The notes beneath the pieces are model-generated. The model was not told the origin of the DNA and ran no database searches. It was given only the letters and a program-made list of their open reading frames with translations. Below are positions 1-38,272 of a stretch of DNA of 38,272 bases, piece by piece. Location of the stretch: positions 1-38,272 of IMG/VR virus record IMGVR_UViG_3300031825_000047. One strand, given 5' to 3'. The position numbers and the translations under genes are program-made. The stretch is from a virus. Positions within the stretch are counted from its first letter, which is position 1. The number at the start of each line of letters is the position of its first letter.

Positions 1-1041
1 AGCGTTTAATTTTTCGATGACCTCAGTAGATAAACATCCGCCTTTATTCTTCCAAAACTCTACCGAAGTCTGTAGCTTTTTTCTGTAATTACTAGCCGCC
101 TCATCTGGCAACGTACTTAACAAAAACTCCATATAGCTTTTCCATGTGTGGCCTGGTGGTAATTTTATGCTTTTCCAGCCCATAGCCGTTGTGCCACCAT
201 ACAAACCAGCAAAGTTTACGCCATTGGTGCGTCCTATCATCTTGCCCCAATTTTTAGGGTCTATCACCTTGTAAAGTTTTAGACTTTCAATTGCACAATC
301 ATTGAACGGGCTGGCAACACGCATTTGGTCTATGCTTAATCCTGCCATATAAAATAAATCATACAATTTATTGTAGTCCCATCCGAACCTTGAATTAGAC
401 ACCCACACATCTTCCGTCACCCAGTCATAGACAGGATAGGCGTTGTAAACATTGTTGTACATCTTCAATGTCCACTCATTTTCATCATATTTATTTTTAT
501 TCTTATCGCTATGAATAGCACGCCAACGGTTAAGTGACTCTTGCGTTCTTATCCCTACCAAGCACGCGGTTTTATTCGCGCCTTTTTCTAGGTGATACCA
601 CTGGCTGAATTTTTCCTGTAAATCATAATCCCACATACCTTTGGTGAAAAAATCAAACTTATGATTTTTAATATTAATGCCATTTTTTGGCATATCGCGC
701 ACCCATAACTCTTGCTTATCCGCATCCCACGGAATCCAATATGATTGGTGCATTGAGGTTGCACACTGCGCAGCAATCGGCAAACAAATACGATACACCT
801 CGATGATGTCTTTGTTCTTTTCTAACTCTAAATCTACATAGTCCGTAGTAATTTGGTATTGCGCTTCGTAGTCAATATGAAACACGCCAATTTTACGGTC
901 TAGCTTATTAGCTCGAATATAATCAATGGCTAGGTTAAGCAATACGCCTGAATCCTTGCCGCCTGAAAATGACACGTAAATATTATCAAACTCATCAAAT
1001 AAGGTTTTTAAGCGTTGCTGTGTTTTTTCGTAAACGTTCAT
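1..1041 (-). CDS. PAPS reductase-like PP-loop protein (DUF3440/IbrA type), C-terminus cut by window edge
   Basis: The frame is open from an ATG at 1041 to base 1 (347 codons). Near the N-terminus it shows the PP-loop ATP-binding motif SGGKDS (about residues 26-31), the signature of the adenine-nucleotide alpha-hydrolase fold used by PAPS reductases and sulfurtransferases. The remainder (RWRAIHSDKNKN, YPVYDWVTEDVW, GGTTAMGW) resembles the phage/IbrA-type DUF3440 group rather than cysteine-pathway CysH. These proteins are common in phages and their reaction is not settled; DNA or nucleotide modification and gene regulation have both been considered. The start overlaps the stop of the small upstream gene (ATGA, 1038-1041), so the two are translationally coupled. 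If the window is circular, the frame continues at 38272 and ends after about 11 more codons. The family call is firm; substrate and role are unknown. Confidence 0.85.
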   Translation of the reverse strand, partial: MNVYEKTQQRLKTLFDEFDNIYVSFSGGKDSGVLLNLAIDYIRANKLDRKIGVFHIDYEAQYQITTDYVDLELEKNKDIIEVYRICLPIAAQCATSMHQSYWIPWDADKQELWVRDMPKNGINIKNHKFDFFTKGMWDYDLQEKFSQWYHLEKGANKTACLVGIRTQESLNRWRAIHSDKNKNKYDENEWTLKMYNNVYNAYPVYDWVTEDVWVSNSRFGWDYNKLYDLFYMAGLSIDQMRVASPFNDCAIESLKLYKVIDPKNWGKMIGRTNGVNFAGLYGGTTAMGWKSIKLPPGHTWKSYMEFLLSTLPDEAASNYRKKLQTSVEFWKNKGGCLSTEVIEKLNA

Positions 1042-1268
1042 CTTGATTCAATCTCTATTTTTTTAAGTAGGTTGTAATAGTGCGATTTTGGCTTACTGTA
1101 ACCTAAAGTAGTCAACGCTAAATCATTACGCATTATCGCTCGGCATATCATGCGATAAGACGGCACTTTACCCATCAACTCAAGCCTTGAGGGTGCCGTA
1201 TCTGGTATGCCATTTTCATAACCCTGTTTCTCCCATTTGGTTATGTATTTTTTTATCTTGTTTTTCAT
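1038..1268 (-). CDS. Small partner protein of the phage PAPS-reductase-like gene
   Basis: A 76-residue basic protein, starting MKNKIKKYITKWEKQGYENG, placed directly upstream of the PP-loop gene and coupled to it by an ATGA overlap. Small proteins of this style (two helices, a PSYRMICRAIMRND core and a C-terminal YYNLLKKIEIESR) recur beside DUF3440 PP-loop genes in phages and genomic islands as I remember them, so it is probably a dedicated partner. No catalytic motif is visible. The start has AAGG about 6 bases upstream. The first 53 bases overlap the end of the preceding gene in another frame. Function unknown; a structural or regulatory subunit is an inference from synteny. Confidence 0.75.
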   Translation of the reverse strand: MKNKIKKYITKWEKQGYENGIPDTAPSRLELMGKVPSYRMICRAIMRNDLALTTLGYSKPKSHYYNLLKKIEIESR

Positions 1269-1617
1269 GCCACGCCTTAATCGCTAAATCTGCTTGATGG
1301 TTTGCTTCTTCTTGCTGTGCTTGGCTTAAACAGCCCCACGCCTGTCTAGTAACATCTTCTGGACATTTGATTGCCATACAAGTAGCTGCATGACCTATCC
1401 ATGCTTTTTGGTTAATATTTTTATCAGTTAAGTTATGCTCGCAGCTAATAGGCCAATCACTAATAACTTTTAACATCCATTCGCCGTATAAATTCGCATT
1501 GCCTGTAAACGTAATGGCCTTGTTAAGCATAATTCTACGGTCACGGCCTTGCATATTGTCATACATGCCGTTTTGGTAATCTTCCCAATTTTGGTAATTA
1601 TGGAATTTACGTTTCAT
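1216..1617 (-). CDS. Conserved phage protein of unknown function
   Basis: 133 residues, soluble and rich in Trp, Asn and Gln, with a KAWIGHAATCMAI core and the helix QAWGCLSQAQQEEAN. It has no signal peptide, membrane segment or recognisable catalytic motif. I have the impression of having seen proteins with this Trp-rich N-terminus and QAWGxLxxAQQxEAN helix in other proteobacterial phages but cannot name a family. It belongs to the early minus operon, about 50 bases after the next upstream gene, and its 3' end overlaps the small PP-loop partner gene by 53 bases, so the three genes are probably co-translated. It may belong to the same function as the PP-loop pair. Confidence 0.75.
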   Translation of the reverse strand: MKRKFHNYQNWEDYQNGMYDNMQGRDRRIMLNKAITFTGNANLYGEWMLKVISDWPISCEHNLTDKNINQKAWIGHAATCMAIKCPEDVTRQAWGCLSQAQQEEANHQADLAIKAWHEKQDKKIHNQMGETGL

Positions 1618-1666
1618 TGCAGCACCAATCCACTTCTAAAATAACATACGCGATTAAACACCGCCT

Positions 1667-1960
1667 TCATACAAAATCCCATTCATGCGCTTTAGCAAAT
1701 AACATAGGCTCATCTTGTAACTTTACGCCGCCTTCTAAAGTCTCACGTGAACCATTGATGTCATAGTAAGCCTCACCAATTTTAGTATAAACGTGTCCTT
1801 GTAAATACCATGCTTCAGCATCAGGATAGATATTTTTAAGTATTCTGTATAGCTGAAAACATCCGCCATTAGTAAATCGATGTGCTGAATTTTTAATGCC
1901 TATTCGAATAGACGCAATAATAAGATTAGCGGCTAAGGCTGATTCTGTGAAGTAGGTCAT
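1667..1960 (-). CDS. Conserved phage protein of unknown function
   Basis: 97 residues. The central part (RFTNGGCFQLYRILKNIYP, then AEAWYLQGHVYTKIGEAYYDING) is a pattern of one conserved Cys and an alternating beta-strand GHVYTKI..YYDING that I associate with small phage-encoded proteins without assigned function. The ATG at 1960 follows AAGGATAACT, a good ribosome-binding site, two bases after the stop of the upstream gene. No membrane segment. The Cys/His pattern would allow a papain-like or toxin-like fold, but this is not shown. Confidence 0.7.
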   Translation of the reverse strand: MTYFTESALAANLIIASIRIGIKNSAHRFTNGGCFQLYRILKNIYPDAEAWYLQGHVYTKIGEAYYDINGSRETLEGGVKLQDEPMLFAKAHEWDFV

Positions 1961-1962
1961 AG

Positions 1963-2391
1963 TTATCCTTGATATTTAGCGGCTAATGCTTCTTTGGCTA
2001 TCTTGAAAGAAATGTCGGGATAGCGTGACGGGTTATCAATAATTTTATGTGCCCATGCTCGCATATCTTGCGTAGGTTTAATGTTCTGCGCGATATAGGT
2101 CTGCACCTCGTTAATGTGGCGTTTATTGTCTTGTATCGCTAACGGGCTAGGTAATCGCGCATGTATCGTAACCTTGTGCTGGCATAGTTTAATAATTTGG
2201 TGAATGGTTGGTAAATCATCTTGCGATTTCAGCCATTCATCAAAAGCCTTTTCAACTGTCGCCAGTTCATAACTTGATAGCTTGTTGAACCAGTACGACA
2301 TGGTGTCTTTATCAGGATGGTTTCTACCGCATGATTGCCAGGTAACTTTCATCATACTGGCAAATGGTTTTGCGTCAGTCTCGTATATCAA
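1963..2391 (-). CDS. Putative replication accessory protein (helicase-loader-like)
   Basis: 142 residues, helical, beginning at TTG. The start choice rests on AAGGAG seven bases upstream and on the TTGA overlap with the stop of the replication gene; the first ATG (codon 14) has no ribosome-binding site. The N-terminal half (YWFNKLSSYELATVEKAFDE, then a region ending in PTIHQIIKLCQ) resembles the small helical domain of phage replication accessory proteins (lambda P or helicase loader/inhibitor type), which fits its position directly after the replication-initiator-like gene. No Walker motif is present, so it is not an ATPase loader. Role inferred from position and weak similarity; it would help bring the host DnaB helicase to the origin. 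Confidence 0.6.
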   Translation of the reverse strand: MIYETDAKPFASMMKVTWQSCGRNHPDKDTMSYWFNKLSSYELATVEKAFDEWLKSQDDLPTIHQIIKLCQHKVTIHARLPSPLAIQDNKRHINEVQTYIAQNIKPTQDMRAWAHKIIDNPSRYPDISFKIAKEALAAKYQG

Positions 2392-2984
2392 AATGGCACT
2401 CCTTTGTCTTGTGGCTCATCTTTCCATCGGCCTTGATTTAAGTATGTAGCAGGATTAGGAATGAACTGACCATCCTGTTTTTGCCATTGGTCAGAATTAA
2501 CCTGCCAACTTAAAGCATGTAAAATATTGTCTATATGCGGCTTGATTTTCATCCATGATTTTTTAGCTGCATCTTTACCAGTTTTCTTTGGATAGCTTTG
2601 CCAGAAAGTTTCAAAATTTTTCGCACATAAATATGTCTCTGTCTCTGTCTCTGTCTCTGTCTCTGTCTCTGGTGCATCATGTTGATAACATTGTGATATC
2701 GCTACGATATCATCACGAATCAACCAATGATTTAGCTTGTTAAGTGATTGATTTAACTTGCTTTCAGTTATTCTTAATCTAAATGAAAGTGTTTTTAGGT
2801 TAGGAAGGTTGCCTTCCATAGCTTTGTCTTCACTCGCTATCAACCAAAGCATAGTAAGCACCTTTGCATCGTCTCCAGAAAGGTCATGCCACTCTGGGTC
2901 ATCTAGCAAATAACGGTATAATTTAATCCACGGTGGAGTGCGGTCTTTGAAGTGCTGGAATTCTTCCCAGTTACGTATTTTCAA
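2388..2984 (-). CDS. Phage replication protein, O/DnaD-like with winged-helix N-terminus
   Basis: 198 residues with a TTG start (2984) preceded by AAGGGA at good spacing. The N-terminal 90 residues (PPWIKLYRYLLDDPEWHDLS, then a helix-turn-helix-like stretch) match the winged-helix domain common to phage replication initiators. The C-terminal part (FWQSYPKKTGKDAAKKSWMK, FIPNPATYLNQGRWKDE) is the conserved tail seen in many phage replication and primosomal-loader proteins. The two parts are joined by a pure Glu-Thr repeat encoded by six GAGACA units. It likely binds the phage origin and recruits the helicase with the downstream gene. Family placement is good; the exact mechanism is inferred. 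Confidence 0.8.
   Translation of the reverse strand: MKIRNWEEFQHFKDRTPPWIKLYRYLLDDPEWHDLSGDDAKVLTMLWLIASEDKAMEGNLPNLKTLSFRLRITESKLNQSLNKLNHWLIRDDIVAISQCYQHDAPETETETETETETYLCAKNFETFWQSYPKKTGKDAAKKSWMKIKPHIDNILHALSWQVNSDQWQKQDGQFIPNPATYLNQGRWKDEPQDKGVPF
2635..2670 (-). repeat. Hexanucleotide tandem repeat in the replication gene linker
   Basis: Six perfect copies of GTCTCT on the plus strand (GAGACA reading on the coding strand) in frame with the replication gene, encoding six Glu-Thr dipeptides. Because the unit is six bases, slippage would change linker length by two residues without breaking the frame. In lambda-like phages the origin repeats lie inside the O gene, so these copies could also be origin iterons, but they are shorter than typical iterons. 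Confidence 0.9.
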
Positions 2985-3094
2985 GACAATTCCCTTTCGG
3001 CTGTGCTCACGTTGATTAGGCGTGAAAAGTCCAATGCCATAAAGGGCGATGAGATTAAACTTTGCTGCACAGTCGGAAAGAAACTTGATAACAT
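2981..3094 (-). CDS. Possible 37-residue leader ORF before the replication gene
   Basis: ATG at 3094 with AAAGGG seven bases upstream, 37 codons (MLSSFFPTVQQSL...), stopping at TGA 2981-2983 so that the stop overlaps the TTG start of the replication gene (TTGA). The good ribosome-binding site and the exact coupling suggest it is translated and helps translation of the TTG-started gene. It has no recognisable domain. It could be a leader peptide rather than a functional protein. Confidence 0.45.
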   Translation of the reverse strand: MLSSFFPTVQQSLISSPFMALDFSRLINVSTAERELS

Positions 3095-3113
3095 TTGATA
3101 CCCTTTAAATTAG

Positions 3114-3133
3114 TGCGGTAAATCACCACCGCA
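3114..3133 (-). promoter_or_regulatory. Leader hairpin of the replication transcript
   Basis: TGCGGT and ACCGCA form a perfect six-base stem around an eight-base loop, just downstream of the -10 box of the minus promoter at 3142-3169, so it would lie near the 5' end of that transcript. It could stabilise the RNA or act as an operator. Confidence 0.45.
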
Positions 3134-3141
3134 TAAGTAAT

Positions 3142-3169
3142 ATAATAACAGTTTACTAACTAATATCAA
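3142..3169 (-). promoter_or_regulatory. Putative sigma70 promoter for the replication genes
   Basis: On the minus strand TTGATA (3164-3169) is followed after 16 bases by TATTAT (3142-3147). It lies at the stop codon of the HTH gene and before the 181-base gap upstream of the replication gene. Five of six bases match the consensus at -35 and five of six at -10. Read by eye only. Confidence 0.5.
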
Positions 3170-3414
3170 GCACTATAAATATATTCTGCAACGGTACAAT
3201 CTTCGTTAAAGTGGTTTTTAACGGTCAAGTCTTGCGTTAAAATAGCATGCCCATCTTTACGTAACTTATAGACCGCATCGCTTAATCGGTAGCAGCCTAG
3301 CACTAGCCATGACTGTAATGGCGTAATAGATCCGTGTTCTTTTAGGTAGCATAAAACACGCTGTTTTTGATTCATCGAGCTATAGGCTTGTGTTTGTAGT
3401 GTGTGCATGGTCAT
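3166..3414 (-). CDS. Helix-turn-helix protein (HTH_39-like)
   Basis: 82 residues. The segment NQKQRVLCYLKEHGSITPLQ followed by SWLVLGCYRLSDAVYKLRKD and a beta-wing (HAILTQDLTVKN) is the pattern of the HTH_39 small phage winged-helix family, whose hallmark is GSITPxxA...RLSxxIxxLRxxG. It is likely a DNA-binding accessory protein of the early region rather than the main repressor. The start overlaps the stop of the upstream gene (ATGA-type, 3411-3414). No oligomerisation domain is visible. Confidence 0.75.
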   Translation of the reverse strand: MTMHTLQTQAYSSMNQKQRVLCYLKEHGSITPLQSWLVLGCYRLSDAVYKLRKDGHAILTQDLTVKNHFNEDCTVAEYIYSA

Positions 3415-3608
3415 TCCTTTGAAATTACTGCTTCACCGTTATAAAAATCATTAGCCATATCTTTGACTTTTTCTGATTCACGCCATAAGTTTTTATCGGA
3501 AACATCCTCATTGTATTTAAATGCTTCCATCCTAAGATGCTCTGATTCTAGTAACGCAGAAAGCCTAAAAAGATAACTGGCTATTTCTCTTGTATCATAT
3601 TCCATCAT
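3411..3608 (-). CDS. Small early protein, unknown function
   Basis: 65 residues, acidic and probably all-helical (MEYDTREIASYLFRLSALLE...), without Cys clusters, signal peptide or membrane segment. It starts at ATG 3608 (or the next ATG) immediately at the end of the amber-interrupted small ORF upstream and overlaps the HTH gene downstream by four bases, so it is co-translated with it. I do not recognise it. Confidence 0.6.
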   Translation of the reverse strand: MMEYDTREIASYLFRLSALLESEHLRMEAFKYNEDVSDKNLWRESEKVKDMANDFYNGEAVISKE

Positions 3609-3733
3609 TTATCCTTCACAAAATGCTGCGGGTCGTTTGTTACGCTTAACCATCTTCCCCATCTCTCAAAGCAGTAATGGCTATTCTATTTTTTACAATG
3701 AATGCAGATGTACTTCTTGTTAATGTCTATCAT
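3605..3733 (-). pseudogene. Small Cys-containing ORF with one in-frame amber codon
   Basis: ATG at 3733 with AAAGGT at normal spacing opens 15 codons (MIDINKKYICIHCKK), then TAG at 3686-3688, then the same frame continues for 26 codons (NSHYCFERWGRWLSVTNDPQ...) to a TGA at 3605-3607 that overlaps the next gene's ATG. Ribosome-binding site, ATGA coupling and the Cys/His/Trp content on both sides of the amber suggest one 42-codon zinc-binding-type gene broken by a single nonsense change. Other genes in this genome end in TAG, so general amber recoding is unlikely. A sequencing error or local readthrough remain possible. Confidence 0.4.
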
Positions 3734-3780
3734 GGCTACCTTTCAAATCTATTATGGGTTATTAGGTTTATAAAGTGATG

Positions 3781-3945
3781 CTATGTTTCTACGGTTTCAC
3801 CACTCGTTGTTACGGCAGGTTGCTTGTTCGTTTCCACACTCGAATTATCCAAATAAAGACTTAACCTTGCCCCTAAATACCCTACTACTTCACACCATAT
3901 AAACATAGCTGCTAGTACATATAGAGTGTTAATAAGATAGGTCAT
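3781..3945 (-). CDS. Small single-span membrane protein
   Basis: 54 residues from ATG 3945 with AAAGGTGAG just upstream, one of the best ribosome-binding sites in this operon. Residues about 4-28 (LINTLYVLAAMFIWCEVVGY and on) form one membrane helix, followed by a polar Thr/Ser-rich tail (NKQPAVTTSGETVET). It lies in the early minus operon between the conserved 67-residue gene and the amber-interrupted ORF. Function unknown; small early membrane proteins of phages often act on the host envelope or exclude other phages, but nothing here shows this. Confidence 0.65.
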   Translation of the reverse strand: MTYLINTLYVLAAMFIWCEVVGYLGARLSLYLDNSSVETNKQPAVTTSGETVET

Positions 3946-3980
3946 AGCTCACCTTTCATTCGTTTTAATGGTATTGGGTA

Positions 3981-4184
3981 TTAACATCTGAAAGTAGTTT
4001 CACCACTATGCAAATTATTGAGTATTGATTGCTGCTCTTTGGGATAACTTTTATCAATCTCATGCACAAATACCATTGCAAGATGTTTTTTGATTAAATC
4101 AGTTTGCTCTACATTAAGTTCTTTAGGCTCACATAACTCGAACATACCTTGTAACCAATAACAGAATTCAACACTTTTCATCAT
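3981..4184 (-). CDS. Conserved small phage protein (FCYWLQG type)
   Basis: 67 residues: EFCYWLQGMFELCEPKELNV, then a helical region with DLIKKHLAMVFVHEID. The FCYWLQG start followed by a LN..Q...I..HL..VF.HEID pattern is a small phage protein family I have seen in many siphoviruses and podoviruses of proteobacteria; no function is assigned. The start overlaps the stop of the Cro-like repressor gene (ATGA, 4181-4184), so it is the second gene of the rightward-type early operon and is expressed together with the repressor. Confidence 0.75.
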   Translation of the reverse strand: MMKSVEFCYWLQGMFELCEPKELNVEQTDLIKKHLAMVFVHEIDKSYPKEQQSILNNLHSGETTFRC

Positions 4185-4360
4185 TCACCAGCCTTCTTAA
4201 AATAATCATTTAGTTTTTGCAATGTAGAAAATTTAGTTTCACCACCATTTTTAATACGGTATATTTTAGACCGATTCATCTTTAACTCACTGCTTACAGC
4301 AACTAAGTTGATGCTGCGCTCGTTGAGCTTTCTAACTACATATTCTTGCATTGTTTCCAT
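4181..4360 (-). CDS. Cro-like HTH transcriptional repressor
   Basis: 59 residues from ATG 4360, chosen because GGAG lies eight bases upstream; the longer frame upstream adds an implausible hydrophobic stretch over the promoter. The sequence METMQEYVVRKLNERSINLV, then VSSELKMNRSKIYRIKNGGE is a complete lambda-repressor-type helix-turn-helix (scaffold helix, turn, recognition helix with N-R-S-K-I-Y-R) with no C-terminal cleavage or dimerisation domain, so it resembles Cro rather than CI. It lies at the divergent promoters and should bind operators in 4361-4507 to turn down early transcription. Confidence 0.8.
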   Translation of the reverse strand: METMQEYVVRKLNERSINLVAVSSELKMNRSKIYRIKNGGETKFSTLQKLNDYFKKAGE

Positions 4361-4385
4361 GTGTACATCTCCAAATTGTTTACGT

Positions 4386-4414
4386 ATGATAATCCATAAT
4401 ATTACACATTGCAA
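4386..4414 (-). promoter_or_regulatory. Early minus-strand promoter
   Basis: On the minus strand TTGCAA (4409-4414) and TATCAT (4386-4391) are separated by 17 bases. The -10 box ends 25 bases upstream of the repressor ATG. It would drive the repressor and the replication genes, the equivalent of lambda pR. Confidence 0.6.
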
Positions 4415-4446
4415 TACATTTATTTTAAAAATAATACAGAAATGTC

Positions 4447-4474
4447 TTGACATGGTTTTTCATGTATGTAAAAT
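4447..4474 (+). promoter_or_regulatory. Early plus-strand promoter
   Basis: A perfect -35 box TTGACA (4447-4452), a 16-base spacer and a -10 box TAAAAT (4469-4474), 33 bases before the first plus-strand gene. It would drive the early plus operon, the equivalent of lambda pL. The best sigma70-like site seen in the window. Confidence 0.7.
4450..4465. promoter_or_regulatory. Candidate repressor operator
   Basis: ACATG - six bases - CATGT is a perfect inverted repeat covering the -35 box and spacer of the plus promoter. Its 16-base size fits a half-turn-spaced dimer of the Cro-like protein. I found no second perfect copy; a shorter ATGT/ACAT repeat overlaps the repressor's own start region. Confidence 0.45.
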
Positions 4475-4507
4475 AGCTACATCAACTAACGCAACGGATA
4501 AATAAAA

Positions 4508-4663
4508 ATGACTACAGTAGATAAAATTAAAAGTTTAATCGAGCAACGTGATAACGGTGTTGATTGCCAAGCTGAAATTGACGTTTTGTTTGCTTCTATA
4601 GACTACGATGCACCCAGCCTTGCGGGTCAAGCCCATGCAGAAAAAGTTGAAAGCTTGTATTAA
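4508..4663 (+). CDS. Small first gene of the early plus operon, unknown function
   Basis: 51 residues (MTTVDKIKSLIEQRDNGVDC...), acidic, probably helical, no known domain. It starts 33 bases after the -10 box of the plus promoter and has only a weak GGAT ribosome-binding site, which is unusual for a first gene. Its TAA overlaps the ATG of the next gene (TAATG, 4661-4665), so both are real and coupled. Its position matches that of early regulatory genes in lambda-like phages, but it is not an N-type arginine-rich protein. Confidence 0.55.
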   Translation: MTTVDKIKSLIEQRDNGVDCQAEIDVLFASIDYDAPSLAGQAHAEKVESLY

Positions 4664-4875
4664 TGATTTATCGAATAGAAAAATGTAATAGAGATTCATC
4701 GCATTACGGAAATTGTGAGGTTTGCAATAAGCCAGTAACTAGTGTTTTTAAGCAACAAAAGAAATATAGAGAGTCGTCAAAAGTGTGGATAACTGGTCTA
4801 TTCGGTCATCAAGAATGTTTGTCTAGTTGCATTAGATTTTCTAATACTACAGAAGAGGATTTGATGACCGAATAG
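4663..4875 (+). CDS. Small zinc-finger-like protein
   Basis: 70 residues with Cys8, C18-x2-C21, His49, Cys52 and Cys56. CEVCNKPVTSVF and GLFGHQECL are typical of small phage proteins with a treble-clef or ribbon-type zinc site; I do not know a function. It is translated by overlap with the gene before it and is followed by 536 bases without a gene, so it may end the first section of the early plus operon. Confidence 0.6.
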   Translation: MIYRIEKCNRDSSHYGNCEVCNKPVTSVFKQQKKYRESSKVWITGLFGHQECLSSCIRFSNTTEEDLMTE

Positions 4876-4993
4876 AAGAGTATTTTAAATTCGATAACAA
4901 ATAAGTAGATTTGCATATATCGGTAAGTACCTGCCCTAGTGGTAAATCCGAGAATTCATAAGGTGCTTGTTTTGGTTAATTAGTTTTTTAGGT

Positions 4994-5021
4994 TTGACGT
5001 TACGTCATGCCGTAGCATAGT
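4994..5021 (+). promoter_or_regulatory. Possible promoter with overlapping palindrome
   Basis: TTGACG (4994-4999), 16 bases, CATAGT (5016-5021). The 13-base perfect palindrome TGACGTTACGTCA (4995-5007) overlaps the -35 box and could be an operator. It would transcribe the structured region and tRNA-like element. The -10 box is poor, so this is tentative. Confidence 0.35.
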
Positions 5022-5238
5022 AAGGACAGCTTGGAAAGACAGGCGCCATAAGGAAAGATATTGGACGATTCAGAGACCGTCTGGATATGGAATAAGCAAC
5101 AAACGGTAATCTTAAGTTACTCCGTTGAGCTAAAGATACTTGAAAACTGGATTAGCTACCAGAACAAAAGTTGAAAAACAGAAATGTTTTCCGATGTGAT
5201 AATCGTTCACAAAAACAGTATCTTTCACTTATGGTGAA

Positions 5239-5252
5239 GCCTGTAGTCAGGC
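5239..5252 (+). ncRNA. Perfect hairpin upstream of the tRNA-like element
   Basis: GCCTG-TAGT-CAGGC, a five-base stem with a four-base loop. It contains the ten-base word AGTCAGGCAT (5245-5254), which recurs in the anticodon region of the tRNA-like element (5313-5322), so the two segments may derive from one another. An outer pair ACTTATG/CATAAGT could enclose the hairpin. Confidence 0.4.
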
Positions 5253-5287
5253 ATTTGATAACGGAGTGGGCACACATAAGTTATTGG

Positions 5288-5355
5288 ATTTCATTAGCTC
5301 AGTTGGGAGAGCAGTCAGGCATGAAAAGGTCGCTGGTTCGAACCCAGCATGATAA
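5288..5355 (+). tRNA. Decayed tRNA-like element without a proper anticodon arm
   Basis: A canonical D arm (TA, GCTC-AGTTGGGA-GAGC, 5295-5312) and a canonical T arm (GCTGG-TTCGAAC-CCAGC, 5332-5348) are intact. The acceptor strands ATTTCAT (5288-5294) and ATGATAA (5349-5355) pair at five of seven positions. Between the D and T arms only 19 bases remain where at least 22 are needed, and no five-base anticodon stem can form. The context GGCAT...GGTCGCTGG recalls a CAT-anticodon tRNA (Ile2 or Met) that has lost about four bases on the 3' side of the anticodon arm. Probably a non-functional tRNA remnant or a tRNA mimic; an ordinary tRNA role is unlikely. Confidence 0.5.
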
Positions 5356-5411
5356 TGCTAGAGTAACGCCTAGCCACCTACTTACTACTTACTTACATAA
5401 CAAAGGAAAGA

Positions 5412-5717
5412 ATGATGGACAGTATCATTAAAAATCACCCTAATTCGCCAGATGCGAAAGATGACGACACTAACTATTACGATGCCCTCATCAGTTTATT
5501 CGATAACTCCCTCAAGCTATCGGACTACGATGAAGAATCACAGCTAATCGCTGACCAGGTAAACATCATCCTCAACGATGCCGAAGATGACAAGCTAGGG
5601 CGCATTAAGACGCTGTATGACGTGCGCAAAGCTGAACTGGCTGATACGGTATTGAAGTATCACGCTTATAGCGGCTATCACGCTGGAATCATGCAAGAAG
5701 CATTGGAGAATTCATAA
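5412..5717 (+). CDS. Early acidic protein, unknown function
   Basis: 101 residues, strongly acidic N-terminal half (DAKDDDTNYYDALISLFDNS), helical C-terminal half ending in HAYSGYHAGIMQEALENS. AAAGGAAAG precedes the ATG. No membrane segment or catalytic motif. Its stop overlaps the next ATG (TAATG), starting a chain of tightly packed small genes. It is first after the structured RNA region and may be controlled by it. Acidic small early proteins of phages often mimic DNA or bind host proteins, but this is only a possibility. Confidence 0.6.
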   Translation: MMDSIIKNHPNSPDAKDDDTNYYDALISLFDNSLKLSDYDEESQLIADQVNIILNDAEDDKLGRIKTLYDVRKAELADTVLKYHAYSGYHAGIMQEALENS

Positions 5718-5935
5718 TGCCTATCTACATTGAAGAAGAAAAAGAGCGCATCACTATAAAAGTCATTATTGTGGTATTAGCCGCAATCGCGGCCTCCATG
5801 GTTGCTTATTTACTGCTTGACCGCGAACCCATCAAGGAACGCCAGCAGTATGTGATTATTAAAAGTGTTGGCGTAGATCATAAATATATTGTTGATGGTA
5901 AAGCGGTGAGAATTGAATATGAGGAGGTTGAGTGA
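5717..5935 (+). CDS. Small single-span membrane protein
   Basis: 72 residues: a charged N-terminus (IEEEKERITIK), one membrane helix at about residues 16-34 (VIIVVLAAIAASMVAYLLL), then a soluble domain with short beta strands (YVIIKSVGVDHKYIVDGKAV). N-terminal charge distribution does not clearly fix the orientation. It is coupled to the genes on both sides by overlapping stop and start codons. Function unknown; perhaps an envelope-located early protein. Confidence 0.6.
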   Translation: MPIYIEEEKERITIKVIIVVLAAIAASMVAYLLLDREPIKERQQYVIIKSVGVDHKYIVDGKAVRIEYEEVE

Positions 5936-6123
5936 TGGCTACTAAATTAGGCTGTGATTTTCATGAGCCATTCTTCGGCGCTTCATATCCTGACGCTTGT
6001 TGTATTGATGGTTATTTATGGGATTTAGACAGCGGCGATGGTGATGGTATGTTAAGTCATGGCGGTGATATTCCATGCCCTAATTGCAACAAAGATGAAT
6101 ACAAATCTTACATAGAGGACTAA
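5935..6123 (+). CDS. Cysteine-rich small phage protein (CPNC type)
   Basis: 62 residues from ATG 5935, chosen because GGAGG is seven bases upstream and TGATG couples it to the gene before. It contains Cys7, Cys22-Cys23, and C48-x2-C51 in the block ACCIDGYLWDLDSGDGDGML followed by GGDIPCPNC. The order C...CIDGYLWDLDS...GGDIPCPxC is a recurrent small phage protein family that probably binds zinc. No function is known to me. Confidence 0.7.
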   Translation: MATKLGCDFHEPFFGASYPDACCIDGYLWDLDSGDGDGMLSHGGDIPCPNCNKDEYKSYIED

Positions 6124-6125
6124 TC

Positions 6126-6305
6126 ATGCTACCTAGTACAGAAATAAGAATACCTAAAGATTATAAAAATAGCAAAGTGAAGAAGCCTTCGTTAGTGAAA
6201 CCAATCATTGAAGGCGTGCTGTTTGTAGTGTTTCTATTGTTAGTAGTAGGAGTAGTTTATTTAGGGCAAGAAATGGTAGCGTTTGTGAAATCTTTGGTTC
6301 ATTAG
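6126..6305 (+). CDS. Small membrane protein
   Basis: 59 residues from ATG 6126 with GAGG seven bases upstream. A basic N-terminus (RIPKDYKNSKVKKPS) precedes one strongly hydrophobic helix at residues 27-46 (IIEGVLFVVFLLLVVGVVYL), then a short tail. By the positive-inside rule the N-terminus faces the cytoplasm. It stands two bases after the previous gene and is followed by a 49-base gap with a palindrome. Function unknown. Confidence 0.6.
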   Translation: MLPSTEIRIPKDYKNSKVKKPSLVKPIIEGVLFVVFLLLVVGVVYLGQEMVAFVKSLVH

Positions 6306-6320
6306 TGCAGTGAATTTAAT

Positions 6321-6333
6321 CGGCATAATGCCG
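6321..6333 (+). promoter_or_regulatory. 13-base perfect palindrome in the gap before an early gene
   Basis: CGGCATAATGCCG, about 10 bases before the ribosome-binding site of the gene at 6355. It can be read as an RNA hairpin (CGGC-ATAAT-GCCG) or a DNA operator. A second 13-base palindrome of different sequence lies at 4995-5007. Confidence 0.4.
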
Positions 6334-6354
6334 TAACAACGAGAGGGTTACAAA

Positions 6355-6645
6355 ATGAGTAAAAAAGTAGATAAAGAAATTTTCATTCATGTTAAAAAAG
6401 AGGTATGGGATACTGATTATAAAATTCATATTTTTGACCAGAGCTTTGAATCTCATGGTTATATTTTAGTTGGCAAAAAGTCTGTAAACGTTGAAATTCC
6501 TGACGATGATGTAATCATATTAAAGCATGTTCAATTTCTGCAACAAAAAGAACAGAAGTTAAAAGCGGATTTCGTTGTAGCCCAAGAATCTATTAAAGAC
6601 CAAATTCAGGCTTTGCTGCAAATAACAGATAAGTCTAACGAATAA
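6355..6645 (+). CDS. Early protein with C-terminal coiled coil, unknown function
   Basis: 96 residues with GAGAGGG before the start. The first 60 residues look like a small beta-rich domain (FIHVKKEVWDTDYKIHIF, EIPDDDVIILKHVQ), then a heptad-like helix (FLQQKEQKLKADFVVAQESI) that could dimerise. No Cys, no membrane segment. Beta-strand domains followed by a coiled coil of this size recur as small phage proteins without assigned function. Separated from the previous gene by the palindrome gap, so it may have its own control. Confidence 0.65.
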   Translation: MSKKVDKEIFIHVKKEVWDTDYKIHIFDQSFESHGYILVGKKSVNVEIPDDDVIILKHVQFLQQKEQKLKADFVVAQESIKDQIQALLQITDKSNE

Positions 6646-6646
6646 A

Positions 6647-6928
6647 ATGAATAGATACCATGTATGCGACCACACTGTGGGCCTATTGCGGGATAAGTTC
6701 TTATCTGTGAACACCATTGCTGATGTATTAAATGATGAGGCCATTGAATGGAATAGTCATGGCTTGATGTGCAATCAGCTTTATGGTGACAATAAAAAGC
6801 AAACTGATTGGAAAGCATCGGATTTTATTGATGGCAGAAAGTCATTAATTAATAGTTTTAAATATTGTTGCGATTGTGGTGAAAAAATAGATTGGAAAGA
6901 TATTAAGGCGCAACTAAAAAATGTTTGA
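6647..6928 (+). CDS. Early protein with C-terminal zinc ribbon
   Basis: 93 residues. The C-terminal stretch FKYCCDCGEKIDWKDIK has the C-x2-C knuckle and GEKIDW end typical of phage proteins that finish in half a zinc ribbon (compare YCPDCGKKIDWK); the partner Cys residues could be Cys7 and Cys42. The N-terminal part is an unrecognised alpha/beta region. It overlaps the next gene by eight bases. Possibly a nucleic-acid-binding accessory protein; no direct evidence. Confidence 0.65.
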   Translation: MNRYHVCDHTVGLLRDKFLSVNTIADVLNDEAIEWNSHGLMCNQLYGDNKKQTDWKASDFIDGRKSLINSFKYCCDCGEKIDWKDIKAQLKNV

Positions 6929-7349
6929 CACTAATACAAATATAACAGATACTCTTTTTAATTCATGTGTGCGCATGATTAGTAGAAGCCGTTATCAGCT
7001 TCGGTTCTCTGGGTTAAATCCCAACTTGCGCACACAAGGAGAATCGAGACTAATAGCGGCTTTTTTGTTGCCTATATCTCGCGTAATTGCAACGATATAT
7101 TGGGTAGGCTGCCTTGATGCAACGAACAGGCTTGCGCTTCTGAACCACGGCGCACTAGCGTTATGTAAGCGACTAGGCAAAACAGGCAAATGGTTGACTA
7201 CGGCGATTGGCTCACGTAATGAGCGCCTGATAATTAAATTACATCGTTTAGCGGATAACAGTACTGGTGGGTATGGTTATAACTTAGGGCTTGATATTAC
7301 TAGGTCAACCCTTCGTGGTTCATTATCGCCTAAATTTATGAAAGATTAA
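6921..7349 (+). CDS. Ash/Icd-like phage protein (tentative)
   Basis: 142 residues with a composition unlike its neighbours: rich in Arg, Leu and Ser. The block QGESRLIAAFLLPISRVIAT followed by IYWVGCLDATNRLALLNHGA resembles the short Ash / host-cell-division-inhibitor-like (Icd-like) phage proteins, in which an SRLIxAFxxxISRVxATIYWVG-type core precedes a region that often overlaps other signals. In P4 the Icd family inhibits cell division and the DNA also encodes a regulatory RNA. The match is from memory of the motif and covers only about 40 residues. A chance frame over a regulatory RNA cannot be ruled out. Confidence 0.45.
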   Translation: MFDTNTNITDTLFNSCVRMISRSRYQLRFSGLNPNLRTQGESRLIAAFLLPISRVIATIYWVGCLDATNRLALLNHGALALCKRLGKTGKWLTTAIGSRNERLIIKLHRLADNSTGGYGYNLGLDITRSTLRGSLSPKFMKD

Positions 7350-7350
7350 C

Positions 7351-7434
7351 ATGAAATATATCAACGCATTCCTAAGATACCGTAAAGCTGGTCTATCTAT
7401 TAAGGTCGCTATTCTATGTGCGAGATGGGTTTAA
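7351..7434 (+). CDS. 27-residue basic small protein
   Basis: ATG two bases after the previous stop; 27 codons encoding MKYINAFLRYRKAGLSIKVA and a short hydrophobic end. The pattern FLRxRKAGLSxxxA occurs in small phage ORFs placed among early genes, which supports translation. One amphipathic helix, possibly membrane-associated. No strong ribosome-binding site of its own, so it depends on coupling to the gene before it. Confidence 0.4.
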   Translation: MKYINAFLRYRKAGLSIKVAILCARWV

Positions 7435-7435
7435 T

Positions 7436-7618
7436 ATGAATACTCAAGATGAACTAGCGCATATAGATTATTTGCTGACAATTGAAGCTATGCGATGGTG
7501 GTATGCAAGATTATCTACACCAGATTTTTACCCATTAATTAGAAGCAATTTGACAGTGAGGGAATATTACTTAAAAGAACATGGCCTACCGATTGATTCA
7601 GTGATAAAGGGATTATGA
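7436..7618 (+). CDS. Small early protein, unknown function
   Basis: 60 residues from ATG 7436, two bases after the previous stop; a GTG six codons upstream (7418) is an alternative. Helical, with a Trp pair (EAMRWWYARLSTPDFYPLIR). The stop overlaps the start of the Erf gene (ATGA), so the two are co-translated and it may assist recombination. No known domain. Confidence 0.55.
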   Translation: MNTQDELAHIDYLLTIEAMRWWYARLSTPDFYPLIRSNLTVREYYLKEHGLPIDSVIKGL

Positions 7619-8259
7619 TGACAAACGTATATAAAAAACTCATGCAAGCGCGGATTGAATTACAAAACACCAAGTTAAGTAAATCAGGACATAACAAGTT
7701 TGCTGGTTATACCTATTTCGAGCTTGGTGACTTCTTACCTACCGTTCAAACGATTTTTAGTAAGATTGGATTATGTGGCGTAATCTCGTTTGGTGAAGAC
7801 CTGGCAACACTTACGATTGTAGATGTGGATGCACCTGAATTAGTTGGTATTGTAATTCAATCGCCCATGAAAGAAGCTAATTTAAAAGGCTGCCATCCTA
7901 TACAGAACTTAGGCGCGGTAGAAACCTACACTAGACGCTATTTGTGGGTCACTGCGCTTGAGATTGTCGAGCATGACATACTAGACGCTACCACTGGCAG
8001 TGAAAAGCCTTCTAAGGCCGTTAAAACGGATGAACCACAACCTATGGCAATCTATACCGTGACACCTGAACAAGATTTGAAGTGCAAAGACATTGCGGCA
8101 GATATTGTAGATTTCGCGGTCAAAGAATTATGGGATGATGCTTTCGTTACTTACGATAACGTATCTGACCATGATGAACGTATCGCCGTGTGGACGCACC
8201 TCAAACCTAACAGTGCAATTCGCACTAAACTTAAATTGATGCAAGCTAATAAAGGATAA
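7615..8259 (+). CDS. erf: Erf-family single-strand annealing recombinase
   Basis: 214 residues. The N-terminal 130 residues carry the ERF pattern: KFAGYTYFELGDFLPTVQTI, GLCGVISF, a beta-rich core, then GAVETYTRRYLWVTALEIVE. ERF proteins (P22 Erf type) form rings that anneal complementary single strands and circularise or repair phage DNA during replication. The C-terminal 80 residues (after the KPSKAVKTDEPQP linker) are a small helical domain also seen in phage Erf proteins. The start is ATG 7615, or 7618, which has the better spacing from AAAGGG. The next gene ends in an SSB-like tail, forming a recombination pair like lambda's left-operon recombination genes. Confidence 0.9.
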   Translation: MMTNVYKKLMQARIELQNTKLSKSGHNKFAGYTYFELGDFLPTVQTIFSKIGLCGVISFGEDLATLTIVDVDAPELVGIVIQSPMKEANLKGCHPIQNLGAVETYTRRYLWVTALEIVEHDILDATTGSEKPSKAVKTDEPQPMAIYTVTPEQDLKCKDIAADIVDFAVKELWDDAFVTYDNVSDHDERIAVWTHLKPNSAIRTKLKLMQANKG

Positions 8260-8262
8260 TGT

Positions 8263-8586
8263 ATGGCTGAATATGACAATACCAACCGTGGACAAATTTG
8301 GAAAAACGAAAAAAAGACCACTGACACGCATCCTGATTTTACAGGCTCACTCAATGTAGACGGCATAGAGTTTTGGGTTTCGGCGTGGAAGCGTAAAGAA
8401 GGTGCGGCGGCTAATTCCCCAGCATTATCATTTAGTGTAAAGATGAAAGATGAGGCTAAGAAAAGTCAATCCGTAAACACGCAAGGCCAAGACAGTAGAC
8501 CGAGTGAACCAAGTAAAGATTTTAGTGACTTTGCGGATGATATTCCGTTCATGAACCCGTATAAATTCAACTGGCGTTCTATCTAA
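8263..8586 (+). CDS. Putative ssDNA-binding-like protein with SSB-type acidic motif
   Basis: 107 residues. The N-terminus (NTNRGQIWKNEKKTTDTHPD, then FTGSLNVDGIEFWVSAWKRK) matches small phage and DUF736-like OB-fold-type proteins: GxxxKNEKK...HPDxTGSLNVxGxxFWxSAW. Near the C-terminus is DFADDIPF, the acidic tip by which bacterial SSB recruits partner proteins, but here 11 further residues (MNPYKFNWRSI) follow it, so the phenylalanine is not terminal. It follows Erf by three bases and probably coats single strands or guides Erf. The single-strand-binding role is inferred. Confidence 0.7.
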   Translation: MAEYDNTNRGQIWKNEKKTTDTHPDFTGSLNVDGIEFWVSAWKRKEGAAANSPALSFSVKMKDEAKKSQSVNTQGQDSRPSEPSKDFSDFADDIPFMNPYKFNWRSI

Positions 8587-8608
8587 CCCACTACAAAGGT
8601 AAAAGATA

Positions 8609-8761
8609 ATGCTCATAAATATGTGGAATCGTAGGTTAGAAAAGATGGAACAACTGCGTAAAATAAATGAAAAAATAAATGAAATCTTATCTACAGACCC
8701 GCGTAAAAAACAGTTTCCTTGGATGTTTGATGAGAATGGAAAAATGAAGGGTAAAAGATAA
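8609..8761 (+). CDS. Small basic coiled-coil protein
   Basis: 50 residues from ATG 8609 with AAAGGT upstream; the TAA overlaps the next ATG (TAATG at 8759-8763). A helical, charged middle (RRLEKMEQLRKINEKINEIL) suggests a short coiled coil, followed by basic PRKKQFPWMF. No recognised family. Good start signal and coupling make it credible despite its size. Confidence 0.5.
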   Translation: MLINMWNRRLEKMEQLRKINEKINEILSTDPRKKQFPWMFDENGKMKGKR

Positions 8762-9192
8762 TGACTAACAAAGAATTACTACTTAAGCATGGTGCAATTA
8801 AAACAACGCGATTAGTAAATATGGATTGCGACACTTATATCCTAAGTGAAAAGATGATAGACGCTTACAGTGCAGAGTTACTGGCTAATGCGAGTAGCGA
8901 GCCTGTTGGTTATGTAAATAAAAACCTGTTAGATTTTTGGGCTAAAAATCCAATATCAGACACCATCCACGGGCGATTGTATTATGGGCTTATTGGAGAT
9001 GTTGATACTCCACTATTCAAAGCAAATCCAATTAACACAGAAATGGTAGAGACTATTAAGCGGCTAGAAGAGGCTTTGAATAGGTGCACTAGCATGGCAC
9101 TAAGCAACAATGATGGAATTACAGATAGCATTGTTAAAGAAGCCCTAGCCTCAATCTCACCTGCTATTAAACAGCAATATACAAAGGAATAA
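8761..9192 (+). CDS. Phage accessory protein, unknown function
   Basis: 143 residues. An EPVGYVNKNLLDFW block followed by DTPLF is the style of modular phage accessory proteins in which a variable N-terminus precedes an xPVGYV...TPLY domain and a helical tail (IKRLEEALNRCTSMALSNND). No catalytic motif and no membrane segment. Part of a run of co-transcribed small genes after the recombination pair. I cannot assign a role. Confidence 0.6.
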   Translation: MTNKELLLKHGAIKTTRLVNMDCDTYILSEKMIDAYSAELLANASSEPVGYVNKNLLDFWAKNPISDTIHGRLYYGLIGDVDTPLFKANPINTEMVETIKRLEEALNRCTSMALSNNDGITDSIVKEALASISPAIKQQYTKE

Positions 9193-9194
9193 TC

Positions 9195-9374
9195 ATGGCT
9201 GAAGTAATTGGATTTGATAAAACAAAGTACAAGAAGTTTACTTGTAGAGAGTGTGGTGCGATTGTTCAGTATAAGCCACTCGAAGATAAGTACACCGATA
9301 GAACAGATGAAGGAACGACAATTAAAGGACTTAACTGTCCTAATTGCCAAACCTTTCATCGCACTAACCCATAG
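9195..9374 (+). CDS. Zinc-ribbon small protein
   Basis: 59 residues from ATG 9195, with AAAGGAATAATC upstream. Two C-x2-C knuckles (C17-C20 in FTCRECG and C48-C51 in NCPNCQ) separated by a strand-rich 27-residue stretch make a classic zinc ribbon, probably nucleic-acid binding. The real gene lies in a different frame from a longer open frame that begins at 9208. Function unknown; early gene. Confidence 0.65.
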   Translation: MAEVIGFDKTKYKKFTCRECGAIVQYKPLEDKYTDRTDEGTTIKGLNCPNCQTFHRTNP

Positions 9375-9426
9375 GATAATTAGATTCGTGCTAATAAGTG
9401 GCACTGATACGGAATGGAGTAAGCAA

Positions 9427-10122
9427 ATGAATAACACACCACAAGAAACTATTACGCAAGATAGAGCAGACTTTGAACGTGAATGGCTAACACCTAAATA
9501 TACCTGCAACTTACCTCACTATAAAGACAGAGTTCTTGATTTACATGGGCAAGTGAAATCGTCAGCATGGGAACTATGGCAAGCCTGCGCCCAACTTACG
9601 CGAGAACGTCAAGCTAAGAGTGGTGATGCTGTAGTAATAGACAGTGTAGCTACAGGAATAATTAACGGCAAGCGAAAAGCTCTGCCAATGGGCACGACTC
9701 TATTCACCGCACCACAACAGGCGATACCTAGCGGATGGAAGTTAGTGCCGATTGAGCCTACAGATGAAATGAAAGAAAAATGCTGGGAAGCGTACAGGGA
9801 TAGCAATAAACCTGCGCCATATAACATGCTGACAGATGCGTACAAAGCCATGCTATCAGCCTCACCTACCGCACCTATAGACAATGTGCGTGAGGCTTTG
9901 GAAACTGCAATTGATTCACACTTAGAAGCCTACGCTAATGTGGTCGATATTGAAAAGGATTACCGAGAATACGGCATAGGTGGTGGATGCTATACATCTG
10001 ATGCAATAGTAGATGCTAACAAAGCCTTGGTTGATTCTATAGAAGCGCTGGCTAAGTTACGCGCTCTAATCCCATCCACGCAAGCACCTAATATAAGTGG
10101 GGTGAGAGATGAAACAAAATAA
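9427..10122 (+). CDS. Phage accessory protein with GWKLVPIEPT domain
   Basis: 231 residues from ATG 9427, chosen because GGAG stands seven bases upstream and the open frame further upstream overlaps the zinc-ribbon gene. The central block IPSGWKLVPIEPTDEM..CWEAY...YKAMLSASPTAP is a small module shared by many phage accessory (Eaa-like, DUF551-neighbour) proteins. The C-terminal half is helical (DNVREALETAIDSHLEAYAN). Such mosaic proteins vary between related phages and have no established role. The last codons overlap a small membrane-type ORF. Confidence 0.65.
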   Translation: MNNTPQETITQDRADFEREWLTPKYTCNLPHYKDRVLDLHGQVKSSAWELWQACAQLTRERQAKSGDAVVIDSVATGIINGKRKALPMGTTLFTAPQQAIPSGWKLVPIEPTDEMKEKCWEAYRDSNKPAPYNMLTDAYKAMLSASPTAPIDNVREALETAIDSHLEAYANVVDIEKDYREYGIGGGCYTSDAIVDANKALVDSIEALAKLRALIPSTQAPNISGVRDETK

Positions 10123-10189
10123 AACAAATAATGTTAATTTTATTGTAGGTCTTGGCGTTATATCGTGCCGAATTGGAGTGGCGCTGTGA
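10109..10189 (+). CDS. Possible 26-residue membrane peptide
   Basis: ATG 10109 with GGTGAGAG immediately upstream; encodes a polar start (MKQNKTNNVN) and one short hydrophobic helix (FIVGLGVISCRIGVAL). It overlaps the end of the preceding gene and its TGA overlaps the GTG of the following gene (GTGA), linking the two genes translationally. It may be a coupling peptide rather than a functional protein. Confidence 0.35.
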   Translation: MKQNKTNNVNFIVGLGVISCRIGVAL

Positions 10190-10368
10190 GTAGAGAGATA
10201 TATGTTGGAGAAAAAGTTAAGAACAGCCCAATGGGCGCTGGAATATTTACTGATGTTACCGATGCTGGCTATCCTCGCGTTGACCACGTAGCAGTTACTT
10301 GGATGGTTATGGATGATGGCGAAATTTACAACCCTCTTAATAGAGAGATAACAGAGCAAACGAAATGA
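10186..10368 (+). CDS. Conserved small phage protein (GAGxxTxVTDAGYPxV type)
   Basis: 60 residues. I chose the GTG at 10186 because GGAG lies seven bases upstream and the conserved part begins there; a GTG seven codons upstream is possible. The block GAGIFTDVTDAGYPRVDHVAVTWM is a small beta-barrel-like domain found in phage accessory proteins. Overlaps the next gene by an ATGA junction. Function unknown. Confidence 0.6.
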   Translation: MSREIYVGEKVKNSPMGAGIFTDVTDAGYPRVDHVAVTWMVMDDGEIYNPLNREITEQTK

Positions 10369-10829
10369 ACCCAACGAAACAAACAATTTTGCATGACCCA
10401 GATAATGGTAAATTTGGTAATTGCCTATCCGCTACATTGGCTAGTCTGCTACACATTCCAATAGATGATGTGCCTGTTTTTCAGCTTCCATATCCTCAGT
10501 GGCATATAGAGCTAAACGCATGGCTTAAACAATTCGGTCTTGCATACGTTTCTTTTGGCGATTGGAAAGAGTGGAGCAACGAAACTGGCATTACTGGTTT
10601 GTATCATGAAATCACTGGGAAAACTGTCAGAAATAGCGAAGTATTGCATTCTTGTGTTGGTAAAGATGGTGAGCTTGTTTTTGACCCACACCCTGATAAC
10701 ACAGGCTTGGAAGAAATAACAAGCAGCGGGCTATTTATAGCATTGGAACCGTGGAAGCTGGCGGCAATAGCCAATACAGGTGAATCCGTATCAGTGCCAA
10801 AAACATCAACCGACACTAATGAACAATAA
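10365..10829 (+). CDS. Papain-fold (C39/transglutaminase-like) phage protein
   Basis: 154 residues. GNCLSATLASLLHIPIDDVP with Cys20 at the head of a helix, then VLHSCVGKDGELVFDPHP with His95 and Asp107 in a beta hairpin, gives the Cys-His-Asp order of papain-like cysteine hydrolases. In other phages the same architecture appears as NCxxACxASLLxxPxxDVP...H.VVGxxGxxVHDPHP. Whether it is active as a peptidase or only keeps the fold is not known. It is intracellular (no signal sequence) and might process a host or phage protein early in infection. ATGA overlap with the gene before. Confidence 0.7.
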   Translation: MNPTKQTILHDPDNGKFGNCLSATLASLLHIPIDDVPVFQLPYPQWHIELNAWLKQFGLAYVSFGDWKEWSNETGITGLYHEITGKTVRNSEVLHSCVGKDGELVFDPHPDNTGLEEITSSGLFIALEPWKLAAIANTGESVSVPKTSTDTNEQ

Positions 10830-10871
10830 TGTATTTGTATTTTAACAACACTCAATCAGTTAAGGAAGTAT

Positions 10872-11210
10872 ATGGATATGCTGAAAGAAATTGAACGCAT
10901 AGAAGCATTGGCAGAAAATAAACGCGATAACGTAAAACTGGCTAATTTCTGGAAATCATACGCACTAGAAATGCGAGACGAGAAAAATGCAGAAATATCA
11001 AACTTAAAAACGCAACTACAGAACTGGAAAGACTTCTGCAAAAAAGTACAAAGACAACAGCTTGCCAAGCCAGTAGATGACCAACTCAAAGCAGAGCGAG
11101 AGAAAGCAATTAGAGCGTGTATGTCGATAGTTCAAGCTGGCGTTAATGGTTACGATGAAGTTTATGCAAGCGGCTGCTCGGATGCAATGAATGACTTATT
11201 GAAAAATTAG
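10872..11210 (+). CDS. Coiled-coil early protein
   Basis: 112 residues; nearly all-helical with heptad character in residues 1-70 (MLKEIERIEALAENKRDNVK, EISNLKTQLQNWKDFCKKVQ), then a small C-terminal domain (ACMSIVQAGVNGYDEVYASG). GGAAG stands before the first ATG; a second ATG two codons on is equally usable. No known family. Confidence 0.6.
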   Translation: MDMLKEIERIEALAENKRDNVKLANFWKSYALEMRDEKNAEISNLKTQLQNWKDFCKKVQRQQLAKPVDDQLKAEREKAIRACMSIVQAGVNGYDEVYASGCSDAMNDLLKN

Positions 11211-11287
11211 ATTGTAGGTCTTATGCTACATTACTACGGATTCACGCTATCCTATGGCGTTCATAGGTAATTTTATAGGGGTATATT

Positions 11288-11629
11288 ATGTATGAAGAAA
11301 ACCAATTTAAAGGTGCGCAATTAGGTGGTATAGGTTACAGCGAAAAATTACGCCCAATGCCAGTGTCAGGACGTGATGTTGGTGAAGTTAGCATTGAAAT
11401 GAATGAATTGAATGGTACCTGCGCAGAACAGCAACGCTTAATTGATGAATTGTTTGGTGCGCTTGAAGCAGTGTTAAGCCAAAATAAAAATGACGCCGAA
11501 AGCAATGCTAAAGTACCAGCTCCAGAAGCCATGCTAGTGCCGTTAGCTAGTAGTATTCGAGATACTAGAAAAACCTACGAATCGAATAATGCACGCTTGC
11601 GTTATATGCTTTCTAGCATTCGTTTATAA
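11288..11629 (+). CDS. Last gene of the early plus operon, unknown function
   Basis: 113 residues. N-terminal FKGAQLGGIGYSEKLRPMPV is a recognisable style of small phage proteins; the rest is helical (EQQRLIDELFGALEAVLSQN, IRDTRKTYESNNARLRYMLS). AGGGG precedes the start. It ends at 11629, only two bases before the stop of the convergent spanin gene at 11632, with no terminator between them. Unknown role. Confidence 0.6.
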   Translation: MYEENQFKGAQLGGIGYSEKLRPMPVSGRDVGEVSIEMNELNGTCAEQQRLIDELFGALEAVLSQNKNDAESNAKVPAPEAMLVPLASSIRDTRKTYESNNARLRYMLSSIRL

Positions 11630-11631
11630 AA

Positions 11632-11874
11632 CTATCGGCAGCCCTTGAGTATTGCTTCGAGTTCTGCCGTATAAGCCTCATACTTAAATAACTCTAAGCC
11701 AGCCTGTTTAATCAGCTTATCATCAGCTAGTGACCTCAACACCTCATGTGATACGAAATCAGGTTTGACAGACTGCTGGCTAATGCAGGATTTAGTTACT
11801 GGAATATAGACCGTATCGGGCACTTTTGGCATAGATGAGCAACCAGCGAGTAATAGTACAAGTAAATATCTCAT
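11632..11874 (-). CDS. Outer-membrane lipoprotein, Rz1-like o-spanin
   Basis: 80 residues from ATG 11874, which overlaps the previous stop (ATGA). A short signal peptide MRYLLVLLLAGC ends in a lipobox (LLAG|C, Cys12), so the mature protein is lipid-anchored; residues after Cys (SSMPKVPDTVYIPV) are Pro-containing, as in o-spanins, and a helical domain follows ending in a Cys. With the inner-membrane spanin two genes upstream it would fuse the membranes after the endolysin has cut the wall. It is the last late gene. The spanin call rests on lipobox, size and position. Confidence 0.7.
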   Translation of the reverse strand: MRYLLVLLLAGCSSMPKVPDTVYIPVTKSCISQQSVKPDFVSHEVLRSLADDKLIKQAGLELFKYEAYTAELEAILKGCR

Positions 11875-12266
11875 TCTGGAATTTCCAATTTTTTGTAACC
11901 GCCCCCACCTAATAATCCCCATGTTCCTTCTTTATATGGCGCTGGATTTTCTACCCATCTAGGGTCTAGCAAGCCTCTTGAATATATGGATTCGTTGCTA
12001 AAAGATTGATGATTTGGCAATTTCCACTTATCGCTAAAATGCAGTGAATTATCAGATGGATTTATACCTTGCGTAGCAGCAGGGTCTCTTAATAATTTCC
12101 CTAAATAATACCCGCGCATATCATAATCATTGCTTTGTGGCACATTGTTTACCGCCGCCCATATATTATATAGATTTTCAAGCGGTCTTGATAATGTTGT
12201 TTGCTTAACTGGTGCTAGCGGCGTTTCAACATTTAACAATTGTGCCAATCTTGATGTGTTAGGCAT
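11871..12266 (-). CDS. Conserved phage protein near the lysis genes
   Basis: 131 residues. The block YDMRGYYLGKLLRDPAATQG, followed by HFSDKWKLPNHQSFSNESIY and a Trp/Gly-rich end, matches a conserved small protein found in podovirus late regions (D-x-RG-Y...LPDxxKxPNHxTFSxES). No signal or membrane segment. It overlaps the spanin gene by four bases and the membrane spanin start by one. It may be a minor virion protein; no function is established. Confidence 0.65.
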   Translation of the reverse strand: MPNTSRLAQLLNVETPLAPVKQTTLSRPLENLYNIWAAVNNVPQSNDYDMRGYYLGKLLRDPAATQGINPSDNSLHFSDKWKLPNHQSFSNESIYSRGLLDPRWVENPAPYKEGTWGLLGGGGYKKLEIPE

Positions 12267-12613
12267 TACAAGCTCTCCCTAAGACTTTTAACGGCTTGTT
12301 GGCAGGTTTGAGGCGTATTTAATTGTTTCTGCAAAGCGTTTATTTTACCTTGCCTATGTAATGCTATGGCTTGAGCTGCGTTAAGAGATTCTAGGCTATC
12401 CTGCGCACGTTTGGCATCGTCTTCTGCTTGTTTCTGAATGGCCTTGTTCTGTAAATCTATACCAGAACTCAATATGCTGATTTGTGCATTAGAGTTAGCA
12501 AGGTCAGCTTTGTAAGAGTTGAGCCTGTAAGATTGGATAGCTAGTAGAAGTGTGAGAATACCTATCACCGATAAGATGATAGCGTTTTTATAGACATTAA
12601 ACAGATTGGGCAT
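12266..12613 (-). CDS. Inner-membrane spanin (Rz-like)
   Basis: 115 residues from ATG 12613 (GAGG just upstream; a TTG four codons earlier is possible). One N-terminal membrane helix (AIILSVIGILTLLLAIQSYR) is followed by a long periplasmic coiled coil (DLQNKAIQKQAEDDAKRAQD and on) and a C-terminal PQTCQQAVKSL with one Cys, the layout of Rz-type i-spanins. It would pair with the lipoprotein at 11632-11874 across the periplasm. The intervening gene separates the two spanin genes, which in most phages are adjacent or nested. Confidence 0.8.
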   Translation of the reverse strand: MPNLFNVYKNAIILSVIGILTLLLAIQSYRLNSYKADLANSNAQISILSSGIDLQNKAIQKQAEDDAKRAQDSLESLNAAQAIALHRQGKINALQKQLNTPQTCQQAVKSLRESL

Positions 12614-12671
12614 ATCGCCTCGCAAAGATAAAGTTATTCAACTGGCTTTGTAAGAAGTAGGCTTCGGTCAT
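12597..12671 (-). CDS. Possible 24-residue coupling ORF between endolysin and spanin
   Basis: ATG overlaps the endolysin stop (ATGA, 12668-12671) and 24 codons (MTEAYFLQSQLNNFIFARRY...) run to a TAA just inside the spanin gene. Translation through it would carry ribosomes from the endolysin to the spanin start. No domain; may be only a re-initiation path. Confidence 0.25.
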   Translation of the reverse strand: MTEAYFLQSQLNNFIFARRYAQSV

Positions 12672-13141
12672 GCGTCTAGCTCAATATAGCTTAATGGGTC
12701 TAATCTGCCTTTTAAGCCTAAACCTACATTTTGCTGAGTACGCACCTCGAAATGTAAATGACCACCTTTAGCGATGGTATCCATGCCTTTAGCATTGCCT
12801 GTGCTGCCAGTTTTAGCTATCCATTCGCCCGCCTTGACCTTTACACCTGCATGTACCAACACTTCGCTTAGATGAGCGTAGAAAGCAAATAGACTGGCTT
12901 CATTATCCAGCTTGAGTGTAATGGTATAACCGTAGCCATCTAAACCAAGATTAACGCCAGTGATAACTCCGTCACCTACCGCGTACACAGCTACACCTTT
13001 GTTGGCCTGTAAATCCACGCCTTGATGAGCGCGTGGTGTACCGTCTGCATTTTTTCGCACCATGCCGAACTTGGCACTATTAACACTAGCGAGTCCAGCA
13101 ATACGAAGCTTACAGGTGTGTAGTGGTTTATTAAATGTCAA
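12668..13141 (-). CDS. Endolysin, M23-family peptidase
   Basis: 157 residues. The LytM/M23 zinc site is complete: H39-x3-D43 in HQGVD, then H128-x-H130 in GGHLHFEVR, with the supporting FAFYAHL histidine. M23 peptidases cut the peptide cross-bridges of peptidoglycan. There is no signal peptide, so release needs the holin genes directly upstream. The start overlaps the end of the membrane-protein gene by four bases (ATGA), and the C-terminus ends in LDPLSYIELD, normal for M23 phage lysins. Peptidase endolysins of this kind are less usual than lysozymes in phages of Gram-negative hosts. Confidence 0.9.
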   Translation of the reverse strand: MTFNKPLHTCKLRIAGLASVNSAKFGMVRKNADGTPRAHQGVDLQANKGVAVYAVGDGVITGVNLGLDGYGYTITLKLDNEASLFAFYAHLSEVLVHAGVKVKAGEWIAKTGSTGNAKGMDTIAKGGHLHFEVRTQQNVGLGLKGRLDPLSYIELDA

Positions 13142-13404
13142 GACAGTAACTTTCGTTTTTTAGGCACATGGTCGGCTTTACGTCTGTCATGCTTGGATTT
13201 TAGTCCAATATAAGCCACAGAACCAAAATATAGCGCGCAACCAATCAGCATGAATTCATTATTAATATTGGCTAACTGTAACGCCGCACCGAACGCAATC
13301 AAGCCAATGCCTGACTTCTCAATCAGGTTGTCGGTATCTATTTTGATAGATATTTCCATCACCGCACAAGCAGCGATTAATGACCATAAAAATAGCGTGT
13401 TCAT
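13138..13404 (-). CDS. Second holin-like membrane protein
   Basis: 88 residues from ATG 13404, which overlaps the previous stop. Three hydrophobic stretches are visible (residues about 3-20, 33-49, 53-71) and a strongly basic tail (KSKHDRRKADHVPKKRKLLS). Small size, multiple spans and basic C-terminus fit a holin or antiholin. It sits between the other holin-like gene and the endolysin, so the pair may be holin and antiholin. Which is which cannot be told from sequence. Confidence 0.65.
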   Translation of the reverse strand: MNTLFLWSLIAACAVMEISIKIDTDNLIEKSGIGLIAFGAALQLANINNEFMLIGCALYFGSVAYIGLKSKHDRRKADHVPKKRKLLS

Positions 13405-13712
13405 TTTAAATATTTCTCGCGTATATTGGTAATGGCTTCTGGGATTTGTTTGCTGACTTGTATGACTATCCCCATACCCCAAACGCCTAGACCAAAGTAA
13501 ATTAATCCCTGTACTGCACTTGATGTTATATGGTAATGCTCAACTATCGCACCACCTACAAAAATAGAGATGAATGCACCAAAGAAGAATAAACCTATTT
13601 TACGCTTATAGGTAATTTCTGTATTGTCTATGAATACCGCTAGTGCCGAACCTATCGCCGCTGGTAGTATCCATTTAAAAAGTATCCATAAGTGCGTAAA
13701 AGCTGCTTCCAT
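13401..13712 (-). CDS. Holin (LydA-like)
   Basis: 103 residues with three hydrophobic segments: LWILFKWILPAAIGSALAVF, then IGLFFFGAFISIFVGGAIV, then VQGLIYFGLGVWGMGIVIQV, and a polar C-terminus. The KWILPAAIGSALA start and three spans match the LydA-type phage holins of proteobacteria. It would form the inner-membrane holes that release the M23 endolysin. First gene of the lysis group, coupled to the next by an ATGA overlap. Confidence 0.75.
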   Translation of the reverse strand: MEAAFTHLWILFKWILPAAIGSALAVFIDNTEITYKRKIGLFFFGAFISIFVGGAIVEHYHITSSAVQGLIYFGLGVWGMGIVIQVSKQIPEAITNIREKYLK

Positions 13713-13747
13713 TGTTATTCCTTTTTGTTAAGTGCTATTTCTTTTAG

Positions 13748-14467
13748 TTAGCTTAGTAATGAATACATCGTGTCTGCTGCTCGTTCACCAATAAGAACAT
13801 AGTTAGCAGTATTAAAATGCACATCTCCTGCATTAGCGTTAATGTCGTCAGTGTTGACTACAGCAACGTTATACATCGAGATTAAATCGAACTGCGCGCG
13901 CATATTAGTCCATCCTGCTAAAGCTTTGCCGTTCTCGTTGCCTGGTTTAATTAGTACCACAGGTAGGTTTAAATCTCTCAAATCCACCCTAAACCATGAA
14001 ATTAAATTAGTCAGTTGCTGACTGATTAAATCCGCGCTGGCAGTAGTAGAGCAGTCATTCTCACCCAACCAGATAACTAATCCCGTCAATTCCCCATTAT
14101 CTTTAGCCCAGTCTATGCGTTGGCAAGCCATTCCGTATAAACCTGAGTTACGATTCCACTTCACCCAATTACCTAAAATAGAACCTCCTAAACCCTTAGG
14201 AACAAGACCAATTTCATCATCAGGGAAATAGGAGGCCAACCTATTTGCATAAGCAAGTTGAAAAGCCCCTGCATTTGTGGAGTTAGCACCAGCAGGTTCA
14301 ATCACATCTATCGCTTGTTCCCATGTGCCTTGTGTATTTGGCACAAATGCACCTGTTGGTTCTGTATAAACAAATAATTGTGAAGCTTGAGTAAAGATTG
14401 GTAAGAGAGTTTTTAAACCACGGTCACAAGTGTTTGAGTGACCAACTACGGGAAAAAGTTTACGCAT
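13748..14467 (-). CDS. SGNH/SASA-type carbohydrate esterase
   Basis: 239 residues with the order of blocks of sialate-O-acetylesterase-like SGNH hydrolases: VVGHSNTCDRG (serine at residue 11), GGSILGNW (94-101), VIWLGENDC (132-139), and GDVHFN (Asp215, His217) near the C-terminus. The usual GQSN and WHQGEND motifs are here GHSN and WLGEND. Such enzymes remove O-acetyl groups from surface sugars. It lies 11 bases after the tail-fibre gene in the same direction, with no signal peptide, so it is probably a virion-associated esterase that strips acetyl groups from the host's O-antigen or capsule during adsorption. The enzyme class is well supported; the substrate is inferred. Confidence 0.8.
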   Translation of the reverse strand: MRKLFPVVGHSNTCDRGLKTLLPIFTQASQLFVYTEPTGAFVPNTQGTWEQAIDVIEPAGANSTNAGAFQLAYANRLASYFPDDEIGLVPKGLGGSILGNWVKWNRNSGLYGMACQRIDWAKDNGELTGLVIWLGENDCSTTASADLISQQLTNLISWFRVDLRDLNLPVVLIKPGNENGKALAGWTNMRAQFDLISMYNVAVVNTDDINANAGDVHFNTANYVLIGERAADTMYSLLS

Positions 14468-14478
14468 TATTATCCTTG

Positions 14479-15816
14479 TTATGTACGAAGTTCAATCCAT
14501 GTGCTAAGTGTGCCTGTCCCTGTTGATACGGTTAATGCATAGGACTGCCCAGGGGGGACAATTCCTTGTATATGAACAAATGCAGAGGCGGTGGTAATAG
14601 AATCGCTTAATAATGCAACGCCATTTACTGTTAATGTAATCACAACCGCTGCTGCTGTTGTTGTGATAACTCTAGCATGTACATGAATAGGCTTAAATGT
14701 TGTGTTGTAGTAGGTGGTCGCTACAGCCCTGCTTCCAGTTACATCTTGGTAAGTTTGACCATACCCGATAGATGAGTGGGCAGTAAATGCCTGTCCACCA
14801 GCCCCTTGAATTACACTAAGACCAGTTGCCCATGTTCCAGCGGTAGCCTGTGTTGATTCAATATACCCCATCACTCTATAAGGTAAATTTGAGCGTGCTG
14901 TGGCTGAATAAACCACATTAGCACTATCAGCACCACCAGCACCGCCCTCTGCCGTTGTTGAAATGAAACCAGTTTCTGTTAAATCATTGCCACCAGCAAT
15001 GTTTACTACTGCTACTTCAAAAGTAGCGGCATAAATTGCTAATACTGCTATCCTTGATGTAACGCCACTTATCGTGCCTAATGTAGAGCCACTTGAAACT
15101 GTCATAGATATAGCGGAGTTAATTGGCTCTTCGCCAACAGCTCCACTCGATAAACCAGTTGACCTGAATGCAAGAGCAGAAATATTTACTGTCACGGTTA
15201 AAGCATTTGCTGAAATGCTGGCAGTTATTTGCTGTATTTGGTCTTTTATAGTAGCTATAGTCCCATCTTTGTTTTGAGATTTAAGCGTCCTTGTGTTATT
15301 AGTAGAGATGTTATCATCAGCTTCAAATGCTATCTTTTTAGTGGCGTCACTTGAGCCAATCACTCGAAATGTAGAGTCGGTAAACTGTGCGCCCAATGAC
15401 ACTCCACTTGCCCTAATGTAATTTACGCATACCCAATTACCAGAGCCTAATGACCTAAACATTGCCACATCACCATTAACTGTGCTAATGTTTGCAGCAC
15501 CAGGTAAAATTAGACTTGTACCATTATGCGTTAGTGTTAATATTCCTGTAAATCTTACGGTTCTTACGATACCAGCAGCAATTGTTCCTAGACCTGTAAT
15601 AGTTGTTGTGCCTGTTACGTCTACAAATTCACCTGTAGCCGCACCGATATTGGTAGTAGTGGCAGAAGCAATATCAATACCTTTGGCATTTGTAGTACGT
15701 AAGATTGCTTGAGTTGCACGCAAGAAATCATCGCCATTAGTAGGTGATTCTGAACCAGAAGGTGAGTTTGAAGCGGCGGTGACAGACAAGTCTGACATGG
15801 TTGTTGGTATTGCCAT
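14479..15816 (-). CDS. Tail fibre / receptor-binding structural protein
   Basis: 445 residues, almost no Cys, rich in Thr, Ser, Ala, Gly and Val, with many short beta repeats. An N-terminal part with NSPSGSESPTNGDDFLRATQ and later LPGAANISTVNGDVAMFRSL is widespread in phage tail fibres and related virion proteins (D-x-FLRAxQAI..., GDVAxFRSLGSGNW). The remainder would form a trimeric beta structure ending in a Thr-rich tip. A GNRA-type hairpin and AAAGG precede the start. Together with the downstream esterase it forms the adsorption module. Confidence 0.8.
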   Translation of the reverse strand: MAIPTTMSDLSVTAASNSPSGSESPTNGDDFLRATQAILRTTNAKGIDIASATTTNIGAATGEFVDVTGTTTITGLGTIAAGIVRTVRFTGILTLTHNGTSLILPGAANISTVNGDVAMFRSLGSGNWVCVNYIRASGVSLGAQFTDSTFRVIGSSDATKKIAFEADDNISTNNTRTLKSQNKDGTIATIKDQIQQITASISANALTVTVNISALAFRSTGLSSGAVGEEPINSAISMTVSSGSTLGTISGVTSRIAVLAIYAATFEVAVVNIAGGNDLTETGFISTTAEGGAGGADSANVVYSATARSNLPYRVMGYIESTQATAGTWATGLSVIQGAGGQAFTAHSSIGYGQTYQDVTGSRAVATTYYNTTFKPIHVHARVITTTAAAVVITLTVNGVALLSDSITTASAFVHIQGIVPPGQSYALTVSTGTGTLSTWIELRT

Positions 15817-15831
15817 TGTTTAACCTTTCAG

Positions 15832-15843
15832 TGCCTCACGGCA
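15832..15843 (-). promoter_or_regulatory. GNRA-tetraloop hairpin before the tail-fibre gene
   Basis: On the minus strand TGCC-GTGA-GGCA: a four-base stem with a GUGA loop, about three bases upstream of the ribosome-binding site. The same element with a swapped closing base pair stands before the capsid gene (30013-30024) and, with GAGA as the loop, before the scaffold gene (31031-31042). Confidence 0.6.
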
Positions 15844-15861
15844 TTAGAAATAGAGGAATTT

Positions 15862-15966
15862 ATGTTTACTTATATTTGTTATGGAATTTTGATTGCTGGA
15901 TTTTTATATTGGTTATATCTAAATAACTTACCTATTGATTCAGAAGACCAGCCAAAGCAGGAATAG
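15862..15966 (+). CDS. Possible 34-residue plus-strand membrane peptide
   Basis: ATG 15862 has AGAGGAATTT directly upstream, an excellent ribosome-binding site on the opposite strand from the late operon. The ORF encodes a hydrophobic helix (residues 3-21, TYICYGILIAGFLYWLYL region) and an acidic tail (PIDSEDQPKQE). Its 3' end overlaps the 3' end of the structural gene at 15932. The AT-rich codon use and strong start signal suggest translation if the region is transcribed, but no plus promoter was recognised. Confidence 0.35.
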   Translation: MFTYICYGILIAGFLYWLYLNNLPIDSEDQPKQE

Positions 15967-17524
15967 CGGGAACTAATTTACCTGCCGCATTGCGTACCAT
16001 GCGTGCGCTCTGACCTGCTTTTAATGCAGCCTCACCTACCAGTCTAGGTGAGCTAGTAGCCAATAAACCTAGCATTGCTGGCAATCCACCTGTGGCAAAA
16101 CCTATACCAGCAGTCGGTATTGATGCAATCTTGCCTAATCCTCTAGGTAGCCAGTCATTTAAAGATTGTCCTGCTACTGCATTGCTAATGTCACCAGAAC
16201 CGCGCTCTAGCTGATTCACGAGCTTTTCGCGTTGTCCGTAATTGGTATTGACGTTATTCCGCATAATGGATTGAAGTTTGCGCAACTTAGTATCGTTGGT
16301 CGCTTTACCGCCTACTGATAACGTTTTACGTATCTCATTAATTTCATCCATGCCTTCTGAATAATCTTTCATGACTTTGGCATAGGTTGGTGCTTGCTGG
16401 TTAATTTCACCTTTAATAGCGTTGTAAACATTATTCCCCACCATACGTGCAGTTTTTTCCTCAAACGGAATTGATTCAACAATACCGCCTATTTTCTGCT
16501 TTAAGGCATCCAACCCTTCTGGTGTGTGGAACTCATTAGGGTCTAAGTTTTTCCAAGAAGTTATCTCATCTTTTATATTTTGAAAGATTTCCGCACCTTT
16601 GGCATTTTTAACCTGCCCTTTAAATGTAACTTTGCCCAGTGTGTCTTCTAATGATTTATCAATCCCATTAAAGTCTAAGATAGACCTGTCATTTTTAATA
16701 TTTACCATACCAGAACGATAAGCGTTTGACGCTTCTTGACCAAGTTGTGATAGTTTGCGTTCTGCTACGTTTACCACGTCTTCTAGTGGTACATTGCCAC
16801 GCATATTCTCTGTGAATGTTTTCTGCGCTTTCCCGCCCTCTAAACCTGCTCTAGCCGCAGTCTTGATAGACTGTCCACCTGTGTTAGTTCTTAACCCACC
16901 AGTAAGGTTAGCAATACCAGAACCAATAGATGGAGCTACCGCACCAACAACAGGAATTGCACTACCAATAGCTGCACCAGTACCAGCCGATGAAGGGTCA
17001 ATCAAACTTGCCCCTAAAGCGCCTTGAATAGCACCGCCACCTACTTTATTGATTAGGCTTGTACCTGATAAGCCACCAGAGGCAATAGCGTCAGCCCATG
17101 CCGCCGCTTGAGGTGTTTTAGATAAAGCCTTTAAACCCAATCCCGCTGCACCGCCTACCCCAGCCGTACCTGCAATATTTCCACCTATCCTACCTGCTGC
17201 AAATATAGGGTCTTGCATGTTCTCTTGCTGAAATTGTTCCAATCCTACATTCCTAGCTTGATTACCAGCGTCAGAGCGGCCTAATACTGCTTTATCTAGT
17301 GCCGCACCAGCATTTAGAATAGTGTCACCTATGTCTGCTGCGCCACCGATTAAACCTTTGCCGAATGTTTTTGCGTTTCTAGTTAAATTTTCTAAAGAAG
17401 GCGCGCCGAATGAATAACTTGATTCTTTTGGCTTTTCATTGCCCAACACTTCATCCAATGAATAAGTAGCTTTGCTAGGCGTATCGTTATTTGCCATAAC
17501 ATCTTCTAATCTATAGGTAGCCAT
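15932..17524 (-). CDS. Internal virion / DNA-ejection-type protein
   Basis: 530 residues, low in Cys and Trp. An N-terminal pair of short repeats (YRLEDVMANN, YSLDEVLGNE) is followed by a long Gly/Ala-rich, weakly hydrophobic region (about 60-210: GLIGGAADIGDTILNAGAAL, GNIAGTAGVGGAAGLGL), then an alpha-helical middle and a Gly/Ala/Leu-rich end. This composition is typical of podovirus proteins packed in the capsid and injected with the DNA. The start is ATG with the stop of the upstream gene overlapping. The repeated T/SYxLDEVL motif recalls transmembrane-domain-linked repeats in other phage virion proteins. Role inferred from composition and position. Confidence 0.7.
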   Translation of the reverse strand: MATYRLEDVMANNDTPSKATYSLDEVLGNEKPKESSYSFGAPSLENLTRNAKTFGKGLIGGAADIGDTILNAGAALDKAVLGRSDAGNQARNVGLEQFQQENMQDPIFAAGRIGGNIAGTAGVGGAAGLGLKALSKTPQAAAWADAIASGGLSGTSLINKVGGGAIQGALGASLIDPSSAGTGAAIGSAIPVVGAVAPSIGSGIANLTGGLRTNTGGQSIKTAARAGLEGGKAQKTFTENMRGNVPLEDVVNVAERKLSQLGQEASNAYRSGMVNIKNDRSILDFNGIDKSLEDTLGKVTFKGQVKNAKGAEIFQNIKDEITSWKNLDPNEFHTPEGLDALKQKIGGIVESIPFEEKTARMVGNNVYNAIKGEINQQAPTYAKVMKDYSEGMDEINEIRKTLSVGGKATNDTKLRKLQSIMRNNVNTNYGQREKLVNQLERGSGDISNAVAGQSLNDWLPRGLGKIASIPTAGIGFATGGLPAMLGLLATSSPRLVGEAALKAGQSARMVRNAAGKLVPAIPALAGLLNQ

Positions 17525-19038
17525 TAGTCTTCAAATGCCTTTCCATTCCAAGTTAGATTGCCTTTAGGTGTAGAGTAAACAGTGCCTTTTTTAAGCGTTA
17601 ACGCGCTAGGTTTTGCTGGCAATGTAGCACCTTGTTTTGCTTGTCCTCCACCTTGTGACGCTATCCCAGCCTTAGCTTGTTGACGTTTCAACCCAGAATC
17701 AATCACATCCTGATAATCTCTAGCTGATTTAATGAATTCTTCTTCTGTCTGTGCGCTATTCATACGTGCAATGGCATCTGTGGCTTTTCTGCCCTCTATC
17801 TCAGTAATAGCGCCACCACCTTTTAGTGAATTAAATGCTTGTAGGAATTGACCGCCTTTTAGCTGGTCTAGTCTTGTATTAAAGTTTGTTGCCTCAGTGC
17901 CAGCTAAATAATTCCTAGGGTCAAATTTAGAAGACATCCCAACGGCTGCTTCAAAACCTGCATGTGGTTTAATTTTTCCATCACGTGAACCAATCAATTC
18001 ATCAATTTGCCTAGATGCGTTTTGTGCATTTGCGGTAATTGTTGGTAAATCAATTTGTGTCTGCGCGGTGCTTTCTGCTTTCATCTCAGCCGCTTTTTTA
18101 GTCGCAGCTTGCTCTGCTGGCGTAGGTACTTTAATCCCACCCAAAGAACTGACTTGCGGTCTAGTGCCTGTCATATTGGCTATTTCTTTATCCAGTTCAG
18201 GATTAGCCCCTGCACCGCCGCCATTTTGTTGTTCTTGCATCAATATATTTAACCGTACATTATCACGCTGACTCTGTACTTGTGGCAGGATTTGCATACT
18301 TTGTGGTGTTGCTTGTGCAGGTGCGCCCTGTGTTGGCAAGCGTGGCACATTGGCAGGTATTTGGCTAAATGGCATAGGTTGATTGCCATAAGCTTGTTGC
18401 GCGACTTGTGCATCTGTAGAAATAACGCCTGGTATATCGGTATTCGGTTTATAAGAAGCCCCTGCTTGAGCCTCTGCTGCCTTCACCGCACCTCTAACTT
18501 CTGGACTATCAGCAGATTTAACTACTGGCTGACCATTTGCGCCCTGAATCATCACGAATTGACCTGAGCGATTGTTAAAACTTCCCAATCCACCAGCCGT
18601 TGCAATAGGCGTGTAATAAGGGTCTGCACTATTCGATGCTAAGTTAGGATAAGCCGCTTTAATCGCCAGTTTAGGGTCTAGTTCTACCGCTTCACTATAT
18701 TCAGGAAATTTTACCTTGAACGCTTCCAAGGCTTTTTGTTGTCTGTCGTATTCTTGTTGTTTGCGTTGATATTCTTTCATTTGCTGGTCTTGCAGTTTCT
18801 TCTGTTGCGCAAATTGTTGCGCTTGCTGAACATTTTGAATGCCAGCTAAAGCCCCTCTACCAACTACTTGTCCAAAATTGCGCGAGTTGTTATTAGCAAG
18901 AATACCCAAGCCAATCTGCAATAATGGGTCATTCATCCTGTCAGATAAAAGACCACCAAATCCACCTTGAGATTGTTGAGGAATGCCATAGCTTTCACCT
19001 GGCATATAGCCCATTTGTCCATTGTCGAATATAGGCAT
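17524..19038 (-). CDS. Large virion protein, probable ejection/internal core protein
   Basis: 504 residues. The N-terminal MGYMPGESYGIPQQSQGGFG and a Gln/Lys-rich coiled coil (about residues 75-105, QQAQQFAQQKKLQDQQMKEY) precede a Pro/Gln/Ala-rich linker region and a C-terminal helical domain with FLQAFNSLKGGGAITEIEGR and KATDAIARMNSAQTEEEFIK. That last segment (LKGGGAITExEGxKATxAIxRM) recurs in phage DNA-ejection and structural proteins of podoviruses. The stop overlaps the next start by one base. Likely a partner of the protein encoded downstream in the virion core. Confidence 0.7.
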   Translation of the reverse strand: MPIFDNGQMGYMPGESYGIPQQSQGGFGGLLSDRMNDPLLQIGLGILANNNSRNFGQVVGRGALAGIQNVQQAQQFAQQKKLQDQQMKEYQRKQQEYDRQQKALEAFKVKFPEYSEAVELDPKLAIKAAYPNLASNSADPYYTPIATAGGLGSFNNRSGQFVMIQGANGQPVVKSADSPEVRGAVKAAEAQAGASYKPNTDIPGVISTDAQVAQQAYGNQPMPFSQIPANVPRLPTQGAPAQATPQSMQILPQVQSQRDNVRLNILMQEQQNGGGAGANPELDKEIANMTGTRPQVSSLGGIKVPTPAEQAATKKAAEMKAESTAQTQIDLPTITANAQNASRQIDELIGSRDGKIKPHAGFEAAVGMSSKFDPRNYLAGTEATNFNTRLDQLKGGQFLQAFNSLKGGGAITEIEGRKATDAIARMNSAQTEEEFIKSARDYQDVIDSGLKRQQAKAGIASQGGGQAKQGATLPAKPSALTLKKGTVYSTPKGNLTWNGKAFED

Positions 19039-19039
19039 A

Positions 19040-19501
19040 TTACGCCGCCATCCATGAACGATTACCGAACACGCCCATTTGTTGCTGTGGATTGGCTTGT
19101 GCGCCTAATAAGCCAATTTGACCTTGGTTTGGTGTAGGGATAGCACTAGGTAAACGCCATTGCGGTACTTGACTGTTCTGAGGAGTGCCGCCAGCATTTC
19201 CAGCCACCATAGATTGTGGAGAATACCCCAGCAAGCCTCCGTAAAGCGCATTAGACGCGTTTTGTGTCATACGGTTAATGTAAGGCTGCAATGTACCTCT
19301 TACGCCGCCAGAAGAAGCACTAGCGAATGGATTGTTTAGGTTTCCGTTATTGGTATTGCTAGAAGTCTGAGAGTTTTGTATGCCACCGATAGGCTGAATA
19401 TTGTTAATGCTCAAATAGTTAGGAATGCCGCCAGATGCAGAAGCCATCCCAAATATTGGATTGTCATATAATTGACCGTTGTAGTATGTGACGTTTGACA
19501 T
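19040..19501 (-). CDS. Small Gly/Asn/Ser-rich virion protein
   Basis: 153 residues, low-complexity: Asn, Gly, Ser, Gln and Pro dominate (GGIPNYLSINNIQPIGGIQN, a Thr/Asn-rich stretch, then IPTPNQGQIGLLGAQANPQQ). No signal peptide or enzyme motif. GGAGAT precedes the start. It is placed between the HNH gene and the larger ejection protein, with a one-base gap to the latter, and shares their composition, so it is probably a minor structural protein. Confidence 0.6.
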   Translation of the reverse strand: MSNVTYYNGQLYDNPIFGMASASGGIPNYLSINNIQPIGGIQNSQTSSNTNNGNLNNPFASASSGGVRGTLQPYINRMTQNASNALYGGLLGYSPQSMVAGNAGGTPQNSQVPQWRLPSAIPTPNQGQIGLLGAQANPQQQMGVFGNRSWMAA

Positions 19502-19528
19502 ATTATCTCCTAATTCAACAACCCGTAA

Positions 19529-20035
19529 TTAACCATAGTTACAAAATTCTCCGTGCAATTCATTTCTAAATTTATTGTTTGCATATATTGCATCCTTAAT
19601 ATCTTTAAATCTTCCTATCAACCTGTATTTACCGCCAGCCTTAATCATGACAACCCATTTTTTTCTGTCATCTGACCATGAAATTCCTTTATAGCCTGAC
19701 GTGTTGTTTTTACGGATTTTTGCATTCCATGTATTTTGCATTTGAGTGCAATCCCTAAGATTGCAAAATCTATTGTCTTGTGAATTTCCGTTTATATGGT
19801 CTATAACATACCTTGGAAATTCGCCTGTCATATAAAGCCAAGCTAATCTATGGGAAAGATAAAGGATTCCATTTAACCTAATAAGAAACCTATTAGATTT
19901 TTTGTCATATATACCAGCTTCGCTTCCAGTCTTTACTCGATTGCTAGTTATTTTTAACCAAGTAAACTTACCGCTTAATTCATCATAATGTAAATGTTCT
20001 TTTAATTTTTCTTGTGTTAATATTTCTTTAGTCAT
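19529..20035 (-). CDS. HNH endonuclease with AP2-type DNA-binding domain
   Basis: 168 residues. The HNH core is visible in LSHRLAWLYMTGEFPRYVID, then HINGNSQDNRFCNLR (His62, Asp79-His80, Asn87). Residues about 113-150 (TSGYKGISWSDDRKKWVVMI, then GGKYRLIGRFKDIKDA) are an AP2 domain, the usual partner of free-standing homing HNH nucleases. It has lower GC than neighbours and separates two virion genes that are packed tightly on both sides. A selfish insertion that cuts intron- or gene-free alleles is the likely role. No intron boundaries were seen. Confidence 0.9.
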   Translation of the reverse strand: MTKEILTQEKLKEHLHYDELSGKFTWLKITSNRVKTGSEAGIYDKKSNRFLIRLNGILYLSHRLAWLYMTGEFPRYVIDHINGNSQDNRFCNLRDCTQMQNTWNAKIRKNNTSGYKGISWSDDRKKWVVMIKAGGKYRLIGRFKDIKDAIYANNKFRNELHGEFCNYG

Positions 20036-20064
20036 TTAACTACCATTTCTAGTTGATTGATTAG

Positions 20065-20097
20065 AAGCCCTTTAGCGTTGACGCGCTTTTAGGGCTT
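20065..20097. terminator. Stem-loop between structural gene and HNH gene; reads as a plus-strand terminator
   Basis: AAGCCCT (20065-20071) and AGGGCTT (20091-20097) form a seven-base stem, with an inner AGCG/CGCT stem. On the plus strand it is followed by TTGTTTATTTT, so it could end plus-strand transcripts; on the minus strand no T tract follows. It lies just after the stop of the gene at 20101 and before the HNH start at 20035, so it may belong to the inserted element. Confidence 0.45.
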
Positions 20098-20100
20098 TGT

Positions 20101-21048
20101 TTATTTTAACATAGAATAATCGACCATTTTAAATCCGCTTTCGTGCGTAGATACCGCTTCTGGTAATACTTTCTCCACCTCTTGCGCCATTACGCCACGT
20201 TCGCGCTTACCAAACTTGTCATAGTCATAAACACCTATACCTAGCGGGTGGGTTCCGATTCTTTCAATATTTGATTTTAAACGTACATCAGAAAATTTAA
20301 AAAGAGAGGCAGCAGATAAACCAAGCCCTAGCGCATCGGCAAAACCGTTGGATTGATTCTGATTAGGTTGCGTGCTAGTGGACGTACCACCTTGACCAGA
20401 ACCTGAGCCGACTACGCTTTGATAACGTTGTAACTGGTCATACGGGAATTGTGCCGCTTGGTTATAGATATTTGATGAGTTTCCTAGATATTGATTAGCT
20501 AAGTCTTGACGTTGCGCGCCTATCCCTTGTAGATAATTGGCATCCATGTAATCAGCACCAGCCAAACCACCAGCTTGTCCTGCTGCATTTAATTGATTAT
20601 TACGCTCGTTGGTGTAATTTTGACCGTATAAACTATTAGCCTGATTACCTAAGTCTCTAGCTAATGTCTCTTGATGAGCAGATGAGCCAAAGTTGTTATT
20701 GTTAAATTGAGAATTAACTCTAGTCTGTACATCGCCCAAAGCTTGGTCTACGGTTCCTTTTAAATAAGGATTGCTGGATGGATTAAGGTAATCACCGTTC
20801 AATGTGGAGGTGATATTTCTATTCGCAGCATTTAAGGTAGGGCTGCCAGACAAAGCGCGTTGCGTGCCTAGATTAAAGCCCATTTCTTGTTCAGGTGAGA
20901 AGCCAGCGACTGTATCGCCATTATAGAAACTAAATGGGTTATTGGTAGTTGATTGTCCACGCTGCAATAAATCAGTTAAGTACGGTTGCACCCCTGACCA
21001 CGGTTCTGACTTCTGTGTGCTTGTTTGTTTTTCGCCGCCGCCGCCCAT
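20101..21048 (-). CDS. Virion protein with C-terminal S74-type chaperone domain
   Basis: 315 residues. Residues 1-240 are Asn/Gln/Gly/Ser-rich and helical (LNAANRNITSTLNGDYLNPS and similar), as in podovirus tail or core proteins. Residues 252-315 carry a short S74-like intramolecular-chaperone domain: FSDVRLKSNIERI, then GVMAQEVEKVLPEAVSTHES and GFKMVDYSML, with the SDxRLKxNI motif that normally contains the Ser used in auto-cleavage. Usual full-length S74 domains exceed 100 residues, so this one is short. Such domains assist trimer folding and are cleaved afterwards. Probably a tail-associated protein; exact identity unknown. Confidence 0.75.
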   Translation of the reverse strand: MGGGGEKQTSTQKSEPWSGVQPYLTDLLQRGQSTTNNPFSFYNGDTVAGFSPEQEMGFNLGTQRALSGSPTLNAANRNITSTLNGDYLNPSSNPYLKGTVDQALGDVQTRVNSQFNNNNFGSSAHQETLARDLGNQANSLYGQNYTNERNNQLNAAGQAGGLAGADYMDANYLQGIGAQRQDLANQYLGNSSNIYNQAAQFPYDQLQRYQSVVGSGSGQGGTSTSTQPNQNQSNGFADALGLGLSAASLFKFSDVRLKSNIERIGTHPLGIGVYDYDKFGKRERGVMAQEVEKVLPEAVSTHESGFKMVDYSMLK

Positions 21049-21061
21049 TATTTATACTCCT

Positions 21062-21460
21062 TCATGATAATTCCTTTATAACAACCGTTTCATATTCTTC
21101 ATAACCTAAGGGCTTGAGGCGTTTAATCCAGCCCTTGCGCCCCCACAACTCTATGCCTGAACAATTGTTTTCTTTAGCAAACTTGTCCATGCATTCTGAT
21201 ACCATATCCAGCCACTCCTCTATCTCATGCCCACCGATTAAAACTAGTCTCAAACGCTTCATACGGATATATTCTACGATTTGCGTGATGAATACTGCTT
21301 TCAAATCACCGTCATGCACACCCCATAATTGCATATCGCGGTCTTGTATGAGTTTATATAAATCTTTATCTGTGAATGCGCCTCTATTCATAGATATTGA
21401 TGGCTTTAGATATTCCTTTGCAATAGGCCAATGCTTTAAATCCAATCCGCAACAAATCAT
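21062..21460 (-). CDS. GNAT-like protein in the tail gene cluster
   Basis: 132 residues from ATG 21460, which overlaps the previous stop (ATGA). The arrangement (dehydrogenase-free alpha/beta with AVFITQIVEYIRMKRLRLVL, IEEWLDMVSECMDKFAKENN, then GIELWGRKGWIKRLKPLGYE) resembles the small GNAT-fold proteins that many podoviruses carry beside tail genes. The acetyl-CoA loop is not clear, so activity is doubtful; the fold may be used as a structural or assembly factor. A TTG three codons earlier is an alternative start. Confidence 0.65.
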   Translation of the reverse strand: MICCGLDLKHWPIAKEYLKPSISMNRGAFTDKDLYKLIQDRDMQLWGVHDGDLKAVFITQIVEYIRMKRLRLVLIGGHEIEEWLDMVSECMDKFAKENNCSGIELWGRKGWIKRLKPLGYEEYETVVIKELS

Positions 21461-21849
21461 ATTACCCAAACTGCTCCGCCTTGTGCGGTAAGGTTAACCG
21501 TAACATATTGCGCTGAAATTACTTTTGTTGTTGCGCCATCTATCAACTCAGCACTATCCGCGTCTATCGTTACGGTATTGACCGAAGCATCTATCTTTTT
21601 AATCGTGAGTTTCTTTTGTTCCCATTGCAAAGCTGGTTGGAGGGTAATAGTCACATTGCCTGCTGTAGCATCTACTAGAATAATCGCATCATTGATGTTC
21701 ATGGTGTAATTACTGGTTACTCTTGTCACTGGGAATAAGTAACCGTCAGCAGCGCGATTTATTCTATTTTCTATAATAGATAAAACATTGTTATATGATT
21801 GTCGGTTGTAAGTATCGGTTGCATATTGGATGAGGGCTACTTTATCCAT
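21457..21849 (-). CDS. Small beta-rich structural protein
   Basis: 130 residues. An N-terminal helix (VALIQYATDTYNRQSYNNVL) is followed by beta strands with Thr/Val alternation (NDAIILVDATAGNVTITLQP, VTIDADSAELIDGATTKVIS). The DATAGNVTITLPA..TIKKIDASANTVTIDA pattern is that of small decoration or tail-accessory domains of phages. One-base overlap with the preceding gene (tail hub). Probably a virion decoration or tail protein. Confidence 0.65.
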   Translation of the reverse strand: MDKVALIQYATDTYNRQSYNNVLSIIENRINRAADGYLFPVTRVTSNYTMNINDAIILVDATAGNVTITLQPALQWEQKKLTIKKIDASVNTVTIDADSAELIDGATTKVISAQYVTVNLTAQGGAVWVI

Positions 21850-23318
21850 TATTCACTGCCATCTTGTAGGTAAGTCGCGTTCACTTCATTCAACACACAA
21901 TCGCCAGCCATATCAAACTGCAATCTATGCCATCTAGCAGAAATAAGATGGTCAAAGCGAGAATCTACCATTGTTGTAGTCGCGTCAGTGACTAAACTAT
22001 CCCCTTCACTAGCCTTATAGAAATTGGTCATAGTCGCACTGGTGGGTTTAGTCAACCATTTAGGTTTAACTCTTGACAATAAATAGTAGCTCTCATCATC
22101 CCCAAAATCGCCAGTGGTGAATTGCGAGTTAGCTGCAATTCCGTCTAAAGACAATAATTTATGTGAAGTGCTGAATATACCAGGCGTTAAGTTACCAGAA
22201 GTCCAAAATGGGGAATCCCATGATAATGTACTAGGAATAGTGTCCCATGTAGCATATGGGAAAGTATCCCATGTAATCGCGCCTGATAGATACTCTAACG
22301 CCGCCTCTATAGTCCTATCATCCCTGCCCCATTTATTGGTTCTGTAATGGTAAACTACGCATGAATCAATTGCACCTGCACCACCACGAGACGGATAATA
22401 AAAGTAAATCCTAGAGTTAATTCTGTCATGCAGGGTTTTAATCCTGTTGGCATAGGTTAAATCTAATTCACCATAAACTGTTTTTCTGACAGGCGCACCA
22501 ATCGGCACTGGTCTTGCCCCGTCAAACCGCCAGAAATCATCCGCGCCCATAAAAATATGCACTGGATTGTCAGGCGTTCCGATATTCACCACCGCCTCTT
22601 GTGAGCTACATCCAGCCTCGCCCACTACTTGCTGAAAGTTCCATATCTGCGGCGCACCTACATAAGTGCCGACATACATAGCACGCTCTTTATAAACTAC
22701 AATTTGGTCGCCAAAGCGCTTACCTGCGAAGATACGACCAGGTGCAGATACCAACAGTCCTGTCGTGCATTGCGTAGCAATAGAAGGTGTCCAGTCATCA
22801 TAGGTATTCTGTGCTGCACACCACCAGCGATTGGGGCTATCACCAAAGCTAGCTTCACTGGTATTAAACAGAAATACAAAGCCAGCTACCGTTTCCACAA
22901 TAGCCGCTTTAGGGGCTGTTACTGCGCCTTTTACCACGTCAGCAAAGGTGGTGGAACTTGAGAATTGCAACACATCTGATTTAGCCGTAGCTAGGGTAGT
23001 ATCGCCAAATTGCGCAAACCGCCAGAAATCATCCGCACCTAGGGCATAATCACCACCGCTAACCCTAGTTCTGTCTGTCCAAGTCGTACTGGTAAGTTCG
23101 TATAATTTAGTAGCACTACCTGCAATTAGTCGGAAAGAATTATCCAGCTTGCGAATTGCTGCCGCACCAAAACAGGTGGCGGCTAAAGCATCTAAACCAG
23201 TATCTTGTGCACTTGGGGCGGCTTGCATACCTTTCTCAGTAGGGATAAAGGCCGAACAGCTTGTAATCACTCCGTCTATGGTCTGGTCAACGTCAGGGGC
23301 ATAGCCTTGTAAAATCAT
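21849..23318 (-). CDS. Tail hub/nozzle beta-propeller protein (P22 gp10-like)
   Basis: 489 residues, Trp-rich and full of repeated beta-blade units: SGGDYALGADDFWRFAQFGD and the second copy FMGADDFWRFDGARPVPIGA, VYKERAMYVGTYVGAPQIWN, VVYHYRTNKWGRDD. A repetitive beta-propeller following the head-tail adaptor is the P22 gp10 / podovirus nozzle type. It would plug the portal and hold DNA in the packaged head before tail attachment. Stop of the adaptor gene overlaps its start (ATGA). The specific gp10 label is by architecture and position. Confidence 0.75.
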   Translation of the reverse strand: MILQGYAPDVDQTIDGVITSCSAFIPTEKGMQAAPSAQDTGLDALAATCFGAAAIRKLDNSFRLIAGSATKLYELTSTTWTDRTRVSGGDYALGADDFWRFAQFGDTTLATAKSDVLQFSSSTTFADVVKGAVTAPKAAIVETVAGFVFLFNTSEASFGDSPNRWWCAAQNTYDDWTPSIATQCTTGLLVSAPGRIFAGKRFGDQIVVYKERAMYVGTYVGAPQIWNFQQVVGEAGCSSQEAVVNIGTPDNPVHIFMGADDFWRFDGARPVPIGAPVRKTVYGELDLTYANRIKTLHDRINSRIYFYYPSRGGAGAIDSCVVYHYRTNKWGRDDRTIEAALEYLSGAITWDTFPYATWDTIPSTLSWDSPFWTSGNLTPGIFSTSHKLLSLDGIAANSQFTTGDFGDDESYYLLSRVKPKWLTKPTSATMTNFYKASEGDSLVTDATTTMVDSRFDHLISARWHRLQFDMAGDCVLNEVNATYLQDGSE

Positions 23319-23938
23319 GCTGCAATCACTCTCATGACTGAACCAGAGTATTTACCGCGCCTGTCAGAATCAAATAACTGTTGACCAATCAACATGGCTT
23401 TATTCAACCATTTTTGTGCTAATGCCTCGTTTTTAATTACGTCATAAGCCTCTGCTAACGATTCTGCTAGATAGAGGTCAGGATGAGCTGTTAAAAGCCA
23501 GTTTGTCGTATTAGATACGCTTAATGCAGGTATTTTCTGGTAATAGAGAATCTTTATATCGTTACTGGTAGTTTCCTCTGACAACAAGATACTTGCGCCT
23601 TCTATCGTGTAATAACGTGAAGGACTTACGCCGTCATTAGTTAATATTGGATACTTTAGATAGAAGTTCTCTGGTGTCAGATACTCAAGCTCCATCGGCG
23701 TATCGGTATCAATGTAAATCCTGCGTAATTCCAAATAGTCTGTCGGTAACGTGCATACACCAGCCGTAGGAGTTAAGCTAGTGGAGGTTTCCATGTTTCT
23801 AGTACGTAAGCCACGGTTAAATTTAGCCTCTGCCAATGTAATAAAATCAGGATAAAGTGCGATTAGATTAGTATCACCAGTACGACTTAGCCATTTTGTG
23901 ATGGATGTTTGAAGTTCGCTGTAATTAGTTATTGCCAT
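23315..23938 (-). CDS. Head-tail adaptor protein (gp4/SU10-like)
   Basis: 207 residues, with ITNYSELQTSITKWLSRTGD, then LYPDFITLAEAKFNRGLRTR and an LPTDYLELRRIYI block, and a helical end (LAESLAEAYDVIKNEALAQK). This is the adaptor family of podoviruses (P22 gp4-like, SU10 adaptor), which forms the ring between portal and nozzle. Its position after the sugar-enzyme cassette rather than directly after the capsid is unusual. ATGA overlap with the nozzle gene. Confidence 0.8.
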   Translation of the reverse strand: MAITNYSELQTSITKWLSRTGDTNLIALYPDFITLAEAKFNRGLRTRNMETSTSLTPTAGVCTLPTDYLELRRIYIDTDTPMELEYLTPENFYLKYPILTNDGVSPSRYYTIEGASILLSEETTSNDIKILYYQKIPALSVSNTTNWLLTAHPDLYLAESLAEAYDVIKNEALAQKWLNKAMLIGQQLFDSDRRGKYSGSVMRVIAA

Positions 23939-23949
23939 TTATTTTCCAA

Positions 23950-24645
23950 TCAAACATAAGATTCAAGCCCACGGCCTTTTAATGGGTAGATGGACTGAAA
24001 ATACTCTCCAAGCCATCTATTTGCTTGCCCTGATTCCTGATAACCAGAGAAACATGGAGTTCCAATGGTGTAATGAATAAGCTTTGCGTTTTCATTCACT
24101 TCATACTCACTATCTAGCCAGTTCCACTCAATAGGCAGTTCTCCTATTTGCTCATCAGTGAGCCATGTGAATCTATGCAACTGCGCACCTGTGGCGTTCT
24201 CGATAAAGGCAGGTGTTAATGCCCTATTGGCTTTATGTTCGCAATTCCACAGAATTACGCTCGACCAGTTTTTGCGCGGGTAATCTGAATTGTCGTTGCC
24301 TAGGTACTTTTTGCTGAACTTAGTCTTGTAATCGTGCTTAACTACCATCACCGCTTTTGATGGGTCTCTAATCTCCCATAACTTAGCTATATCATCATGG
24401 CAGGTCATATCACCGTCAGCAAAGATTGCCCACCCTTGATAACCTTGAAGATGAGGGACGAGAAATCGTGAATATATAAATGAATTGGAACCGTCTGTGT
24501 GCGCCTCTTTGTATATTTTATTCATGGCATTTAATACCAATGGCGCAAAACTAACTGGTGATGTTGCTCTACTTAGGACGCTTTGACAGAATGTATGATA
24601 GGCAATCGCCTCTCTATTATCGTACCCAACATACACAGGAATCAT
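23950..24645 (-). CDS. GT-A glycosyltransferase (GT8-like)
   Basis: 231 residues. Residues 1-100 give the nucleotide-sugar-binding fold with the metal-binding motif FADGDM (Asp77-Gly-Asp79); RFLVPHLQGYQGW precedes it as in GT8 and related enzymes, and LIHYTIGTPCF (about 189-199) matches the C-terminal HxxG metal-contact motif. It should transfer a sugar from a nucleotide donor. It lies in a cassette with five other sugar-related genes, with ATGA overlap to the gene before it. Substrate unknown. Confidence 0.8.
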   Translation of the reverse strand: MIPVYVGYDNREAIAYHTFCQSVLSRATSPVSFAPLVLNAMNKIYKEAHTDGSNSFIYSRFLVPHLQGYQGWAIFADGDMTCHDDIAKLWEIRDPSKAVMVVKHDYKTKFSKKYLGNDNSDYPRKNWSSVILWNCEHKANRALTPAFIENATGAQLHRFTWLTDEQIGELPIEWNWLDSEYEVNENAKLIHYTIGTPCFSGYQESGQANRWLGEYFQSIYPLKGRGLESYV

Positions 24646-25328
24646 AAATTATTCATTTCCTTTATTATATCCCACGCATAGCCACTTCTAAGCTCTTCTA
24701 GCGTAAATTGAGAGTAGGTGAGGGTATTCACCCACTTATTTCTATCAGGCCTCTGTGGAGCTTCTATGTCGTTTAATCCCACCCCAACATGGTAAGCTGG
24801 TGAAACTTCTGGACAGACTACAGGTACGCCATGACAGGCGGCCTCTACCGCTGCAACAGAACAATGCGATACCAGTGCAAAGCATTTCTTGATAGAGTCG
24901 CCAAGCCCTTTTGTTTTAATCTCTTTGACGTAGATGTCTCGGTCAGTTTTGCTCACCAATATGTCAATGGCATCATTGTTCCATGTCTCGTCTTTGTGGA
25001 ACGCCATCGGGTTCTTAGGTGAAGGGATAAATACTATCCTTCCATCTGTAAATTCCTGCCAATCCCGTAACTTGACACTGAATTTCTTGCGCCTATCATC
25101 GGGATAATCAAATACTTTTGTCTGATGTATCGTGTTATAAATAACCCTGAAATTTCCTAATTCATAACCTCTGTCAAAATAGGCATGGTCTATATATAAG
25201 AACGGTTCTCCTGTGTTTCTACATTGTTTAATATCGTCTAGGTCATCGTAGCCAAAGAAGCTCCTAATTGGTGATTTCAATTGCTTCCTAACGCCTTCAC
25301 GCTGTTCGCTTTTGGTTCTCTTTGTCAT
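24642..25328 (-). CDS. GT-B-like glycosyl/phosphosugar transferase
   Basis: 228 residues. The C-terminal segment LVSHCSVAAVEAACHGVPVV followed by CPEVSPAYHVG is the donor-binding pattern of capsule-type and KpsC/S-like transferases (SxSVAAxEAxxxGxPVxC). N-terminal FFGYDDLDDIKQCRNTGEPF and YIDHAYFDRGYE add a small Rossmann-like half. It probably works on the same glycan as the adjacent enzymes. Coupled to the genes on both sides by ATGA junctions. Confidence 0.65.
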   Translation of the reverse strand: MTKRTKSEQREGVRKQLKSPIRSFFGYDDLDDIKQCRNTGEPFLYIDHAYFDRGYELGNFRVIYNTIHQTKVFDYPDDRRKKFSVKLRDWQEFTDGRIVFIPSPKNPMAFHKDETWNNDAIDILVSKTDRDIYVKEIKTKGLGDSIKKCFALVSHCSVAAVEAACHGVPVVCPEVSPAYHVGVGLNDIEAPQRPDRNKWVNTLTYSQFTLEELRSGYAWDIIKEMNNL

Positions 25329-25933
25329 ACCAACTTTGATTTTGACGAGAACTTATGGTGTGTCACATAACGGCTATTTTTCAAGCCGAATTCTTTATAA
25401 TCAAGGAACTCAACTTGCAGTCCTTTATATTCTATCCGTCCTATTTTTGGATTCCCCATATTGGCATACACGGTATTAAACGCTTTTGAATCACCATGCC
25501 AATCCTTCGCTCCATCGAATACTTGGAGAATCTCATTAAAGATTGGCAATGCTGATTTTCTGGCAATTCTGAATGATGGTGTCATGTGGACTTCATCATC
25601 ACGGTACAACATAATTAAATCTGCTTTTGGTATATCGAACATCTTTATTATTCTTGCATCAGGTTCAGTGAACCAATAAATATCATCATCAGCTTGTTCA
25701 AGGAACTTACAGAAACATACTTCACGGTTGTAAACAATGTTGTTCTTGTTCAAGCCATCGTAATAGATATTTTCATCACCCCAGCCTTCATGACCAGATA
25801 GCGTTAGATGAATTACTTTAACGTTATGTTGATGGGCGTTCTCTACGAATCCTGCAAATAAATTCTTATATAAGTCTTTCGGCGCATCCCATAGCGGATT
25901 TGCATCAGCGTGGTATATAACCGCTTTCATCAA
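25325..25933 (-). CDS. Putative GT-A-like nucleotide-sugar transferase
   Basis: 202 residues. MMKAVIYHADANPLWDAPKD, then NVKVIHLTLSGHEGWGDENI and an acidic DDDIYWFTEPDARIIKMFD motif (metal-site-like, position about 82-100) suggest a small GT-A-fold enzyme, perhaps recognising activated sugars. RIARKSALPIFNEILQVFDG continues the fold. The match is by fold style and context only; I cannot name a family. It is coupled to both neighbours and belongs to the glycan cassette. Confidence 0.55.
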   Translation of the reverse strand: MMKAVIYHADANPLWDAPKDLYKNLFAGFVENAHQHNVKVIHLTLSGHEGWGDENIYYDGLNKNNIVYNREVCFCKFLEQADDDIYWFTEPDARIIKMFDIPKADLIMLYRDDEVHMTPSFRIARKSALPIFNEILQVFDGAKDWHGDSKAFNTVYANMGNPKIGRIEYKGLQVEFLDYKEFGLKNSRYVTHHKFSSKSKLV

Positions 25934-26556
25934 TCCCAGCTCAGTATAAAGTCGCCAGAAATCTCTTTCCTTAGTTTTGCGCCTAATGACTGTAAATAAC
26001 TAACGGCTTGCGTCTCCTCTAGTCCGAACTTCTGCGCCCTGCCTGGTTTTTGTTCAACGATTACACATGGCTTACAACGCTTCAACATTTCCTCGCCACC
26101 TTTAAGCGCGAAATACTCGTAACCTTCACAGTCAAGCTTAATGAAATCAGGGTTAAGATTGAAAGTATCTAGTAGCTTTACTGGAATATCGCCTTTGCCT
26201 TCCACCCATGAGTCGCCAGAAGAACCTTGTGAGGTATGGATGTTAATCATGTCTTCTTTTTCACCTAAAGCGCACGGATGCAAGGTGTAGTTGCCTTTTA
26301 CGTTTAATGCATAACACTCTCTGTGTTCTTGTACTGGCTCAAAGGCTACGACTTCATCAAAAAGTGTTGTGAGTTCTTTTGACCACAAACCACAATGCCC
26401 ACCAACATCAATAGCTAGCTTAACTCCTTTAACATACTTATATGCCTCTATTAGCTTGTTGGCTTGATAAGTCCACTTTCCGTGGTCGCCCTGCTTTGCG
26501 TAATGTTCTAAGTGTGTTTCGTGGTTCGGCAACCAGATTCCGTTGACTTCTTTCAT
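25930..26556 (-). CDS. FkbM-family SAM-dependent methyltransferase
   Basis: 208 residues. The SAM-binding motif I AIDVGGHCGLWSKE (48-61) and post-motif VVAFEPVQEHRECYALNV, and the conserved FIKLDCEGYEYFALKGGEE (DxExxE type), identify the FkbM / Methyltransf_21 family, which typically O-methylates sugars or small molecules. MKEVNGIWLPNHETHLEHYA is an N-terminus recurrent in phage FkbM proteins. It overlaps the end of the GT9-like gene by 119 bases in another frame. In this cassette it could cap a phage or host glycan. Confidence 0.85.
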   Translation of the reverse strand: MKEVNGIWLPNHETHLEHYAKQGDHGKWTYQANKLIEAYKYVKGVKLAIDVGGHCGLWSKELTTLFDEVVAFEPVQEHRECYALNVKGNYTLHPCALGEKEDMINIHTSQGSSGDSWVEGKGDIPVKLLDTFNLNPDFIKLDCEGYEYFALKGGEEMLKRCKPCVIVEQKPGRAQKFGLEETQAVSYLQSLGAKLRKEISGDFILSWD

Positions 26557-27247
26557 AGGCCTCTAATACTTCCTCTACGGTTATTTTATTCATGGCTTTA
26601 CGGCAATGCTCACACTCTTTGGCATAACTGCCGCATGGCTCATCACCATGCCAGATATTAATATGTGATTCATAACCTAGATTTTCTGGACTGGCCACAC
26701 CACCCCACAACACGATTGCAGGTATTCCTAACGCTGCTGCTGCATGATGTAATGCGCCATCTGTAGTAATCAGCAATTTAGCCCCTGCAAGCACGTTCAA
26801 CGCATCATCAAAGGTTGGCGTTACTATGGCATGGCTTTTGTCTAAAAAGTCCTTTGTGCCCATCTGCCGCCATTCTGGAAGATGTTTAACAAGCTCTATC
26901 CAATTATCTTTAGACCATTGTTTGTTTCTTCCTAACTTAAACTCACTTTTTACATTAGGCTCTATCAGGATAAACCCATTATCCTTTTGTGGATTCGATG
27001 GGTACAGCTCACCTGGCTTAACTCTAAAGTCATTATTAAACTCGAAATTGTCTTTATGAATACGTTTTATATAAGGCCTGTTTCCAGGATAGTTGGCTAT
27101 CCATGCAAACCTCTCACCTTTTTCTAGTTTATTGGCAATTTTTGGGTTTCTGTCAAAAACCTCTGAATAGAATTTTCTATCCCCATCACCAAACACCACC
27201 CTTACCCCGTGGCGCTCATTTACCTCTTTGGCATCTGCGGTCGCCAT
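26438..27247 (-). CDS. GT9/heptosyltransferase-like glycosyltransferase
   Basis: 269 residues. The C-terminal donor-binding half contains LLITTDGALHHAAAALGIPA followed by IVLWGGVASPENLGY, the hallmark of GT9 (heptosyltransferase-like) enzymes; N-terminal FAWIANYPGNRPYI is a reduced acceptor half. Four Cys (CGSYAKECEHC) lie near the end. A typical GT9 would stop at about residue 235 (TVEEVLEAYER); here a further 35 residues (after Glu-Ala-Tyr-Glu-Arg) are read over the start of the FkbM gene, giving the long overlap. Probably a shifted or extended stop. It has the usual good ribosome-binding context at 27247. Confidence 0.75.
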   Translation of the reverse strand: MATADAKEVNERHGVRVVFGDGDRKFYSEVFDRNPKIANKLEKGERFAWIANYPGNRPYIKRIHKDNFEFNNDFRVKPGELYPSNPQKDNGFILIEPNVKSEFKLGRNKQWSKDNWIELVKHLPEWRQMGTKDFLDKSHAIVTPTFDDALNVLAGAKLLITTDGALHHAAAALGIPAIVLWGGVASPENLGYESHINIWHGDEPCGSYAKECEHCRKAMNKITVEEVLEAYERSQRNLVAEPRNTLRTLRKAGRPRKVDLSSQQANRGI

Positions 27248-27258
27248 AATCCAATCAC

Positions 27259-28617
27259 CTAAACCGATTTTAGCTCTCCAATCATGGTTTCAACTTCTTC
27301 TGCGATTAACTTAACAGGGGTATCCCATGTTTTTGTCCGCCTAAACAACTCGATAGAATTGCCCCACATGAATCTAGGTGTAGCATACCGCCAGTGCGGT
27401 TTATTAGGGACTAACACCTTACATCTTTTCCCAAGACCTGCACATAGATGCACCACCGCCGTCTGAACGCTAATAACTAGGTCTAATTCAGATACTAATG
27501 CAGCAGTGTCATCATAGTCATTGGTCTGTGTAGCCCACGGGAAATGATGAATCGTAATCCCATGCTTACTTGTGAATTCAGCTATCTCTGCGCTTGGGTC
27601 TTTGTACTGAATACTGATAAATGTCGCATCTTTTTTTAAGATGGGAAGCAATTGTTCTAAATCTAAACTTCTACGTTCGCCGTGAGTGTCTTTAAGGCCT
27701 CCAGTCCACGCTATGCCAATTTTAGGCTTATCGCTTAACTGGCTTAATAATGCTTTCCACTGTGTTTTTCTTTGTGGGTCGGCTATCAGATAAGGCTTGC
27801 CATCGAAATCACCGTCTTTTGTTCTATAGTGCCATCCCAATGAACCAGATAAGCACCATGCTTGCACATAATCGCTTAATGCGGCGTTTTTATCGAATCT
27901 TGTACCTTGTACCTTAGCTTTAGGAAAAGAACGCTTAAAAAGCCCTTCCAATCGTTTGTCACACTCCAAAACAACCTCAGATTTAACGCTATTTAGCATA
28001 GACGCGAAACTAATCTCATCCCCTATGCCCTGCTCACCTCTAATGTGTAACTTCTCTACTTTCTCGCCAGTCCAATACGGTACATCTTGTCTAGGTTCTG
28101 CTGTGCGCTGCTTGCTATTACCAACCATCGCCTCATAACCATCCCAGCCCTCAGCCCAGTTACCTAGCATCAGATTGGCGTAGCCTCTGGTTTCGTGTAC
28201 ATCCCATTGTTCAGGCTCTATTTTTAGAGACTTCTCTACATATTCCAGTGCTTTATTCGGGTTGCACTCATTCACTTCAATTAACGCTAGGTTATTCATT
28301 GAAGGATAGTTTTTGTGGTTAATCTGCAATGCTCGATTAAAGTTCTTTCTAGCTTCGTCTATCAAGCCTATTTTCATACAACACATCCCTAAGTTATTCC
28401 ACACTTGGTCACGCTTAGGCACTAATACTGAGGCTTGTTTGAGAAGGTTGTAAGCCATCCCATAACGTTCTGCTTGTAAGAACACATACGAAGCAATAAA
28501 TAACGCTCTGGCTTCGTTCGGATTCTCGTTTAATATATTTGAGGCTATCCTGAGTGATTCATCAGGTTCACCATCTTCCGCTAACTGTAAAGCTAACGTT
28601 ATCTGGTCATCAATCAA
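27259..28617 (-). CDS. TPR protein fused to GT9/OGT-like glycosyltransferase domain
   Basis: 452 residues. Residues 1-165 are tetratricopeptide repeats (DEARKNFNRALQINHKNYPS, NNLALIEVNECNPNKALEYV; canonical Ala/Gly/Tyr positions). From about 188 comes a GT-B-type domain: KLHIRGEQGIGDEISFASML, KIGIAWTGGLKDTHGERRSL, and LVISVQTAVVHLCAGLGKRC. This TPR plus GT arrangement is common in bacteria and resembles protein O-glycosyltransferases (OGT/GT41 style), in which the TPR part binds the protein acceptor. Hence the virion itself may be a substrate. The start overlaps the stop of the preceding structural gene by four bases. Confidence 0.75.
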   Translation of the reverse strand: MIDDQITLALQLAEDGEPDESLRIASNILNENPNEARALFIASYVFLQAERYGMAYNLLKQASVLVPKRDQVWNNLGMCCMKIGLIDEARKNFNRALQINHKNYPSMNNLALIEVNECNPNKALEYVEKSLKIEPEQWDVHETRGYANLMLGNWAEGWDGYEAMVGNSKQRTAEPRQDVPYWTGEKVEKLHIRGEQGIGDEISFASMLNSVKSEVVLECDKRLEGLFKRSFPKAKVQGTRFDKNAALSDYVQAWCLSGSLGWHYRTKDGDFDGKPYLIADPQRKTQWKALLSQLSDKPKIGIAWTGGLKDTHGERRSLDLEQLLPILKKDATFISIQYKDPSAEIAEFTSKHGITIHHFPWATQTNDYDDTAALVSELDLVISVQTAVVHLCAGLGKRCKVLVPNKPHWRYATPRFMWGNSIELFRRTKTWDTPVKLIAEEVETMIGELKSV

Positions 28618-28946
28618 CGATGCACCAGTGTTGTAGTCTTGAGATAAGAGTATTCAGGTTTATTCACCATTTTAATAAGTTCTTTGCGGTCTTTAATATC
28701 AACGCCTTGAGAGAACCACTCCATCAACACGCCACTAGGAATGTGGGCATAATGTAGCATCTCATTCTTCATGCCTTTTTTGCTGTAGTCTTCATCGTTC
28801 TTGAGTTCTTTGGTCGCTTCCAGTTCTCGATTTAACTGAAAGTCTGTCTGTCTTGTTTCAATGTGTGATTCATCGGTTAATTCATCGTAATGATGAAAGG
28901 TCATCAACCCTGTGAATTCGTCATATCCTAATAGTCTTTTTTGCAT
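28614..28946 (-). CDS. Conserved phage head-region protein
   Basis: 110 residues from ATG 28946, chosen because the region upstream lies in the hairpin after the capsid gene and the conserved part begins with MQKRLLGYDEFTGLMTFHHY. Pattern: GYDExTGxxxxxHYDE, then YAHIPSGVLMEWFSQGVDIK and VNKPEYSYLKTTTLVHR. Proteins with an AHIPxxVxxxWxxxGxDxxD..ELxxMxNxPExxYLKTT end follow the capsid gene in several podoviruses and may complete the head. No own ribosome-binding site is visible outside the hairpin. Confidence 0.65.
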   Translation of the reverse strand: MQKRLLGYDEFTGLMTFHHYDELTDESHIETRQTDFQLNRELEATKELKNDEDYSKKGMKNEMLHYAHIPSGVLMEWFSQGVDIKDRKELIKMVNKPEYSYLKTTTLVHR

Positions 28947-28952
28947 AAATAG

Positions 28953-28972
28953 AAGGGGGATTACTCCCCCTT
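28953..28972 (-). terminator. Hairpin after the capsid gene, probable weak terminator/attenuator
   Basis: Eight perfect base pairs AAGGGGGA/TCCCCCTT around a four-base loop, six bases after the capsid stop. The minus strand continues CTATTTATG, with only an imperfect T tract, so it likely reduces rather than stops transcription, or blocks 3' decay of the capsid message. It leaves only six bases before the next ATG. Confidence 0.65.
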
Positions 28973-28977
28973 TCCCG

Positions 28978-30000
28978 TTACAACGCTGGGTTGATGTCCG
29001 ACACTTTGCCGCTAGCCTTCTCGTTATTAGAAACAAGTGTCAATTCAGTAAGAATCTGTTTCTTGTTGCTATCACCAGTTTTCGCTAGGTCGAAAGATTG
29101 GAAGCCACGCAATGATGCTACTGTCCAGTAATCCATATCCAATACTAGGATGTTCTGGTCACGCATAAAGCGGTTAGGCACAATCTCATGCTCACCAAAG
29201 TCAGAGACATACAAGTCAACGCCTGACACGATGGTCGCTTGTTGACCGCCTGGCACTTCACGGTAACGTGTCGCCACGCCATTGAATGAACCAGAGATTT
29301 TTGACTTGGTAGCTGGGCCAACCATTAACACACCAGGGTCGCCGCCTTGTGTCCAGCAAGCCTGAATAACTGTTTTTAATGCAGCCTCTGTGGCTGTACC
29401 TGCTACGGTTGAATCGGTAGGTGATGCCACTGTACCGCCTGAATAACCAGGAGTAGTTTGTGCTGTACCTGTACCAACTGATGTTTTGTTAGTTGCTAAC
29501 CATGACTCAACAGAGGCCAATGTCGCACCGCCACCTGCTGCACCTGATGTAGAAGCTTGGTTACGCACTAGAGCAAACTCTACGTCACGTTTTAATTCGC
29601 GTGAGCGTTTAGTCATCTGATAAGCTAACTCAGAAGCACGACCCGCTTTATCTACCGCATCCTGTGTACCTGAAACAGAAACTGTTTTAGTCAGGATTTG
29701 GCAGTAGTTACGTAAACGTACTGTAGGAACTGCTGTATTTATTACGGCATCGTTACCTTGAATCGCAGCGTTGGTTGCTGCTGAATCTAACGCATCAGTT
29801 TGCCATTCGTGGAATGTAGCAGTTGCTTTGCCTTTCTTGGCCTTCATGTAGAAAGGTGTTTCTAGTGGTGAAATATCAGAGATAATGTCTGATAAATCTT
29901 CGCGGTTACCTACCGCTTGGAAAGTTTGAAAAGTACCAGATGGCACAGCCATCATGATAAATAAATCTAGCATTGCTAGAGGATTTAAGAATTTTAACAT
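28978..30000 (-). CDS. Major capsid protein (SU10/DUF5309 type)
   Basis: 340 residues. MAVPSGTFQTFQAVGNREDL and SDIISDISPLETPFYMKAKK are the conserved N-terminus of the SU10-type major head protein (DUF5309), HK97-fold. YWTVASLRGFQSFDLAKTGD and SNKKQILTELTLVSNNEKAS are the conserved C-terminal part. Sixteen residues (MLKFLNPLAMLDLFIM) stand before the usual start; they are kept because AAGGAAA lies seven bases before their ATG and there is no site before the inner ATG. A GNRA-type hairpin precedes the ribosome-binding site and a strong hairpin follows the stop, as expected for the most expressed gene. Confidence 0.9.
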   Translation of the reverse strand: MLKFLNPLAMLDLFIMMAVPSGTFQTFQAVGNREDLSDIISDISPLETPFYMKAKKGKATATFHEWQTDALDSAATNAAIQGNDAVINTAVPTVRLRNYCQILTKTVSVSGTQDAVDKAGRASELAYQMTKRSRELKRDVEFALVRNQASTSGAAGGGATLASVESWLATNKTSVGTGTAQTTPGYSGGTVASPTDSTVAGTATEAALKTVIQACWTQGGDPGVLMVGPATKSKISGSFNGVATRYREVPGGQQATIVSGVDLYVSDFGEHEIVPNRFMRDQNILVLDMDYWTVASLRGFQSFDLAKTGDSNKKQILTELTLVSNNEKASGKVSDINPAL

Positions 30001-30012
30001 TTAGTTTCCTTG

Positions 30013-30024
30013 CGCCTCACGGCG
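30013..30024 (-). promoter_or_regulatory. GNRA-tetraloop hairpin before the capsid gene
   Basis: CGCC-GTGA-GGCG on the minus strand, immediately upstream of the AAGGAAA ribosome-binding site and preceded by TTAA. Compared with the tail-fibre copy, the outer base pair is C-G instead of T-A, so pairing is preserved. Confidence 0.65.
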
Positions 30025-30029
30025 TTAAG

Positions 30030-30989
30030 TTAATTAGATAATCTGGCTAGGAATAAGGCTTGTGCCGCATCCATAGAACCAGTCTTTTTCAATGCTTTGC
30101 GGGCTTCTGCCTCACGGCTTTGGGCTACGCTAGGTTTATTGTTGCCGCCAGGTTTTGATACCTTGGGCAAATTAGCAACGCGCTTATCCGTGATAGGTTT
30201 GTTTGTTACCTGTTTATCACGCTGATAGGCGGTATAGAGAACCTTAACCACGCGCGGGTCAATGATTTCATTCATCTCTGACGCTGTGAAACCGAATTTC
30301 TCAATCGCGTATTGGCTAATCGTTTTACCTAAGTCGTTGCTCCAGTTAGGAATTTCTTTAGTTAAAACTTTTAAACCATCTTCCCTGAGTTGAATTCTTG
30401 TTTGTTGGTTCTGCTCATATTGTTGCTGATGTTTAAGCTGAATTTGGTTAGCAAGCTGACCGCGTGTATCACGCAAGTCTCTCGACTGCTCTTTCAAGCG
30501 TACAAATTCTGCTGGGTCGCTCTCGTATAAAGCATTCCAATCAACTTGGTTATATTGTTGGATTTGCTTATCTAAAGCGGTTAATTCTGCGTATTCTGCA
30601 ATGGATTGTTGCTGTAACTGCGCGGCCTGCTGTAGCTGTGCTTGCGCCAATTCTACTTGCTTGCGTTGCTCTGCAACTTCCTGAGTTTTACGCGTGTAAT
30701 CAGCCTGTAGCATGAATTTATCTTTAAGCGCCTCTGGCACTTGATAAGTCTCACCGTCTACATCTATCTCAACAAGTTCGGCTTCAGTAGCTTCTTGCTC
30801 TTCCGCTTCTGGTTGTTCGTCACCCTCTGGCTCTGATTCCTCGGCTTGGGCTTCTTCTACTTCTTGCTCGTTCTCTTGTGGGGCTGCTTCTTGCTCTGCT
30901 TCTTCTTTCGGTGTCGGCTCGTCAGATACTAAAGCTAGCATCCTATCTTCCACACTGGGTTGCGACTGCTCTAAAGCTTGGTCACTCAT
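30030..30989 (-). CDS. Scaffolding protein
   Basis: 319 residues from ATG 30989 (GGAG eight bases upstream; a TTG six codons earlier is less likely). The N-terminal 80 residues are very acidic (DEPTPKEEAEQEAAPQENEQ and on), followed by a short DGETYQVPEALKDKF beta motif, a long Gln-rich coiled coil (AQAQLQQAAQLQQQSIAEYA and on) and a basic C-terminus ending KALKKTGSMDAAQALFLARL. This acidic head, coiled coil and basic capsid-binding tail are classic for internal scaffolds, as is the place between portal and capsid. It would guide capsid assembly and leave before packaging. Confidence 0.85.
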   Translation of the reverse strand: MSDQALEQSQPSVEDRMLALVSDEPTPKEEAEQEAAPQENEQEVEEAQAEESEPEGDEQPEAEEQEATEAELVEIDVDGETYQVPEALKDKFMLQADYTRKTQEVAEQRKQVELAQAQLQQAAQLQQQSIAEYAELTALDKQIQQYNQVDWNALYESDPAEFVRLKEQSRDLRDTRGQLANQIQLKHQQQYEQNQQTRIQLREDGLKVLTKEIPNWSNDLGKTISQYAIEKFGFTASEMNEIIDPRVVKVLYTAYQRDKQVTNKPITDKRVANLPKVSKPGGNNKPSVAQSREAEARKALKKTGSMDAAQALFLARLSN

Positions 30990-31008
30990 TTTTAAAACTC
31001 CTGTCAAT

Positions 31009-31085
31009 TCGTGGAACTCACCACGACTAGCGCATCTCTGCGTTAAGGTTTAGCTCAATGAAAGTTAATTATTCACCGATTGAGC
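31009..31085 (-). promoter_or_regulatory. Three stem-loops in the scaffold gene leader
   Basis: In order on the minus strand: GCTCAAT...ATTGAGC (31053-31059 with 31079-31085), CGCA-GAGA-TGCG (31031-31042, GNRA loop), and TCGTGG-six bases-CCACGA (31009-31026). They fill the 89-base gap between the 94-residue gene and the scaffold start. No promoter was recognised, so processing or stabilisation of the long late transcript is the likely use. Confidence 0.55.
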
Positions 31086-31096
31086 AACAGTAAATT

Positions 31097-31381
31097 CTAT
31101 GCAAATCTACGGACTACGTTCTTAGCTCTATCAATAATATTCTCACGTTCAATCTGAACGGAAGCCAATTTACCTGATTGAATCGCTGTATTTAAGTTAG
31201 CTTTCAGGTCGTCCAGTAATTTAAGCATCAATCTAAGCTCATGCTGGCCTTTTTCATCAGATACAGGTGATTTTTTCCATGCGGTTAATATGGCAGCCTC
31301 AACCATATCGAAATAAGGGCTTATATCGCCTAAAACACGTTCAGCATTTGCGCCTTGGTTAATTTCTTCATCAAGCCCCAT
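31097..31381 (-). CDS. Conserved small phage head-region protein
   Basis: 94 residues: GANAERVLGDISPYFDMVEA, AAILTAWKKSPVSDEKGQHE and a helical second half (LRLMLKLLDDLKANLNTAIQ). The A-x-RVLxDxxxYFxxxExxxxxAWxxSP pattern is a small protein often found between portal and scaffold genes in podoviruses. No known function; may be a minor head or connector component. Overlaps the portal gene by 11 bases. Confidence 0.7.
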   Translation of the reverse strand: MGLDEEINQGANAERVLGDISPYFDMVEAAILTAWKKSPVSDEKGQHELRLMLKLLDDLKANLNTAIQSGKLASVQIERENIIDRAKNVVRRFA

Positions 31382-33500
31382 TAGTCAAACCTCCATTGAT
31401 AGCGTCTGTCTGCGCTTTATGCACCATACCTGCTGCCTGTAACTGTAATCTGTCGCGTTCGATGTCTATTTCAGCCAACATGCGCTCACGGGCAATTTGT
31501 ATCTCTTTCATCATCTCTTGCTGCGCTAATTCACTATTCTGTTGCAGCTCTTGCTGTTTGAGTTGATAGTCCATCTGCATTTTCTCTTGTGATTGCTGGA
31601 AGTCTGCCATAGCTTTCTGCTTGTCAAACTCAAGCTGTTGCGCCGCTTGCTGCTGTTTCATCTGCGCTTCGATAACTTTAGGGTCTGGTTGTGGTGGTTT
31701 CTGTTCTTGTTCTGCTGGGTTTGTCCAGTATTTATCACCGTCTTTAAACCCTGCGTTTTTAGTTAATTCTATACAGGCTTCATAGATGTTTTTAGGTGTG
31801 GCAATACCAATTGGTAACGCTTCACGCTGTACTTGAAGGATGTTCATGATTTGGCCTAGCATCTCTTGCTTGTTGCCAGTTCCTAACCCTACCGCAACCG
31901 TCATATCGGTGCGAGTTTTCCACTGTCTAGGGTCAACTGGAACCCACTCATTACGCAAACGGACAATAGCCTCTTTCTTGCTATGTTGTAATAGTAGTTT
32001 ATGCACGCCGTTGAAGAGTTGTTTAACACCAGTCTCAGCAAAGGTGCGAGCGATTAATTCTTGCTTGGCCTGTGCCGCACTCATAATCTGATTGATGCCT
32101 GATGCGGTCTTGTTTAAAGAATTTGCGTCTAAACCTTGGTTATAGCGGGTAATCCCTGTACGGTTCTCTTTGTTGGTATCTAAGTATTCCATCAGAGGGA
32201 AAGCTGCATTACCGATAGGATTAGTCACCATAGGCATCACTTCACCTGCTGGACTACCTGCCACCCTAACTACACCACCAGGACGACTGACTAACATATC
32301 ATCTAGATTTACTTTGTCACTAATCGCCCAGCGACCGTTGTTAGACGCGTAGAAGTTGTCTAATACGTTTCTGAGAATGACTGACTTGATGATTTGAATA
32401 TCTTTGACGTAATCAGCTAATGCTCTTCCAATATGTCTATGGGGCATGATGTAAGGCGTTAGATTAGCAAATGGAACCAAGTCTATGACCTCATTGTTGA
32501 GTATCTTGTCCCCAACTAAACAAACTTGCCGTCTCTCAGCGATACCGTCACCATCAAAATCTACTAACAAATAGGCTTCACGATAGATTACTCGTCTATT
32601 CGCCCCGTATGAAATATCATCACGGAATACTTCTTCTTCTGCGAACTCCTGACGGCTCAACCATTCCTCAGACATTAATAACTCACCTTGAGTGTCAGGG
32701 ATGTCGTCGTCTATGTCATAACCCATCTCACGTAAGTCTGAAATGGTCTTGAATTGTCTATGCTCTAGGAATCGCAATGTATTAGGTTCGATTGAACGCT
32801 CATCAGCACTAACTAACACTTCTTCACTAGGGCATGGCTCAATCGCTACCTTGCCTTTGGTGTTGGTAATCTTAACCTTAACATCATGCAGCATAGGTGC
32901 TGATTGCAGCATCAACAATGCTTGCGGGTCGCCTAACTGTGCAGCTTCAATGACTTGCTGCATCATTGGGTCGCTGGTGTCTGGATATGATTCATGCTCA
33001 ATAGGCTCTATGCTCTCATCTGCAAGTAGCATCTGAAACTCAGCATCCGTCAGACCTTGATAGGTCTCCTCAGTGACTTCTTCTGATTCATCCCAGTAGA
33101 ACTTAACATAACCATTCTTATTGATTAGAGCATCCTTGAACCATTGGTTAGCTACTAAGTAAAAGTTGTTTTCATTCACAATCACATGATTGACGTAATC
33201 CGTCTCCTGCTCAGATGGTTTAACATCTTCCGCACTCTTCGGGTTGAATTTTACTATCTCATCTCCAGAACAGAATACCTTCATTAGATAAGGCATCATG
33301 GACTCTACAGCTTCTTGTACATCCATAGAAACTACAGAGGAGCGCCCTTCCTGTGCGCTTAGTTCTCTAGTCTTGTCACCTAGATACAATTCCATATTCT
33401 CAGCACGCTCGTCTGCTAGTGTGCCAGATAGATAGTCTAATGACGTGCGCTCTTCACGCTTAATCCTTTCTAGCAATTCGTCATCAGTCATCTTTTTCAT
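31371..33500 (-). CDS. Portal protein
   Basis: 709 residues, the size of large podovirus (P22/SU10-like) portals. N-terminal ERAENMELYLGDKTRELSAQ, then EGRSSVVSMDVQEAVESMMP and the LMKVFCSGDEIVKF block, and later RFLEHRQFKTISDL, are the conserved wing and stem segments. NQIMSAAQAKQELIARTFAE (about 470) lies in the stem. The last 120 residues are a Gln-rich coiled coil (QQQAAQQLEFDKQKAMADFQ and on), the barrel-like extension seen in P22. It forms the twelve-subunit DNA channel. ATGA overlap with the terminase. Confidence 0.9.
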   Translation of the reverse strand: MKKMTDDELLERIKREERTSLDYLSGTLADERAENMELYLGDKTRELSAQEGRSSVVSMDVQEAVESMMPYLMKVFCSGDEIVKFNPKSAEDVKPSEQETDYVNHVIVNENNFYLVANQWFKDALINKNGYVKFYWDESEEVTEETYQGLTDAEFQMLLADESIEPIEHESYPDTSDPMMQQVIEAAQLGDPQALLMLQSAPMLHDVKVKITNTKGKVAIEPCPSEEVLVSADERSIEPNTLRFLEHRQFKTISDLREMGYDIDDDIPDTQGELLMSEEWLSRQEFAEEEVFRDDISYGANRRVIYREAYLLVDFDGDGIAERRQVCLVGDKILNNEVIDLVPFANLTPYIMPHRHIGRALADYVKDIQIIKSVILRNVLDNFYASNNGRWAISDKVNLDDMLVSRPGGVVRVAGSPAGEVMPMVTNPIGNAAFPLMEYLDTNKENRTGITRYNQGLDANSLNKTASGINQIMSAAQAKQELIARTFAETGVKQLFNGVHKLLLQHSKKEAIVRLRNEWVPVDPRQWKTRTDMTVAVGLGTGNKQEMLGQIMNILQVQREALPIGIATPKNIYEACIELTKNAGFKDGDKYWTNPAEQEQKPPQPDPKVIEAQMKQQQAAQQLEFDKQKAMADFQQSQEKMQMDYQLKQQELQQNSELAQQEMMKEIQIARERMLAEIDIERDRLQLQAAGMVHKAQTDAINGGLTNGA

Positions 33501-34762
33501 ACAATCCCAACATTAGAGTAATTAATTTTGTTCCATTTGCGTTCTTCATTTTTCATCTGCGGCTCTGCTAGTGCTAGATACCTGAAAGCATCAGCCCCAT
33601 GTGAAAACTCATCATGTAATGGTGAACCTGGCTCATTGGTGGCTTTTGGTACAGTCCGCTTATATCGCTTTAAACATTCAATCAAACGCGCAGTCTTATT
33701 CTTGTCAAAGTAGCATCTAGGGAATATCTCCCTTGCCGCCCTAATCCCATTCTCTATACTTAACTGAACTAAGTCATCTTTTTCTGGAATATCCCATCCT
33801 AGGTCTTTTAGCACCCGATACGCACTTGGTGCTTCTACCCGTTCGTTATAGCCATCATGCGGTATAAACAATATACCGTAGTTATAGCGCTTGTCTTTAA
33901 GCTCTATAGAGTAGTCAGTAAGCTTTCTGTGTGTGTCTTCTATGTAATCAATGATGCGAATCTCTGATACATTCTTCTGTACCAAGATAATACTAGTAGC
34001 GTCATTCCATCCCAAATCCAAAATGACATGCACTTTGAGCTTAGGGTCATACGGTAAGTTGATAATCTGGCTGTTGTTGGTGACAATCTCCATTTCATCA
34101 TAATAGATTGCCCCTTCTGCTGCTGGCCTACATTTACCTTCCCAGATATTAGGGTAGTCTTTAGGGTAATTCTTCTTACACAGCAACCTCTCCTGCTCTA
34201 ATACATTAGGAAACCACGGATTGTCCGTGTAATTCATCAATATACTGATACAGTTATCAGGTGGATTCACAGTGAATCGTTGATGAGTTTCGTCTGTCTC
34301 TAAATCAGGGTTGTAGGTTATCCATATCTCGGATGTTTCTGTCCTGATGGTGGGGATTAATATATCCCATGACCGTTTAGAGATTGTCTGCGCTTCTTCA
34401 CACCAAACTATGTCCACACCTTCAAATGACTTTAGACTCTCGGCGGTCTCATTACTCAAGCCAGCGAAGTATATCTCTGTGCCGTTCTTTCCGCGAATCT
34501 CGGTGTTTAATACTTCGTACAGGTTGCCAAGCCCCATCTGTTGTATCTGGTCAGTCAGTAATTGATGTACTGATTGCTGAATGGATTTTTGAATCTCACG
34601 GGTACATAGTATGCGTATAGGCTTCTGTGCGCCTAATATTAATAATGCTCTAGCGAATCCCCATGATTTACCTGAACCTCTGCCGCCTCTGGCTACCTTG
34701 TAGCGTTTAGCATGAAACAGGAAACCAAGTTTAGCGGGGAACTTGGCATTAGCTACCGTCAT
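33497..34762 (-). CDS. terL: Terminase large subunit
   Basis: 421 residues. ATPase: Walker A GGRGSGKSW (26-34) and Walker B VDIVWCEE (116-123). Nuclease: Asp249/Asp254 in HVILDLGWNDATSI and the C-terminal acidic pair in HDEFSHGADAFRY (384-396). The PBSX/Terminase_3-like type. It drives DNA into the procapsid and cuts concatemers. 14-base overlap with the small subunit gene upstream and ATGA overlap with the portal gene downstream. Headful (pac) packaging is consistent with a circularly permuted assembly, but a pac site was not identified. Confidence 0.95.
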   Translation of the reverse strand: MTVANAKFPAKLGFLFHAKRYKVARGGRGSGKSWGFARALLILGAQKPIRILCTREIQKSIQQSVHQLLTDQIQQMGLGNLYEVLNTEIRGKNGTEIYFAGLSNETAESLKSFEGVDIVWCEEAQTISKRSWDILIPTIRTETSEIWITYNPDLETDETHQRFTVNPPDNCISILMNYTDNPWFPNVLEQERLLCKKNYPKDYPNIWEGKCRPAAEGAIYYDEMEIVTNNSQIINLPYDPKLKVHVILDLGWNDATSIILVQKNVSEIRIIDYIEDTHRKLTDYSIELKDKRYNYGILFIPHDGYNERVEAPSAYRVLKDLGWDIPEKDDLVQLSIENGIRAAREIFPRCYFDKNKTARLIECLKRYKRTVPKATNEPGSPLHDEFSHGADAFRYLALAEPQMKNEERKWNKINYSNVGIV

Positions 34763-35069
34763 GTTTTGATTCTACTAGCTCGACTACCATCTTAGTAATG
34801 AACTCGCCTTCATTACCTGAACCAACGACTTGCTGTGTAGGCTTACCTTCCAACCTGTCATAGACGAAGTTTACTGCCCACACCTCACCTGAGCTGAAAG
34901 CAGTAGCTATCTTATCTACACCATCCCTTAAACGCTGCTTGTCGTTAAGGTTTAAAGCAGCTTCTAACATTGCGCTCATTTGCTTAGCTTTAGCTGCATT
35001 CTGGTTGCCTAACGGCGCGCCACCTTTGCTGTTGGTTGACTCAACCTTATCTGTTTGATTTTCATTCAT
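34749..35069 (-). CDS. terS: Terminase small subunit
   Basis: 106 residues. N-terminal SKGGAPLGNQNAAKAKQMSA is the DNA-binding-type start used by many phage small terminases, followed by helices (MLEAALNLNDKQRLRDGVDK) and VNFVYDRLEGKPTQQVVGSG, also typical. Position directly before TerL and 14-base overlap support it. It would recognise the packaging site and load TerL. Confidence 0.8.
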   Translation of the reverse strand: MNENQTDKVESTNSKGGAPLGNQNAAKAKQMSAMLEAALNLNDKQRLRDGVDKIATAFSSGEVWAVNFVYDRLEGKPTQQVVGSGNEGEFITKMVVELVESKHDGS

Positions 35070-35104
35070 AATGTTTTGCGAGTTCCTCTGGATTATTCGC
35101 GGTT

Positions 35105-35126
35105 AAGTGTTATTAGTTTAACACTT
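35105..35126 (-). promoter_or_regulatory. Perfect stem-loop between the first late gene and terS
   Basis: AAGTGTTA/TAACACTT, eight base pairs around a six-base loop, overlapping the stop codon of the 67-residue gene. No T tract follows. It may be an RNA processing or stability element, or part of the packaging site beside terS. Confidence 0.5.
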
Positions 35127-35321
35127 AGGCTTACCGCCCTTACCTTTGCCATTGTTGCCTTTTTTCATTGGTTTACCGAACATGTTGTTCTCCTCGTTAA
35201 ATCCGTCTATATCGTCTTTGAGTAATTCGTTGTAGTGTTGCTTACCAAATATCCTAGACCAATTAGATGATTCTTCTTGGTCTGTTATCTGTGATGGTCT
35301 TCGGCTGCTGCCTTTGCTCAC
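35118..35321 (-). CDS. Small basic first late protein
   Basis: 67 residues with a polar, mixed-charge N-terminus (SKGSSRRPSQITDQEESSNW) and a very basic Gly/Lys-rich tail (KPMKKGNNGKGKGGKPKC). No known domain; the tail would bind nucleic acid. It is the first gene after the terminator at 35337-35365, just before the terminase genes, so it depends on antitermination. Its small size and position recall small head-DNA proteins or packaging helpers. Confidence 0.6.
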   Translation of the reverse strand: MSKGSSRRPSQITDQEESSNWSRIFGKQHYNELLKDDIDGFNEENNMFGKPMKKGNNGKGKGGKPKC

Positions 35322-35336
35322 ATCATTCCTTTAAAC

Positions 35337-35365
35337 GTAAAAATAGCCCGCATATAGCGAGCTAT
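35337..35365 (-). terminator. Intrinsic terminator at the head of the late operon
   Basis: On the minus strand ATAGCTCGC (35365-35357), loop TATAT, GCGGGCTAT (35351-35343), then TTTTTA. Nine pairs including one G-T wobble, followed by a T tract. It would stop transcripts from the promoter at 35634-35662 unless antiterminated, the equivalent of lambda tR'. Confidence 0.8.
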
Positions 35366-35384
35366 GTTGTTTGCAACTCATTAA

Positions 35385-35546
35385 TTATGTAATTGAAATT
35401 AACCCGACCAGCAGCAATAAAGCTCCTGCGCACATTATTGTGTAGATGATATTCTCTTTTTTCATGCTTGGATGATTGTGAGGCGCATCAATCCAATTCC
35501 ATATCATGAAATTTTCAACTTCCTTACGACTCATCTTCCTTTTCAT
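35385..35546 (-). CDS. Small membrane protein between late promoter and terminator
   Basis: 53 residues from ATG 35546 with AAGGATAATATA upstream. A polar, Trp-containing N-terminus (MKRKMSRKEVENFMIWNWID) precedes one C-terminal membrane helix (IIYTIMCAGALLLLVGLISI). It lies between the promoter at 35634 and the terminator at 35337, where lambda has only the untranslated Q-utilisation leader. Function unknown. Confidence 0.55.
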   Translation of the reverse strand: MKRKMSRKEVENFMIWNWIDAPHNHPSMKKENIIYTIMCAGALLLLVGLISIT

Positions 35547-35633
35547 TATATTATCCTTGCCGTAAAAAGAGAAAATGATCCCATCAAGGGTGCATATCTC
35601 TTTATTTTAGTCTTATTAGATGATATGGATAAA

Positions 35634-35662
35634 ATATTACGCCTATACAAACTAATATGCAA
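35634..35662 (-). promoter_or_regulatory. Putative late promoter
   Basis: On the minus strand TTGCAT (35657-35662), 17 bases, TAATAT (35634-35639). It overlaps the first bases after the Q-like gene's 3' end and reads toward the terminator and late genes. Spacing is optimal and both boxes match five or four of six bases. Position equals lambda pR'. Confidence 0.65.
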
Positions 35663-35667
35663 GTGTT

Positions 35668-36177
35668 TCATTCAATTATTTTCAACCTAGCTGTATGCAA
35701 GGCGTTACGTGTCTCTGCGCTATAAATACTCTGCACTTCTGTTAGACGTTTTGCCCAGTGTTTAACATATTCTTCTTCGCTGATGTTCAAACTTTTTGAA
35801 CGTTCGCGGTCTGTGTGTCGCTCTAGTCCAGTACCATTACATGGTTCGCATATATGTACTTTACTGTCTGCGATAAACTGTTTAGTGCCATAGCAAGTCT
35901 TGCAAAAGGTAAAGCTGCTTTCATACACCACGCGCTTACAGACTAACAATAACTTTGATTTGTCACACTTGATACGCTTGCCAGCTTCTCTTGAGAGCCT
36001 GAAGATAACATCTGCATATTGATTGGCTTGTAATCCATCTACTAAATGCAATGCGCTCACGCCTAGTGGATTGGTCATGGCGGCGATGCCTAAGCTATGC
36101 ACAATGTCTAAGTTACAATGCTGTTCTTTCTGTTGGAGGTTTTTACTATTAACGGCACGTGCAATCTGCTCTCTCAT
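35668..36177 (-). CDS. Q-like antitermination protein
   Basis: 169 residues. A zinc-finger-like core has C92-x2-C95 (FCKTCYGTK) and C110-x2-C113 (HICEPCNGTGLER), DnaJ-like, followed by TDRERSKSLNISEEEYVKHW and a helical end (RLTEVQSIYSAETRNALHTA). This C-x2-C-x-G...C-x2-C-x-GTG-x-R..R...Y...W plan is that of the Phage_antitermQ proteins. Directly downstream come a sigma70 promoter, a short leader and a terminator before the late genes, which strongly supports the role: it would load on RNA polymerase at the late promoter and let it pass the terminator. It is the last early gene. Confidence 0.8.
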   Translation of the reverse strand: MREQIARAVNSKNLQQKEQHCNLDIVHSLGIAAMTNPLGVSALHLVDGLQANQYADVIFRLSREAGKRIKCDKSKLLLVCKRVVYESSFTFCKTCYGTKQFIADSKVHICEPCNGTGLERHTDRERSKSLNISEEEYVKHWAKRLTEVQSIYSAETRNALHTARLKIIE

Positions 36178-36356
36178 GCTCTCCCTTTCGGATACAAACG
36201 ATTCGCAATTTCTGCAATTATGGCATATTCTTTGTCAGATAGCTTTAGTATGTCTTCACTAGCAATCACTAAGATTCTGTCAACGTGCCAGGCTGTGTGT
36301 TTTATCTCATGGCAGTCCATGCTAGTGGCGATATGCTTTGCGAGTTGGCTTTGCAC
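36174..36356 (-). CDS. Small protein upstream of the Q-like gene
   Basis: 60 residues from GTG 36356, adjoining the previous stop (TAAGTG). MQSQLAKHIATSMDCHEIKH followed by a helical EDILKLSDKEYAIIAEIANR is one soluble helical domain. It is coupled to the Q-like gene by an ATGA overlap, so it may assist it or simply be part of the nin-like set. No recognised family. Confidence 0.55.
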   Translation of the reverse strand: MQSQLAKHIATSMDCHEIKHTAWHVDRILVIASEDILKLSDKEYAIIAEIANRLYPKGRA

Positions 36357-36779
36357 TTAATAACTCATCATTCCTAGTGTGCAACCAATTCTCGCCTCAC
36401 GTTTCTTTTCAGGCATTCTAGCATGATGATGTTTGTCTGTTAAGCGGATAACTCGCGCACCTTCAATGATGGCTTCTGTGGGATGTTCTTTTGCCTTAGC
36501 TGGTCTAATGCCTAACGGTTCGCTATAAGTATGTTTAAGCACTTGGTAGATTTTACGGTTAAATGTGGCTTTACCTGCTTGTTGCAAACAGCCAGCGCGT
36601 ACTAAATTAATCAATATCGGATTGTAGAAACTAGGCTTACGACTGAATTGATGCGCTTCTATAATGTCATCTATGGTCATGGGCTTAGTCATCACGGCTA
36701 AGATAGAATTATACAGCTTAATCTTAGCAAGTTTACGGTTGTAGTTGAACTCGTTAAAGCTGGTTCCGTCATTGCGCAT
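36357..36779 (-). CDS. Putative winged-helix DNA-binding protein
   Basis: 140 residues. The region from about 25 to 75 (SILAVMTKPMTIDDIIEAHQ, then FSRKPSFYNPILINLVRAGC, LQQAGK) has helix-turn-helix order and a beta-wing, consistent with a winged helix. A basic second half (RKIYQVLKHTYSEPLGIRPA, HHHARMPEKKREAR) would bind nucleic acid. No exact family. It is placed between the VRR-NUC nuclease and the Q region. Confidence 0.6.
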   Translation of the reverse strand: MRNDGTSFNEFNYNRKLAKIKLYNSILAVMTKPMTIDDIIEAHQFSRKPSFYNPILINLVRAGCLQQAGKATFNRKIYQVLKHTYSEPLGIRPAKAKEHPTEAIIEGARVIRLTDKHHHARMPEKKREARIGCTLGMMSY

Positions 36780-36789
36780 TGTTGTTCTT

Positions 36790-37152
36790 TCAGTTGTTAT
36801 TGAGATAATTAACGATTAAATCACTAGCTGATTGCCAGTCATAGCAAATAACCGCTTTGTATTTTTGAGCATTGGCATGGTCTATAAACGCTTGCTGGTC
36901 TTTACTAACTACGCCTTTGGTAGCTTTCATTTCGATGAATAAGCCGTGATAGGTTTCATTGGGAACAGCAAGGAATAAATCAGGTACGCCCTTACGCACA
37001 CCTTCACGCTTTAAGATTGCGCCTGTCACCGCGTTCCTAGCCCCGCCATTAGGTACAGCAAATAGCGCGAACTCTGGCAAGCCGTAGCCTTTGTGTTTTA
37101 TTTTCCACCACTCACAGAGTGCATGTTGATTTTGATGTTCAATGTTTTTCAT
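36790..37152 (-). CDS. VRR-NUC domain nuclease
   Basis: 120 residues, the whole protein being a stand-alone VRR-NUC domain: N-terminal Glu5/Gln7 (EHQNQHALCEWW), AVPNGGARNAVTGAILKREG, then GVPDLFLAVP (Pro57-Asp58), FIEMKATKG (Glu74, Lys76) and a SKDQQAFI motif. This is the PD-(D/E)xK-type fold; phage members probably act on branched DNA like Holliday-junction resolvases. Its place in the nin-like cluster beside the Ref-like nuclease supports a recombination or packaging role. ATGA overlap with the gene upstream. Confidence 0.85.
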   Translation of the reverse strand: MKNIEHQNQHALCEWWKIKHKGYGLPEFALFAVPNGGARNAVTGAILKREGVRKGVPDLFLAVPNETYHGLFIEMKATKGVVSKDQQAFIDHANAQKYKAVICYDWQSASDLIVNYLNNN

Positions 37153-37409
37153 ATTCTCGCTTTAACCAATTCAATCAACTCCAATTCAGTGCCGAAGTTC
37201 TTTTCCCATGTTTTCTGCCCTGCATGAATCGCTATTCCAAAGCCGCCAGTGCGATGATGTTGCGGGCACAGGGGTAACACCATAAAATTTGTATTACGCT
37301 GTCCTATGCCCATTCCTGTGCGAATGTGGTGTATTTCTGCTGGCGATTTGCAAATGATGCAGCCAAGTTCTGCAACTTTGGATAAATATTGCTTTTCTGC
37401 TTTAGTCAC
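37149..37409 (-). CDS. Ref-like HNH nuclease (RecA-dependent nuclease family)
   Basis: 86 residues from GTG 37409, where AAGG lies seven bases upstream and the GTGA overlaps the preceding stop. The compact zinc-bound HNH is nearly the whole protein: CIICKSPAEIHHIRTGMGIG, then VLPLCPQHHRTGGFGIAIHA and WEKNFGTELELIE. This matches the family of P1 Ref, a RecA-stimulated nuclease, which here is reduced to the catalytic domain. It likely acts with the Erf pathway and the adjacent VRR-NUC in recombination. Confidence 0.8.
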   Translation of the reverse strand: MTKAEKQYLSKVAELGCIICKSPAEIHHIRTGMGIGQRNTNFMVLPLCPQHHRTGGFGIAIHAGQKTWEKNFGTELELIELVKARI

Positions 37410-37564
37410 CAATCAACCTTTGCTGGCTCATCATCTGCCACTTCGTAATCAGGACAATCAATGTCTTTCTTGCTAGTCTTGGTTAATGGATGGCGTGGAT
37501 GAAAGCAAAGCAATACCGTACGCACAGTCTCATCAGAGTATTTGCATTGAGAACAATTAGCCAT
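37406..37564 (-). CDS. Small Cys-containing protein of the nin-like region
   Basis: 52 residues from ATG 37564, which overlaps the stop of the phosphatase gene (ATGA). It has C4-x2-C7 (MANCSQCKYS), Cys20-x-His22 and Cys37 in an otherwise acidic C-terminal tail (PDYEVADDEPAKVDW); together Cys and His could hold one zinc. Its TGA overlaps the GTG of the Ref-like gene. NinF/NinE-type small proteins occupy similar places in lambda relatives, but the match is only positional. Confidence 0.6.
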   Translation of the reverse strand: MANCSQCKYSDETVRTVLLCFHPRHPLTKTSKKDIDCPDYEVADDEPAKVDW

Positions 37565-38217
37565 CACAATTTCACCATTGTTAAAGCTCTGCCAAATACC
37601 GCGCCAGTATCTATGTACAGAACATTGCCAAGTTGCATGGGCTTTTCTAATGGCGTATGACCTACAATAAGCACGTCAATGCCCTCAACTTCTGAATCAT
37701 CGTTATACTGGATTTTAGTTCTTGACCATATTGCAATCTCTTTATAATTTTCTGACTTAGATGTTTTCATTGCTTCTTTAAATCCAACCCATGAGCCTGA
37801 TGGGCATTCAGCATGAATAATACCAATTTTTTGAGTTTCAGTTTTTACTTCTATTGCTAGCGGTAGCATTCTAAATTCATTTGCTATTTCCTCTTGCCTA
37901 TCTTTTGGCAATTCAATAAACCACGAACCTCCATTTGATTCGTACCATTCTCTAGGAGCTTCTCCATCAACATAACTAATTGCCATTTGCTCATGATTGC
38001 CTAACACGGAATGAAAGAATGACTTGGCAAGCCAATTCATAGCTTCAATTGATTCTGCACCTCTATCCACCAAGTCACCAACGCTGAATAATCTATCTTT
38101 TGATTCATCAAAGCCAATTTCTATTAGTTTTTCTTCTAACATTGTGAAACATCCATGTATATCACCTACAGCGTAATCATTACCAATTTTGTTAATATTA
38201 AACTTTTTAATTTTCAT
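37564..38217 (-). CDS. Serine/threonine-type metallophosphatase (lambda NinI-like)
   Basis: 217 residues with the full metallophosphatase signature: GDIHG (18-22, AVGDIHGCF), GDLVDRG (47-53), GNHEQ (73-77), then histidines IIHAECP and VGHTPLEK. This order defines the PPP-family phage phosphatases typified by lambda NinI (orf221), placed, as here, in the nin region before Q. It dephosphorylates proteins in vitro in lambda; its role in infection is unknown. AAGGAAAGATA stands before the ATG at 38217. If the genome is circular, the gene follows the PP-loop gene directly. Confidence 0.9.
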   Translation of the reverse strand: MKIKKFNINKIGNDYAVGDIHGCFTMLEEKLIEIGFDESKDRLFSVGDLVDRGAESIEAMNWLAKSFFHSVLGNHEQMAISYVDGEAPREWYESNGGSWFIELPKDRQEEIANEFRMLPLAIEVKTETQKIGIIHAECPSGSWVGFKEAMKTSKSENYKEIAIWSRTKIQYNDDSEVEGIDVLIVGHTPLEKPMQLGNVLYIDTGAVFGRALTMVKL

Positions 38218-38272
38218 TATCTTTCCTTCGTTGTGAAGCTCACACCATGACTTGCGCCATAAGCATATATCT
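38218..38272 (-). other. End of window; leader of the phosphatase gene and likely circular joint
   Basis: The sequence contains the AAGGAAAGATA ribosome-binding site of the phosphatase gene and, upstream on the minus strand, a TGA that closes the reading frame entering from base 1. Joining 38272 to 1 gives codons GCT AGA TAT ATG CTT ATG GCG and then a stop, finishing the PP-loop gene in frame. Confidence 0.55.

Follow-up and report, generated by a model that had tools for sequence, protein, structure and literature searches.

The minus strand of the window (the whole stretch analysed, a 38,272-bp virus record) encodes an SU10-like virion module, in the order terminase, SU10 portal, scaffold, SU10 MCP, orf140, six cassette genes, SU10 adaptor and nozzle. 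Matches to all three of the portal (PF23899), MCP (PF17236) and adaptor (PF24175) families identified the virus as an SU10-like podovirus. No near-identical phage DNA was found among GenBank phages. A gene for a SASA-type carbohydrate esterase was observed at 13748-14467. The cassette, its borders and its flanks comprise the following features:

28978..30000, minus strand: MCP, SU10_MCP family (PF17236, E 5e-91)
28614..28946, minus strand: orf140, 110 aa from the likely ATG at 28946, phrog_3982; left border of the cassette
27259..28617, minus strand: TPR-glycosyltransferase (TPR-GT), first and constant cassette gene, predicted virion-protein O-glycosyltransferase (TPR 54.5 bits, cut-off 27)
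26438..27247, minus strand: GT9/heptosyltransferase-like enzyme (PF01075, 30.9 bits, cut-off 22)
25930..26556, minus strand: FkbM-family methyltransferase, SAM motif DVGGHCG (PF05050, E 4e-13, 50.2 bits, cut-off 22.7; TIGR01444, E 6e-18)
25325..25933, minus strand: orphan protein with weak similarity to nucleotide-sugar transferases, start possibly the ATG at 25930 (weak PF03407, below cut-off)
24642..25328, minus strand: small GT-B-fold enzyme (GTB), 228 aa (structure prediction and Foldseek)
23950..24645, minus strand: GT8-family glycosyltransferase, DGD motif (PF01501, E 1e-8, 35.4 bits, cut-off 24.3)
23315..23938, minus strand: SU10-type head-tail adaptor, right border of the cassette (PF24175, E 4e-31)
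21849..23318, minus strand: nozzle/virion structural protein, phrog_3287, conserved flank

As the initial annotation had described, six minus-strand open reading frames at 23950-28617 fill the interval from orf140 to the adaptor. They make up a single compact operon, each gene overlapping or abutting the next. The TPR-GT gene overlaps orf140 by 4 bp, and the subsequent gaps are +11, -119, -4, -4, -4 and +11 bp, the last being the gap to the adaptor. The 119-bp overlap is that between GT9 and FkbM and occurs at similar length in two close relatives (L084 and L088). A terminator-like hairpin (28972-28953) separates the MCP gene from the cassette, which is presumably expressed late, judging only by gene orientation. 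Comparison of close pairs of relatives yielded dN/dS values of 0.00–0.12, indicating that the cassette genes are under purifying selection. Together with the constant location seen across dozens of contigs, this shows that the cassette is not a chance arrangement. By hydropathy, none of the six proteins contains a transmembrane segment. No gene for sugar-nucleotide synthesis was recognised, so that donors would come from the host; only transferases and a methyltransferase were recognised in the cassette, which does not support the complete pathway that had been suggested.

Structure prediction, which had been proposed as a check of the transferase folds, was run on two of the cassette proteins, TPR-GT and GTB, and supported a GT-B fold in both. 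For TPR-GT (pLDDT 91.6, pTM 0.87), a TPR solenoid spans residues 2-162 and is followed by a GT-B domain at about 189-450. The best PDB matches obtained by Foldseek were the protein O-glycosyltransferases SPINDLY and human OGT, with a probability of 1.00 and low global TM-scores (0.33–0.43 by query length). The phage enzyme has a TPR superhelix and a GT-B domain in common with eukaryotic OGT and plant SPINDLY (GT41); however, it has far fewer repeats and a different domain arrangement, and Pfam gave no GT41 match at E≤1, so that the likeness is at the level of the fold only. Three motifs, GEQG-GD, K-G-AW-GG and LD-V--V-T, are invariant or nearly so. The same organisation, an N-terminal TPR and a C-terminal GT-B domain in a soluble protein, occurs in FlmG, the cytoplasmic flagellin O-glycosyltransferase of Caulobacter crescentus, whose TPR domain binds flagellin and which requires both the TPR and the GT domain for glycosylation (PMC7591256). 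Some bacterial relatives of the phage TPR-GT likewise adjoin flagellin genes, whereas the phage gene itself is linked to the MCP gene and no pseudaminic acid genes were found with it. Based on the predicted structure, TPR-GT is likely a protein-glycosylating enzyme.

The initial annotation had also named the remaining enzymes, and most of these identities held: GT8, FkbM and GT9 passed the Pfam cut-offs, as did the TPR repeats, and FkbM is predicted to carry out sugar O-methylation. GTB, which has no Pfam match, was modelled with a confident GT-B-like fold (pLDDT 91.4). Its nearest solved folds are the beta-Kdo transferases KpsC and WbbB (Foldseek probability 0.77–1.00, E 2e-3 to 4e-2, TM 0.38–0.49), from which it differs by being much smaller and only about 10–13% identical, with a best E of about 2e-3; neither a sequence match to beta-Kdo transferases nor a capsule-synthesis Pfam match was obtained. 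The exception is the protein at 25325-25933. Its match to PF03407 is below threshold (E 0.011, 16.2 bits versus a cut-off of 22), searches of the phage and viral collections and of the PDB, and a comparison with the GT-A profile A4, gave no relative, and its designation as a GT-A-like enzyme is thus unconfirmed. Relatives of GTB adjoin GT8 in Pelagibacter phage Mosig and Caulobacter phage CcrPW, where GTB, GT8 and FkbM occur together as in the window, in CcrPW also with GT9 and downstream of a tail-protein gene. In contrast to the window, these sugar clusters are not located at the MCP-adaptor site, and no TPR-GT was found in the stretches examined.

In a profile scan, relatives of TPR-GT turned up in at least about 600 viral stretches, which does not support the notion that such genes are unusual in a genome of 38 kb. 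Of these, the best-scoring 78 new loci were surveyed, a choice that biases the survey towards this phage lineage. Among these best-scoring 78, the MCP gene was located just upstream of TPR-GT in all 65 loci reaching far enough. Where the downstream sequence exceeded 5 kb (40 loci), the adaptor gene followed in 38; the distance separating TPR-GT and adaptor had a median of 1396 bp and extremes of -61 and 4758 bp. The fixed locus was also seen with capsids of another family, Phage_capsid_3, in three carriers (L162, L226 and L360). GT8 was present in 39 of these 78 loci, FkbM and GTB in 12 each, and GT9 in 7. In the first survey, TPR-GT was the first cassette gene of every locus that bears it. 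The homologues of orf140 form one cluster over 27 SU10-like loci, with the cassette present or absent; the minimal arrangement is MCP-orf140-adaptor with about 340–390 bp from MCP to adaptor, and the cassette is inserted between the last two of these genes. What follows TPR-GT varies even among close relatives: GT8, FkbM, a methyltransferase-like protein and a GT-A-like protein that carries the motif LDTD in L004 and L089, just the latter two types of protein in L003 and L006, and GT9, FkbM and GTB in L084 and L088, where GT8 is relocated upstream of the portal gene. In a more distant relative (L030), TPR-GT occurs without further cassette genes. The comparison of related phages that had been called for thus revealed a constant TPR-GT fixed between MCP and adaptor, while the genes after it (GT8, FkbM, GT9, the KpsC-like GT-B enzyme and others) turn over.

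We also examined 78 loci with TPR-GT relatives from bacterial genome assemblies, comprising 1.26 Mb. Three of them proved to be phage regions (L167, L184 and L226); L167 and L184, which lie inside MAG contigs, were accordingly rejected as bacterial loci. A PilA-type pilin gene was found near TPR-GT in 16 of the 78 loci, in 14 of them within 1 kb (median 272 bp), with the pilin identity confirmed by Pfam for one of these pilins. Flagellin genes were present at 14 loci, pilin and flagellin together at none, and a homologue of the GT8 of the window at 24, in 23 cases within 1 kb. When positions were randomly placed within the bacterial loci, pilin and GT8 were significantly nearer to TPR-GT; flagellin was not (8 versus a mean of 5.8 at 1 kb). 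As random placement did not support proximity of flagellin, genome-wide density was used in its place: in samples of 24 genomes, it was about 0.5 per Mb for pilins and about 0.6 per Mb for flagellins, so that less than one of each would be expected in 1.26 Mb. Four of the sampled genomes (those of L170, L171, L173 and L201) have just one Pfam pilin match, and in each of them a pilin gene adjoins a TPR-GT gene. We tentatively propose, at slightly less than even chances, that TPR-GT, in many cases together with GT8, serves as a generic cytoplasmic head enzyme for glycosylating surface proteins that self-assemble, acting on flagellin or type IV pilin in bacteria and fixed behind the capsid gene in a large phage lineage, where an exchangeable cassette would give rise to variable sugar coats.

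Taken together, these results make it fairly probable that the cassette, at its constant position behind the capsid gene, serves as a module for glycosylating the virion: TPR-GT would prime a virion subunit, and the glycan would then be extended and methylated by exchangeable enzymes. The initial annotation had held that the virion and not the DNA is modified, which agrees with the likeness of TPR-GT to protein glycosyltransferases, its position behind the MCP gene and the pilin or flagellin genes beside its bacterial relatives. The compact operon, the domains and folds of its products, the fixed site, the variable downstream content and these bacterial neighbours are observed; from them we infer the acceptor, the linkage, the order of steps, the sugars and the benefit. 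The TPR domain would bind a newly synthesised virion subunit, of which the MCP is the likeliest, perhaps at a Ser/Thr-rich loop, and the GT-B domain would place the first sugar on Ser or Thr, in the way FlmG modifies flagellin. This sugar may then be lengthened with host nucleotide sugars by GT8, GT9 and the KpsC-like GT-B enzyme, and FkbM may methylate the glycan, with modification taking place before or during head assembly. TPR-GT would be retained because it is matched to the virion, and the downstream enzymes would be swapped between phages, so that related phages would bear different glycans. In our analysis, the most economical reading is that an abundant virion subunit which self-assembles is glycosylated in the manner of FlmG, by an enzyme directed to its acceptor.

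A candidate acceptor is a Ser/Thr-rich loop of the MCP of the window, residues 172-203:

KTSVGTGTAQTTPGYSGGTVASPTDSTVAGTA

Three MCP trees were computed, all without this loop. In two of the three, a branch separates the TPR-GT carriers from the other MCPs (a split of 8 versus 18 with SH-aLRT 96, and of 52 carriers versus 10 non-carriers, counted as dereplicated rows, with SH-aLRT 89); in the remaining tree, a single carrier clade was not rejected (AU p 0.43). Within the sample, this pattern is consistent with TPR-GT having been gained once, together with this capsid lineage, and never lost. The loop is more Ser/Thr-rich and less charged in carriers (raw Mann-Whitney p 2e-5 and 4e-6), and TTPG occurs in it in 30 of 52 carriers and in none of 10 non-carriers. 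Between L167 and the window, the loop is 75% identical and the remainder of the MCP 48%. Since the carriers are essentially one clade, the loop difference is a lead and not independent evidence; with only one or two independent phylogenetic contrasts, it was rejected as proof that the loop is the acceptor.

The acceptor could also be orf140, the adaptor, the nozzle or a tail fibre instead of the MCP. This variant of virion glycosylation is rather unlikely, yet it has some basis in the position of orf140, directly between the MCP gene and TPR-GT and overlapping the latter by 4 bp, and in the cyanophages BUCT-ZZ01 and S-SRM01, whose TPR-GT relatives are located close to tail-fibre genes. However, orf140 occurs both with and without TPR-GT and is absent or unrecognised in three TPR-GT carriers that have another capsid family, Phage_capsid_3 (L162, L226 and L360), and it is the MCP that is an abundant polymer, like pilin and flagellin. 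A further alternative is cargo of unrelated function hitchhiking in an insertion-tolerant region; in its favour, other SU10-like contigs have different genes between MCP and orf140, such as one for a KptA-like protein in L096 and one for an M23 peptidase in L097. We regard this as quite improbable for the cassette in view of the strong purifying selection on its genes and of the recognised neighbours of TPR-GT, which are mainly glycosyltransferases and methyltransferases, with GT8 in half of the best-scoring 78 loci.

Enzymes such as GT8, GT9 and KpsC-like proteins elsewhere act mostly on lipopolysaccharide or capsule, and the heptosyltransferase-like GT9, the GT8 and the KpsC-like fold of the cassette are typical of this kind. 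The cassette might therefore remodel host surface polysaccharide late in infection and block re-adsorption of progeny or superinfection. The glycosyltransferase genes of pelagimyophages, mainly GT8, have been read in a similar way, as modifying the O-chain (PMC7029224), and the carbohydrate esterase gene hints at sugar-related tail biology. Against this, the constant gene encodes a TPR-type protein glycosyltransferase locked behind the MCP gene, its bacterial relatives flank pilin and flagellin genes, and no Gtr-type membrane flippase or lipid-linked enzyme is found among the six genes. Remodelling of the host surface, which the initial annotation had offered alongside virion glycosylation, is thus possible for the downstream genes and disfavoured for TPR-GT; as an account of the whole cassette, we consider it improbable. 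The lack of transmembrane segments in the six proteins likewise leaves O-antigen conversion of the Gtr type unsupported. Glycosylation or another modification of phage DNA against restriction, of which phage glycosyltransferases in general can be capable (PMC7029224), is very improbable: no base-hypermodification gene was recognised among the proteins scanned, early genes included, the cassette is part of the virion operon, away from the replication genes, and TPR-GT resembles protein-directed enzymes.

To our knowledge, the glycosyltransferases of mycobacteriophages are not fused to TPR repeats and have no fixed MCP-adaptor locus; no mycobacteriophage was among the tblastn matches of TPR-GT in the phage collection. 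These phages provide a functional precedent in that, according to citing accounts of Freeman et al. 2023 (in PMC12363180 and PMC10877033), virion glycosylation involves phage-encoded enzymes such as Che8 gp110 and Corndog gp38, which decorate capsid or tail; a comparable role is proposed here. Glycoproteins have also been detected in phage XacN1 (PMC5852040). Virion glycosylation as such is therefore already known, and what is new is the type of enzyme, the fixed locus and the swappable cassette. In the open-access literature, we found no paper on a TPR-type phage enzyme or a capsid-linked cassette, nor a description of a TPR-GT-type class of pilin glycosylation. If the proposed module is real, widespread environmental podoviruses make glycoprotein capsids with phage-specific, rapidly exchanged sugars, which would change the view of virion surfaces and particle stability and make compact soluble protein glycosyltransferases available. 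It would also be predicted for bacteria that TPR-GTs adjoining pilin genes, such as the one beside the single PF00114 pilin gene of Methylococcus capsulatus, act in the cytoplasm to glycosylate type IV pilin. One of the Phage_capsid_3 carriers, L162, corresponds to GenBank MW202512.1, in which TPR-GT is annotated only as 'tetratricopeptide repeat'.

Type IV pilin genes adjoin the gene of the TPR-GT (the TPR solenoid-GT-B fusion) in the bacterial loci L171, L173, L170, L201 and L241 as well as in 11 more, and a homologue of the GT8 enzyme is frequent at these pilin-adjoining loci. This gene neighbourhood suggests a cytoplasmic pilin glycosylation system of the TPR type.

In Caulobacter phage CcrPW, consecutive homologues of the small KpsC-like GTB, GT8, FkbM and GT9 (positions 6001-8796), mostly annotated as hypothetical, are located downstream of a tail protein. 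This row possibly represents a tail glycosylation cluster in jumbo phages. Within the window, the GT9 and FkbM reading frames share 119 bp (26438-26556), and the corresponding overlap in the viral contigs L084 and L088 is close to this length.

Between MCP, the major capsid protein gene, and orf140, the constant gene following it, the window contains a hairpin (28953-28972; AAGGGGGAGTAATCCCCCTT) followed by a T-rich stretch, which could reduce expression of the cassette compared to that of MCP. Different cargo occupies this interval in other SU10-like contigs: a KptA/Tpt1-like RNA 2'-phosphotransferase domain in L096 and an M23 peptidase in L097.

Two further genes of the window were assigned as follows:
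13748-14467, distal end of the late genes, predicted SASA-type carbohydrate esterase, possibly a tail-associated deacetylase
37564-38217, window end, NinI-like serine-threonine phosphatase (phrog_246, E 7e-75)
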